Positions 1 through 48,748 of a stretch of DNA of 48,748 nt are shown here, one piece after another. A model generated the notes under the pieces. The model was given only the letters and a program-made list of their open reading frames with translations, ran no database searches and was not told the origin of the DNA. The DNA comes from Opitutia bacterium (lineage in GTDB: Bacteria; Verrucomicrobiota; Verrucomicrobiia; Opitutales; Opitutaceae). Position 1 is the stretch's first letter. The number at the start of each line of letters is the position of its first letter. The stretch covers positions 1 through 48,748 of the forward strand of contig CANGCX010000011.1 of NCBI GenBank assembly GCA_947452315.1, written 5' to 3'. The position numbers and the translations under genes were made by a program.

Positions 1-188
1 AGAGCGAGTTCCCAAGCGCTCAGCGGCAGGGCTTGGGGCGCGAAAATCACGGGGAAAACTTTTTTCACCATGTATGGTAAACCCGCGCCTGAGGCCAAAC
101 CCGCGAGGATGCCGCAAAGAATCGCCGTGATTAATAAGCCGCGTTGCGGCCGGAGGTAGCTGAAGTAGGGTCGAAAACGGCGAATCAT
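1..188 (-). CDS. ABC exporter-type permease/ATPase, N-terminal fragment
   Basis: The reading frame runs off the left edge; about 62 N-terminal residues are present, starting at the ATG at 188. They begin MIRRFRPYFSYLRPQRG and continue into a hydrophobic helix with LLITAILCGILAG, then GAGLPYMVKKVFPVIF. This resembles the first membrane segment of MsbA-type ABC exporters, which fuse a six-helix membrane domain to an ATPase and export lipids, drugs or peptides. The ATPase half lies outside the window. It follows OppC on the same strand with 38 bases between, so it may be co-transcribed, but it is not a part of an Opp importer. The family call rests only on the first helix and is moderate. Confidence 0.6.
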   Translation of the reverse strand, partial: MIRRFRPYFSYLRPQRGLLITAILCGILAGLASGAGLPYMVKKVFPVIFAPQALPLSAWELA

Positions 189-226
189 GCGCGAGAGAGT
201 ACTTTAAAAAACTGAAACGTTCCCGA

Positions 227-1123
227 TCAGTCCTTGGAAGAACGCACGTCGAGCGCGTCGCGGAGGCCGTCGCCGAGGAAATTTAGGGAGAAGAGGGTCA
301 GCGAAAATACGCCACCCGGAAACACCAGCAGCCACCAGAATTCTTCCATTTTCTCGGCGCCGTCTTTAATGAGTACTCCCCACGAGCTCATAGGCGGTTG
401 TACACCCAAGCCGAGGAAACTAAGAAACGCCTCAAGTAGCATCACTGCCGGAATGGTGAGCGTCGTGTACACGATAATCGGTCCTAAGATATTGGGGATC
501 ATGTGTCGGAAGATGATTCGGCGTTTGCCTAGACCGAGCGCGCGGGCGGCCTCGATGTATTCCATTTTTTTAATCGAGATGATCTGGCCGCGGACGATGC
601 GCGCCATGGTGAGCCACTCAACCGCGCCAATGGCGAAGAAGAGTAAAAAAATGTTTCGCCCGAAAAAAACCATCAACAGGATCACGAAAATGGTGAAGGG
701 CAGGGCGTACATGATGTCGACGATCCGCATCATTACCGCGTCGATTTTTCCGCCGAAGAAACCGGCGACGGCACCGTAGGTGACGCCGATGGCCAAAGCG
801 ACAAACGTTGCGACCAGACCGACCATCATGGAAATACGTCCGCCAAATAAAATGCGGGAGAATAGGTCGCGACCCAACGTGTCCGTACCGAGCCAATGCG
901 TGGCGCTGGGGCCTGCGGCGCCTAGGTCGAGATTTTGATCTTGGTAAGACTGGGCGAAAAATGGGCCAAACGAGCAGAGTAGAGCTAACACGAGCAGTGT
1001 AGCGCCTCCGCATACGGCGAGGCGATTTTTGCGCAGACGCGACCATGCGTCATGCCAGAGCGAGTTGCCCGTTTCGATTTGCTCGGGCGTGACAACGGCG
1101 GAAGGGAAGGTTGCGGGACTCAT
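227..1123 (-). CDS. oppC: Oligopeptide ABC transporter permease OppC
   Basis: Predicted inner-membrane permease of a peptide importer, 298 residues, the usual length for OppC/DppC. The N-terminus has the OppC pattern: a cytoplasmic stretch with SLWHDAWSRLRKNRLA, a first helix, then a periplasmic part ending in HWLGTDTLGRDLFSRILFGG, which is diagnostic of the family. The binding-protein-dependent transport domain follows, with the ATPase-contacting loop EAARALGLGKRRIIFRHMIP at about residue 190, and the C-terminus ends in LGDGLRDALDVR. Its ATG overlaps the stop of oppB by four bases, so the two are likely translationally coupled. No OppD or OppF ATPase is in the window, so these must be encoded elsewhere or beyond the left edge. 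Confidence 0.95.
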   Translation of the reverse strand: MSPATFPSAVVTPEQIETGNSLWHDAWSRLRKNRLAVCGGATLLVLALLCSFGPFFAQSYQDQNLDLGAAGPSATHWLGTDTLGRDLFSRILFGGRISMMVGLVATFVALAIGVTYGAVAGFFGGKIDAVMMRIVDIMYALPFTIFVILLMVFFGRNIFLLFFAIGAVEWLTMARIVRGQIISIKKMEYIEAARALGLGKRRIIFRHMIPNILGPIIVYTTLTIPAVMLLEAFLSFLGLGVQPPMSSWGVLIKDGAEKMEEFWWLLVFPGGVFSLTLFSLNFLGDGLRDALDVRSSKD

Positions 1124-2037
1124 TCGAATTTGAGTTTCGGGTTGAGCCAGATCTGGACTATATCGACGACGAGATTGAGGATAACGATCAGCGAGGCGTA
1201 GAGAATGACCGTGCCAAGAACCAGAGTGTAGTCACGGTTGAAGGCGCTATTGACGAATTCGCGGCCGAGGCCAGGGATTTGGAAAATCGTTTCAATCACA
1301 AACGAGCCTGTGAGAATTCCGGCGATGCCGGGTCCAAGAAAGGAAACGACCGGCAACAAACCGCCTCTTAGTGCGTGTTTGAAAACGACGCGGGCCTCGC
1401 TGGCGCCTTTGGCCCTAGCGGTGCGGATGTAGTCTTGGTTGAGTACCTCAAGCATGCCGCCGCGAGTGAGGCGGGCGATGTAGGCGGCGTAGACGCAGCC
1501 GAGGGTAAGGCAGGGTAAAATACGATCAGTAGGGCCGTACCAGCCGGATGCGTTCAACCATTGAAAGTGAATTGCGAACGTGAGCACGAGCAGCGGACCC
1601 AGTACAAAGGTGGGAACGCAGATGCCAATCATTGCCGTGGATGAGCAAACATAGTCGAGCCAGCTGTTTCGCTTCACGGCGGCGAGGGTGCCGAGGGTGA
1701 TGCCGATTGTCAGGGCTACGGCGAGAGAGATGAAACCAAGCTCGAGTGATGTCGGTAGTTTGTCCCCGATGATCTCGTTGACCGTGCGGTTGGGGTATTT
1801 GAAGGAGGGGCCGAGGTCGCCGCGCAGCAGGCTACCCATGTAATCGAAATACTGCTGATAGAGTGGTTTGTTTAGGCCGTAGTGGGCTTCGAGGTTGCGC
1901 AGGATTTCAGGGGTGACGGCTTTTTCCGCGGTGAATGGTCCACCGGGTACGAAACGGATCATGAAGAAGGTCGCCGTGATGATGATCCAGAGCACCGGAA
2001 TTATCTGGAGCAGGCGGCGGAAGGTGAAGCGGAGCAT
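1120..2037 (-). CDS. oppB: Oligopeptide ABC transporter permease OppB
   Basis: Partner permease of OppC, 305 residues, typical for OppB/DppB. It opens with the family signature MLRFTFRRLLQIIPVLWI, followed by FFMIRFVPGGPF, a periplasmic region and the permease domain. The EAA-like loop TARAKGASEARVVFKHALRG lies near residue 210 and would contact the ATPase. The end, VDIVQIWLNPKLKFE, matches the usual OppB tail (family pattern D..Y...DPR). It lies 153 bases downstream of an OppA-like gene and overlaps oppC. No clear terminator was seen in the 153-base gap, so oppA, oppB and oppC may form one transcript. No Shine-Dalgarno motif precedes the ATG. Confidence 0.95.
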   Translation of the reverse strand: MLRFTFRRLLQIIPVLWIIITATFFMIRFVPGGPFTAEKAVTPEILRNLEAHYGLNKPLYQQYFDYMGSLLRGDLGPSFKYPNRTVNEIIGDKLPTSLELGFISLAVALTIGITLGTLAAVKRNSWLDYVCSSTAMIGICVPTFVLGPLLVLTFAIHFQWLNASGWYGPTDRILPCLTLGCVYAAYIARLTRGGMLEVLNQDYIRTARAKGASEARVVFKHALRGGLLPVVSFLGPGIAGILTGSFVIETIFQIPGLGREFVNSAFNRDYTLVLGTVILYASLIVILNLVVDIVQIWLNPKLKFE

Positions 2038-2190
2038 GGTGCGACGTGGACGGGAGTCGAAAGAGTGAAAGACACAAGCACGAGGCGAATCGATGGCAAG
2101 CGCGCGACTCGTTCGGCGCTCAGCGGGTGAACCCAGAATCTCGCGTACCGCCTAAGCTTTTGGTGTTAGCGGTTTGGAGTTACGATCTGC

Positions 2191-3903
2191 TCAATTTTCG
2201 AGGTAGATGTGTTTGTAGGGATGGTTGTCCAAGAGCGTGGGGTAATAGCCTTTCACGCGGGGGCTGACGGCGTGAACTTTGGTGTAAAAATAGATCGGAA
2301 TAACGGGCATTTCTTCGATAAGGATGGCGTCCATTTTTTGGTAGATCTCGTAGCGATCGGTATCGTTTTTGGCGGTAAGCGCGTCTTGGAATAGGCGATC
2401 GTAGTCGGCGTTAGACCAGAGGGTATCGTTGTTGCCGTTGCCGCTGGTCCAAATTTCGAGAAACACGTGTGGGTCGACGTAGTCGGCGATCCAGCCGGCG
2501 CGTTGGAGCGTGTAGTCTTTAGTGATGTGTTGAGTGTTGAGGTAAACTTTCCACTCTTCGTTTCGAAGGGTGATTTCGACGCCGAGATTTTTACGCCACA
2601 TCTGCTGGATGGCCTCAGCAATGGCGCGGTGATTGGCTTGTGTGTTGTAAAGAAGTTCGATCGGTGGGCAGCCTTTGCCGTCGGGGTAGCCGGCTTCAGC
2701 CAGGAGTTGTTTAGCGAGGGCGAGGTCGCCGGTAAGTTTGGCGCGCGGGAAGTAGCCGGCAGTGCCTGGGTAGCTCACGCTGTAGGCTGGAGTCTCTCCG
2801 CCGCGGGTGATGTTTTTAATGAGACTCTCGCGGTCGATGGCGAGAGCTAGGGCGCGGCGGACGCGTTTGTCGGTGAGTGGGGCGCGAGTGACGTTGCAGC
2901 GATAAAAATACACGCCGAGCCATGGGTCGATCTTTAGGGCTTCTGGCCGTTCTTTGCGGTAAGTATCGATTTTGTTGGCTGGTAACTCGTTGGTCATGTC
3001 GAGCTGGCCCGTGCGAAACATCCGCTCCTCGGTGCCGAGGTCCTCGGTGGGAAAAAACTCAATCGCGTCCAGTTTCACGATGGCGGAGTCCCAATAATGG
3101 GGGTTACGCACGACGGTGATTTTTTGCTGGGGGGCCCATTCCTTGAGCTGGAAAGGCCCGCTGCTGACGTGGTTTCCTGTGCGAGTCCAACCGGTGCGTT
3201 TTTCGTCAAGCTTGCCGAATTTTTTAACGACGTGTGTGGGAACGATGGTCCAGGCGTAGTGGCTAGCGATAATCTTTAGCAGGTAAGGGGTGGGTGATTT
3301 GAGTGTGATCTGTAGGGTGCGATTATCGAGGGCCTTGAAACCGGTTTTGGAGAAATCGGTGAGTTTGCCTTTAGTGTAATCCTCGGCTCCAACGGCGAAC
3401 CACAATAGATACGCGTATTCCGCGCCGAGTCCGGGTGAAAGCATGCGTTGGTAGGATTCGACAGCTTGAGTTGCGGTGATTGAGGTACCGTCGGACCACT
3501 TTGCATTAGCTCGGAGGTGAAAGGTGTAGACTAATCCGTCGGCTGAGATTTCCCAACGATCAGCCAAGCCCGGAATCGGGTGCAGGTCTTTGGGGTCTTC
3601 GGTGACTAGGCCTTCGAAGAGCGCCATCATGAGTTTGTGCTCAGGGACACCAGTGACTGTTTGTGGATCGAGGTCTTGCGGTTCGGCACCGTTGCCTACA
3701 CGCCAAATTTGCGAAGTGCTGGCCGAAGAACTGGTCGTGTCGTTTTTGGGGGTCGGTGGTATGCTTGAATCTTTTTTCCCGCAGCCATTTAGCAGTGCGC
3801 CTAGCGCCATAAGGCAGGTTAAACTAACGACCGAGTGAACTGACGAGACCTTGTGGAGAGGGTTAAAATAGCGGAAGCCGCGGGGGTAGTCGAAAATACG
3901 CAT
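2191..3903 (-). CDS. oppA: OppA-like peptide-binding lipoprotein 1
   Basis: Substrate-binding protein of family 5, 570 residues, which captures peptides outside the cytoplasmic membrane and delivers them to OppBC. The N-terminus has a positively charged stretch, a hydrophobic helix and the lipobox LLNGC with Cys41 as the lipidated residue. The mature protein carries the family landmarks: [50 protein letters not shown] and PVIPIYFYTK near the C-terminus. Two further paralogues (8834-7182 and 12159-10555) share these landmarks. It is divergent from the PVC haem gene starting at 4009. No alternative internal start would keep the signal sequence. Ligand specificity cannot be read from the sequence. 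Confidence 0.92.
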   Translation of the reverse strand: MRIFDYPRGFRYFNPLHKVSSVHSVVSLTCLMALGALLNGCGKKDSSIPPTPKNDTTSSSASTSQIWRVGNGAEPQDLDPQTVTGVPEHKLMMALFEGLVTEDPKDLHPIPGLADRWEISADGLVYTFHLRANAKWSDGTSITATQAVESYQRMLSPGLGAEYAYLLWFAVGAEDYTKGKLTDFSKTGFKALDNRTLQITLKSPTPYLLKIIASHYAWTIVPTHVVKKFGKLDEKRTGWTRTGNHVSSGPFQLKEWAPQQKITVVRNPHYWDSAIVKLDAIEFFPTEDLGTEERMFRTGQLDMTNELPANKIDTYRKERPEALKIDPWLGVYFYRCNVTRAPLTDKRVRRALALAIDRESLIKNITRGGETPAYSVSYPGTAGYFPRAKLTGDLALAKQLLAEAGYPDGKGCPPIELLYNTQANHRAIAEAIQQMWRKNLGVEITLRNEEWKVYLNTQHITKDYTLQRAGWIADYVDPHVFLEIWTSGNGNNDTLWSNADYDRLFQDALTAKNDTDRYEIYQKMDAILIEEMPVIPIYFYTKVHAVSPRVKGYYPTLLDNHPYKHIYLEN

Positions 3904-4008
3904 AGGTCGATGAGAGCATGTGTCGGGCTGAGCGCAAGCGGAGGCGGCTTGAAATTGTCGGGGTGTTCGGCGTTGGTGAAGGCCGAGTCTATCCCCTTTT
4001 ATACACCA

Positions 4009-7000
4009 ATGTACCCCGTTCGCTTACTTACCCCCTTCGTTTTTGCCGCTCTCCTTAATATGTTGGCTCAAGCGGCGGAGCCCAAACTACCCGAGGATGC
4101 GTTGAAAGCCCAAGGTAACGTCGCGCCGAAAATTGTGCGTTTCACGCCTGAACAAGAAGCGGCCATATTGAAGGACGTCAAAGTGCCGGAAGGTTTTGAC
4201 GTCACGCTCTTCGCTAACTCGGCAGCGGCAAATTATCCGGTCTTCGTGGCCGCGGCGCCCAACGGCGATCTGTACGTTTCTAGTGATGGTAATGGCTCAC
4301 TCGGCCGTGATCCGCATCGCGGGCGTATTTTGCGGCTCCGTGATAGCGATGGTGACGGCCGCGCCGATCAGGTAACTGAGTTTGTTAAAGATATCGATTC
4401 GCCCCGTGGCCTAGTTTGGGATCACGATCGTCTTTATGTAGTGCATCCGCCGCATGTGAGCGTATTCATCGACCGCGACGGCGACGGTCTAGCCGAAGAA
4501 TCGAAAATTCTCATTAAGGACATTGCCTTTGGTTTTGCAGATCGGCCCGCCGATCACACGACTAACGGCCTGAGTCTTGGCATTGACGGCTGGCTTTATG
4601 TCGCGGGTGGCGACTTCGGCTACATGAAGGCCGTCGGTACCGACGGACGCACCGTGCAACATCGTGGCGGTGGCGTGACGCGTTTTCGCCCTGATGGTAC
4701 AGGTCTCGAAATATTTAGCCGTGGCACACGTAACATCGTCGATCTCGCCGTGGGTCCTTTGCTCAATATTTTCGCCCGGGATAACACCAACGACGGTGGT
4801 GGTTGGGATATCCGTCTCGAAAACTTCACAGGTATTGAGCATCACGGTTATCCTTATCTTTACAAAAATTTTGGAGCTGAGCACGTGAAGCCGTTGGCCG
4901 ATTACGGCGGCGGTTCAGGCTGCGGTGCTTTGTTTTTAGATGAGCCCGGTTTTGGTAAATGGAATGGGCCACTGACCTGCGATTGGGGCACGGGTGCACT
5001 TTGGCACCAAGCGGTCGCACCGCGCGGGGCTAGCTACGTTGAGACGGCGCCGCCCGAAAAATTTGTGGCGATGACACGCCCGACCGATGCCGACGTAGAC
5101 GCGTTAAGTCACGTTTACCAAGCCAGCTGGAAAGGTGCGACGTTCAACTGGGCGGGCGCTGACGTAGGCTACATCGTGCGCGTCTCACCGAAAAATTTCA
5201 CAGCGCCGACTTTGCCAGATTTTGGGCGGGTGAGCGACGCGGAGTTGGTTGCCCTCCTTGAATCGCCGAGTCATCGGACACGCCTTGAGGCGCAGAGAAC
5301 GATCTTGCGACGTGAAATGAACGCGGAGACGACGGCGCGACTGTTGGCCCTCGCGCGCGACTCCGCGAAACCTCTCGTCTCCCGCGTGGCCTCAGTTTAT
5401 GCGATCACGCAACGCGCTTTCGGCGGCAAAATTGATGCGGCCGTCGCAGGACTGACCCGCGACGTGACCTTGCAGCCGTTCGTCTTGCGCGCACTCGCCG
5501 ACGGCGGTAAGGATGCGCCAAATGAGGCTTTCGCCGCTGGACTGGCGAGCGCGGATGCCCAAGTGAAACGTGAAGCGATCATCGCTGCCGTGCATCGAAA
5601 TCTGACCTCACTTGCGCCTCAGATTGCTGCTTTGCTCGGTGATGCGGATGAACGCGTTGCGCACACGGCCTATCGGGCGATTGCGCAACTTGGTGCTTAT
5701 GAAGCTGGCTTCGCGGTCCTGGATCAGCCGCAGGCACCCAAGGCTCAACGCACGGGAGCGGTGTTTGCGTTAGCGCGCATTCACGGGAAGCCCGTTGTAG
5801 ATGGCGTTTTGGCGCGTTTGCAAAAAGATAAAACACCTGAAAATCGTCAGGATTTGATTCGTATCTTGAGTCGCTTACATTTCACGGACGGCGAGTGGAA
5901 GGGGGATTCTTGGGGCACAAGGCCCGATACGCGCGGACCATATTATCAACCTGAAGCCTGGAGTGAAACTCCCCGGATAGCTGAGGCCATTAAAACGCTG
6001 CTCGCGAACGCGACGCCGGCCGAGGCCAGCTATTTGGTCGCCGAAATGAATCTCAATCGCATCCAATCCAACGAAGCTCTCGCTCGTATTATTGCACTTG
6101 CGGCGCAAAATCCCGAGCTCGCGGCGGACGCCGTGATGCAGATGGGGGCACTTGATGAGATCCCCGCTGAAGGCGTGCCGCTGTTGGTTCGCGCCGCGCG
6201 GGATCGCACGGCCAATGCGGGTGTACTTGCGCAGGCGGTGGCGGCTTTGGCTAAAACCGATAGTGTAGATGGTGCGCGTGCGATGTTGGCTGCACTGGTT
6301 TCGTTGAATGAGATGAAAGGCGTGGGCAAAGAAAGTGACGCAGCGCGGCAGGCCTTTCTAAACGCCCCGAAACTTGATGTGATGCACGGGGTGTTTGAAT
6401 CTGAGGCTGCACACGTTGGCACGCCCGCGGCGGTTTGGGCGGAGGGCGCGCTGCTGAAGATTTCTACCCGCGCCGCGGGTAGTCCTGAGGCGCGTGAACA
6501 AGCGGCTAAGGCATTGGCGACCGGTTGGGAGACGCCTATGCGCCGCATTCAAATCATCAAGGCCGCGGATAAATTTAAAGTCCACGCGATCGACCAGAAA
6601 ATTCTCGCTGCGGTGAACGACACGGATGCCGACGTCGTAAAGGCGGCGAAGAGCGCGGTGACCTCATTAAGGTTGGGTGCGAAGGGCGCGGGTGGTGGTC
6701 CGCTCGTGGGTACATTGAGTATCGACGACGCGGTGGCGCAGGTCGTGAAACTGAAGGGTGATGCGGGGCTAGGTGAGCAAATTTTCGTGCGTCAGACATG
6801 TGTTGCTTGTCACACGGTGAGTCAGGCGGAAATGCAGAAGGGGCCTTATTTGGGCAATATCGCTCAGACGTACACGCGGCCGGAGTTGGCGCGAAACATC
6901 CTTAATCCCAATCTCACGATCGCGCAGGGTTTCACGACGGAGATTGTGAAATTGAAAGACGGTTCGCAACAGGTCGGTTTTATAACTCTCGAATCGGCTG

Positions 7001-7173
7001 ATCGCGTCAAATTGCGTAACGTCGCCGCGCAAGAGTTTACGTTTCTGGTGAAGGATATCGCGGAGCGGCAGCGCTTGCCGATTTCCGTCATGCCATCGGG
7101 TTTAGTCGACGGGCTGACCTTGCGGGAATTCGCCTCGCTCCTAGACTACCTCGAGGCGTTAGCGAAGAAGTAA
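4009..7173 (+). CDS. PVC-type haem c protein with dehydrogenase-like beta-propeller and HEAT repeats
   Basis: Secreted 1054-residue protein. I chose the ATG at 4009, not the open frame's earlier starts, because it begins a clean signal peptide (MYPVRLLTPFVFAALL, cleavage probably after LAQAA). Residues from about 60 to 390 resemble the membrane-bound dehydrogenase domain of Planctomycetes and Verrucomicrobia (TIGR02604 type): PEGFDVTLFA, NGDLYVSSDGNGSLGRDPHR, and two Asp-rich calcium-loop-like motifs DSDGDGRAD (from residue 112) and DRDGDGLAEE. A long helical stretch with HEAT-like repeats follows. The end is a PVC haem c domain (TIGR02603 type) with C931-VAC-H and a likely distal methionine later. 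It probably oxidises an unknown sugar or alcohol and passes electrons through the haem. It is the only plus-strand gene within the opp cluster. Confidence 0.88.
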   Translation: MYPVRLLTPFVFAALLNMLAQAAEPKLPEDALKAQGNVAPKIVRFTPEQEAAILKDVKVPEGFDVTLFANSAAANYPVFVAAAPNGDLYVSSDGNGSLGRDPHRGRILRLRDSDGDGRADQVTEFVKDIDSPRGLVWDHDRLYVVHPPHVSVFIDRDGDGLAEESKILIKDIAFGFADRPADHTTNGLSLGIDGWLYVAGGDFGYMKAVGTDGRTVQHRGGGVTRFRPDGTGLEIFSRGTRNIVDLAVGPLLNIFARDNTNDGGGWDIRLENFTGIEHHGYPYLYKNFGAEHVKPLADYGGGSGCGALFLDEPGFGKWNGPLTCDWGTGALWHQAVAPRGASYVETAPPEKFVAMTRPTDADVDALSHVYQASWKGATFNWAGADVGYIVRVSPKNFTAPTLPDFGRVSDAELVALLESPSHRTRLEAQRTILRREMNAETTARLLALARDSAKPLVSRVASVYAITQRAFGGKIDAAVAGLTRDVTLQPFVLRALADGGKDAPNEAFAAGLASADAQVKREAIIAAVHRNLTSLAPQIAALLGDADERVAHTAYRAIAQLGAYEAGFAVLDQPQAPKAQRTGAVFALARIHGKPVVDGVLARLQKDKTPENRQDLIRILSRLHFTDGEWKGDSWGTRPDTRGPYYQPEAWSETPRIAEAIKTLLANATPAEASYLVAEMNLNRIQSNEALARIIALAAQNPELAADAVMQMGALDEIPAEGVPLLVRAARDRTANAGVLAQAVAALAKTDSVDGARAMLAALVSLNEMKGVGKESDAARQAFLNAPKLDVMHGVFESEAAHVGTPAAVWAEGALLKISTRAAGSPEAREQAAKALATGWETPMRRIQIIKAADKFKVHAIDQKILAAVNDTDADVVKAAKSAVTSLRLGAKGAGGGPLVGTLSIDDAVAQVVKLKGDAGLGEQIFVRQTCVACHTVSQAEMQKGPYLGNIAQTYTRPELARNILNPNLTIAQGFTTEIVKLKDGSQQVGFITLESADRVKLRNVAAQEFTFLVKDIAERQRLPISVMPSGLVDGLTLREFASLLDYLEALAKK

Positions 7174-7181
7174 CGGTGCGG

Positions 7182-8834
7182 TCAGGGTGTGAGGGAGACA
7201 AATTTCAGCGGGTGTAAATCCAAGAGGTTTTCGTGCCAGCCTCGGACCGAAGCGGCGTGGAAGCGTCGCATCGGTACGTGATAGAGGGGAATTACGGGTG
7301 CCTCGGCGAGGAGGATCGCTTCCGCGCGGCGGAGGAGCGCATAACGGGCGGTTTGATCGACGGTGCGCGTCGACTCGGCAATGAGGCGATCGTAGGCGGG
7401 ACTGGACCAATCGGTCTGGTTGTTGCCACCGTCGGTCAAGAATACATCGAGAAAGGTCGCAGGATCGAGGTAGTCACCGTTCCAGAAGCCAGCGAGGATA
7501 TCGTAACTGCGGGAACGCCGGGCTGAGATAGCGGTTTTCATCTCCTGCTGCACGAGCGCGACATTGATACCGAGTTGGGAGCGCCACATTTGTTGGAGCG
7601 CTTCGGCGACGGGTTGCTCGGTGCCGTGATAGGAATAAAAAATAACTTCTGTTTTTGGAAATCCGCGGCCTTCGGGAAAACCCGCCGCGGCGAGGAGGCG
7701 CCGGGCTTCGGCGATGTCGGTGCCGACGCCGGGATCGGCGGTGTAACCGGCGCAGCCGGGAGGAGTGAATGAAGCGGCGGGTGTGTTGCTGTGAATAATT
7801 CGTTGGGCGATTTGGGTGCGATCAATCGCGAGTGCGAGGGCGCGGCGAACGCGCGCATCGGTGAACGGCGGGCGATGGCAATTGAGGCGGAGAATTGCGG
7901 TAGAAAGCGCGACACCATCGTGCAGCAAGGGAGCGAGCGCGGGGTCTTTTTGGGCGGCGACGATCTTGGCGACCGGCGGGATGGCGATGTGAAGTTGTCC
8001 GGCGCGGAATGCGGCTTCGCCGACAGATGGATTTTCGATGGGATAGAAAACAGCCGCGTTCAGCGTCACGTGCGTGCGGTCCCAGTAGGTAGTGGATTTG
8101 GAAACGCGAAGATTTTGGTTAGGTGTCCAATCACTCAGGGTGAAGGCACCGTTTCCGACGTGGTTGCCAGGACGCGTCCAGGCGGTGCCGCGTTGATCGA
8201 TGCGTCCATATTTTTCAATCGTGGCGCGGTGGAGCGGGAACCAACAAATTTGCGTCACGAGCGTGGGTAGATACGGCACGGGTTGGCCCAGTGAGAGAAT
8301 AAGAGTGTGGTCGTCGGGTGCACTGACGCCGACTTGCGAAAAATCGCTGAGTTTGCCGGTGGCGTAGGCTTCGGCGTTTTTAAGAATGTAGAATTGGTCG
8401 CGAAATTCGGCGCCGAGGGCAGGGGCGAGAATGCGGCGATATGCGTAGACAAAATCCTGCGCGGTTAGGGGGTCGTTATTGGACCAGCGGCCCTCAGGTC
8501 GGAGGTGAAACGTCCATGTGAGGCCATCAGCTGAAACAGACCACGTGGTAGCGACACCGGGAATCGGTTGGCAGGTGATGGGGTCAACCTCGCAGAGGCC
8601 CTCCATTACGGCGCGTATGACGTTGATGTCGGCAGGAATCGTCGTGGTGTGCGGGTCGAGGTCGCGAGGTTCAGCGGAGTTATTGACGTGGAGCGTCTGT
8701 GTACGGTTGCCGGCGGCGACAGCGTTTTCTCGGGAGCTGCAGCCCGATAAACCCACGAAGAGCAGCAGTGCGGCGCACAGGCTGTAAGCGTGCGGCCAAC
8801 CCAAGCGTGGACAAAAAATCAGACGCGAGGGCAT
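7182..8834 (-). CDS. oppA: OppA-like peptide-binding lipoprotein 2
   Basis: Second family-5 substrate-binding protein, 550 residues. The signal sequence ends in the lipobox LSGC with Cys32. Mature-protein landmarks are [53 protein letters not shown] and PVIPLYHVPM. It starts nine bases after the M28 peptidase gene, so the two are almost certainly co-transcribed. Its stop lies eight bases from the stop of the convergent PVC haem gene, leaving no space for a hairpin terminator. The nearest permease genes on the strand (oppBC) lie beyond the inverted haem gene, so it may serve the same OppBC from a separate transcript. Confidence 0.92.
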   Translation of the reverse strand: MPSRLIFCPRLGWPHAYSLCAALLLFVGLSGCSSRENAVAAGNRTQTLHVNNSAEPRDLDPHTTTIPADINVIRAVMEGLCEVDPITCQPIPGVATTWSVSADGLTWTFHLRPEGRWSNNDPLTAQDFVYAYRRILAPALGAEFRDQFYILKNAEAYATGKLSDFSQVGVSAPDDHTLILSLGQPVPYLPTLVTQICWFPLHRATIEKYGRIDQRGTAWTRPGNHVGNGAFTLSDWTPNQNLRVSKSTTYWDRTHVTLNAAVFYPIENPSVGEAAFRAGQLHIAIPPVAKIVAAQKDPALAPLLHDGVALSTAILRLNCHRPPFTDARVRRALALAIDRTQIAQRIIHSNTPAASFTPPGCAGYTADPGVGTDIAEARRLLAAAGFPEGRGFPKTEVIFYSYHGTEQPVAEALQQMWRSQLGINVALVQQEMKTAISARRSRSYDILAGFWNGDYLDPATFLDVFLTDGGNNQTDWSSPAYDRLIAESTRTVDQTARYALLRRAEAILLAEAPVIPLYHVPMRRFHAASVRGWHENLLDLHPLKFVSLTP

Positions 8835-8843
8835 GGCGAACAG

Positions 8844-10496
8844 TTACTGGCGCAACATTTGTTCGCGGCGCGCCTTGAACTCATTACCAGGTTTCCATTC
8901 TGGCCATTGCGGGTCCCTGGCAATACGACGCCCGACTTCGAGTAAAAACGCTCCGTCTTGCGCGGCGCCTTCAAATGTCCAATCGGGACGAACTTCGTCG
9001 CTGACTTTATGGTAGTCGTTGGCCGTGTATGCATCAGCGATTTTTTGGCCGTAATCAGCGGGCTGGCCTAGGTAGGCGCGACCAGATTTGGGATAGTAGG
9101 CAGGGACCCCCACTTTCGCGAATTCGAAGTGGTCGCTGCGGTAATAACCGCCTTTTTCAGAGGCGGGATCAGGTAGTACAGTTCGGCCCTGTGCTTGGGC
9201 GACGCTCACGCCGAGGTCATCGATCGACGATGCGCCATTACCCACGACCACGATATCAGAGGTAGGGCCATGGGCGTTGGCGCCATCGATGTTGATATTG
9301 GCGAGCGTTTTACTAAGTGGGTATAGTGGAACGCGGCCGTAGTATTGTGAGCCGAGTAGGCCTTTTTCTTCCCCGGTCACAGATAAGAATAGAATGCTGC
9401 GGCCTGGTTTTTCAGGGGCGGGAAGTGAGTTGAAGGCTTGCGCGATCTCAACGAGTAAGGCGGTGCCGGAGGCGTTGTCGTGGGCGCCGTTGTAAATTTG
9501 GTCGCCGGTGAGTTTCGGGTCGCGACCGAGGTGGTCCCAGTGAGCCGAGTAGACGATGTATTCGTGGCGGTGCTTCGGATCTGAGCCGGGTAGTAGGGCG
9601 GCGACGTTTTTGGAACCGACGTCTCGCGTGGTGTTCGCGACTGCAAAGGAAGCCTGAGCTTTGAATGCGACGGGCTTGAATTCGCTGGTGGCTGCGGCGG
9701 CTTTGAGCGCCGAAAAATCTTGGCCGGCGGCGCTGAAAATTTGCTTTGTGAAATCCAATGTGAGCCAAGCTTCGACAGCAACGCGGGAAGCGTTGGCATC
9801 AGGCGTTCGTAGATCGAAATTTTCTCGGCCCCAGCTACCAGCGACTACGGCGAAGGGATAGCCGGCAGGGCCCGTCTCATGGACGATCAGGCACGCGGCG
9901 GCGCCTTTAGCTGAGGCGATCTCGTATTTGTAAGTCCAACGACCGTAGTACGTCATCGCTTTGCCACCGAAAACTTTCGGGTCGAGTTGTCCAGTCGCAG
10001 GATCGGTCACGGGCGGATCGTTAATGAGCATGACGACGGTTTTGCCTCTAACATCGAGACCCTTGTAGTCGTCCCATCCAAACTCAGGTGCGACGATCCC
10101 GTAGCCTACGAAAACAATATCACTGGCATTTACGTCGATTCGCGACGTGACGCGTTTGGAAAGCGCGACGTAGTCGATGAGATGCGTGGGTTTGAACGTC
10201 TGACCGCCGGCGGTAAAGGTGGCGGTGGGTTGCGAAGTGATGCCGATCATGGGCACGTTTTGTACGTAGGTCCCATTGGGGTTGCCGGGGGCTAGACCGA
10301 TTTTTTTGAATTCCTCCACGAGATAAGCTACAGTTTTTTCTTCTCCGGGAGAAGCGGGCGCACGGCCCTCGAATTCATCGGAGGCGAGGACTTTGACGCG
10401 CCTGAGTATGCTATCTGCGGAGAGCGTCGGTGACGTGGCTGCGGCGAGCGAGACGGTGCCTATGGCGACCGCGAAAAGCAGGGTTAAGAAACGCAT
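8844..10496 (-). CDS. Secreted M28-family zinc metallopeptidase with PA domain
   Basis: Aminopeptidase-like exoenzyme, about 550 residues. The start at 10496 is preferred over the upstream 10577 start because [20 protein letters not shown] is a good signal peptide. The first half contains a protease-associated (PA) insertion with [17 protein letters not shown]. The catalytic M28 domain follows with the expected zinc and catalytic residues: AHWDHLG near residue 320, GAHDNASG near 339, [10 protein letters not shown] near 376 and [13 protein letters not shown] near 455. Such enzymes remove N-terminal amino acids from peptides in the periplasm or outside the cell. It lies between two OppA-type genes, which fits release and capture of peptides by one locus. 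It ends nine bases before oppA2. Confidence 0.93.
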
Positions 10497-10554
10497 GCGT
10501 CGACGCTTTATCACGTGGGTTAAAATGGCAATCCTGCGGGTTTGAAATTGAGAA

Positions 10555-12159
10555 TCACGGTGCGACTGAAATCGCACTAAAATCTGGTGCCCATAATCCG
10601 TCTTCGCGCCAACCTTTCACTCGCGGCGAAAGGAGGAAGGTTTTTACATTAAAATAAAGTGGGCTCACAGCCGCGGCGGCGAGGAGTTGATTCTCGGCGG
10701 AAATAAAATCGGATCGAGCGAGAGCTGCGTCGAACGATGCTGAGCTCCAGCCGGGATAATTTTCGGCTGCGCCCGTCACAAAATCGCCCAGGAGGTTGGC
10801 CGCATCAGCGACGTCGGGGATCGCGTTGATTAACGCGACATCGTAGTCGCCGGTTGTTAGGGCCGCGAGATGGACTCGGGCTTCGCGCTGAGCGAGTGCA
10901 ATCTCAACGCCGAGATTTTCGCGCCACATGGCTTGAATGGCTTCGAGAACCGCCGGACTGGTCCAGAAAGAAAGTTCGAGGTGCGGGAAATTTTTGGCGT
11001 TGAGGCCGGCTGAGGCGAGGAGCGTACGGGCGGTGGCGGGGTCGTAGCGGTGGGATGCCGGTAATTCGTTGGAAGCATCTTCGGTTCGTAGTGCCGGAGG
11101 AATCATGCGGCCGGTCGCGGATTGGCCTCCTTGAAGAATTTTTTCGACAAGTTTCTCGCGATCAATCGCAAGCGCTAGCGCTTGACGCACGCGTGGATCG
11201 TTGAGGGGAGGGCGGCCGGTATTGAATGACAAATAACGCGTTTCTATAAGACGGGAGCGTTGCAGCTCGCCGGTGCGTTCGCCTTGGTAGGAGGCGATTT
11301 TTGAAGAGGGAACAGACATCGTCGCGTCGATCTGGCCGGCGCGATAAGCGCGCTCTTCGGCGTCGCCGCTGTCGAAGCGAATAAACTGGATTTCGTCGAG
11401 GCGGATCCGAGCGGCGTCACGCCATTTCGGGTTTTTACGAACGACGATACGTTGATCACCGCGCCATTCATTGAGCAGAAATGGGCCGTTACCAATAAAG
11501 TGCTCGGGGCGAGTCCAGCTGCGAGCGTGCTTAGTAATCACATCTACTCGCGCAGGTAACCATGGACCGCTGGCGACGAAGTAGGGAAAACGTGGATTCG
11601 GCTGCTCAAGGGTGATGACGAGCGTGCGCTCGTTGGGGGCGTGAAAGCCGACGGCGTTGAAATCGGTAAGCGTACCGGTGGCAAAAGCGCGGGCGTTTTT
11701 TACCAAGAAGAATGCATTGGCCTTGGGTGCCGCTGTGGCGGGCGTGAGGAGGCGTTGATAGGCGGCGATAAAGTGCGCGGCAGTGACGGACGTGCCGTCG
11801 GACCAGCGGGCGTTAGCGCGTAGATGAAAGGTGTAAATGAGCCCGTCGCTTGAGACTTCAAAACGCTCGGCTGCTCCGGGGCGCGGTGCGGAGGCATTCA
11901 CCCCAGGAACGAGCAGGCCTTCTAATAGCGTGCGCAGGGTGCCAAATTCATCTGGCAACGTAGTAGTCGCAGGATCGAGCGATGCAGGTTCGTTACGTTG
12001 GCTGACGCGTAAGATCTGGGCCGGCGCGCTCGGAGTGCTCGGCGCTTCGGGTTCTGCTTTACGAGTGCAAGCGGTCCAGCAAAAAGCCGCGAGCAGAAGG
12101 AAGACGACGCTGCCGAATCTGTGTTCGGCGAAAGCGGCACGGTTTGACGTTGTGGCCAT
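10555..12159 (-). CDS. oppA: OppA-like peptide-binding lipoprotein 3
   Basis: Third family-5 binding protein, about 534 residues from the ATG at 12159; the upstream ATG at 12177 adds six residues and is possible. The signal sequence ends in WTAC with Cys31, an imperfect but plausible lipobox. Family landmarks are [44 protein letters not shown] and [13 protein letters not shown]. It is the most divergent of the three paralogues by eye and shorter in the C-terminal lobe. The M28 peptidase gene starts 58 bases downstream on the same strand. A 145-residue hypothetical gene lies 52 bases upstream. Confidence 0.88.
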
Positions 12160-12211
12160 GGGAGCGGGGCGGAGCAAAGACCGACGCGTTCTTACTGGCG
12201 GGACGCGTCGT

Positions 12212-12649
12212 TTACTCCTTGGGGATTTGGTTGTCGGTTTTGAGCACGAGCACAGGCACTTTAGATTTTACCCATACCTCGGCTTCTTTAAAAAACTTGG
12301 CTGGAACGTTTTCGAGGGCTTCACCGACTGTCTTGGCTGGATAAAGGCGCCCTTTTTTAGAGGCGTTGTAATCGTAGGCGCCGCGAAAGATACGGTCTTG
12401 GGTGGTGGCGACACTTTCGTCCTCAGGAATCTGAAGGACCCAGGCGACGAAATCGTGCTTGGGGAGGCGGTTGTCGGGATCGCTGGCTAGGACTACGAAT
12501 TGTTTTTTAACCGCAGGTGGTTTGTCGCCGTCTGGACCCTCGGGTTGGGCGGCGAGGTTCATCTCCTCAATGACTTGGCGGAGGAGCTTGGGGTCGAGTT
12601 GGTTCTTCTTGAGGATCTCGGCTACGAGGTTGACGTCGATTTTCGGCAT
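12212..12649 (-). CDS. Conserved-looking hypothetical protein, 145 residues
   Basis: Not recognised. The start at 12649 (MPKIDVNLVAEILKKNQLD) gives a soluble protein; the open frame extends upstream, but that part is antisense to the NUDIX gene. The first 40 residues look like a short helical bundle (LDPKLLRQVIEEMNLA). A charged Pro/Gly linker follows (PEGPDGDKPPAVKK), then a mixed alpha/beta part with QFVVLASDPDNRLPKHDFVAWVLQ, a sentence-like pattern also seen in proteins that modify or present cargo but not diagnostic. No signal peptide, membrane helix or metal motif is visible. It is divergent from the NUDIX gene and lies 52 bases upstream of oppA3 on the same strand. Confidence 0.72.
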   Translation of the reverse strand: MPKIDVNLVAEILKKNQLDPKLLRQVIEEMNLAAQPEGPDGDKPPAVKKQFVVLASDPDNRLPKHDFVAWVLQIPEDESVATTQDRIFRGAYDYNASKKGRLYPAKTVGEALENVPAKFFKEAEVWVKSKVPVLVLKTDNQIPKE

Positions 12650-12754
12650 AGGGAAAGGCTTAAGAGGAATAAGTGCATACGATCGCGCCATAATGTAAAG
12701 GTCGGCGGCGTTGCGGGGTTGCGTTGGAGGCGTAGAGCCGGCGTGAATCGGGAT

Positions 12755-13276
12755 ATGCAGAGCGAAGAATTTTTCGATATCGTGGATAGTAACGACGTTG
12801 TGGTCGGCCGAGCGTTGCGAAGCGAAGTGCACGCGCGAGGGTTTTGGCACCGCGCAGTACACGTATTAGTGTTCAATGCTGCTGGGCAGACGTTTTTGCA
12901 GAAACGCTCCATGAGCAAAGATATGTCACCGGGTTGCTGGGATGCTGCGTGCTCTGGGCACCTCGATAGCGGGGAAGATTACGATATGGCGGCTGCGCGC
13001 GAGTTGGGCGAGGAAATCGGCGTGGTTGTAAGAGCTGAAGAATTGATGCGCTGGCAACGCGTCGAGGCCTGTGCGCGCACGGGCTGGGAATTTCTTTGGG
13101 TATACCGTTTGCGGCATGAGGGTCCGTTCGTATTGCACCCAGAGGAAATTGAGCGCGGACAATGGATCGAACCGGCGGCGTTGACGGCTTGGATGACGGA
13201 AAAACCAGCGGAATTTACACCGGCGTTTCGCCTGATCTGGGAGCGCGTCGCTACTGAGTTTACGGCGGGACGCTGA
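12755..13276 (+). CDS. NUDIX hydrolase, YfcD / isopentenyl-isomerase-like
   Basis: 173 residues from ATG 12755, chosen because the domain begins with MQSEEFFDIVDSNDVVVGRA, the usual opening of this NUDIX subgroup; the open frame upstream overlaps another gene. It carries DMSPGCWDAACSGHLDSGE and a full NUDIX box G-x5-E-x7-RELGEEIG, which binds the magnesium needed to cleave nucleoside-diphosphate-like substrates. The WD-x-x-x-x-GH arrangement resembles YfcD and the isopentenyl diphosphate isomerase fold, but the isomerase's own active-site cysteine motif is not evident, so hydrolase is the safer call. It faces the hypothetical gene at 13288-13587 tail to tail, 11 bases apart. Confidence 0.9.
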   Translation: MQSEEFFDIVDSNDVVVGRALRSEVHARGFWHRAVHVLVFNAAGQTFLQKRSMSKDMSPGCWDAACSGHLDSGEDYDMAAARELGEEIGVVVRAEELMRWQRVEACARTGWEFLWVYRLRHEGPFVLHPEEIERGQWIEPAALTAWMTEKPAEFTPAFRLIWERVATEFTAGR

Positions 13277-13287
13277 GGGGCGTTTTG

Positions 13288-13587
13288 CTAGTTATATGAG
13301 GGGCCTAGGCCTGTCACGCGCTTGCCAGATATTTTACCTGAGCCGTCGTTTTGGCTGAGGTTTTTGATTTCCTCAAATTGTTTTTGCGTAATGAGCCGGC
13401 GCGGAACGCGACGCTCGGCTTCAGCTACGAGGCGTTCGCGGTCTTCTTCGGATGGCTCGTGCGGAATCCAAGACGTGTTGTGGCCTTGGTGCCGCGTCCA
13501 CTCGATGTTGCCCCCGTGGACGTCTACGTGAATCTGATATTTGCCTTCGATGGGATCTCGGTGCCACCAACCAAACGTGATACTCAT
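13288..13587 (-). CDS. Small hypothetical protein, 99 residues
   Basis: Not recognised. The protein starts MSITFGWWHRDPIEGKYQIH and has a beta-rich first half with HVDVHGG and WTRHQGHNTSW, followed by a charged helix (EEDRERLVAEAERRVPRRL) and a basic, Gly-rich tail. It could be a small DNA- or nucleotide-associated protein, but nothing proves this. Its ATG overlaps the stop of the metallophosphoesterase gene by four bases (13584-13587), so it is translated with that enzyme. This coupling is the main reason to accept it as a real gene. There is no signal peptide or membrane helix. Confidence 0.72.
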   Translation of the reverse strand: MSITFGWWHRDPIEGKYQIHVDVHGGNIEWTRHQGHNTSWIPHEPSEEDRERLVAEAERRVPRRLITQKQFEEIKNLSQNDGSGKISGKRVTGLGPSYN

Positions 13588-14432
13588 GCCGGCATTTTTG
13601 AGGAAGTGGGCTTTTGCGCGAGAGCAAATTCTACGATTACGGGTCCGGGTTCAAAATGTCCGGCCCGCGACACGATACGACGGACGCTGAGTTGAGTGCT
13701 GTTGATATCTACGGCAAGGGCGCCAAACGGGCGACTTAAGGAGCCAGTGTTGATGACCGTGAGGCCAGAGGCCGTCGTCCACACGCCGGGGCGGTGGGTG
13801 TGTCCGATGAGCATGAACCGAGCCGCGGGGCGGTGCATGGCTGCGATGGCGGCGGCGCGCTTGGGTGTCTCCTGCCAAGCGCGTAGGATACGTAGCGAGC
13901 GTTGGGGCGGCCAAAAGGTATCGGCAATGACTTGGAGCGTGTATTTAAACGGGTTTGGCTCGGCTTGGTGGCCTTGAGGTAAACCTAGGCAGGCGTCACG
14001 ATATATCGTGAGTCGTGGGTCGAGCAGGTGACGGCTTCTTTCGTCGAGGGCGGCTAGGTCGCGGTTGATGCGAGCGGTGAAGTACTCGGTGTCACGGCCC
14101 CATGGTACAACGTCTTCAAAAATGATGTCTCCATGGGTTACGAAGACATAATCACCCACTAGATCAAGGGAGTGATGGACTGAGATATCAGGGTCGTGGT
14201 TACCCGTGATATTAATGACTGCGGGTGCACAACTGCTGAAGTAGGCCAAGGTTTCCGCGCGGATGCGATCGGTTTGCTGGGGGTGCGAACTGGGGCGGGT
14301 GTCGAACGTGTCGCCGTTAAGAATCAGTTGGTCTATGCCCTCGAGCAGGGGATCTAGTTGGCTAAGTGAGCGGAGACGGCTGGCGCGATCGCCGTAATGA
14401 AGGTCAGATAAAATGCGGATTAGGCCGGGCAC
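13584..14432 (-). CDS. Calcineurin-like metallophosphoesterase
   Basis: Predicted cytoplasmic phosphoesterase of 282 residues. It has all five family blocks: LSDLHYGD near the N-terminus, LNGDTFD, TGNHDPDIS, THGDIIFED and GHTHRPGVW. These give the two-metal centre (Asp, His, Asn, His). The substrate is unknown; the family includes nucleotidases, phosphatases and UDP-diacylglucosamine pyrophosphatases. The open frame begins with GTG at 14432, giving MPGLIRILSD, which places the first metal motif where it belongs. There is no signal peptide. The stop overlaps the start of the 99-residue hypothetical downstream. Confidence 0.88.
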   Translation of the reverse strand: MPGLIRILSDLHYGDRASRLRSLSQLDPLLEGIDQLILNGDTFDTRPSSHPQQTDRIRAETLAYFSSCAPAVINITGNHDPDISVHHSLDLVGDYVFVTHGDIIFEDVVPWGRDTEYFTARINRDLAALDERSRHLLDPRLTIYRDACLGLPQGHQAEPNPFKYTLQVIADTFWPPQRSLRILRAWQETPKRAAAIAAMHRPAARFMLIGHTHRPGVWTTASGLTVINTGSLSRPFGALAVDINSTQLSVRRIVSRAGHFEPGPVIVEFALAQKPTSSKMPA

Positions 14433-14761
14433 GTGGGTGTGACGCGGAGGAAAGTGGCTGGCGCGAAGTGGGCAATGTTTTTACCCCTAGGCATAACCGG
14501 CTTTCGAGGGGGAGAGCGGGGGGAAGGCGCTTCGATTATCCAGCAGTGCTAGGTGGTGGGGGTAGAGAGGTTATTGTTGAGCACTTCATGCAGCAGGCAT
14601 AGAATTTCACTCAGCATCCGTGGCTTCAAGTCAGCGGGGTTTCTTGTCCGTTTTCTGTCCGATGATGGATTTCCCTCAGGTTCTTTTTTGCTAGTATTAT
14701 TGGCGGCTGAGGCAAAGTTTCGCGGCTTGCCAGGTTTTGGCGCGGAATCGAGGATGCGCTC
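14433..14761. other. 329-base intergenic region between divergent genes
   Basis: This stretch separates the minus-strand metallophosphoesterase from the plus-strand YhcH-type gene. The short open frames in it do not resemble proteins and overlap one another. It should hold both promoters; an AT-rich TATTAT lies at 14695-14700 but no good -35 element stands at the right distance. I see no tRNA, terminator or clear dyad. Confidence 0.6.
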
Positions 14762-15268
14762 ATGGCTCTAATCGGTTCCCTTGCCACGGTGCGCTCCCAG
14801 CTCGCCAGTTCGGAAAATTTCAACACTGCTTTCGCCTATGTCGAAGCGTGTCTGCGCCCCGGTTCGCCGGAACGCGCGTTGCTTGACGGCCTCGCCGCGG
14901 AGCAGATGCAGCGCGTGGAACTGGCGGGCGGAGTGTTTGCGTTGCCGCAAGCCTGCATGTCCCTGCCTGCGGGCGTGCCCTCGGTGCCGAAATGGGAATC
15001 GCACAAGGCCTACATCGATGTCCAAGCTGTGATTGTTGGCGACGAAGTGATGGAGGTTTCCGATGTCACCAAGCTGACCGTGAGCGAAGATCTGCGTCCG
15101 GCAAAAGACGTTTTGTTTTATCAACCTACGTCCGCGTTTTCCTCGTTGCGTGTAGCGGCGGGAGAAGTCGCGGTGTTTTATCCTATCGATGGACATCGTC
15201 CGCTCGTGGCGGCCGGAGCACCTATGTTGGTGCGCAAGGTCGTCGTGAAAGTGCCGGTCAAGGCGTGA
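14762..15268 (+). CDS. YhcH/YjgK/YiaL family (DUF386) protein
   Basis: 168 residues, the usual length. The family fold is a cupin-like beta barrel; members are found in sialic acid and uncommon-sugar catabolic operons and some bind metal. Landmarks are the WESHKAYIDVQ segment (family pattern E.H..YIDVQ), VSDVTKLTVSEDL, FYPIDGHRPLVAAG near the end and a closing KVVVKVPV. This start has the only reasonable Shine-Dalgarno-like element I found in the window (GAGGA eight bases before ATG). Its TGA overlaps the GTG start of rlmJ. Confidence 0.9.
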   Translation: MALIGSLATVRSQLASSENFNTAFAYVEACLRPGSPERALLDGLAAEQMQRVELAGGVFALPQACMSLPAGVPSVPKWESHKAYIDVQAVIVGDEVMEVSDVTKLTVSEDLRPAKDVLFYQPTSAFSSLRVAAGEVAVFYPIDGHRPLVAAGAPMLVRKVVVKVPVKA

Positions 15269-16134
15269 ACTACCGACACCATTATCACGCGGGAAATTTC
15301 GCCGACGTGATGAAGCATGTGCTGCTTGTGCAGCTTGTGCGCGCGCTTCAGAAAAAGGATAAAGGTTTTTTATGTCTGGATACGCATGCAGGCCGCGGCA
15401 GCTATGATCTTGCGGCGGCTGCGACCGGGGACACGCATGCTCGCACGCCCGAATGGCCTGAAGGCGTGGGCCGGTTGTGGACGCGCCTAGCGGCTGAGTT
15501 GCCGCCGGGCGTTGCGGAGTACGTGGAGCTAGCGCGCGCCTACGATCGACGTGAAGGGAATGCGACGCCCGAGCCGCGGTTTTACCCCGGATCGCCGTTG
15601 CTAGTAAGCTTTATCGCGCGAACGCAGGAGCGGTTGGTATTGTGCGAACGCCAGCCAGAGGAAGCTGCAGCTCTGAAGGAACGTTTTCAATTTACGCAAG
15701 GCGCCCAAGTCCGCGAGACGGATGGGTATGGTGCGGTGCGAGCCCTTTTGCCGCCCCTAGAGAAACGTGCGCTTGTGTTGATCGATCCGCCGTTTGAGGC
15801 GCAAAATGAATGGGCTCAAATCGTGGCCGCGGTGAAAGAAGGATTGCGCCGATTGCCGGGCGGCACGTTCGCTATTTGGTATCCGCTGACGGAGCGTGCG
15901 AAGGTAGATTTGTTTTTCGCTGAGCTGCGGCGTTTGGAGTTGCCGCCGACGTTGGCGGCCGAGCTTGTGGTTAATCCACCGGGTGCAAAGATGGTGGGCT
16001 GCGGCTTGGTCGTAGTAAATCCGCCGTGGAAATTTAATGACGAAGCGGCGACGACGGTGGAGTTTCTCGCACCGCTGCTCGCGCAAGGGTCCGGGGCGCG
16101 TGGCGATGTGCTCTGGCTCGTGCCGGAGCGTTGA
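15265..16134 (+). CDS. rlmJ: 23S rRNA (adenine-2030-N6)-methyltransferase RlmJ
   Basis: 289 residues; RlmJ in E. coli methylates A2030 of 23S rRNA using S-adenosylmethionine. It opens with the strong family signature MNYRHHYHAGNFADVMKH when GTG 15265 is taken as start, and this GTG overlaps the TGA of the preceding gene. The larger open frame starting at 14992 runs antisense-like through that gene and is not used. Further landmarks are CLDTHAGRGSYDL and the catalytic DPPFE (residues near 175), followed by GTFAIWYPL. The enzyme is best known in Proteobacteria. It ends 16 bases from the convergent GMC gene. Confidence 0.93.
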   Translation: MNYRHHYHAGNFADVMKHVLLVQLVRALQKKDKGFLCLDTHAGRGSYDLAAAATGDTHARTPEWPEGVGRLWTRLAAELPPGVAEYVELARAYDRREGNATPEPRFYPGSPLLVSFIARTQERLVLCERQPEEAAALKERFQFTQGAQVRETDGYGAVRALLPPLEKRALVLIDPPFEAQNEWAQIVAAVKEGLRRLPGGTFAIWYPLTERAKVDLFFAELRRLELPPTLAAELVVNPPGAKMVGCGLVVVNPPWKFNDEAATTVEFLAPLLAQGSGARGDVLWLVPER

Positions 16135-16150
16135 ACGAGCGCCTTGAGCG

Positions 16151-17812
16151 TTACGATTTTGCGGCGATCTTCGTGGCTGTACGGAAAGCGAGGGCCATGA
16201 TTGTCAGTGCGGGATTGAAGCCGCCGTTGGTCACGTTGAGGGAGCCATCAGTGACCCATAGATTGTCGTGACCGTGGACGCGACCGTAGGGATCGGTCAC
16301 GCCGTCGCGCGGATCGGCGGCGAGGCGTGCGGTGCCGGCTTGGTGTTGCGAGGCGGATAAACGCAGATCCATCGGTGAACTCCAGACGTGTTCGGCGCCG
16401 GCTGCACGGAGCCAATCTTCGGCGCGGGCGCGAATGTACTCGGCGGTTCGTATGGTCTCTGGATGCGTAGTGCCGCTCAAGCGCGCGACGGGCAGGCCGA
16501 AGTAATCGCGTATGTGGGCGTCCAGCGTGACGCGGGAATCAGGCGAAGGAATTTCTTGCACGGGCCCGCGCAGATCGATGCCGCGCAGGTAGAGTTCGCG
16601 CATGGCTTTTTTGTTGGCCAGGCCCCAGCGGGGAAGGTCGGGCGGAAGATGCGAGCGCCAGAAGATGATCGGGAGTTTGACGAAATCGTTGGCGAGCATG
16701 GCACCACCGATGATGCCGGGGTTGCCGTGGTTAAATTGTGTGGTGGCGATGCTGACGCCGGGGCCGAGGTTGGGATTTTCGAAACCGGCGGGAAGTAGAC
16801 CTGAAACTACCGGATAGTAATGGCCTTGGAGGTGACGTCCGACGTGGTCGCTGTGGTTACCTAGGCCAAGCGGGTGTTGAGCTGAAGCTGAAAGCAGGAG
16901 TAAACGCGCCGTTTCGATGGCTCCACCGGCGAGGATGATGGTAGCGGCGTGGACCTTGCGTCGTTCGGTTTGCGCGGAGTCAGGTGTAGTTGGAGCGAAA
17001 TATTCGACACCGTAGGCGCGGCCTGAAGCATCGGTGAGTACGCGGGCGACGTGAGCGCGAGTAATGAGCGTGCAACGTCCAGTGGCGAGCGCGCGGGGTA
17101 GGAGTGTATTATGGGAACCGTTGCGCGCATCGGTAGGGCAGGCGAATCCAATGCACTGGCGGCATTGGACGCAGGCGTTGCGGCCTAGATAGGGCTTGGT
17201 GTTGACGGCGAGGGGAGGGGTGAAGGCGTTCCAGCCTAGCTTAGCGGCGCCGCGAGCGAGCCAAGCGCCGGTTGGCGTGGCCGGCACCGGAGGTAATGGA
17301 AATGGGCGGTCTCGTGGTGCGTAGTCGGTGGCGGCGTGATCGCCTGCGACGCCGATCTCTTGTTCGGCGCGTTCGTAGAAAGGCGCGAGATCGGCGTAGC
17401 TGACCGGCCAGTCCGCGAGAGAACTACCGGTGGGTGTGCCGTAGCGCGAGGCCATACGGAAATCGTCGGGATGAAAGCGCCACGCTTGCATGCCCCAGAT
17501 GCGGGCACCGCCACCGACTGTCAGGGCGTTGTTGTGATAATCGGCTTCGTGTGGGAATACAGTGCGACTGCGGCCTTGGGGATCGACGAACACGCGCGGG
17601 TGACCGGTGGGATCGTAGGTGGTGTTGTCGCCGTAAAGCGAAAGGCGATGGTGGCGTAGGTGATCGCCCGGAATGTCTCGGTAACGTAGATCCCGGCCGC
17701 GCTCGAGGAGGAGCACGCGTTGGCCGGCTTCGGCAAGGACGCCTGCGGCGATGCCACCGCCTAGACCGGCGCCGATGATGATGACGTCGTATGTGGAAGC
17801 TGTGGCGCTCAT
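16151..17812 (-). CDS. FAD-dependent GMC oxidoreductase, large subunit of a sugar/gluconate dehydrogenase type
   Basis: 553 residues from ATG 17812, chosen because MSATASTYDVIIIGAGLGGG is the canonical start of the FAD-binding fold and overlaps the upstream stop by four bases. Signature pieces are GGGARIWGM (FAD loop), a cysteine cluster C214-x2-C217-x2-C220-x4-C225 (within CVQCRQCIGFACP), HQAGTARLAADP with the active-site His, and the C-terminal NPALTIMALAFRTA with the conserved Asn-Pro. In the bacterial FAD-glucose dehydrogenase, cysteines in this region bind an iron-sulphur cluster; the cluster here is inferred. It would oxidise a sugar or sugar acid. No signal peptide is present, and no cytochrome c subunit is adjacent. 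Confidence 0.9.
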   Translation of the reverse strand: MSATASTYDVIIIGAGLGGGIAAGVLAEAGQRVLLLERGRDLRYRDIPGDHLRHHRLSLYGDNTTYDPTGHPRVFVDPQGRSRTVFPHEADYHNNALTVGGGARIWGMQAWRFHPDDFRMASRYGTPTGSSLADWPVSYADLAPFYERAEQEIGVAGDHAATDYAPRDRPFPLPPVPATPTGAWLARGAAKLGWNAFTPPLAVNTKPYLGRNACVQCRQCIGFACPTDARNGSHNTLLPRALATGRCTLITRAHVARVLTDASGRAYGVEYFAPTTPDSAQTERRKVHAATIILAGGAIETARLLLLSASAQHPLGLGNHSDHVGRHLQGHYYPVVSGLLPAGFENPNLGPGVSIATTQFNHGNPGIIGGAMLANDFVKLPIIFWRSHLPPDLPRWGLANKKAMRELYLRGIDLRGPVQEIPSPDSRVTLDAHIRDYFGLPVARLSGTTHPETIRTAEYIRARAEDWLRAAGAEHVWSSPMDLRLSASQHQAGTARLAADPRDGVTDPYGRVHGHDNLWVTDGSLNVTNGGFNPALTIMALAFRTATKIAAKS

Positions 17813-18249
17813 GGTGCAGTGGGATGCACGGGCAGGAGCGGGTTGTAGCCGATCATGCGCCAAGAGGATGCGTCGCGGTTGCCGCCGTTAGCGGGATCCG
17901 CGTAAAAACCCTCGGCGGCGAGATCGATGAGCCGGTTGATAAATCCGTTGGCAGGAAACGTGGTGGGCCACGCAGTGGCGGTGCGGTTGTGCTCAAGCTC
18001 ATAGATGAGGGCATCTTGAGCGGCGATAGGGAGCTTGCCGAAGGGGAGGTCGTGGCGCGCGATCGCTTCGGCGTCGAGTTGCGTCAGGCTTTGTGCGATG
18101 ATCGGCGTCTCGGCGGCGCAGGCGTGCGTGAGAAGTTGAAGGATGAATTTATCTGTCCCTGCGGCTAGGGCGCCGGGAAATTCATCCTCGGGAATGAGTC
18201 GATCGAGGAGCGCGCGCAGGGCTTCGATTTGTTGCGGGGTTAGCGGCAT
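17809..18249 (-). CDS. Gluconate 2-dehydrogenase subunit 3-like small subunit
   Basis: 146 residues from ATG 18249. Landmarks are LTPQQIEALRALLDRLIPED, DEFPGALAAGTDKFI and the C-terminal GFYADPANGGNRDASSWRMIGY, which is the family hallmark. The partner usually assists folding and export of the flavin subunit. A longer open frame reaches 18348, but its extra part crosses a strong terminator hairpin (18306-18339), so the short form is the gene. The short form has no Tat signal, unlike most partners known from Proteobacteria. It ends in a four-base ATGA overlap with the GMC gene, giving a two-gene operon. Confidence 0.88.
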   Translation of the reverse strand: MPLTPQQIEALRALLDRLIPEDEFPGALAAGTDKFILQLLTHACAAETPIIAQSLTQLDAEAIARHDLPFGKLPIAAQDALIYELEHNRTATAWPTTFPANGFINRLIDLAAEGFYADPANGGNRDASSWRMIGYNPLLPVHPTAP

Positions 18250-18305
18250 GGGGTCACGTTTTGAAAACCTACGAACGATAGGCACCAAGCGTGTAATGTG
18301 GACGC

Positions 18306-18339
18306 AAAAAAAGCGGAGAACTGGGTCTCCGCTTTTTTT
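18306..18339 (-). terminator. Bidirectional-looking intrinsic terminator
   Basis: A GCGGAGA / TCTCCGC stem (18313-18319 with 18326-18332) with a six-base loop is flanked by seven A on the left and seven T on the right, so it can act in both directions. No plus-strand gene ends here. On the minus strand it lies 15 bases after the stop of the 65-residue small gene at 18355-18552. Confidence 0.85.
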
Positions 18340-18354
18340 AAATTTCACTACCGC

Positions 18355-18552
18355 TTAGACGCTGCTCGTCGTTGTGGAGGGGCGGGGTGCAGGCTGGAAC
18401 GTTTTCGAGTCGACTCGGGGTGGTAAAACTTGGAGCGGTGGGGCACGAAATATAGGCCGATTCCACAAAACATCTTCGCGAGTTACGAACTGCACGATGG
18501 AGGGTTTTGCCTCAATTTGAGACGGATTTTGGTAGTGGATGGGTAAAGCCAT
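18355..18552 (-). CDS. Orphan small protein, 65 residues
   Basis: Not recognised. Starting at ATG 18552 the product begins MALPIHYQNPSQIEAKPSIV and ends in a Pro/Ser/Thr-rich tail (PAPRPSTTTSSV). The middle contains VTREDVLWNRPIFRAPP and is rich in proline and aromatic residues; there is no signal peptide, helix-forming core or cysteine pair. Support for it as a gene is its own strong terminator directly after the stop codon, with no other gene on that strand that needs it. A longer open frame starts at 18711 but its extra residues look random. It is divergent from the MFS gene at 18735, sharing the intergenic space. It could also be a structured RNA instead of a coding gene. Confidence 0.5.
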   Translation of the reverse strand: MALPIHYQNPSQIEAKPSIVQFVTREDVLWNRPIFRAPPLQVLPPRVDSKTFQPAPRPSTTTSSV

Positions 18553-18734
18553 GGCGGGGTACAGACTCTCATCGTTGGAATAAGTGCCGCAGGAAAGAAA
18601 AATCTTAGCGATTAAGCAAAATAACCGATTGGTATATTCATAAAAAGCGACCTTGCCGGCCGCAGAACAGTTTCCCACAAATTCTATGTCGAGTCTGTCT
18701 TCAACCCCCACACCCCTAATCCCTAGTTATTATT

Positions 18735-20294
18735 ATGAGTAACGAGCAAAATAGTTCTGCGCATGTCGCACCCAACGCGAAGCGCCTCCTCTGGGCCGGT
18801 TTCATGGCCATCCTCGCCGCTGGCGTTGGTTTCGCCCTTCGCGGTGGTATCTTCGGAGCCTGGGCTTCTGAATACGGTTTCACCGCCACCCAATTGGGTG
18901 CGATCGGTGGCGCCGGCTTCTCGGGCTTCTGCTTCGGCATCATCATTGGCGGCGTCTTGGTCGACAAGTTCGGCTACGGCAAGCTGATCGCTCTTGCGCT
19001 TTTGGGACACATCCTTTCGGCGTTTGTTACCTTCGGTGCTTCCACCCCGCAGAATGCTTATGACTACCTTTACTGGGGTATGTTTATCTTCGCCTACGCG
19101 AACGGCACTCTCGAAGCCGTGGCCAATCCGCTCGTCGCCACGACCTTCCCGCAAAACCGCACGCACTACCTTAATATTCTTCACGCCTCTTGGCCGTTGG
19201 GCATGGTGGTTGGTGCCATCGCTTCCTACGCGCTCGGCGCTCACGGTCTAGGTCTTGGCTGGAAGGGTCAGTTGGCCTTCTATCTGGTCCCGACCGTCGC
19301 CTACGCCGTGATGTTCATGGGCCAGACCTTCCCGAAGTCCGAAGCCGCGCTCAAGGGTGCCAACTTCGGCGAGATGTTCAAGGACGTCGGCCTGCTCGGC
19401 GCGGCGGTCGCTTGTTATCTTGTCGCTCTCTTTTTCGGTGGCGCCACCACGGGCTTCATCATTGGCGGCGTTTTATTAGTTACTGTTGGTATCATCACGC
19501 GCTTCTCGCTCGGATCCCTGCTGCTTTTTGTACTCTTCGTCACTCACGCCCTCGTCGGCGCGGTTGAACTTGGTACCGATTCTTGGATCGAAGCCATCAC
19601 CGGCAATCTCTTCACGGCTGACCAAGGTAAGACGCTGTTCATCTGGACTTCGGCGATTATGTTCGGCCTGCGCTTCTGTGCTGAGTTCATCGAGAAGAAA
19701 ATCGGTTCACCGATCGCTCTCCTCGTCACATCGGCTCTTCTCGCCGTGGTCGGCCTCCGTCTCGCCTCCGGCATGGATTCCTTCTATGTAGCGCTCGTGG
19801 CCCTTGGCATTTACGCCCTCGGTAAGACCTTTTTCTGGCCAACGATGCTTGCTGTAATCGGCGATCGTTTCCCGCGCTCCGGCGCCGTGGCGATGTCCAT
19901 CATGGGCGGCATCGGCATGCTCTCCGCTGGTCTGCTCGGTGGTCCTGGTCTCGGATATGCCAAGGACCGTTTTACCGCTGAAAATCTTCAGCAGTCCGCT
20001 CCAGCGGTCTACGCCTCTTCCAAGGCTTCCGGCGAGTCGAAGTTCCTCTTCCTTTCTCCCGTGATCGCCGTTGATGGCACTAAACTTGAAGCTGCCAAGA
20101 AAGCTGGCGATAAAGGCACGGCCGATCAGAAGGCCATCGTTGCCGCCAATCAAGCTGGTGACCGCGCCACCTTGAAGGCCGACTCTTACATTCCTCTGAC
20201 CATGGCCGCAATCTATCTGCTGCTCATGTTCTACTTCAAGAGCATCGGTGGTTACCGTGCGCTCAAGATCGAAGAGCAGGAAAAAGCTGCCTAA
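18735..20294 (+). CDS. MFS transporter, sugar-type
   Basis: 519-residue inner-membrane transporter of the major facilitator superfamily, with about twelve predicted helices. The first half has [18 protein letters not shown] and the loop [20 protein letters not shown], matching the helix 2-3 motif. A large hydrophilic insertion lies before the last helix (residues about 420-480, including [16 protein letters not shown]), an unusual feature for the superfamily but seen in relatives of this group. Codon use is more biased toward C- and G-ending codons such as CTC, GGC and AAG than its neighbours, suggesting strong expression. No Shine-Dalgarno is seen. A strong terminator follows at 20332-20371. 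Substrate unknown; a hexose or other sugar is likely. Confidence 0.85.
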
Positions 20295-20331
20295 TTTCGT
20301 GATATCGCGGGATTAAAATTCCGCTTCATTT

Positions 20332-20371
20332 AAAAAAAGAGCGGTCCCTTATTGGGGCCGCTCTTTTTTTT
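20332..20371 (+). terminator. Intrinsic terminator between convergent genes
   Basis: An 11-base-pair stem (20338-20348 with 20354-20364, one G-T pair) and a TTATT loop are flanked by an A-tract and a run of eight T. It ends the MFS transcript and, because of the A-tract, can also stop the Hsp20 gene that runs toward it. Confidence 0.92.
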
Positions 20372-20393
20372 GGCCGTCATATTGCCCTCAGGC

Positions 20394-20792
20394 TTACGCT
20401 ACGCGTTGCAGCAGCGGATTTCTGGCGACAGCGTTCCGCTTCGGTACAGTTACACTTAGTATGCCTTCGTGAATCTCTGCGCGCATGGCCGGATAATTAA
20501 ATACGAGTCCGAGTCGCAGGCGCAACTGGTAGTCACGCTGTGCGGCTTCGAGGTGCAAGGTCGACCAATTTACCCGAATGTAGTGGGTCTTGCGCGCCGT
20601 GATCAGTAGATCGGGCCCGTGCGCCTCAATGTCCACTCCGTCGGCGGATACACCGGGCACGAATACTTCCAGCTTCATGGCATCCCCTTGATCTTGGCAT
20701 TCATAGTTCGGCTGACGAAAACATTCGATGGGGGTCATCTCCGAACGGCGCGTGCTAGCCTTGGACTGGATTGAGTTGATGATCGTATGCAT
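20394..20792 (-). CDS. Hsp20/alpha-crystallin-like small heat-shock protein
   Basis: 132 residues, a predicted holdase. The alpha-crystallin domain begins at about residue 38 with GDAMKLEVFVPGVSADGVDIEAHGPDL and closes with AEIHEGILSVTVPK, the family's most conserved segment. The N-terminal arm is short and carries one pair of cysteines (positions about 24 and 32). The C-terminal extension NAVARNPLLQRVA has no I-x-I/V motif, which in typical members docks neighbouring dimers, so oligomerisation may differ. It is preceded by a 319-base intergenic region and followed by the terminator at 20332-20371. Confidence 0.82.
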   Translation of the reverse strand: MHTIINSIQSKASTRRSEMTPIECFRQPNYECQDQGDAMKLEVFVPGVSADGVDIEAHGPDLLITARKTHYIRVNWSTLHLEAAQRDYQLRLRLGLVFNYPAMRAEIHEGILSVTVPKRNAVARNPLLQRVA

Positions 20793-21111
20793 GGGAGGGA
20801 AATACGGTGGCAGCCTACAGCTTGGAGCTCTGGGCTTCTCGGTTGTGCTAAACGCGTCCGTGAGTGCGGCGGTTTAGCGGGAGAAGCCCACGCTAGTTTT
20901 TTGGCTCCATTGGTCTGCGACCGAACGCATCTGTGCACCGCGCTGCTGGTCGGCCTTCGTTATCGAAGTGCCGTCGGAGCGGAGGAGATGGTTTTGAGTG
21001 CGGTGCATGAGAGCGAGTAGACGCACATTTATGCAGTCGCTGTGCCAAGCTGGAAAAATTTTTTGACGGTGAAGATTGCGTGACAGCGCATCAGCCGGCA
21101 GATTCTTAGCC
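20793..21111. other. 319-base intergenic region between divergent genes
   Basis: This lies between the minus-strand Hsp20 and the plus-strand MazG-like gene and should hold both promoters. The open frames in it on both strands overlap each other and do not look like known proteins. I see no inverted repeat of the CIRCE heat-shock type and no clear sigma-32 promoter. Confidence 0.55.
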
Positions 21112-21486
21112 ATGGCTGTTGCAATGGATTCTACTACGAACTTGGCTGAACTTAAGGGCCGAGTGCTCGCCTTCGCTCGCGAGCGGGATTGGGAGCAATT
21201 TCACGCTCCGAAAAATCTTAGCATGGCGCTCGCTGCTGAGGCCGGTGAATTGATGGAGCATTTTTTGTGGAGCACGCCCGAGGCTTCACGTTCTCAAGTG
21301 GCCGATCCGGTCAAGCGGGCCAAAATCGCCGAAGAACTAGCCGATGTCGTGATCTACGCGCTGGAGTTTGCCAACGTGGCGCAGATCGATGTCTCAGCCG
21401 CGATCGAGGCGAAGATGGCAGCCAACGCCTTGAAATATCCGGTCGATAAAGCCAAGGGACGCTCGGATAAATACACTGAGCTCTGA
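21112..21486 (+). CDS. MazG-like nucleotide pyrophosphohydrolase
   Basis: 124 residues from ATG 21112. It resembles the RS21-C6/dCTP pyrophosphatase group: FARERDWEQFHAPKNLSMALAAEAGEL and then AEELADVVIYALEFAN. The two E-x-x-E type pairs (EAGEL and EELAD) bind the magnesium needed to cut nucleoside triphosphates to monophosphates and pyrophosphate. Such enzymes clear abnormal or surplus dNTPs. The C-terminus (YPVDKAKGRSDKYTEL) is the usual closing pattern. An ATG at 21124 is another possible start. No Shine-Dalgarno is seen. Confidence 0.9.
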   Translation: MAVAMDSTTNLAELKGRVLAFARERDWEQFHAPKNLSMALAAEAGELMEHFLWSTPEASRSQVADPVKRAKIAEELADVVIYALEFANVAQIDVSAAIEAKMAANALKYPVDKAKGRSDKYTEL

Positions 21487-21529
21487 TCGACGGCGGACGT
21501 TGGCTTTTGGGTTTGGGGTTTTAAGGCGC

Positions 21530-21560
21530 AAAAAAAGGCCGCGCCTTGAAGCGCGACCTT
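21530..21560 (-). terminator. Intrinsic terminator of the DUF5069 gene
   Basis: Read on the minus strand, a ten-base-pair stem (21551-21560 pairing with 21535-21544; loop of six) is followed by seven T. It lies 26 bases past the stop of the DUF5069 gene. On the plus strand no T-tract follows, so it mainly acts on the minus strand. Confidence 0.87.
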
Positions 21561-21586
21561 GAGCCAGTTTTTTGGGCTGCGCCCAA

Positions 21587-22033
21587 TCAGGCTTTGCCGC
21601 CGTAGCTGATGAAGTCATCGAGATCGAGCATCTCGGCGAACGAGCGGATATCTTCGCGGGCAGATTTGTGGCCCTTGATGACGCTCGCGATCCATTCGTG
21701 GCCTTCGGCGTCGCCGGGCCCGAGTTGCTCGAGCCAAGCGGACCACGCGAGGACCTCGTAAGGTTGGCGTTTGGTGTTGGCGTTTAACCACGTGAGCATT
21801 TCGAGGTCTGATTTGCCGACCTTGATTTCAGCGAGCATGGCGTCGGCGGTTACGCCAACGAATGCGAAGAGCTGTTGGTCGAGCGGGCAGTTGTAATGAT
21901 AGTCGGCGCCTTTGTTGGCGATGACGGCGCGGGCCTTATCGAGTAGGCGGGCGAGATGGGCGTATCCGCCGATGCGTACACGGACGCTGCGTGGAGGATG
22001 TTGGGTGAGGTCGGGATTGCTATAGTTGATCAT
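21587..22033 (-). CDS. DUF5069 domain protein
   Basis: 148 residues of a family found mostly in Verrucomicrobia and Planctomycetes, function unknown. It shows the family pattern: DLTQHPPRSVRVRIGGYAHLARLLDKARA, YHYNCPLDQQLFAFVGV and a helical C-terminal half with WLNANTKRQPYEVLAWSAW. No catalytic motif or signal peptide is visible, so it is probably a cytoplasmic protein. It is a single-gene unit with its own terminator at 21530-21560. Its presence supports the taxonomic assignment. Confidence 0.9.
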   Translation of the reverse strand: MINYSNPDLTQHPPRSVRVRIGGYAHLARLLDKARAVIANKGADYHYNCPLDQQLFAFVGVTADAMLAEIKVGKSDLEMLTWLNANTKRQPYEVLAWSAWLEQLGPGDAEGHEWIASVIKGHKSAREDIRSFAEMLDLDDFISYGGKA

Positions 22034-22111
22034 GGACTCAGGAATTGAAATTTAGATTTCACTTTCACGCAAGCGGCTGGATGTTGACGGGACCAACTTG
22101 GCTCTTTGCTC

Positions 22112-22471
22112 ATGAAAAATACCCACGTCGTCCGCAATTACTATGTGCTCCCGTGCTGTTTGTTGCTGCTGAATCTCTGCGTGGAGATCGTGAGTTATAA
22201 AGCGCGAGTTTTTGGGGATCCTTTTCTCAGGACGGGTGCCATCATGGGCATGGTGTTGTTCGGAGGATCTTTGGTGGGATTTGTTGTTTCGCCGATGATT
22301 GGGCGGTTGGTGGGCTCCTTACAGCGGAGTAGTCGGCGCACCGGCGGGGAATTAGGTGAAATTTTATTCCTGCTTTTACTAGGCGCTTTGGTGTTTTGGC
22401 TGTATTACCGCGTGTACATCATCGGGCCGGAGTCGGTTTTGCCGCTAGAGTGGTTAAATCCAAAAATTTGA
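22112..22471 (+). CDS. Small integral membrane protein, 119 residues
   Basis: Not recognised. From ATG 22112 (an in-frame TTG at 22106 is also possible) it starts MKNTHVVRNYYVLPCCLLLL. Three hydrophobic segments are visible, near residues 11-25, 45-65 and 82-103, joined by a basic loop LVGSLQRSSRRTGGELGE. No enzymatic motif is seen. It stands alone between the divergent DUF5069 gene and the convergent mog gene, which ends eight bases away. Confidence 0.7.
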   Translation: MKNTHVVRNYYVLPCCLLLLNLCVEIVSYKARVFGDPFLRTGAIMGMVLFGGSLVGFVVSPMIGRLVGSLQRSSRRTGGELGEILFLLLLGALVFWLYYRVYIIGPESVLPLEWLNPKI

Positions 22472-22479
22472 GTCGCTGG

Positions 22480-23010
22480 CTAAGCTTTCGGACGGAAGCT
22501 TTTCATGACTTCCTGGCGGGTTTCGAGTCGGGCGGCGCCGATGAGATCGAGGCAATAAGGGATCGCAGGGAAAACCGCGGAGAGGTTTTCACCAATGGCT
22601 TTCGGACGACCGGGAAGATTGACGATAAGCGTCCGTCCTCGGACGCCCGCGGTCTGACGTGATAAAATTGCAGTAGGAACGTACTGGAGCGAGGTCGTTC
22701 GCATGAGTTCTCCAAAACCGGGCAGTTCTTTCTCGATTACGGCGCGCGTGGCTTCGGGTGTGACATCACGGGGTGCGGGGCCTGTGCCACCAGTCGTAAC
22801 GATGAGAGCGCAACTTGCTTCGTCGGCCATACGGCGAAGCTCGGCTTCAATGACAGAGCGTTCATCGGGGATGATTTTATAATCGAGCTCGAACTCCGTT
22901 GTAAGCCATTTGCGTAAAAGGGCTACGCATGCTTGACCGGGTTCGTCTGAGTAGATGCCGGCGCTGGCGCGATCTGAGATATTGAGAATGCCTATTTTGG
23001 GAGGGCTCAT
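22480..23010 (-). CDS. mog: Molybdopterin adenylyltransferase-like protein (Mog/MoaB)
   Basis: 176 residues. Mog activates molybdopterin with ATP before molybdate is inserted. Landmarks are IGILNISDRASAGIYSDEPG, the substrate loop ALIVTTGGTGPAPRDVTPEAT and TLIVNLPGRPKAIGENL. Mog is called over MoaB because of the ISDRAS start and PRDVTPEA region, but these proteins are close relatives. No other molybdenum cofactor gene is in the window. Its start overlaps the gluQ stop by four bases, a functional oddity because the two enzymes have no known link. Confidence 0.87.
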   Translation of the reverse strand: MSPPKIGILNISDRASAGIYSDEPGQACVALLRKWLTTEFELDYKIIPDERSVIEAELRRMADEASCALIVTTGGTGPAPRDVTPEATRAVIEKELPGFGELMRTTSLQYVPTAILSRQTAGVRGRTLIVNLPGRPKAIGENLSAVFPAIPYCLDLIGAARLETRQEVMKSFRPKA

Positions 23011-23849
23011 GCGGTGGCGTGGCGAAAGGTTTCGATGATCTGCGCAGGAGTCACGCCCTGTTCGCGCAGCGCGCGTAGGCTGAGTGCGTCGTGGCGTTTG
23101 GCGAGGCGGACGCCGGAGTCGTCGAGCATCAGCGGGGCATGATAGAACTCTGGAGCTGGAGCGCCGAGAGCGCGGAAAAGCAGGATCTGGCGGAAGGTGC
23201 TTTTAACGAGATCGGCACCACGGACTACCTCAGTGATCCTTAGATCAGAATCGTCGACAGCACAGGCAAGTTGGTAGCTTGGGACCCCATCTTTGCGCCA
23301 AACCAGAAAATCGCCAAAGTCGCGACCGGCTGTAGCGGTTTGTGGGCCGAGGGCGTGGTCATTAAACGTGAGGGTTTCGCCATCGGGCACGCGGAACCGC
23401 CAATTTACGGCGATCGAGTCAGTGAGCGGAGGGAGTGGGGTGTTGGGTGCGGGTCGAAATTGCGGTGGGTAAATGGGTTCGTCGCTGTCGCCTCCCTCAT
23501 GTGGTGCACCTAAGGCATCGAGCACATCGCGGCGCGTGCGCGTGCAAGGAAAGATCACGCCCGCGTTGTGGAGTCGGGTTAGGGCGGCGCGATAGAGCGG
23601 GAGGCGTTGGCTCTGAGCGATGACGGGTTCTTCCCAAGTGAAACCCAGCCAGCGTAGGTCTTCAAGCATCGCGGCGACGAAATCTAGGCGGAAACGGATC
23701 GCATCAAGATCGTCGTTGCGAAGCAGGAGCGTGCCGCCGGAGGCACGGGCACGCTCGGCTGCGATCCAGAAGGTGCGAGCGTGACCTAAATGGAGATGCC
23801 CGGTCGGTGAGGGTGCAAGTCGGCCGCGATAGATTTTAGAAGGTACCAA
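23007..23849 (-). CDS. gluQ: Glutamyl-Q tRNA(Asp) synthetase
   Basis: 280 residues. It resembles the catalytic domain of glutamyl-tRNA synthetase without an anticodon-binding domain, as expected for GluQ, which charges the queuosine base of tRNA(Asp) with glutamate. The ATP motif is HLGH within APSPTGHLHLGHARTFW, and the KMSKS-like loop is LAKRHD. The zinc-site region has a single cysteine (PCTRTRRD) and YPPQFR, so the usual three-cysteine plus tyrosine site is mostly gone. The start is TTG at 23849, with no other start in frame before the domain, and no Shine-Dalgarno. It is followed by mog with a four-base overlap. Confidence 0.88.
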   Translation of the reverse strand: MVPSKIYRGRLAPSPTGHLHLGHARTFWIAAERARASGGTLLLRNDDLDAIRFRLDFVAAMLEDLRWLGFTWEEPVIAQSQRLPLYRAALTRLHNAGVIFPCTRTRRDVLDALGAPHEGGDSDEPIYPPQFRPAPNTPLPPLTDSIAVNWRFRVPDGETLTFNDHALGPQTATAGRDFGDFLVWRKDGVPSYQLACAVDDSDLRITEVVRGADLVKSTFRQILLFRALGAPAPEFYHAPLMLDDSGVRLAKRHDALSLRALREQGVTPAQIIETFRHATA

Positions 23850-23909
23850 GGGGAAAGTAAAAATAAGGAGTCAAAATCAAATACGGTTATCAGAGCTTGG
23901 CGTTTATAA

Positions 23910-23931
23910 GGTCGAGGCTCAATCCTCGGTC
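23910..23931. other. Hairpin directly upstream of the LOG gene
   Basis: GGTCGAGG (23910-23917) can pair with CCTCGGTC (23924-23931) around a six-base loop, with two G-T pairs. It ends 12 bases before the ATG at 23944, where a Shine-Dalgarno would normally lie, and could shape ribosome access. It may also be chance. Confidence 0.4.
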
Positions 23932-23943
23932 TTAAATTAACTT

Positions 23944-24525
23944 ATGAGTAAATTACTGTGTGTTTACTGTGCCTCAAGTGATCGGATTGATTCCAAGTAT
24001 GCGACGGTGGCGACGCAGTTGGGTAAATTAATGGTCGAACAAGGATGGGGGCTCGTTTACGGCGGTGGAAAAACGGGACTTATGGGTGCAGTCGCTCGAT
24101 CGGTGAAGTCGCACGGGGGGCACGTGGTCGGAGTGATTCCTGATTTCATGAAGGCACGTGAGCTGGCTTTCGACGAGGCCGATGAATTGATTACCGTCAT
24201 CACTATGCGTGAGCGAAAGCTGCTTATGGAGACGCGGGCGGATGCCTTTGTTACGTTGCCAGGCGGCTTCGGTACACTTGAGGAAATCATGGAAATCCTC
24301 ACCTTGCGCCAATTGCACGTGGTTAAAAAACCCTGTGTGTTTCTTAACCAAGATGGATTTTACGACGACTTGTTACGCTTGTTCGAAAAGATGCTCGCGG
24401 AAAAATTTTTTAAACCCTCGAACATGGATTTGTTTCGCGTGGCTAACACAGTGGAAGACGTGTTTACCCAGATCGAGTTGGCGGCGGATGCGAAGCTGGA
24501 GCCAAAGTGGTTCGACACCCGTTAA
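23944..24525 (+). CDS. LOG family Rossmann-fold protein (TIGR00730)
   Basis: 193 residues. It has the family fingerprints: MSKLLCVYCASSDRID at the start, LVYGGGKTGLMGAVA, and the PGGFGTLEEIMEI active-site motif. Members cleave nucleoside monophosphates to base and ribose 5-phosphate; plant and some bacterial members make cytokinins. In bacteria it may act in nucleotide salvage or stress. The function beyond phosphoribohydrolase is not visible. It starts 94 bases after the divergent gluQ start with a hairpin in between, and ends 11 bases before the NUDIX gene, suggesting co-transcription. Confidence 0.93.
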   Translation: MSKLLCVYCASSDRIDSKYATVATQLGKLMVEQGWGLVYGGGKTGLMGAVARSVKSHGGHVVGVIPDFMKARELAFDEADELITVITMRERKLLMETRADAFVTLPGGFGTLEEIMEILTLRQLHVVKKPCVFLNQDGFYDDLLRLFEKMLAEKFFKPSNMDLFRVANTVEDVFTQIELAADAKLEPKWFDTR

Positions 24526-24536
24526 GTTGGACTACG

Positions 24537-25088
24537 ATGCACGCCAAAATTCTGGAGTTACTCCAAGCTTACTCTCGTAATTCGCTCGAAGCGCATGAGG
24601 CGGCCATGGTGTTGGAAACTGTACGCTTTATTGAGGCGGAGCCAAAATGTTTATTGCGCACGTGCACACCGGGACATCTCACTGGTTCGGCCTGGATTGT
24701 AGATGCCACCAGGAGTCGGACTTTGCTAACGCATCATTTGAAGTTGGATAAGTGGCTGCAACTCGGCGGCCACGCCGATGGCGAGGCGGATTTGCTCGCG
24801 GTGGCGTTGCGCGAAGGGCGCGAGGAAAGCGGACTCACGAGATTGCGGCCGGTGACGGGGAATGTTTTCGACCTCGATCGCCACTGGATCCCGGCGCGTA
24901 AGGCCGAGCCGGCGCATTGGCATTACGATGTACGTTTTATGATTGAAGCGGATGACCTTGACCCGCTGGTGCGCGCAGCGAACGAATCCAAGGAATTAGC
25001 GTGGGTTGAGCTCGCTCGAGTGACGGAACTGAACGCCGAAGAATCGATGGCGCGGATGGTGCGGAAGACGTTCAGCTCGCGGGTCTGA
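24537..25088 (+). CDS. NUDIX hydrolase
   Basis: 183 residues from ATG 24537, which sits 11 bases past the LOG stop. The N-terminal helix part (MHAKILELLQAYSRNSLEAHE) is followed by the NUDIX domain with LQLGGHADGEADLLAVALREGREESGL, a full G-x5-E-x7-RE-x-x-EE-x-G box. Histidine-rich HWHYDVRFMIEA follows. The substrate is unknown. It likely forms an operon with the LOG gene, which would fit nucleotide metabolism. It faces lctP tail to tail with only two bases between stop codons. Confidence 0.9.
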   Translation: MHAKILELLQAYSRNSLEAHEAAMVLETVRFIEAEPKCLLRTCTPGHLTGSAWIVDATRSRTLLTHHLKLDKWLQLGGHADGEADLLAVALREGREESGLTRLRPVTGNVFDLDRHWIPARKAEPAHWHYDVRFMIEADDLDPLVRAANESKELAWVELARVTELNAEESMARMVRKTFSSRV

Positions 25089-25090
25089 TT

Positions 25091-26740
25091 TTAGGGTTTG
25101 AGCGCTGGAATAATCCCGGGCCAAACATAGGCTTGGAGCATGACGAGTATGCCCACGAGGACAGCGAGGGCGATGCTGTGCCAAAAGACGGCCCGCAAGA
25201 TCGTTCCCGCCGCGGGGCTTTCAGGGTGGCCACCGGTAGCTACACTCGCGACGACGATGCTTTGGGCATCGATCATTTTACCCATGACACCGCCGGAGCT
25301 GTTGGCGGCGCATGTGAGGATCGGTGAAAAGCCGAGTTGTTCGGCGGTTATTTTCTGGAGGTTGCCGAAAAGAACATTAGAGGAGGTGTCGCTGCCTGTG
25401 AGCGCTACGCCAAGCCAGCCGATGAGCGGCGAGAAAAATGGAAATAACCAACCTGTGCTGGCCATAGCTAGGCCCAATGTCGTGTCAGTGCCGCTGTAGC
25501 GGGTTGTGTATCCGAGCGCTAGCATGGCGGAAATCGTTAGCAGTGAAACGCGTACGCGCAGGAGCGTTTGCCAATAAATTTTCACGGTGCGTCGCAGACC
25601 CACGCCGAGTGTGATCGCCGCGCCGATGCCTGCGAGTAGAAGCGCGGTGCCTGTAGCGGAAAGTAGATTCAGGACGAAGACTGCTTTTTCCGGTGTAGGA
25701 TTGGGAGCGATGGGTGGCATCTTCTGAACCGCGAGATGAAGCGCGGGCACATTGAACTCAGGAGCGAATAGATGGTTCAGGGCGGTTTTCACCTGAGGTA
25801 GGCCCCATATAAAAACGAAAACGGTGAGGAAAATCCAAGGAATCCAAGCCTTCCACGTCTCTGTGGCAGTTGCCGCGCCGTTCTCGGCGGCAGCGATCTG
25901 ATCAGCGGGAGGGTTAAATGATTCTTCGGCGGGGCGCCAGAAGCGCATTAACACCACCACTGCAAGCATCGCTACGGCAGCGCTCACGATGTCGACCAGC
26001 CAAGGTCCGTGAAAATTGCTCACTAAAAATTGCATCGAGCCAAAGGTCGCACCCGATACTAAGCACGCAGGCCAGACCGCGATCATACCGCGCCAACCGC
26101 ATTGCGCAGTTACCAGCCAGAATGGAACGAGCAAAGAAAAGAAAGGGAGTTGGCGGCCCACCATCGCGCTAAGCGAAAGCACGTCGAGACCGGTGAGCGG
26201 CGCAAGCGTTGTGATGGGAATCCCGAGCGAACCGAAAGCGACTGGCGCGGTGTTGCCGATGAGGGCGAGTTTGGCGGCTTCGAGGGGTTTGAAGCCTAGG
26301 CCGATCATCAACGCGCCGGATATCGCCACGGGCGCGCCAAATCCTGCCGCGCCTTCGATGAAGGCGCCAAAGCAAAATGCGAGTAGCAGCGCTTGGATGC
26401 GGCGGTCACCGGAAACTCCCGCAATCTGACGTTGGAGTACGGTGAACTGGCCGGTTTCCACGGAGAGCTGGTAGATGAAGATCGCGTTAAGGATGAGCCA
26501 ACCGATAGGCATCAGTCCGAAAGCAGCGCCGTAGCCGGCAGCGGCCAGGGTGAGTTTTAAGGGCATGCCGTACACGCCTACGGCCACACCGGCAGCGAGT
26601 GTCAGGGCGATGAGCGCTGCGAGGTGCGCTCGTACATGCCAAAATGCAAGGAGGCCAAGTAAGATGATGACGGGTATCGCGGCGACCAAGGCGGAAACGC
26701 CTATGCCTCCTAGTGGTGCGTAAGTCTGTGACCAATGCAT
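25091..26740 (-). CDS. lctP: L-lactate permease
   Basis: 549 residues, the size of LctP/LldP lactate-proton symporters. About twelve to fourteen hydrophobic segments are visible, starting with [25 protein letters not shown]. Conserved loops include the signature [26 protein letters not shown] (family core), [10 protein letters not shown], and near the end [23 protein letters not shown] and [17 protein letters not shown]. It imports lactate or glycolate. There is no adjacent lactate dehydrogenase gene. A hairpin lies in its leader (26775-26810). The upstream sequence before ATG is pyrimidine-rich and lacks a Shine-Dalgarno. Confidence 0.94.
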
Positions 26741-26774
26741 GGGGTAAGTGGGGTAATCTAAACAAATATGAAGC

Positions 26775-26810
26775 GAGCAGCCTCGCCCTGCAGTGGCGAG
26801 GATTTTGCTC
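26775..26810 (-). other. Stable hairpin in the lctP leader
   Basis: CCTCGCC (26781-26787) pairs with GGCGAGG (26795-26801) around a seven-base loop, and an outer GAGCA/TGCTC pair (26775-26779 with 26806-26810) extends it. It sits 35-70 bases upstream of the lctP start. It lacks a T-tract, so it is not a standard terminator. Confidence 0.45.
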
Positions 26811-26915
26811 CTGCTCGGCCGTATAGGCAGTTACGGAATATCCTAGCTTAATTAGTCGCGATTTTCAGCTGTGTCGGCTCACCGTTATTGCGGGGTGACC
26901 GTTTGGGGCGGACTC

Positions 26916-26948
26916 AAAAAAACCGCTAGCTTTAACAGCGAGCGGTTT
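26916..26948 (-). terminator. Intrinsic terminator of the NIPSNAP gene
   Basis: Read on the minus strand, a stem of eleven positions with one mismatch (26938-26948 with 26920-26930; loop of seven) ends in seven T. It lies 56 bases past the stop at 27004. The T-tract is only good on the minus strand. Confidence 0.87.
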
Positions 26949-27003
26949 AATCGCTGGGCCTCGACCCGCGCTTCAGGGTGCGTCGAGCCGCATCCAATCA
27001 AAC

Positions 27004-27858
27004 TTATATTTGCGAGTAGGCGGTGGGAACGATGAAGCGGGCAGTATTTTTAGAGGTGTTATCTTTATAGCTGGGTTGATCCTTCATTTTGACCCAGCGC
27101 GGGTCTGTACCAAATTTTTTCCAATTTCCAAGGTGCGTGGCGAGATCGGGACCGCAGGTGATGTAGCGCAGGTGGGGGAGGTTGGGGCCGGCGAGGGCTT
27201 GGCCAAAAAACACGGGCGACATCCCGAGGTCTTGCATGAGTGGGATTTCGCCGTCGTTGAACATGGCCATTTTGCTTAGGGCGCGCTCCTCGCTGTGGCT
27301 CTCATAATCGCGTAGCTCAAAAATGCGGGTTGGAGTTTTGTTTTTAGAGAATGCAGGAACGGCGAGTTTGGGCATTCCGGCGAAGGCCCGCAGTAGCCAA
27401 GTGTCTACGCGGTCGTAGGCGGGATTTGATTTTGTTGTATGGAAATACTCGGGTGCTGCGGCTTGAACTTGGGTGTCAGTATTGAGTTCAGTGCTTATCT
27501 GAGTGAATGATTCCAGTGAGGGGTGCGTGATGAGAACCCAGATCGCGACTGGCGCCGTGCTCGTACCGATCTTTGGTTTGGCGGAGACGCTTTTTTTGTC
27601 CACCTCGACCTCTGTGAAGACCCCGATGTTGCCGAGACCGCGAGCGTTCAGGCCAGGGATCAGGGCTTTTTCTAGATAGTTTTCTAGGACCGTGCTGGAA
27701 GTATCCGGTTTTAACCGATACGCACGTAATTCGTAGTAATCGCGAGCGACGGTAGATGGCGTGGCTTGAGCGGCACGGGAGTTTAGGCCTGTGGCTAAAG
27801 CAGCGGTGGCGGACACGGCGAGGGAAGATTTTATAAAATTACGACGGGTGGAATGCAT
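27004..27858 (-). CDS. Tat-exported NIPSNAP family protein
   Basis: 284 residues. The N-terminus STRRNFIKSSLAVSATAALATG is a twin-arginine signal, so the folded protein is exported. Two NIPSNAP-type domains follow: YYELRAYRLKPDTSSTVLENYLEKALIPG at about residue 41 and RIFELRDYESHSEERALSKMAMFNDGEIPL at about residue 178. This double-domain exported form is common in Verrucomicrobia and Planctomycetes but its function is unknown. It is a single gene with its own terminator; the opposite-strand lysozyme-like gene starts 282 bases away. No Shine-Dalgarno is seen. Confidence 0.9.
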   Translation of the reverse strand: MHSTRRNFIKSSLAVSATAALATGLNSRAAQATPSTVARDYYELRAYRLKPDTSSTVLENYLEKALIPGLNARGLGNIGVFTEVEVDKKSVSAKPKIGTSTAPVAIWVLITHPSLESFTQISTELNTDTQVQAAAPEYFHTTKSNPAYDRVDTWLLRAFAGMPKLAVPAFSKNKTPTRIFELRDYESHSEERALSKMAMFNDGEIPLMQDLGMSPVFFGQALAGPNLPHLRYITCGPDLATHLGNWKKFGTDPRWVKMKDQPSYKDNTSKNTARFIVPTAYSQI

Positions 27859-28140
27859 GGGGAGGGGAGGGTTTAATTAATGCGTTAAATATGGTCTTAA
27901 TAGCTCAAAGCCTACGAGCTTGTTCTTACACAATTGAGGGTCCTCCCTGGAGTGCTTCTTAAAATCTCGATCGTATATCATGAAATTTGCTGAACGACAT
28001 GGGTCGCGCTTTTGATTGAGTGATTGTTCGCGCGATGAAATCGCTAAACTGCATTGCAGCGTATTTTTGTTCCACTGCGAGCGAGAGATTTTTTGAAATT
28101 TTTCGTGAACTTACTTTTGCACGTTTAGGTCAATAAGAGC

Positions 28141-28620
28141 GTGAACACGATTATCCCCATAAAGAAAAAAATCCGCGGCGTCGTCTGTTTTTGGACGCTG
28201 GTCGCGTTGGTTGGTTTGGGTTCCACCCCTGCATCGGCGCTACCCCGCGCAATCACGCTCGAGGCGATACATCAGATTGAAAATCCCCGCGATTTGAAAA
28301 AGCCCGGGCCGTGTGGTGAGTTAGGGGCGTATCAGTTTCGTGCGCAAACCTGGGCTCAACATACGCGTCGTCCGTTTACTGATGCGTTGGATCGGCGTTG
28401 TTCCGATTATGTCGCCGTGCAGCACTTTAATTGGCTATGCGAACGTTTGGTGAAAAATGGGTTGGAGCCCTCGGTATACAATGTCGCCCTTGCCTGGAAC
28501 GCCGGTCTATACGCCACCATAAAAGGGCGGGCCCCTAGCCGAAGCCACGACTATGCGATGCGAGTGGGCAATATTGCGACTGATCTGCATATCCGCACCC
28601 AAGCCATCGCGTCGCGTTGA
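28141..28620 (+). CDS. Secreted lysozyme-like protein, 159 residues
   Basis: Starts with GTG at 28141; no ATG lies early enough. The N-terminus carries a basic stretch and a hydrophobic helix (FWTLVALVGLG) ending near SASALP, a good signal peptide. The mature part begins AITLEAIHQIENPRDLKKPGPCGELGAYQF. The glutamate in QIEN and the GELGAYQF/TW arrangement, together with the VALAWNAG motif toward the end, resemble the lysozyme/transglycosylase fold. Two cysteines (GPCG and RRCSD) could form a disulphide. It may cut peptidoglycan, but this is inference from fold-like patterns. It is not next to a phage or secretion locus. Confidence 0.62.
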   Translation: MNTIIPIKKKIRGVVCFWTLVALVGLGSTPASALPRAITLEAIHQIENPRDLKKPGPCGELGAYQFRAQTWAQHTRRPFTDALDRRCSDYVAVQHFNWLCERLVKNGLEPSVYNVALAWNAGLYATIKGRAPSRSHDYAMRVGNIATDLHIRTQAIASR

Positions 28621-28755
28621 GCGCCGGGCCGGTACTTTAATGTGCCCAACCTAAGACCTGCGGGCGGCTTAATACGGCCGTTGCTCGCAGGTTGCGTCTG
28701 TGACTTTACTGTCGCCGATTAATCGCGTGCGTGCAGACCTATGAGAGTTTCAATC

Positions 28756-29784
28756 TCACTCCAAAAACGATGATTGTTTTGGTGCGAGGGCCGCAGCGCG
28801 GCGCGCCGCTTCTTCTTCAGGGGAGGCGTTAAGGTGGCGAGGCGGACGCGAGGCTTTTGCGGCAACTGCGGCTTCGCGATCCGTGACGATGCGGTCGCAA
28901 ATTTGGTGAATGTGCATGCGCAGCCATTGGGTCGTACTGCTCTGGGCTGTGTAATCGGCAGGTCCGTAGTGATCGATGCGGCCGACTTGGCGAAGTCGGT
29001 CGTTTTGTGCGAATTCCTCGGGCTTTGCAGGATTGTACACGCCGAAGGATTTGCCGCCGTTACCTTTGACCACCGAGAAACTCGGCACATCGCTTGGACC
29101 GTCGGCGATATAGATCATGTTTTGAAACGGTATACGGCGATCTTCCTCTGCCATTTTGGAATTAACATCAATGGCCGGATTTTTATTCGTGCCTTTGTTG
29201 ATCTCAAAAATGGCACGAGTCTTAGTGGTGTTGTCGATGACCATGCCGATTTGTGCGATTTCGGCGGCTGCATCCAGAGAGAGTTCTTTTTGCCTCAGGA
29301 AACCCGGTTGCAGGGGATTTTCGATGAATTCGCAGGCCCAAATTCCGTCGACGAGCGGTGCAATCGCGCTGCCTCGGACCATTTCAGCTAAACCAGTGCT
29401 TACGATGTAATGTTCGAGCGAAATTTCGTGCTTTTGATATTCTGGGCGCTCACTGACGAATGATTTGGCGCGGTCAAAAAAATCAGGCAGGCCAGGATAG
29501 AAACCGATTTCGCGGCCACTTGCGCGAAGTTTCTCGTTATTGAGCCCTGCCATGGGGCCTGCGAGGACGTAGGTCAGAAGATGGTTCAGGTAACTAATCT
29601 CAGGGGAGAGATGGTAACCGCGTTTTTTATAGTGGCCGACGAGTGCGTTGGTCTCGCCCCAAAATGTGGCTTCGTCGATGCCATAGCGCCGAAATAGAGG
29701 CGACTGCATGTATTCGGGGATTAAGGTCTTGTCGAAATCCCAGATGCAGGCGATGATGTTTTGAGTGAAGAGCGTCGTGGCCAT
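28756..29784 (-). CDS. HAD-superfamily phosphatase
   Basis: 342 residues, cytoplasmic. The catalytic motif DFDKTL (residues 16-21) is followed by motif II near residue 130 (IVSTGLAEM), then a lysine region and motif IV IADGPSDVPSFSVV near residue 230. The layout resembles phosphoserine-phosphatase-like enzymes. The cap is a large helical insertion between the first two motifs. A basic, Arg-rich tail follows. The substrate is not known. It is divergent from prfA, about 113 bases upstream. Confidence 0.88.
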   Translation of the reverse strand: MATTLFTQNIIACIWDFDKTLIPEYMQSPLFRRYGIDEATFWGETNALVGHYKKRGYHLSPEISYLNHLLTYVLAGPMAGLNNEKLRASGREIGFYPGLPDFFDRAKSFVSERPEYQKHEISLEHYIVSTGLAEMVRGSAIAPLVDGIWACEFIENPLQPGFLRQKELSLDAAAEIAQIGMVIDNTTKTRAIFEINKGTNKNPAIDVNSKMAEEDRRIPFQNMIYIADGPSDVPSFSVVKGNGGKSFGVYNPAKPEEFAQNDRLRQVGRIDHYGPADYTAQSSTTQWLRMHIHQICDRIVTDREAAVAAKASRPPRHLNASPEEEAARRAAALAPKQSSFLE

Positions 29785-29897
29785 TGCTGATCAACACCGC
29801 TAGGCAAACATTGCCTCGCGCGGAGCCGATTTGCAGATAAGCCGCACTCGGTCGTTCGCGCAATTCGCAAATCTTCACTGTTTAAACGTCCGGTTCT

Positions 29898-31019
29898 ATG
29901 GATTCCTTGCCAGACATCGCTCCCTTTCAACGCCGCCTTGATGAACTCGATGCGCAGATGGCGGAGCCTTCCTTTTATTCCAACTCTAGGCGCGCCGCCG
30001 AGGTGATGCGCGAGCACCAAAAATTACAGAAACTCGTAGCCGATTTTCGTCTTCACGAGCGCATCGAACGCGAAACGATCGAAGCCACAGATTTGAGTCG
30101 AGATGCTAAGGCCGACCCAGAAATGCGTAATCTCGCGTCCGCGGAGTTGCCCGAGTTGCAACGACGCGCCGCCGAATTACGCGAAGTTGTTTTATTGGCG
30201 ATGATCCCACCGGAGCCCACCGACTCGCGTAATACCATTATGGAAATTCGCGCCGGCACGGGCGGCGAAGAAGCGGCCCTTTTTGCCGCAGAATTGGCCC
30301 GCGTTTATCACCGGTATGCCGATGCGCAGGGTTGGAAAATCCAGCCGATGAGCACGAGCTATTCGGAACGCGGTGGCTATCGTGAAACGATATTTTTGAT
30401 TACAGGTACGGATGTCTATAAGCAACTTAAGTTTGAGAGCGGGGTCCAACGCGTGAAACGTGTGCCAGTCACCGAAGCTAGTGGCCGTATTCACACCTCG
30501 ACTGTTACGGTTGCGGTTTTGCCGGAGGCAGAAGAAGTCGACGTGGTCGTCGATCCCCAAGATCTCGAAATTACCGTCGCCCGAGCGAGTGGGCCTGGCG
30601 GACAAGGAGTAAATACGACGGATTCAGCGGTACAGATTGTCCACAAACCAACAGGACTCATCGTTACGTGCGCTGACGAGCGTTCGCAGATTAAGAACAA
30701 AGCTAAGGCGATGACAGTTTTGCGTTCACGACTGCTTCAGCGCCGCCAAGACGAAGAGCATGCCAAATACGCGGCCGTACGACGCAACCAAATTGGTTCG
30801 GGCGACCGTAGCGAACGCATCCGCACCTATCACTTTCTCCAGAATCGCGTTACTGAGCACCGCATCGGCCTTACGCTTTACAGCCTGCCGCAAGTCATGG
30901 AAGGCAAGATTGATGAGATCATCACCGCGCTTCAAAAGGCAGATTATCAAGCTAAGCTAGCGACCTTGACTGGACACACTTTCGAGCCTCAACGCGCTCA
31001 ACAAGACGACGAAGATTAA
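29898..31019 (+). CDS. prfA: Peptide chain release factor 1
   Basis: 373 residues, slightly longer than E. coli RF1. It reads UAA and UAG and triggers release of the finished protein. The GGQ motif is at 234-236 (SGPGGQGVNT), and the stop-codon reading tripeptide of domain 2 is P190-V191-T192, the RF1-type P-x-T with valine in place of alanine. An N-terminal coiled-coil helix part precedes. It is followed with a one-base gap by prmC, the methyltransferase that modifies the GGQ glutamine, a classic pairing. Confidence 0.97.
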   Translation: MDSLPDIAPFQRRLDELDAQMAEPSFYSNSRRAAEVMREHQKLQKLVADFRLHERIERETIEATDLSRDAKADPEMRNLASAELPELQRRAAELREVVLLAMIPPEPTDSRNTIMEIRAGTGGEEAALFAAELARVYHRYADAQGWKIQPMSTSYSERGGYRETIFLITGTDVYKQLKFESGVQRVKRVPVTEASGRIHTSTVTVAVLPEAEEVDVVVDPQDLEITVARASGPGGQGVNTTDSAVQIVHKPTGLIVTCADERSQIKNKAKAMTVLRSRLLQRRQDEEHAKYAAVRRNQIGSGDRSERIRTYHFLQNRVTEHRIGLTLYSLPQVMEGKIDEIITALQKADYQAKLATLTGHTFEPQRAQQDDED

Positions 31020-31020
31020 T

Positions 31021-31884
31021 ATGCCCTCTGTTTTAGAAATTATTCAGAAATCGTCGGAGTTTTTATCGGCACGTGGTGTCGAATCGCCGCGTTTAAATGC
31101 CGAATTGCTCATCGGCCACGCCCTCGAATTAAAGCGGATGCAGCTTTATTTGCAGTTTGAACGCCTGTTAACTGAGCCTGAATTAGAAAAGATTCGCCCT
31201 CTGATAAAGCGCCGTTCACAGCGTGAGCCGCTGCAATACATAATCGGTACGGTTGAATTTGGTGGGTTGAAGCTTAAGGTCGATCGACGTGCGTTGATCC
31301 CTCGTCCGGAGACAGAATTGTTGATCGAAAAAATAGTTGGGCTCTGCGTGCAAACACCTGTGAGCGTGTTGGACCTTGGGACAGGAACGGGCGCCATCGC
31401 CTTAGCGCTGGCTAAGGCGTTTGCTGAGGCGCAGGTCACGGCAGTTGATGTGAGTACGGAGGCTTTGGCCTTGGCTGCGGAAAATGTACTTACCTCTGGC
31501 TTCGGCCAGCGGGTCCGTTTGTTAAACTCTGCTTGGTTTAAGGAGTTCACGCCCGAAGATCGTTTTGAGTTAATTGCCTCGAACCCGCCCTATCTGACTG
31601 ACGCGGAGACCGACGCCGCAGCGCCTGAAGTGCGTAGCCATGAGCCTCGCTCGGCGCTGGTGGGCGGACTTGATGGGCTAGTGGATTTACGCCAGATCAT
31701 CTCTTCGGCTTCGCCGTTTATGGCACCGGGCGGTTTGCTGGCGTTGGAGACGGGTATAGCCCAACATGCCGAGTTGATGGCTCTGGCCGCAGCGCACGGT
31801 TTTGAGCGGATTGAATCCGGCCGCGATTTGAGCGGCCGCGATCGTTTTATTTTTGCTTGGAAACCCGGCGCTCGTGGCGCTTGA
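31021..31884 (+). CDS. prmC: Release factor glutamine methyltransferase PrmC
   Basis: 287 residues. It methylates the glutamine of the GGQ motif in release factors. Signature motifs are LDLGTGTGAIALALAKA near residue 118, which binds S-adenosylmethionine, and the catalytic N188-P-P-Y191. The N-terminal helical domain includes SPRLNAELLIGHAL and REPLQYIIGTVEFGGL. It starts one base after prfA and ends three bases before the convergent ctp stop. Confidence 0.96.
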   Translation: MPSVLEIIQKSSEFLSARGVESPRLNAELLIGHALELKRMQLYLQFERLLTEPELEKIRPLIKRRSQREPLQYIIGTVEFGGLKLKVDRRALIPRPETELLIEKIVGLCVQTPVSVLDLGTGTGAIALALAKAFAEAQVTAVDVSTEALALAAENVLTSGFGQRVRLLNSAWFKEFTPEDRFELIASNPPYLTDAETDAAAPEVRSHEPRSALVGGLDGLVDLRQIISSASPFMAPGGLLALETGIAQHAELMALAAAHGFERIESGRDLSGRDRFIFAWKPGARGA

Positions 31885-31887
31885 GCC

Positions 31888-34095
31888 TTAGCCTTTGCCT
31901 TTGCTATCGGCCGTTAGGGGAGGGCGGTTGCTCGCCCAAGATTCACGATTTTTACCGAGCTCAATGGCGTCGACGATTACGCGGAGAGTTTCTCGCAGGT
32001 GAATATCCACTTTGCCGTAACTTTCGTTTTCCTCGGAAAGGGTCTCGGCGTCTTCATCGTCATCTTTTTTAGGAGCTTTGATGCGTGGGGCGGGAGGCGG
32101 GCCGAGTCGGTATTCCTTAAAGGTAAAATCATTTTTCGCGAGGCGTTCGCGTTCTTTGTTCATGTCTTTTCTAAATGCGGTATCTGAGACTTTTTGTTGT
32201 TGGCGCTCCTCGAGGTTGAGCGAGACAAGTTTCTGTTCTTGGCGGCTTTTGAACCACTCGATGTTGCGTTTGAGGAAAGTGAATTCTTCAAGTTGAGATT
32301 GGCGTTCAAGACTGGCCTTGCGCAGCGGACTAAGAATTTTGGTATCTAAAGGGCTGCCATCATAAAAACTAGTTGGGATTTGATCCCAGACGAGCGCGTG
32401 GGGCAGTGCGGCCTCACCGATCGGGAGGTAATCGTCGATTGAGGGAAGGACGATGTCAGGTACGACGCCTTTGAGTTGGGTGGAGGCCCCGCCGGGTAGG
32501 TAGAATTTCTGGATGGTTATTTTAGCCGCGCCTGTTTTTGCGGGCGAACTGGCGAGGAGTCGTGAGATGTTTTTCATTTCCATTACGGTCTGGACGGTGC
32601 CCTTACCGTGAGTCGAGGTGTCCCCGATGACGACAGCTCGGCCGTAATTTTGGAGCGCGCCGGCCACGATTTCCGAAGCCGAGGCGCTGAAGCGGTCGAC
32701 TAGGACGGCGAGCGGTCCATCGTAGGCGATGTTGGATGACTTGTCGCTGTCGACTTGGATTGCGCCCGAGTAGTCTTTTACTTGTACGACTGGTCCGCGG
32801 CGGATGAACAGACCAGCTAGGTCGATAGCTTCGGTCAGATAACCGCCCCCGTTGCGTCTTAGGTCAAGGACGAGGCCGCTCATACCGGCGTTTTTGAGCT
32901 GCTCGATGAGTCGCGCAACGTCTTTGGTGGCGCCGGTTTTATCGCCATCGCTGTCCGTATCGCCATCTTCAGCCGGGCCATAAAAGGCGGGCAAAGAAAT
33001 GACTCCGAGAGATTGGTTGCCGCCAGATGGGGCGGGAACTTGGAAAATAGCTGAATGCGCGCGAGCTGAATTTAATTTAACGACATCACGATTAATGATG
33101 ATTTCTTTGCGCACAGAAGGATCAGTCGCATTGGCTGGCTGGACAATGATACGCACTTGGGTGTTTTTCTGACCACGTATCATATCCACGACTTTACGTA
33201 ATTTCATACCGATAACTTCGACTGGCTCGGCCCCGGTTTGGGCGACGGAAACGATGCGGTCGTTGGGTTTGAGTTCACGACCGAGATCGGCCGGGCCTCC
33301 TGGAACGATTTCTTTGACGTAACAGTTATCGTCTTCGACGCCCAAGAGCGCGCCAATGCCGACCAGTTGCAGTTTCATTTGAATCCCAAAATCTTCAAAA
33401 GTTTCGGCGGAGAAATAGGTGGAGTGTGGATCGTAGAGTCGGGCCATGCATCCCAGGTAAATTTCGGCGAGGTCACGACCTTCTATCTCGCCGAGATTTT
33501 TGAGCATGCGCTCGTAACGTTTGTGGACTGTGGTTTTAGCCTCCTCGATCGTTTTTTTATTCAGGAGCTCGTCGATGAGTTCGAGTTTGAGTCGGTCGCG
33601 CCAGAGTTCTTCGGAATTGGAGAAATTTGCGGGCCAATCGGATTTGGAGCGATCTTTGCGGTAAGTGGCGTTGGTCTTAAGATCGAAGTCCTTTTTCAAC
33701 TCTTCGAAAATCCAAGCTATGCGAGTTTCGGCACGAGTCTCATAAGTGGAAAAAATCTGATAAGCTGCGTCGATGTTTCCTAGATAGGAGGCGTTTTCGT
33801 AGACGCTATTGCCGAATTTAGAGACGAAATCTGCTTTGTCGCTGTTTAGAAAAAATAAACGTTGGCCATCGAGTTCACCCATGTAATCGGCAATCACTTG
33901 AGTGTAGTCAGAGCTTTTGACCGCGTCGCGGTTGTAGTGAGCCTGCTCTAGAAGTTGAACGAGAGTTTTAGTCTCCGTTGAGAGTGTGGTCGAGGTGCTA
34001 AATTTACGGTCGGATGCCACCAAAAAGTTGGTGGCGCTGAGGACGTAAATTAAGAGACTATGAAACCATGCTTTTTTAAAATTTTTCAGATACAT
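31888..34095 (-). CDS. Tail-specific carboxy-terminal processing protease (S41)
   Basis: 735 residues, exported to the periplasm by a signal peptide (SLLIYVLSATNFLVAS). It resembles Prc/Tsp. A PDZ domain lies about residues 235-320 (VGIGALLG, VPGGPADLG). The S41 protease core carries VLDLRRNGGGYL near 409, the catalytic serine in F-SASAS-E (470-474) and the catalytic lysine K498 in THGKGTVQ. A C-terminal DUF3340-type domain follows. It degrades or trims periplasmic proteins from their C-terminus. It is a close neighbour of prmC, tail to tail. Confidence 0.95.
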   Translation of the reverse strand: MYLKNFKKAWFHSLLIYVLSATNFLVASDRKFSTSTTLSTETKTLVQLLEQAHYNRDAVKSSDYTQVIADYMGELDGQRLFFLNSDKADFVSKFGNSVYENASYLGNIDAAYQIFSTYETRAETRIAWIFEELKKDFDLKTNATYRKDRSKSDWPANFSNSEELWRDRLKLELIDELLNKKTIEEAKTTVHKRYERMLKNLGEIEGRDLAEIYLGCMARLYDPHSTYFSAETFEDFGIQMKLQLVGIGALLGVEDDNCYVKEIVPGGPADLGRELKPNDRIVSVAQTGAEPVEVIGMKLRKVVDMIRGQKNTQVRIIVQPANATDPSVRKEIIINRDVVKLNSARAHSAIFQVPAPSGGNQSLGVISLPAFYGPAEDGDTDSDGDKTGATKDVARLIEQLKNAGMSGLVLDLRRNGGGYLTEAIDLAGLFIRRGPVVQVKDYSGAIQVDSDKSSNIAYDGPLAVLVDRFSASASEIVAGALQNYGRAVVIGDTSTHGKGTVQTVMEMKNISRLLASSPAKTGAAKITIQKFYLPGGASTQLKGVVPDIVLPSIDDYLPIGEAALPHALVWDQIPTSFYDGSPLDTKILSPLRKASLERQSQLEEFTFLKRNIEWFKSRQEQKLVSLNLEERQQQKVSDTAFRKDMNKERERLAKNDFTFKEYRLGPPPAPRIKAPKKDDDEDAETLSEENESYGKVDIHLRETLRVIVDAIELGKNRESWASNRPPLTADSKGKG

Positions 34096-34186
34096 TTTAC
34101 TGAAGATAAGGAGGGGTGAATTTTTGCTATTTCGAGGCTGATTAAGACGTGTTCAGTCTGGGATAATGGCTCTAAGATATTTATTT

Positions 34187-35077
34187 TTAAGATCTTAAGT
34201 TTTTAGCCTGATTTAATTTTTCTTTTTCGTCACGCGTGAGGGAGTTCAGGCCGGTACTGTTAATTTTGTCTAAGATGCGATCCACTTCAGCACGCAGGTG
34301 TTCCCTTTGTTTTGACGGCGTTAGGTCCGCAAGCTGGGTGCTATCTAAGGTTTTAATGCTTTGATTGCGCATTGAGAACGAAGCGGATGCGGTACCTCGC
34401 GAACGAAAAAAATATCCGACTCCTCCTTGGCTAATACGATAGTAAAGCCATCCGGCGAATAATCCTCCGAAATGCGAGGAAGGCGCGTAGGCGAAGGGGG
34501 CCACAGCTCCGTAGATCTCATAAAAACCGGAAGCAACGACGGAGATACAGGCCAGTAAAATTACGAAAATTTTTGGCCTGATTGCTACGGGTATGAAAAA
34601 AAACAGAAGAAACCGCAGTTCGATTTCCGGTTTCAGCCAAGCTAAGTAGGCCAAGAGCCCGCAGATCCCGGCGGTGGCGCCAGCAAGCACTCCACCTGTT
34701 CGCCAATGGATTACGGACCAGAACAAGCCTCCTGTTATGATTGATGCAGCGTATAAAATTAAAAATACCCTTGGGCCCATCGATTTTAATAACTCACCGC
34801 CTAAAAGGATGAGCCCGGCTACGACCATGATGATTTGCAGGATATTGCGGGTGTCGTGAACCCAGGCATAGGTTAACAAGGTCCAGAGACGTAATTCCCG
34901 AAGACTAAATCCACTGAGTGCTACTCTTTGAAATAAATCTGGCCCAGGCCTAGCCTGTAAAAATTGGAAAAAAAGCTGCAGCACGTATCCCGCGATCACC
35001 GATGAGATCAACCAAACATGGGCTGAGGTCCCTCGCTCGGTTGAGGGGGCGCGCATATATGAACGGTCAGACAACAT
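34187..35077 (-). CDS. Rhomboid-like membrane protein with Thr in place of the catalytic Ser
   Basis: 296 residues, about six predicted membrane helices. The first loop WTLLTYAWVHDTRNIL (from W65) matches the rhomboid W-x-x-x-T-x-x-x-x-H pattern. The active-site GxSG region reads G133-ATAG-I-C-G140, so the serine position is Thr135. The partner histidine is H202 in SHFGGLFAGW. The C-terminal tail (AEVDRILDKINSTGLNSLTRDEKEKL) matches a domain found on Bacteroidetes and Verrucomicrobia rhomboids (DUF6576 type). It may be an inactive pseudoprotease that binds clients, or a threonine variant. ATG at 35056 is a possible alternative start. Confidence 0.85.
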   Translation of the reverse strand: MLSDRSYMRAPSTERGTSAHVWLISSVIAGYVLQLFFQFLQARPGPDLFQRVALSGFSLRELRLWTLLTYAWVHDTRNILQIIMVVAGLILLGGELLKSMGPRVFLILYAASIITGGLFWSVIHWRTGGVLAGATAGICGLLAYLAWLKPEIELRFLLFFFIPVAIRPKIFVILLACISVVASGFYEIYGAVAPFAYAPSSHFGGLFAGWLYYRISQGGVGYFFRSRGTASASFSMRNQSIKTLDSTQLADLTPSKQREHLRAEVDRILDKINSTGLNSLTRDEKEKLNQAKNLRS

Positions 35078-35230
35078 TGGTTGGCAATTACCCGTACATT
35101 CATCGTCTTAAAACACAAGTCAGTGCGTGTTGAAACGTGCACTTTTACCTTTTGCACCCGAAATGTGATTTTTGGGGATACAGGGACGTCCGCTTGACAG
35201 GATTCCTGCGCAGAGTTTGCTCCACCAAAT

Positions 35231-35464
35231 ATGGCTAATAAAGCAGACAAGTGGGCCCAAAACACAGCAGGTAAGTTCTTCGTCGATCAGCAATGCATCG
35301 ATTGCGATCTTTGCCGCGAAACTGCTCCTGGATTTTTCACGCGCCATGACGAAGGTGGCTATTCCTACGTGCACAAACAGCCCGTAGCTGAAGATGAGAT
35401 CGCGGTTTGTATGGAGGCGCTAGAGGGCTGCCCAGTTGAAGCCATCGGTAACGACGGCGAGTAA
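35231..35464 (+). CDS. Small [4Fe-4S] ferredoxin
   Basis: 77 residues. The cysteine pattern C-x2-C-x2-C (CIDCDLC) with a later C-P (EGCPVEAIG) is that of a single-cluster ferredoxin. One further cysteine sits in CMEALEGCP, which could form a disulphide as in Thermotoga-type ferredoxins. It carries electrons to unidentified partners. A strong terminator follows 29 bases later, so it is a single-gene unit. The upstream TTGACA at 35194-35199 has no good -10 partner. Confidence 0.94.
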   Translation: MANKADKWAQNTAGKFFVDQQCIDCDLCRETAPGFFTRHDEGGYSYVHKQPVAEDEIAVCMEALEGCPVEAIGNDGE

Positions 35465-35493
35465 GATAGCTCCAGATTTTACCCTAGATATCT

Positions 35494-35522
35494 AACACCT
35501 CTTTCGAGAGGTGTTTTTTTTG
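35494..35522 (+). terminator. Intrinsic terminator of the ferredoxin gene
   Basis: AACACCTCT / AGAGGTGTT form a nine-base-pair stem with a stable TTCG tetraloop followed by seven T. It ends the ferredoxin transcript 29 bases past the stop. Confidence 0.95.
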
Positions 35523-35575
35523 GCTTATTTTCCTTGGTAAACTTAAAATATATTTTGTATTTACTAATGTTTTCT

Positions 35576-37420
35576 ATGCGAACTCTGCGACTTTCTATTT
35601 TGGCCGCTATTTGGGGTTTCGCTTCGGTGCTCTGCATTGCGCAGGAGCGACCTGAGGTGCTGGCGGAGGTGCGGGTATTGTCAGATCGAATCGCTAATCA
35701 GGCTTCGGCAGCGGCCTTCGCGATGCCGGTGTCTACATTGCGTTTTGAGCCTCAGGTAGATATACAGACGCGAAATTTTGGTGAGGCGCAAGCCGACCTT
35801 ACCATTCGAGGCGGTACGTTTGAGTCGGTTGGAGTTAAATTAGGCGGCATCTCTTTGAGTGATCCTCAAACAGGTCACTATCTAGCCGAAATCCCCGTCG
35901 CCATCGACATGTTGGCCACTTCGAAAATTGTTACGGGCGCAGCTCTCGCCTTGGAAGGGAACAATGCGACCTCGGGTGCGGTGGCTTACACTTGGCGGCC
36001 CATTACGGCAGGAGGAGCGGCACATGTGACGATAGGTGACGGGCAGCTTTTCAGCACCACCTGGTATCAAGCGATGGTTACGCCCTCGAGATTTGGGAAA
36101 AGCCGAGTTGGAGCCGACGTTGCATTCGCCCGCTCCAGAAGTGAGGGCTTACTGCCGGATGCGGACCATGCATTTGACCGTATTAATGTACGGCTGCAGG
36201 CTGTCAGCCCTGCTAGTCAAACGGATGTTTTCGCTGGTTACCAAAGCAAGCAGTTTGGTTGGCGCAATCTGTACACGCCGTATCAGTCCCCGGAATCCGA
36301 AAACCTGCAAACCTTGCTCTTTGCGCTGAATCATCGTGCGGGTCTGCTTGGCGGGGATTATTTTGAGACTTCGGTTTTTTACCGGCGCAACAAAGATGAC
36401 TATGCCTATAACCGCTATGCTGCGCTGGGAGCTACTCATCCTTTTCAACATACGACGTGGCTAAGCGGGGCGGCGCTTTCGGGACGACACACAATGGATG
36501 ATTTTGTAGCTGATTTTCACGGTGAACTTTGGGTGGATGAAATAGAATCTACTTCGCTGCTCTTTGGCCGTTATCAGACGCGTACTTTAGCCAAGGTTTC
36601 TATCGCTGCGGAGAAATCCTGGATGAAGGATTCCGGGGGGCGCATATCGGCGAAAGTCGGAGTTGCGTTTGATGATTCGAATCGTTTTCGAACTGCGGTT
36701 TCACCCGTCATCGAGTTGGCGCGTGAATGGAGCGCAGCGGAGCTATCGCGGTTGTGGTTGAGCTTTTCTAGGGCCACGCAGGTCCCAAGCTATACAGCGC
36801 TTAATGCCAATCCGAGCGCTGGTCTTTTTCGTGGCAACGCTTCGCTTGGGCGTGAGCGTACGGCTAATCTTGAGTTGGGTATCGCCGGTGGTCACGCGGG
36901 TTGGACGAGCGATGCCGTTATTTTTTATCGTGTTGATTCCGATTTGGTCGATTGGACATATCGACGCGGCATTACAGCTCGCTCGGCCAATCCAGTAAAC
37001 ATGGCGACCACCGGAATGGAGTTGCTCGCGCGTCGAAGTTCGGCGCATGCGGATGTAATCATCGGATTTACCGCCTTAGCGAAAGCCGCTGATTATCGCG
37101 GCGCGGCAATTGATGCCAGTTTCTATGCGTTGAACTATGCGCGGTATCGCCTTACCGCGGCCCTTGTATATCGCTTTAATCATGAATGGGAATTGCGCCT
37201 CGATAATGCCGCTCGCCTGCAGGCGGACAACGTGCTCCGACTCATCGGCGGGGATGAAACGTTGATCAGTTCATGGGGCATATCTTACCGGCCTAATACG
37301 TTCTCTCGCGCGCGGGTGACGCTGAGGGCGGACAACGTTTGGAACAGTAATTATCAAGAAGTACCTGCAGTCACGGCGACCCCGCGGCTTATTTCAATCG
37401 AGCTGGTGTACGGTTGGTAA
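35576..37420 (+). CDS. TonB-dependent outer membrane receptor
   Basis: 614 residues, the size of BtuB-type receptors. The start at 35576 (MRTLRLSILAAIWGFASVLC) gives a normal signal peptide; ATG 35567 and TTG 35534 are also in frame. The plug begins after QERPEVLAEVRVLSD and includes ADLTIRGGTFESVGVKLGGISLSDPQTG, which matches the plug consensus (R..GF....V.VDG). The rest alternates polar and aromatic residues as in a beta barrel and ends ELVYGW, an aromatic end. No clear TonB box is visible. The substrate may be a cofactor, metal chelate or carbohydrate; nothing decides it. It lies 45 bases before the M3 peptidase. Confidence 0.82.
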   Translation: MRTLRLSILAAIWGFASVLCIAQERPEVLAEVRVLSDRIANQASAAAFAMPVSTLRFEPQVDIQTRNFGEAQADLTIRGGTFESVGVKLGGISLSDPQTGHYLAEIPVAIDMLATSKIVTGAALALEGNNATSGAVAYTWRPITAGGAAHVTIGDGQLFSTTWYQAMVTPSRFGKSRVGADVAFARSRSEGLLPDADHAFDRINVRLQAVSPASQTDVFAGYQSKQFGWRNLYTPYQSPESENLQTLLFALNHRAGLLGGDYFETSVFYRRNKDDYAYNRYAALGATHPFQHTTWLSGAALSGRHTMDDFVADFHGELWVDEIESTSLLFGRYQTRTLAKVSIAAEKSWMKDSGGRISAKVGVAFDDSNRFRTAVSPVIELAREWSAAELSRLWLSFSRATQVPSYTALNANPSAGLFRGNASLGRERTANLELGIAGGHAGWTSDAVIFYRVDSDLVDWTYRRGITARSANPVNMATTGMELLARRSSAHADVIIGFTALAKAADYRGAAIDASFYALNYARYRLTAALVYRFNHEWELRLDNAARLQADNVLRLIGGDETLISSWGISYRPNTFSRARVTLRADNVWNSNYQEVPAVTATPRLISIELVYGW

Positions 37421-37465
37421 GAGAGTCGGTTTGACATCCGCAGCGGTGCGGGGTGTTTGCGTGGC

Positions 37466-39535
37466 ATGAGCAATCATCCGTTCTTGGACGCAGCTTTCTT
37501 GCCGGCATGGTCTACCCTGCAAGCGGAGTACATCGTGCCGGATATCACGTTAGCGCTTAGTCGAGCTGAGGCGGCGATTGCGGCGATCGCTGAGATCGAT
37601 CTCACACACCTGACTTACGCTTCGACGTTTCTGGCGCTCGAGCGCGCTACCGAAGAGTTAAATGTGGCCTGGGCTAAGGTGGGACATCTGCAAGCGGTGG
37701 CAGATGCCGCCTCCTTGCGCGAAGCTTACAACGTGGTGTTGCCCAAAGTTTCGGCTTTTTACGCAAGTATTCCCCTTAACTCGGCGTTATGGGAGCGGCT
37801 TCGCACGTTTGCCGAGACGCCCGAGGCGCGTGCGCTCACGGGTGTGCATCGTCGCTTGGTCGACGAAACGTTGGCCGACTTTCGCCAGGCCGGAGCGAAT
37901 CTGCCGGCGGAATCGCGTGCTCGTCTCGAGGCCATTCAGGCTGAGTTGGCTCAGCTTACGCAGCGCTACGCGGAAAACGTGCTTGATGCGACTAACGCGT
38001 GGCAACTTGTGGTGGAAGATGAACGGCGTTTAGCGGGATTGCCTGCTCATGCCATTGCTGCGGCGCGGCGTAATGCAGCCGCTAAAAATCTAGGAACCGA
38101 AGAGAGTCCTCGCTGGCGTTTCACATTACATATGCCCTCTCAAGAGCCGTTCATGACGTATCTTGAAGATGCTGATTTGAGACGGGAAATGTGGACAGCC
38201 GCGGCGGCGGTTGGATCGCATGCACCGCATGATAATACGGAGCTGGTGACGCGTATTCTTACCTTGCGCGCCGAAAAAGCAGTGGTGCTTGGACAGACGC
38301 ATTTTGCGGACCTTGTGTTAGCGCGTCGCATGGCAAAGACAGGGGCTCGTGCGTTGGCTTTTCTGGAAGATTTTCAAAAGCGCGCGGCACTCGCTTTTGC
38401 CCGAGAAAATCGCGAATTGGAGGAATTTAAGGCGAGGCAAATTCAGGCAAAGAGCGTCGCGCCGCTGGCGCCGTGGGAGCTCGCATTTTGGTCGGAGCGA
38501 CTTAGGCGCGAACGATACGCATTTGATGAAGAAATTTTGCGACCCTATTTTCCCGTTCAGCGGGTGATTGCGGGATTATTTGAATTGGTGCAGCGCATTT
38601 TTGGCCTTCGCGTCCAAGAGCGCGCCGCGGGTGCGGTGGAAACGTGGCATCCTGAAGTGAAATTTTATGAGATGCACGACGGGCGTGGGCGCCATGTAGG
38701 CTCTTTTTATGCTGATTGGCATCCGCGTGAATCAAAGCGTGGCGGTGCTTGGATGGGCTATTTGATAACCGGCGGACCTACGCCCCAAGGAGGTCGATCT
38801 CCCCACCTCGGTTACATTTGTGGTAACTTGACGCCCCCGTCGGCAGATAGGCCCGCACTTTTAACGCACCGCGAAGTGGAGACTGTATTTCATGAATTTG
38901 GCCATTTACTGCATCACCTGTTAGGCGAGGTTGAAATCAAGTCGCTCAACGGCGTGAACGTAGCTTGGGATTTCGTGGAACTACCTTCGCAGATCATGGA
39001 AAATTGGTGCTGGGAGCGCGCGAGCCTTGATCTGTTTGCGCGTCACCACGAAACTGGGGCGGCGATTCCGGAGGAAATTTTTCAAAAAATGACTGCGGCC
39101 AAAAAATTCCGCGCTGCTTGTGTGACGATGCGGCAGGTGGCTTTTGCAAAAATGGATCTACTTCTGCACATGCGGGCGGGTGGCTGGCCCAATGAGGCTG
39201 ACCTTGAATCCACGGCGCGCGCGTTGGTCGCGGAATGTCTCGTGCCGACGGTGCCGCCGGCACCCACGATTTTGAAACGTTTCAATCATCTTTTTTCTGA
39301 CCCCGTCGGCTACGCGGCCGGTTATTACTCTTACAAGTGGGCTGAGGTACTTGATGCTGATGCGTTTTCGCGCTTCAAGAAAGAAGGGCTATTCAACGCG
39401 CAGGTAGGCCGTGAGTTCGTGGAAAAAATCCTGAGCCGCGGTAACTCGGCGGATCCGTTGGAATTATTTAGATCGTTTATGGGGCGAGATCCTGAGGTCG
39501 CGGCGCTGTTAGAACGGAGTGGTTTGGCAAGCTGA
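37466..39535 (+). CDS. M3-family zinc oligopeptidase
   Basis: 689 residues, close to oligopeptidase A/PrlC. It cuts short peptides in the cytoplasm. The zinc motif is H476-EFGH480 in VETVFHEFGHLLHHLLG, with the third ligand expected in the downstream helix ELPSQIMENWCWE. The start at 37466 (MSNHPFLDAAFLP) is chosen over 37457. It has no signal peptide. The enzyme fits as the cytoplasmic end of the peptide uptake system encoded at 2191-12159. It lies 45 bases after the TonB-dependent receptor gene on the same strand. Confidence 0.94.
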   Translation: MSNHPFLDAAFLPAWSTLQAEYIVPDITLALSRAEAAIAAIAEIDLTHLTYASTFLALERATEELNVAWAKVGHLQAVADAASLREAYNVVLPKVSAFYASIPLNSALWERLRTFAETPEARALTGVHRRLVDETLADFRQAGANLPAESRARLEAIQAELAQLTQRYAENVLDATNAWQLVVEDERRLAGLPAHAIAAARRNAAAKNLGTEESPRWRFTLHMPSQEPFMTYLEDADLRREMWTAAAAVGSHAPHDNTELVTRILTLRAEKAVVLGQTHFADLVLARRMAKTGARALAFLEDFQKRAALAFARENRELEEFKARQIQAKSVAPLAPWELAFWSERLRRERYAFDEEILRPYFPVQRVIAGLFELVQRIFGLRVQERAAGAVETWHPEVKFYEMHDGRGRHVGSFYADWHPRESKRGGAWMGYLITGGPTPQGGRSPHLGYICGNLTPPSADRPALLTHREVETVFHEFGHLLHHLLGEVEIKSLNGVNVAWDFVELPSQIMENWCWERASLDLFARHHETGAAIPEEIFQKMTAAKKFRAACVTMRQVAFAKMDLLLHMRAGGWPNEADLESTARALVAECLVPTVPPAPTILKRFNHLFSDPVGYAAGYYSYKWAEVLDADAFSRFKKEGLFNAQVGREFVEKILSRGNSADPLELFRSFMGRDPEVAALLERSGLAS

Positions 39536-39586
39536 CGGCAAAAAAGGTTCGCGCCCGACGCGGTGCTCGCGCAACACATCCGCACT

Positions 39587-40039
39587 ATGATTATCGCTGA
39601 TCTCGCCAAGCTTCCTGGAGGTACTTTCCCCGCTCGTCGTTGGGGCCGCGGCCTTGTCGGCCAACTCGGCCAGCCGATTGCTGCCAAAGGTTTCTCGATG
39701 GGCTATTCCATTCTCGAGCCGCGGGGCGGCCAAGTACCGTGGCACAACCAAGAGCAGGAGGAGGTTTATTTTATCGTCCAAGGTGAAGGAGAGATTTGCG
39801 TCGGTTCTGAGCGCAGTCCGATCAAAGCCGGTCAGGCGGTTTTCATGCCACCTACAGTATTTCACCAACTGACCAACACCGGTGATGAACCGATGCACAT
39901 GATTTATGTGTATTGCCCCGGTGGCGATGTCGCGCATTGGCGCCAAGAGTTAAACGGTACGTTGCCCAAAGCGGGCGAGGGTGCGATTCCGCCGTTGCCT
40001 GAAGGCGCTCAGCCTCAGTGCACTAAGAAACCTGAGTGA
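39587..40039 (+). CDS. Cupin-domain protein
   Basis: 150 residues from ATG 39587. The first cupin motif is PWHNQEQEEVYFIVQGEGEICVG, with a His and Glu pattern that can bind a metal, and the second is GQAVFMPPTVFHQLTNTGDEP. The role is unknown; cupins bind sugars or act as small enzymes or sensors. It lies 51 bases after the M3 peptidase and is convergent with the AraC gene. There is no signal peptide. It may be an enzyme of sugar metabolism, but no partner reveals it. Confidence 0.87.
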   Translation: MIIADLAKLPGGTFPARRWGRGLVGQLGQPIAAKGFSMGYSILEPRGGQVPWHNQEQEEVYFIVQGEGEICVGSERSPIKAGQAVFMPPTVFHQLTNTGDEPMHMIYVYCPGGDVAHWRQELNGTLPKAGEGAIPPLPEGAQPQCTKKPE

Positions 40040-40070
40040 TTTGTATATTGTTCGCCCGGCTTCAGTGGCG

Positions 40071-40832
40071 TTATCCGCGCCATTGGCTGGGTGTGCGGCC
40101 AGTTTGTTGGCGAAACCAGCGGCTAAAATAATTGGGATCTTCGAAACCCGATTGTGTGGCGGCTTCGGCAATGCTCGAGCTTGAACGCAGCGCGCTTTGG
40201 GCCTGTGCAAGTCGTACACGATGGCGCAGTGCGCGAAGCCCTAGACCGGATTCACGTTTTAGCTTTCGGCTTAAGTGATCCGGATGATAACCAAGGTCCC
40301 GTGAAATTTTTCCGAGACGAGCTGGCCGGCGCACGTGTTCGCTCAGCTTTTCGAAGAGCGTGGGCGTCGATTTCGGCTCGGCTGGAGAGTGGGCGAGTAG
40401 CCGCGCAACGACCGAAAGAATGGCGGGATAATCCCCAAGCGTAAGTCGACCCTTGCGAGGTACGCGGGCGAGTTGGGCGTGTAATTCGTTAAGGGTCGAC
40501 GGTGATAACGTGCGATGAGCGGCACGCACCCGCCCTGAGTCTTCGAGTTCGAAATCCAAGACCAAACAAAGTGGGCGACTACGGCCTGCGACTGAAAAAC
40601 CATGTGCAGTACCGGCGGGAATTACAAAGAGATCGCCGGCCCGCGCTCGGCGCCGCCGACCTTTTACGGTCTGCACACCTTCGCCCGATAGATAAAGGAT
40701 TAGCTGAGCGTAATCATGACCATGGGGCGCGACTTCCGCGTCGCGGTGCCGGTTCAATTGTAGTTTCCGCAGTACAAAATCCAGTGCGTGGATTTCGATT
40801 TTTTGAATGAGGAGCGGTTGCCAGGCCAACAT
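40071..40832 (-). CDS. AraC-family transcriptional regulator
   Basis: 253 residues. The N-terminal cupin-type effector domain has LILYLSGEGVQTVKGRRRRARAGDLFVIPAGTAHGF. The C-terminus carries two helix-turn-helix motifs: ISRDLGYHPDHLSRKLKRESGLG and AEAATQSGFEDPNYFSRWFRQQTGRTPSQWR, the second being the AraC family signature. It is divergent from the Gfo/Idh oxidoreductase gene at 40941, 108 bases away, and probably controls it and itself. The ligand is likely a sugar. Confidence 0.92.
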   Translation of the reverse strand: MLAWQPLLIQKIEIHALDFVLRKLQLNRHRDAEVAPHGHDYAQLILYLSGEGVQTVKGRRRRARAGDLFVIPAGTAHGFSVAGRSRPLCLVLDFELEDSGRVRAAHRTLSPSTLNELHAQLARVPRKGRLTLGDYPAILSVVARLLAHSPAEPKSTPTLFEKLSEHVRRPARLGKISRDLGYHPDHLSRKLKRESGLGLRALRHRVRLAQAQSALRSSSSIAEAATQSGFEDPNYFSRWFRQQTGRTPSQWRG

Positions 40833-40940
40833 AAGATCGGTTTTGTGCTATCAAAAGTCGGTTCTGTACTAACGCAAGTGCGCGCTTTGGGCTAGAGTCG
40901 TATTCTACCCGTAATTAAATCCCTCCTTAGCACACATTCC

Positions 40941-42089
40941 ATGACCACGCATAAAGTCGGTATTATCATGAACGGCGTCACCGGACGCATGGGCACCAAT
41001 CAGCATCTGCTGCGCTCCATCAAAGCTATCATTGATCAAGGTGGTATTAAAATTGGCGATTCTGAAGTGATCATGCCCGATCCGATTTTGATCGGTCGCA
41101 GTGAAAGCAAGCTCGCCGCTCTCGCAGCACGTGCGGGTGTGAAGCGTTATTCCACGAATCTCGACGCGGCTTTGGCTGACGCGGGTAACCAAATTTATTT
41201 TGATGCGACCCTGACCGGTCAGCGTCCGGTCGGTGTCCGCAAGGCCATCGCCGCTAAAAAACATATCTACTGCGAGAAACCCACGGCTACGACCTCCGCT
41301 GAAGCTCTGGCACTTTACAATGAAGTCGCGGCTGCTGGCCTCAAGAATGGCGTCGTACAGGACAAGCTTTGGCTGCCAGGCTTGTTGAAACTCAAGTATT
41401 TGATCGATACTGGATTTTTCGGTAAAATCCTCTCTGTTCGAGGTGAATTCGGGTACTGGGTTTTCACCGGCGAGAACGATAAATTGCAACGTCCGTCCTG
41501 GAATTACCGTAAGGAAGAGGACGGCGGTATTATCGTCGATATGCTCTGCCACTGGCAGTATGTGATCCAAAATCTTTTCGGCGAAGTTAAGTCGGTCTCC
41601 TGCCTTGGGGCGACGCACATCCCGCAGCGATGGGATGAAGCTGGTAAACCCTACAAGTGCACGGCGGACGATTCAGCTTACGCTACCTTCGAACTCACCA
41701 ATGGTGTGATTTGTAATTTTAATTCCTCCTGGGCGGTTCGGGTGCGCCGTGATGATTTGCTGACGCTCCAAGTGGACGGGACTAACGGCAGCGCGGTGGC
41801 CGGTTTGCGCAATTGCGTGATTCAGCATGGTTCAATGACGCCACGTTGCGTGTGGAGCCCTGATACCGACAGCCCGATCAAATATATGGACGGTTGGGTG
41901 ACGCAGCCGACTAACGACGTTTTCGATAACGCTTTCAAAGTGCAGTGGGAGTTGTTCCTCAAGCATGTGGTGAAAGGTGACCCATTCCCGTGGAATCTCT
42001 TGCAGGGTGCGAAGGGCGTGCAACTCGCCGAGATCGGTCTTAAGTCTTGGGCGGAGCGCCGTTGGCTCGATGTGCCAAAACTTGGTTAA
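40941..42089 (+). CDS. Gfo/Idh/MocA family oxidoreductase
   Basis: 382 residues, NAD(P)-dependent. The nucleotide-binding loop is NGVTGRMGTNQH near the N-terminus and the active-site lysine is in CEKPTAT at about 110. The middle contains KNGVVQDKLWLPGLLKLKYLIDTGFFG. The family oxidises or epimerises sugars and polyols. Codon use is biased toward C/G-ending codons, like the MFS gene at 18735, suggesting strong expression. No Shine-Dalgarno lies before ATG. Two hairpins follow. The divergent AraC regulator is a likely controller. Confidence 0.92.
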   Translation: MTTHKVGIIMNGVTGRMGTNQHLLRSIKAIIDQGGIKIGDSEVIMPDPILIGRSESKLAALAARAGVKRYSTNLDAALADAGNQIYFDATLTGQRPVGVRKAIAAKKHIYCEKPTATTSAEALALYNEVAAAGLKNGVVQDKLWLPGLLKLKYLIDTGFFGKILSVRGEFGYWVFTGENDKLQRPSWNYRKEEDGGIIVDMLCHWQYVIQNLFGEVKSVSCLGATHIPQRWDEAGKPYKCTADDSAYATFELTNGVICNFNSSWAVRVRRDDLLTLQVDGTNGSAVAGLRNCVIQHGSMTPRCVWSPDTDSPIKYMDGWVTQPTNDVFDNAFKVQWELFLKHVVKGDPFPWNLLQGAKGVQLAEIGLKSWAERRWLDVPKLG

Positions 42090-42098
42090 ATCCTCCTA

Positions 42099-42120
42099 GG
42101 GCAAAAAAACATTTTTGCCC
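42099..42120 (+). terminator. First of two hairpins after the Gfo/Idh gene
   Basis: GGGCAAAAA pairs with TTTTTGCCC around a four-base loop (42108-42111). It starts nine bases past the stop codon. It has no T-tract after it, so the second hairpin is probably the main stop. Confidence 0.6.
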
Positions 42121-42133
42121 GTTTCAATTAACG

Positions 42134-42164
42134 AGTCGGATCCCATTGGATCCGACTTTTTTTT
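42134..42164 (+). terminator. Second, strong intrinsic terminator of the Gfo/Idh gene
   Basis: AGTCGGATCC (42134-42143) pairs with GGATCCGACT (42148-42157) around CATT, followed by a run of T to 42164. It also separates this gene from the convergent mono-haem gene, which ends at 42173. Confidence 0.95.
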
Positions 42165-42172
42165 ACCCAATC

Positions 42173-43492
42173 TCAATAGTTGATCAGGGCAGCTGAGGTT
42201 TTGGCGCTAGTGAAATCGGGCAGTGTTTCCTCAAGAATGGACAAAATACGCTCTTTTTCGTCGGTCGGTATATATGAGTAGCGATCAGTGGGATCGCGCG
42301 AGACCAGTGCCGTTTTGAGACGCTCAAGAATTCGTGATTTTAGGCTGAGTGGAAGAGCGCGGAAGGCTTCTGAGTAGATAAGATAGCTGCATCGCTGCGC
42401 AAAGAGACGGTCGATGAGTTGGAGGTCGCGCAATGCATGCCCGGCGCGACTGCGGGGTGCGTTGGGCGCGAAGCCGGCGACAAACGCCGGGTCGGCGATA
42501 ATACCCAGCGGCAGCGGTGCAGCTTGGCGGAAGAGGAGATGATCGACTACGTCTTGGACGGCGCCGGTAAAGACACTGCGTACGCTATCGTATGCGGGGG
42601 TATCGGTTTGAGGCTCGTGGAAGGCGGTTTGTAGACCGTGCTGGTAATCGATGATGCGGCGAACGGCGAACGCGGCGTGCGTGAGGCAGTTTTGAACCGA
42701 CATTTGGTGTTCGAAGATTAGGAGCGCGATCATGTTGCTCGTGGCGCGGAGGTAGCGCGTGGTATCAAAAAAAGCGGAGAGTTCCTTTGGTCGCGTGGCG
42801 GATATTTTGAAGTGAAGGCTCTCGCCTTGCTCCGAGGCGAGGGTGTTGCCGCGATGAGAGGCGGTGCCGTTGTAGCCTGTTACATACCAACCGCCCCAGC
42901 GTTCGGCGAAGGGTGTTTCATCGTCCACGATTTGGGTGCCGTGACGCAGGAGCGGATCGCCCGAGGCATCGGGGTAAACTGAGCGCACGAACAGTCCTGG
43001 GATTTCGCGCACGAAAACGCCGCCGTGGCATCGTAGGCAGTCGGCTTCACGTTCGATTTTCGGTATCGTTTGATGCGGGCTGGGAAGTGTGAGTGTGTAA
43101 AAAATTGGACCAAGTTGGGGGTCGATCGCGGTTACCTCTACGAGGCCGCCTGGCACCCAGCCGACGTAAACGGAGTCGGAAAAATAGAGCGCGCGGGGTT
43201 GGTCGGGGTGTATCCGGGTGCGTTGAAAACTCGTGCGTGAGAAGACGAGCATTTGGCTTTCAATCGGGACGCCGAGTTCGTGCAGTAGGGAGCTCAACAT
43301 TTCTAGATCCCTGCCGCGCAGCGTGAAAGAGCCATTGTTGAGGCGAGCTTGCAGCCGCGTGACCGCATCCTGTGGCTGAGATGCGGAATAGTAAATCGGC
43401 GCCCGTTCGTAGTCCGCTTCGCTCTGCGCGCACACCATTGCAGTCAGAACTGCACTAGCGAAAAGCAAGATGCTCGAATGGAGACGTCGCAC
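42173..43492 (-). CDS. Secreted mono-haem c-type protein of unknown function
   Basis: 439 residues, starting at GTG 43492. The signal peptide is SSILLFASAVLTAMVCAQ. One haem motif CLRCH is in EREADCLRCHGG near residue 155, after a region QPRALYFSDSVYVGWVPGGLVEVTA that I recall from a family of hypothetical secreted cytochromes in Planctomycetes and Acidobacteria. Another landmark is ERWGGWYVTGYNGTASHRGN. The C-terminal half is helical with no known catalytic motif. It probably acts in periplasmic electron transfer, but the partner is not visible. Confidence 0.8.
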   Translation of the reverse strand: MRRLHSSILLFASAVLTAMVCAQSEADYERAPIYYSASQPQDAVTRLQARLNNGSFTLRGRDLEMLSSLLHELGVPIESQMLVFSRTSFQRTRIHPDQPRALYFSDSVYVGWVPGGLVEVTAIDPQLGPIFYTLTLPSPHQTIPKIEREADCLRCHGGVFVREIPGLFVRSVYPDASGDPLLRHGTQIVDDETPFAERWGGWYVTGYNGTASHRGNTLASEQGESLHFKISATRPKELSAFFDTTRYLRATSNMIALLIFEHQMSVQNCLTHAAFAVRRIIDYQHGLQTAFHEPQTDTPAYDSVRSVFTGAVQDVVDHLLFRQAAPLPLGIIADPAFVAGFAPNAPRSRAGHALRDLQLIDRLFAQRCSYLIYSEAFRALPLSLKSRILERLKTALVSRDPTDRYSYIPTDEKERILSILEETLPDFTSAKTSAALINY

Positions 43493-43549
43493 GGCAGTTG
43501 AGTGAAGGTAATCACACCTAGTTGCGAAGCAACCCTACGCCGCTAACTA

Positions 43550-43573
43550 CGACCTGCGTTAGCAGGCAGGTCG
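43550..43573 (-). other. Inverted repeat downstream of the MFS gene
   Basis: CGACCTGC (43550-43557) pairs with GCAGGTCG (43566-43573). It lies 44 bases past the stop of the minus-strand MFS gene at 43617. No T-tract follows, so it is only a possible terminator or RNA-stabilising hairpin. A second small dyad GTTGC/GCAAC lies at 43521-43533. Confidence 0.4.
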
Positions 43574-43616
43574 TCGATGAATGAGTCGCGAGATTTCGCG
43601 CGCGGTTCCGCGGCAA

Positions 43617-44963
43617 TTACTCCTCGGGGAGCGGTTGGTCTTTGGTCTCGGGAAGCAGCGGGAGTACGGCGATGCCGGCTAGCAATACGAGACTGACCCA
43701 GACGCCCGCGGTGCGAAAACTCTCGATGTTGCCGCCTAGACTTGCAGTAATTTTGCTGATCGTAAACGGTGCGGTCGCGGCGAGGATGCGCCCGACGTTG
43801 TAGCAGAAACTCACTCCGGTGCTGCGTAGACTTGTCGGAAAAAGTTCAGGCAGATAAATAGCAAATACGGCAAAGACCGAGAGTTGGCCAAAGCCCATGA
43901 GCGGAAGCATCCAGAACATTTGGCTGAATTCACGTAGGCCCTTGAAGACGAGCACCGTAGACAAAAATGAAACGAAGAGCGCGAGCGCGAAGGCGAATTT
44001 ACGGCCTTTAGTTTGAGCGAGATGAGCGAAGGTCATCATGCCGGCGAAGGCGCCGATATTTTGGAGCAATAGTCCGACCGAGCGCCAAAATGCTTTTTCG
44101 CTAGCGAGTTTTTCTGGGGATACATTGGTCGCTTTGAGATGCTCGGTGACGATGGAGCCCACGATAGTGGGATGGAAGTTCCCGATACCCCAGAGTCCGA
44201 TGATACCAGCGCTGCAGGCGATGAGGCCGTACCAAGCGTGACGTTTCCAGCGTGGGTGACTGAGCAGAACTGCGTAGGAACCGAGCTTAACACCTTTGAG
44301 CGCTCCTGCATCGCGGGCCTCGACCCATTTTTGCGGCTCTTTTAAGCGGCCCATTACGAAAACGCAAAGGAACGCGGGCAAAGCGCCAATGAGGAACATG
44401 GCTTGCCAGGGCTTCAGACCGAGCGGGAGTACAGCCATTGCGCCGATACCCATGCCGATCAGACCAGCAGTGATATTTCCGACGGTAGATAGCGACTGAA
44501 GCATTCCGAGTGCAGGGGCACGCACTTTGTCGGGCACGGTGTCTGCCACAAGTGCTACCGCAAGGCCGAAGACGCCACCGACACCGACACCGGTAAGGAA
44601 ACGGTAAACGCAAAAATCGAAGAAGCCTGTGGATAGGCAGCTCAAGCCGGTGCAGACCGAGTAGAGCAAAATTGAGGCGGTGAGAACTTTGGCGCGGCCG
44701 TAGCGATCGCCAAGCGCGCCAAAGATGAGACCACCTGTCGCCCAACCTAGTAGAAATACCGACGTGGTATAGGGGCCTTTAACGGTGGCCTCGGCTTTCC
44801 CTACGAGATCTTCCATTGCTCCGTCACGGGCGAGGTTGAACAGTTGTTGATCCAAGCAGTCGAAAAGCCAGGCGAGCGAAGCGATGCTGAAAACAAACCA
44901 ATGCTCGCGTGTAAGTGAACGCCACCAAGGTTGGCCGGAGGTTTGGGTGGGGGAGGTAGACAT
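43617..44963 (-). CDS. MFS transporter, sugar-acid/organic-acid symporter type
   Basis: 448 residues, twelve predicted helices. The N-terminus WWRSLTREHWFVFSIASLAWLFDCLDQQLFNLARDG and the loop GALGDRYGRAKVLTASILLYSV fit the proton-symport part of the superfamily that includes sialate and aromatic-acid carriers. It shares strand with the Gfo/Idh gene at 46053-45001, which ends 37 bases upstream, so the two are probably co-transcribed under the divergent LacI regulator. The substrate is not visible; a sugar acid or uronate is a reasonable guess. Confidence 0.87.
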   Translation of the reverse strand: MSTSPTQTSGQPWWRSLTREHWFVFSIASLAWLFDCLDQQLFNLARDGAMEDLVGKAEATVKGPYTTSVFLLGWATGGLIFGALGDRYGRAKVLTASILLYSVCTGLSCLSTGFFDFCVYRFLTGVGVGGVFGLAVALVADTVPDKVRAPALGMLQSLSTVGNITAGLIGMGIGAMAVLPLGLKPWQAMFLIGALPAFLCVFVMGRLKEPQKWVEARDAGALKGVKLGSYAVLLSHPRWKRHAWYGLIACSAGIIGLWGIGNFHPTIVGSIVTEHLKATNVSPEKLASEKAFWRSVGLLLQNIGAFAGMMTFAHLAQTKGRKFAFALALFVSFLSTVLVFKGLREFSQMFWMLPLMGFGQLSVFAVFAIYLPELFPTSLRSTGVSFCYNVGRILAATAPFTISKITASLGGNIESFRTAGVWVSLVLLAGIAVLPLLPETKDQPLPEE

Positions 44964-45000
44964 GGGTAATCGGGTTGAGTTTTTTTGGGGTTAAAAAAAA

Positions 45001-46053
45001 TTACAGGCGGACGGGGTGGCCGGATTGGGCTGATCGATAAAGAGCGAGTATGAGGGCGACGGCTTTACGGGCTTCAGGACCGTCGACCATAAGGGAGTCA
45101 CCGTTGCGAACGGCGGCGACTAAATTCTCAATCTGCCGCAGATGGCCTTGATGGCTCATCGCTCCGGGCGATCCCGCACCGGAGCGCATGGAATCATCGG
45201 CCTTGGCGGTGAGAATCGCTTCATCGCCGGCTTGGGTGGTGCGAAAATCCCAGCGGATGATGCGATCGTCCTCGAGAACGATGGAGCCATTTTCACCGCA
45301 AAGTTCGATGCGTCGGGCCCAACCAGGATAAGCCGCGGTGGTGGCCTCAATGGTGCCGAGCGCACCATCAGGATAGCGCAGCGTGGCCACGGCGGTGTCT
45401 TCGACTTCAATACCCGTGTGTACGCGACGAGTGTTCCAAGAAAACACCTCCGAAGGGAGGCCGGCGAACCATTGGAGTAGATCGATGGCGTGTATAGCCT
45501 GATTGATGAGAGCACCACCTCCATCGAGGGCGAACGTGCCGTGCCAGCTGTCGGCGTAGTAAGCGGGAGTACGTTGCCATTTCACGTAGGCGCTAGCGAG
45601 GGTTAGGCGACCCAGGCGGCCGGCGGTGACTGCGGCTTTGACCGTGCGTGCGCCTTCGCCAAAGCGCGCTTGGAATATCGGCATTAATTTTACACCGGTC
45701 GCGGCGACGCCGTCTAGAAGTTGATCCATGCGCGCGAGCGTGATCTCGATCGGTTTTTCAATTACGATGTGTTTGCCGGCGCGGGCCGCCGCTAATGTGG
45801 GTTCGAGGTGTGCGCCACTCGGAGTAGCGATGCATACGGCGTCGAGATCGGGTCGGGCTAAAAATGTCGTAAGATCGTTCGTGCTAAAAACATCTTGCCC
45901 GTAATTCGCCGCGAAGGTTCGGGCTTTGTTTGGGTCGCGCCCGCAGACGGCCACGAGTTTGGCTCCGGCGGCATCGGCGATAGCTCGGGCATGGAAATCG
46001 GCGATGAGGCCGAGTCCGATGATGCCGAAACCGAGAGGTGCGTGAGATGCCAT
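45001..46053 (-). CDS. Gfo/Idh/MocA family oxidoreductase
   Basis: 350 residues. The NAD(P) fold starts GFGIIGLGLIADFHARAIADAAG, the catalytic lysine is in IEKPIEI near residue 98, and the C-terminal fold has GGALINQAIHAIDLLQWF. These enzymes oxidise sugars, inositols or uronates. It is followed by an MFS gene 37 bases downstream. It is divergent from the LacI gene, with an intergenic region of 130 bases that should hold the promoters. It probably forms one transport-and-oxidation unit. Confidence 0.93.
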   Translation of the reverse strand: MASHAPLGFGIIGLGLIADFHARAIADAAGAKLVAVCGRDPNKARTFAANYGQDVFSTNDLTTFLARPDLDAVCIATPSGAHLEPTLAAARAGKHIVIEKPIEITLARMDQLLDGVAATGVKLMPIFQARFGEGARTVKAAVTAGRLGRLTLASAYVKWQRTPAYYADSWHGTFALDGGGALINQAIHAIDLLQWFAGLPSEVFSWNTRRVHTGIEVEDTAVATLRYPDGALGTIEATTAAYPGWARRIELCGENGSIVLEDDRIIRWDFRTTQAGDEAILTAKADDSMRSGAGSPGAMSHQGHLRQIENLVAAVRNGDSLMVDGPEARKAVALILALYRSAQSGHPVRL

Positions 46054-46125
46054 GGGTACTAAAGGTTGAGGCTCGATGTGGTGAGCGACAGTTAAAAAAC
46101 ACTTTTCTTAGCGGTATTTGGCCGG

Positions 46126-46141
46126 CAAGTCCGAAGGCTTG
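46126..46141. promoter_or_regulatory. Possible operator dyad between Gfo/Idh and LacI genes
   Basis: CAAGTCCGAAGGCTTG is an imperfect inverted repeat in the 130-base region between the divergent genes, with matching CAAG and CTTG arms. Its position suits autoregulation by the LacI protein, but the match is short and may be chance. Confidence 0.28.
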
Positions 46142-46183
46142 ATTTAAAATTCCGTTGCCACGGGGCGGTGACTCGATCTTCGC

Positions 46184-47230
46184 ATGGGACTCATGAGCGC
46201 AGGTATCACTATGAAAGTTATCGCCGCCCAAGCTGGGGTGACGCAGGCGACGGTTTCAATGAGCCTAGCCAATCATCCGCGAATTTCAGCGGCGACCAAG
46301 AAACGCATTCAGGAGCTGGCGCGGAAGCTTGGTTATCAACCCAATCCATACGTGGCGACTCTGATGCGCGTGCGCCGGCAAGGGAGAGAACTCACTCATA
46401 AGCCGGTTTTGGCCCTCGTTGGTGCTTTTAATACGGTCGATGGTTGGAAAAAACATGCTGCTCTCACGATTCAGCACTTGCGTACTGGTGCGATTGAGCG
46501 GGCTACGTTGCGAGGCTATCGACCTGAGGAATTCTGGCTACATCGCGACGGTATGTCGAACGAACGGTTCAGTGATATGCTCCGTGCGCGCGGAATTCAA
46601 GGTGTGTTGATCAGCCCGCTTGCGGACGGGGCGACCCCACCGATGTTGAATTGGGATTATTTTTCGGCCGTTAGCCTCAGTGTGCCTTTACCGGCGCTTA
46701 CGGTGACGACTGTCTGTAACGATCATTATTTTTCCAGCCTGCAAACGGCCAGAGAGTGTCATCGTCGGGGTTATCGTAGAATTGGTTTAGTACTTAGGCA
46801 GATGCATCAGTTGCGTTTTCAAGGTCGGTGGCAGGCGGGGACGTTGATCGCGCCCGAGATGTTTCCAGGGATCGAGTTGACGCAGCCGCTCTATGTCGAA
46901 GATTTGAACGATGAGGTGGCGATTTTCCGTTGGTTGAAAAAGGAAAAGCCCGATGTGTTAATTTCGCCCGCGGGTGAAGGCTTGTTGGAATTATTGACGC
47001 GACGAGGTTGGCGCGTGCCACATGACATCGGTGTGGCCTCGCTGGCTTGCACCCGGCGTGGGCACCCGTGCAGCGGTGTGTACCAAAACGGCCAACTCAT
47101 CGGAGCGACCGCAGTGGATGCCTTGATCAGTCTGGTCGAGCGCTATGAGCGGGGCCTGCCCGCTCAGGCGACGACGCTCATGATTGAAGGTCTTTGGAAT
47201 GAGGGTAAAAGTCTGCGCTCGCCGCTTTGA
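46184..47230 (+). CDS. LacI-family transcriptional repressor
   Basis: 348 residues. The helix-turn-helix is MKVIAAQAGVTQATVSMSLANHPRIS, followed by the hinge region KLGYQPNPYVATLMRVRRQ, and a periplasmic-binding-protein-type sensor domain. I use the ATG at 46184; ATG 46193 (MSAGITMK) also fits family starts. The hinge carries the NPYV..LM pattern common in Verrucomicrobia members and not the classical L..LR hinge. It is divergent from the Gfo/Idh-MFS unit, and likely represses it in the absence of a sugar ligand. Confidence 0.92.
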   Translation: MGLMSAGITMKVIAAQAGVTQATVSMSLANHPRISAATKKRIQELARKLGYQPNPYVATLMRVRRQGRELTHKPVLALVGAFNTVDGWKKHAALTIQHLRTGAIERATLRGYRPEEFWLHRDGMSNERFSDMLRARGIQGVLISPLADGATPPMLNWDYFSAVSLSVPLPALTVTTVCNDHYFSSLQTARECHRRGYRRIGLVLRQMHQLRFQGRWQAGTLIAPEMFPGIELTQPLYVEDLNDEVAIFRWLKKEKPDVLISPAGEGLLELLTRRGWRVPHDIGVASLACTRRGHPCSGVYQNGQLIGATAVDALISLVERYERGLPAQATTLMIEGLWNEGKSLRSPL

Positions 47231-47391
47231 AGCAGCACCGCGGCTGCGGATTTAACATCGTTTTAACCACACGATGACGTTCGGCTTCAAACTTTAGCCG
47301 TTTAATCTCGGTGGCCTACCTCCTTTTAAAGCGTTACAAGCTGCGGGCAAAGCTCGACGCCGTGCGCCAAGTCTGAACTGTTTTGTGCACC

Positions 47392-47691
47392 ATGCTCGTA
47401 CACACTGTCTACTTCTGGCTCAAATCCGATCTCACTCCGGCGCAACGCGCCGAGTTTCGCTCCAGCGTCGAGACGCTCGGCACGATTCCCTCCGTCTCGC
47501 AGTTTTTCTGTGGTACCCCCGCTGGCGTGCCGGATCGTCCGATCATAGACAAGAGTTTCTCGGTCGCGATTACGGTCGTATGCAAAAACGTTGCCGCGCA
47601 CGACGCTTACCAAGTCGACCCCATCCACCTCGCCTTTATTGCTAAGTGCAAAGCGTACTGGGAACGGGTGCAGATCTACGACGCCGAATAA
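47392..47691 (+). CDS. Dabb-domain stress-responsive family protein
   Basis: 99 residues from ATG 47392. It has the ferredoxin-like alpha/beta barrel fold of the Dabb family: MLVHTVYFWLKSDLTPAQRAEF at the start, FFCGTPAGVPDRP in the middle and AFIAKCKAYWERVQIYD at the end. The HTVYFWLK and DPIHLAF patterns match the family. Function in bacteria is unknown; members are often linked to metabolism of polyols or phenolics. It is 17 bases before the phosphoesterase gene on the same strand. Confidence 0.88.
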   Translation: MLVHTVYFWLKSDLTPAQRAEFRSSVETLGTIPSVSQFFCGTPAGVPDRPIIDKSFSVAITVVCKNVAAHDAYQVDPIHLAFIAKCKAYWERVQIYDAE

Positions 47692-47708
47692 GCCTTCTCA
47701 AGCCGGCT

Positions 47709-48524
47709 ATGAAATCAACTCTTGTGACGCGGCGTGTCGCGCTCGGGCAACTGGGGGCGCTGCTGGCGGCCGGTTTTTGGCCGGGAGCCTTGCGCGGGCA
47801 GGCTCACGCGGCTGCTGCTACTCGTGTGCGTTTTGCCGTGCTCAACGATTTTCATCACGAAAGCGCAGAATGTGACGTGTGGTTTGAATCGTTATTTCGC
47901 ACGGTCACAGCTCACCCGAACGTAGCGTTTATCGCGGGGTTGGGCGATCTCGCCAATAAAGGTAAATTAGAAAGTCTCGCGGCGATTAAGCGTCTCGCGG
48001 CGACGGCGCGGGTGCCGTTTTACCCCGTACCCGGAAATCACGACAATGATCTTGAGCAAACGACACGGCTGTACGCGGATGTTTTTCCTAATCGGCTAAA
48101 TTATTCCTGGATGGAATCGGGCTGGCAGTTTGTCGCGCTCGATACGACCGACGGCAATAAATGGAGCGATACCACCGTGAGGCCGGAGACTTTGGCGTGG
48201 TTGAAGCAAGAATTACCGAAACTCGATCCGCATCGGCCGACGGTGTTGCTCACGCATTTTCCGCTCGGCGCTGGTGCAAAATATCGACCGCTCAACGCTG
48301 AGGCGGTTTTAGCACCGTTTGTGGAGTTCAATTTGCGCGGAGTGTTTTCAGGCCATTATCATGGCGTCACTAAAGTCCCGCATGGCTCGATCGAGTGCGT
48401 GACGAATGTGTGTTGCTCACGCGTGGGCAAAAATCACGACGGCACCGCCGCCAAGGGCTACTATGTCTGCACTGGTGGCGCCGACGGAAAGTTGACGCGC
48501 GAGTGGTTCGCTTTTGCGGGCTGA
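47709..48524 (+). CDS. Tat-exported metallophosphoesterase
   Basis: 271 residues from ATG 47709. The N-terminus VTRRVALGQLGALLAAGFWPGA is a twin-arginine signal. The phosphoesterase core has VLNDFHHES, GLGDLANKG, VPGNHDNDLEQ, LLTHFPLG and FSGHYHGVTK, all the metal-binding blocks; the first block has N-D-F-H in place of the usual x-D-x-H, still with Asp and His. It acts outside the cytoplasm, probably scavenging phosphate. It likely forms a unit with the Dabb gene upstream, and ends 22 bases from hflX, tail to tail. Confidence 0.9.
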   Translation: MKSTLVTRRVALGQLGALLAAGFWPGALRGQAHAAAATRVRFAVLNDFHHESAECDVWFESLFRTVTAHPNVAFIAGLGDLANKGKLESLAAIKRLAATARVPFYPVPGNHDNDLEQTTRLYADVFPNRLNYSWMESGWQFVALDTTDGNKWSDTTVRPETLAWLKQELPKLDPHRPTVLLTHFPLGAGAKYRPLNAEAVLAPFVEFNLRGVFSGHYHGVTKVPHGSIECVTNVCCSRVGKNHDGTAAKGYYVCTGGADGKLTREWFAFAG

Positions 48525-48546
48525 GGTGCGCCGCTGTCCGCGGAGA

Positions 48547-48748
48547 TTATGTAACGAGATACGCTTTGTAGAGACCGGCTTGGGCGGGTGCGAAACGACC
48601 TTGGATGAAGACGCCATCGTCGCGGCTTTCTTCGAATTGGACGTGGCCGGTGGCGTGGAGTTTGGCGATGACGTCGTAGCGCGTGTGCGGCACGAGGAGT
48701 TCCACGGCATCGAGGGCGTCGGCGATTTGCTCGAGGCAGGCAGCGATG
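48547..48748 (-). CDS. hflX: GTPase HflX, C-terminal fragment
   Basis: Runs off the right edge; about 66 C-terminal residues are present. The reading includes DAVELLVPHTRYDVIAKLHA and TGHVQFEESRDDGVFIQGRF, followed by the end PAQAGLYKAYLVT. This matches the C-terminal part of HflX, where the family has LP...G..(V/I)..LH..G.V..EE. HflX is a ribosome-binding GTPase that splits stalled ribosomes under heat stress. The GTP-binding domain lies beyond the window. Confidence 0.78.
   Translation of the reverse strand, partial: IAACLEQIADALDAVELLVPHTRYDVIAKLHATGHVQFEESRDDGVFIQGRFAPAQAGLYKAYLVT

Follow-up and report, generated by a model that had tools for sequence, protein, structure and literature searches.

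Rhomboid pseudoproteases are already a known kind of protein, known mainly from eukaryotes. The iRhoms have the rhomboid fold without catalysis and are tied to another protease, ADAM17; between TM1 and TM2 they carry a large loop domain, and their cytoplasmic domain is long. Derlins are rhomboid-like pseudoproteases of membrane-protein quality control, with a WR motif in the first loop. Among bacterial rhomboids, YqgP of Bacillus subtilis is an active protease with its catalytic Ser288 kept and a cytosolic part formed by its N-terminal domain. It is reported to act as an adaptor that presents MgtE to FtsH, a role that does not depend on its own activity but does require a free active site (PMC7231995). 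The same paper raises the question of how rhomboid pseudoproteases arise from proteases. The active E. coli protease GlpG, with Ser201, H150 and N154, has been made and crystallised as an S201T mutant (2XTU, 2XTV), reported to be inactive, its Thr hydroxyl pointing away from His254 and towards the oxyanion hole (PMC3093617). Residues H150 and N154 are stated in PMC2989971 not to be essential for activity.

The gene described here, R1, lies in a stretch of 48,748 nucleotides (the window) from an Opitutaceae genome. It carries naturally the change that was engineered in GlpG S201T. The features of R1 and its neighbours, in window coordinates, are:

34187..35077, minus strand: R1, putative rhomboid-fold pseudoprotease gene, 296 aa, ATG start (Pfam, AlphaFold2 model, structural match)
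35048..35077, minus strand: N-terminal motif MLSDRSYMRA (family consensus MLxDRxYMR)
34439..34891, minus strand: Rhomboid domain PF01694, residues 63-213 (profile match)
34835..34837, minus strand: codon 81 (Gln), equivalent of GlpG oxyanion residue H150 (sequence comparison with GlpG)
34823..34825, minus strand: codon 85 (Val), equivalent of GlpG oxyanion residue N154 (sequence comparison with GlpG)
34673..34675, minus strand: codon 135 (ACC, Thr), catalytic serine position, in motif GATAG, residues 133-137
34472..34474, minus strand: codon 202 (His), equivalent of GlpG H254, in SSHFGG
34208..34312, minus strand: DUF6576 (PF20216) C-terminal tail, residues 256-290, with the near-invariant EVDRILDKIN..G..SL...E
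31888..34095, minus strand: prc, tail-specific protease (S41), 735 aa, conserved downstream neighbour of R1
35231..35464, plus strand: divergent ORF of 77 aa, presumably ferredoxin-like from its Cys pattern

Fold and active site of R1

The Rhomboid profile matched R1 at E 2.2e-12 (47.8 bits, against a Pfam cut-off of 22.6), and what a preliminary description of this DNA had called a rhomboid-type C-terminal tail corresponds to DUF6576 (Pfam E 1.1e-10). No NCBIfam family matched R1 at E 0.1, the rhombosortase family TIGR03902 included. A scan for promoters and terminators gave no signal clearly exceeding shuffles. The six-helix layout proposed from the letters is borne out by an AlphaFold2 model built on a 68-row alignment (mean pLDDT 87.1, pTM 0.74), which has membrane-length helices at residues 19-40, 79-100, 102-123, 135-148, 168-188 and 199-217. 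In structural comparison (Foldseek and VIA-align) the model matched the six-helix bundle of GlpG best, with a VIA Z of 18.9 over 163 residues at an rmsd of 2.7 A, and scored 17.1 against the S201T structure 2XTU; sequence identity to GlpG over the structural alignment was 13-17%. After GlpG came iRhom1 and iRhom2 from their ADAM17 complexes (Z 17.5-14.4) and, more weakly, Derlin-1 (Z 13.0).

R1 differs from each of these systems. Relative to GlpG it has T135, Q81 and V85 in place of Ser201, H150 and N154, so that both GlpG-type TM2 oxyanion residues are replaced in the window protein, and it has the DUF6576 tail. Its TM1-TM2 loop in the AlphaFold2 model spans only residues 41-78 (~38 residues), unlike the large loop of iRhoms, and the protease beside it, Prc, is unrelated to ADAM17. 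Where derlins have WR, R1 has W65-T66. The rhomboid first-loop motif that had been described as kept is therefore kept in part: W65 (GlpG W136) and H74 (GlpG H145) are present, but GlpG R137 is replaced by T66, Thr being the usual family residue there. As regards a YqgP-type adaptor role, what was observed is the gene pairing with prc.

At the active site the ORF does read GATAG as described, with Thr135 where the catalytic Ser of a GxSx motif would stand at the start of TM4, and the His202 noted in SHFGG was found in SSHFGG, in the place of the catalytic His of TM6. T135 was equated with GlpG S201 from Ser-bearing orthologues (GASGxxY/F, GASAxxY) and residue spacing, automatic alignments being indecisive at the motif: MAFFT placed S201 on A132 and hhalign placed it on A134, and the HMMER alignment also shifted, with low confidence.

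Distribution and history of the serine loss

R1 matches were found in 51 of 57 related genomes. A first orthologue set of 157 ORFs gave 132 distinct proteins, 104 with Ser at the nucleophile site and 28 without; adding 40 further regions brought the total to 172. Ser is present in 140 of these, and the other 32 have Thr (17), Gly (5), Met (3), Val (3), Ala, Leu, Phe or Trp (one each). The equivalent of His202 is kept in 170 of 172 orthologues, and in 31 of the 32 that lack Ser, where it could serve the structure or bind a ligand. Outside the order (Opitutales), each of the 20 orthologues sampled is canonical, with Ser, His and HxxxN.

GATAG is common to five proteins of the same genus, that of the window and the orthologues from G002, G003, G008 and G009 (the one from G008, L005, is a partial sequence). 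Codon 135 is ACC or ACT in all five, the codons differing synonymously. The alignment called for by the preliminary description thus finds Thr135 in 4/4 of the closest same-genus orthologues, and because five assemblies read GATAG with synonymous codon changes, Thr135 is not a sequencing or assembly error. That description had also held that Ser in orthologues would mark a one-off mutation. Most of the distant orthologues do carry Ser, yet the change is an old one that marks a whole clade, and a one-off mutation is ruled out by the tree described below. Three distinct sister proteins from the same genus read GGVAG, with Val at the nucleophile site.

The tree (IQ-TREE quick search, single support value) had 171 rows, L005 being omitted as short, and was built without columns 81, 85, 133-137 and 202. 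It contains one clade of 26 orthologues spanning several genera, with SH-aLRT 96, in which 25 lack Ser; L071 is the sole Ser-bearing member. The 32 non-Ser orthologues are these 25, L005, and six from outside the clade (L018, L023, L024, L040, L108 and L246). Parsimony on the tree requires 7 changes between Ser and non-Ser, or 10 losses if Ser was never regained. Within the clade the nucleophile site has drifted and reads T, V, M, G or F. One subclade (L014, L097, L104, L125 and L136) has Thr with HxxxN and His intact, which suggests that Ser-to-Thr came first and that the drift to V, M, G and F and the loss of the oxyanion residues came later. The N154 equivalent is kept in 119/139 Ser but in only 8/31 non-Ser orthologues, in a contingency table that ignores relatedness; an independent-pairs test of Ser loss against oxyanion loss had only 4 usable pairs and so lacked power.

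Two of the proteins outside the clade have lost more, and independently. In L040, Leu replaces Ser and Asn replaces His (GPLAA, VANLAA), and L246 has Trp at the nucleophile site; in both, ~2.8 kb lies between R1 and prc.

Ser200 (34478-34480), two residues before the catalytic His, was considered as a substitute nucleophile. It is present in 151/152 members of the order and in 1/20 outside it, and since it occurs both with and without Ser135 it is no replacement for it.

Rhomboid-domain matches number three in the genome (84% complete): R1, a rhombosortase, which served as a control, and a paralogue, R2. The rhombosortase (P0002, on contig C133 of G000) matches TIGR03902 with 105 bits against a cut-off of 84 and has an intact active site. 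Across the same genome set, rhombosortases have Ser in 30/30 and His in 29/29 loci examined, of 38 matches, and this rules out general assembly noise as the cause of the Ser loss in R1. R2 (P0003, L148; 17143-17787 on contig C8 of G000) has the same pair of Rhomboid and DUF6576 domains as R1 and likewise lacks catalytic residues; it differs in that Ser, His and HxxxN are all absent and in not being the prc-linked gene. Among 17 aligned paralogue sequences, 13 lack Ser, His and HxxxN and 4 are canonical. Some relatives whose R1 appears dead possess a further rhomboid that is canonical, such as L250 in G005.

Pairing with prc and the possible partner of R1

R1 does lie between a Prc protease and a ferredoxin-like ORF, as had been described: prc is downstream on the same strand after a gap of 91 bp, and the ferredoxin-like ORF diverges on the other side. 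The window Prc aligns with E. coli Prc (5wql) at E 1e-99 and retains the motifs SASASEI and GKGTVQ, which we take to hold its catalytic Ser and Lys. E. coli Prc is periplasmic.

Pairing was assessed for the 152 distinct members of the order, of which 8 were short of sequence, leaving 144 testable. In 124 of them prc is directly downstream of R1 (within 600 bp), in 6 it is within 4.5 kb, and 14 have none. All testable members of the non-Ser clade (24/24) have the pair. From this it follows that R1 and prc were paired long ago in the order and stayed together after catalysis was lost. Outside the order it was found in 0/19 testable cases; there, L226 has a different S41 peptidase (score 76) directly upstream of its canonical R1 homologue. 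In the family, the order of the genes around R1 and prc is also broadly conserved. At 84 loci, a few of them overlapping, prc was found at 78, PrmC at 55, TonB at 53, PrfA at 50 and M3 at 43, differences that contig ends explain in part.

We favour, with moderate confidence, the reading that R1 is a rhomboid pseudoprotease with a membrane job, most likely in membrane-protein quality control or regulated proteolysis alongside another protease. Its ancestor would have been an active rhomboid with an additional, non-proteolytic job. A conservative Ser-to-Thr step, the counterpart of S201T in GlpG, would have abolished catalysis, with drift at the site thereafter. For the job that remained, transmembrane clients may be bound within the bilayer by the rhomboid bundle and a partner docked by the N-tail and DUF6576 tail, which are conserved and probably cytosolic. 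Prc is the first candidate for this partner because of the gene-pair evidence, and the proposed role would resemble that of YqgP presenting clients to FtsH, the closest precedent to have been tested, or of iRhom controlling ADAM17. Because the cutting residue has been lost clade-wide and yet R1 is conserved beside a protease gene, R1 is probably a membrane receptor or adaptor, not a cutter, working with Prc or another protease. Against this reading are the His202 kept in 31/32 non-Ser orthologues, the Ser of L071 inside the clade, the published statement that GlpG does not need H150 and N154 (PMC2989971), the conserved gene order around the pair, and the 14/144 unpaired members of the order.

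That the protease is specifically Prc is a tentative proposal. A stronger form of it, in which the order has a dedicated bacterial counterpart of iRhom-ADAM17, with a clade-wide dead R1 taking in membrane clients and either controlling or supplying Prc and with the Ser-bearing relatives as the source protease, we consider unlikely.

Alternatively, R1 may be a pseudoprotease that works with a cytosolic protein, be it FtsH, a different AAA protease or a signalling protein, and has no link with Prc, the gene pair reflecting inherited gene order. The N-tail, the DUF6576 tail and L4 hairpin residues rank with the best-conserved parts of R1, and all are predicted to be on the cytosolic side; since Prc is periplasmic, direct contact between R1 and Prc is not the first suggestion of this conservation pattern. 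With both conserved ends probably facing the cytosol, a cytosolic partner is no less likely than Prc where direct contact is concerned. Pairing with prc is also absent in the 14 order members mentioned and in 19/19 outside the order, and YqgP is reported to work with FtsH (PMC7231995). By contrast, distant members of the order keep prc at 78/84 loci while the four other genes are kept at 43-55, which argues for more than inherited order, although this is partly a contig-end effect. As a full account, with Prc playing no part, the cytosolic alternative seems possible but somewhat unlikely.

Probable loss of catalysis, selection and the origin of pseudoproteases

The preliminary description had left two options for Thr135, an unusual nucleophile or the mark of a pseudoprotease. 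For R1 to be an active intramembrane protease using Thr135 with His202 is improbable, with a slim chance left for the Thr subclade. It would explain why His202 is invariant in the non-Ser clade (25/25), why Thr is the commonest replacement (17/32), and why the five proteins of the Thr subclade keep HxxxN and His. However, Thr in the same place made GlpG inactive, with its hydroxyl away from His254 (PMC3093617); the same site in the same clade is elsewhere V, M, G or F, which are incapable as nucleophiles; and the window R1 lacks both oxyanion side chains. The pseudoprotease option is supported by the same three lines of evidence, and judged from sequence R1 is very probably a catalytically dead, naturally encoded bacterial rhomboid pseudoprotease, a protein whose catalytic residue has been lost while selection has kept the rest.

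Evidence for this selection comes from omega over the core of closest pairs. Values were 0.06-0.19 for non-Ser proteins (10 pairs, median 0.094) and 0.04-0.45 for Ser proteins (49 pairs, median 0.19), the pairs not being independent of each other; of the pairs with dS <0.9, 49/131 Ser and 10/11 non-Ser passed a 60% identity filter, and the rest were dropped. GATAG proteins, at 0.06-0.12, are no looser than Ser proteins. By these ratios the non-Ser clade is under purifying selection. Kept within it are M1, R5, W22, W65, G93, G116, W120, G133, P150, P163, E187, S200, H202 and the DUF6576 core. The consensus at position 134 falls from 1.00 to 0.57 in the clade; the drop at position 135 follows from how the group is defined. 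That R1 has lost catalysis and is now functionless and on its way out is less probable still than a threonine nucleophile, for although the branches leading to the window subclade are long (0.94 substitutions per site) and no R1 match was found in the same-genus genomes G001 and G006 (88-91% complete), decay is largely refuted by omega, the frames are open, the DUF6576 core and N-tail are retained, and the clade covers several genera.

In the open-licence PMC literature we found no paper on DUF6576, none on Opitutaceae together with rhomboid, nothing relevant on pseudorhomboids, and, by title or abstract start, none on a rhomboid paired with a tail-specific protease or in a prc operon. A bacterial clade with a naturally lost rhomboid nucleophile tied to prc was likewise not found in that literature, searched mostly by title or abstract start.

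The origin of rhomboid pseudoproteases from proteases has been discussed but is hard to test. In R1 and its orthologues a single bacterial gene occurs, with its gene context unchanged, in an active-looking form, a Thr form and a fully degenerate form, and the natural Ser-to-Thr step matches an engineered and crystallised GlpG mutant. Exchanging the orthologues within a single host would thus put the transition to the test, and prc offers a genetic handle on the non-proteolytic job of R1.
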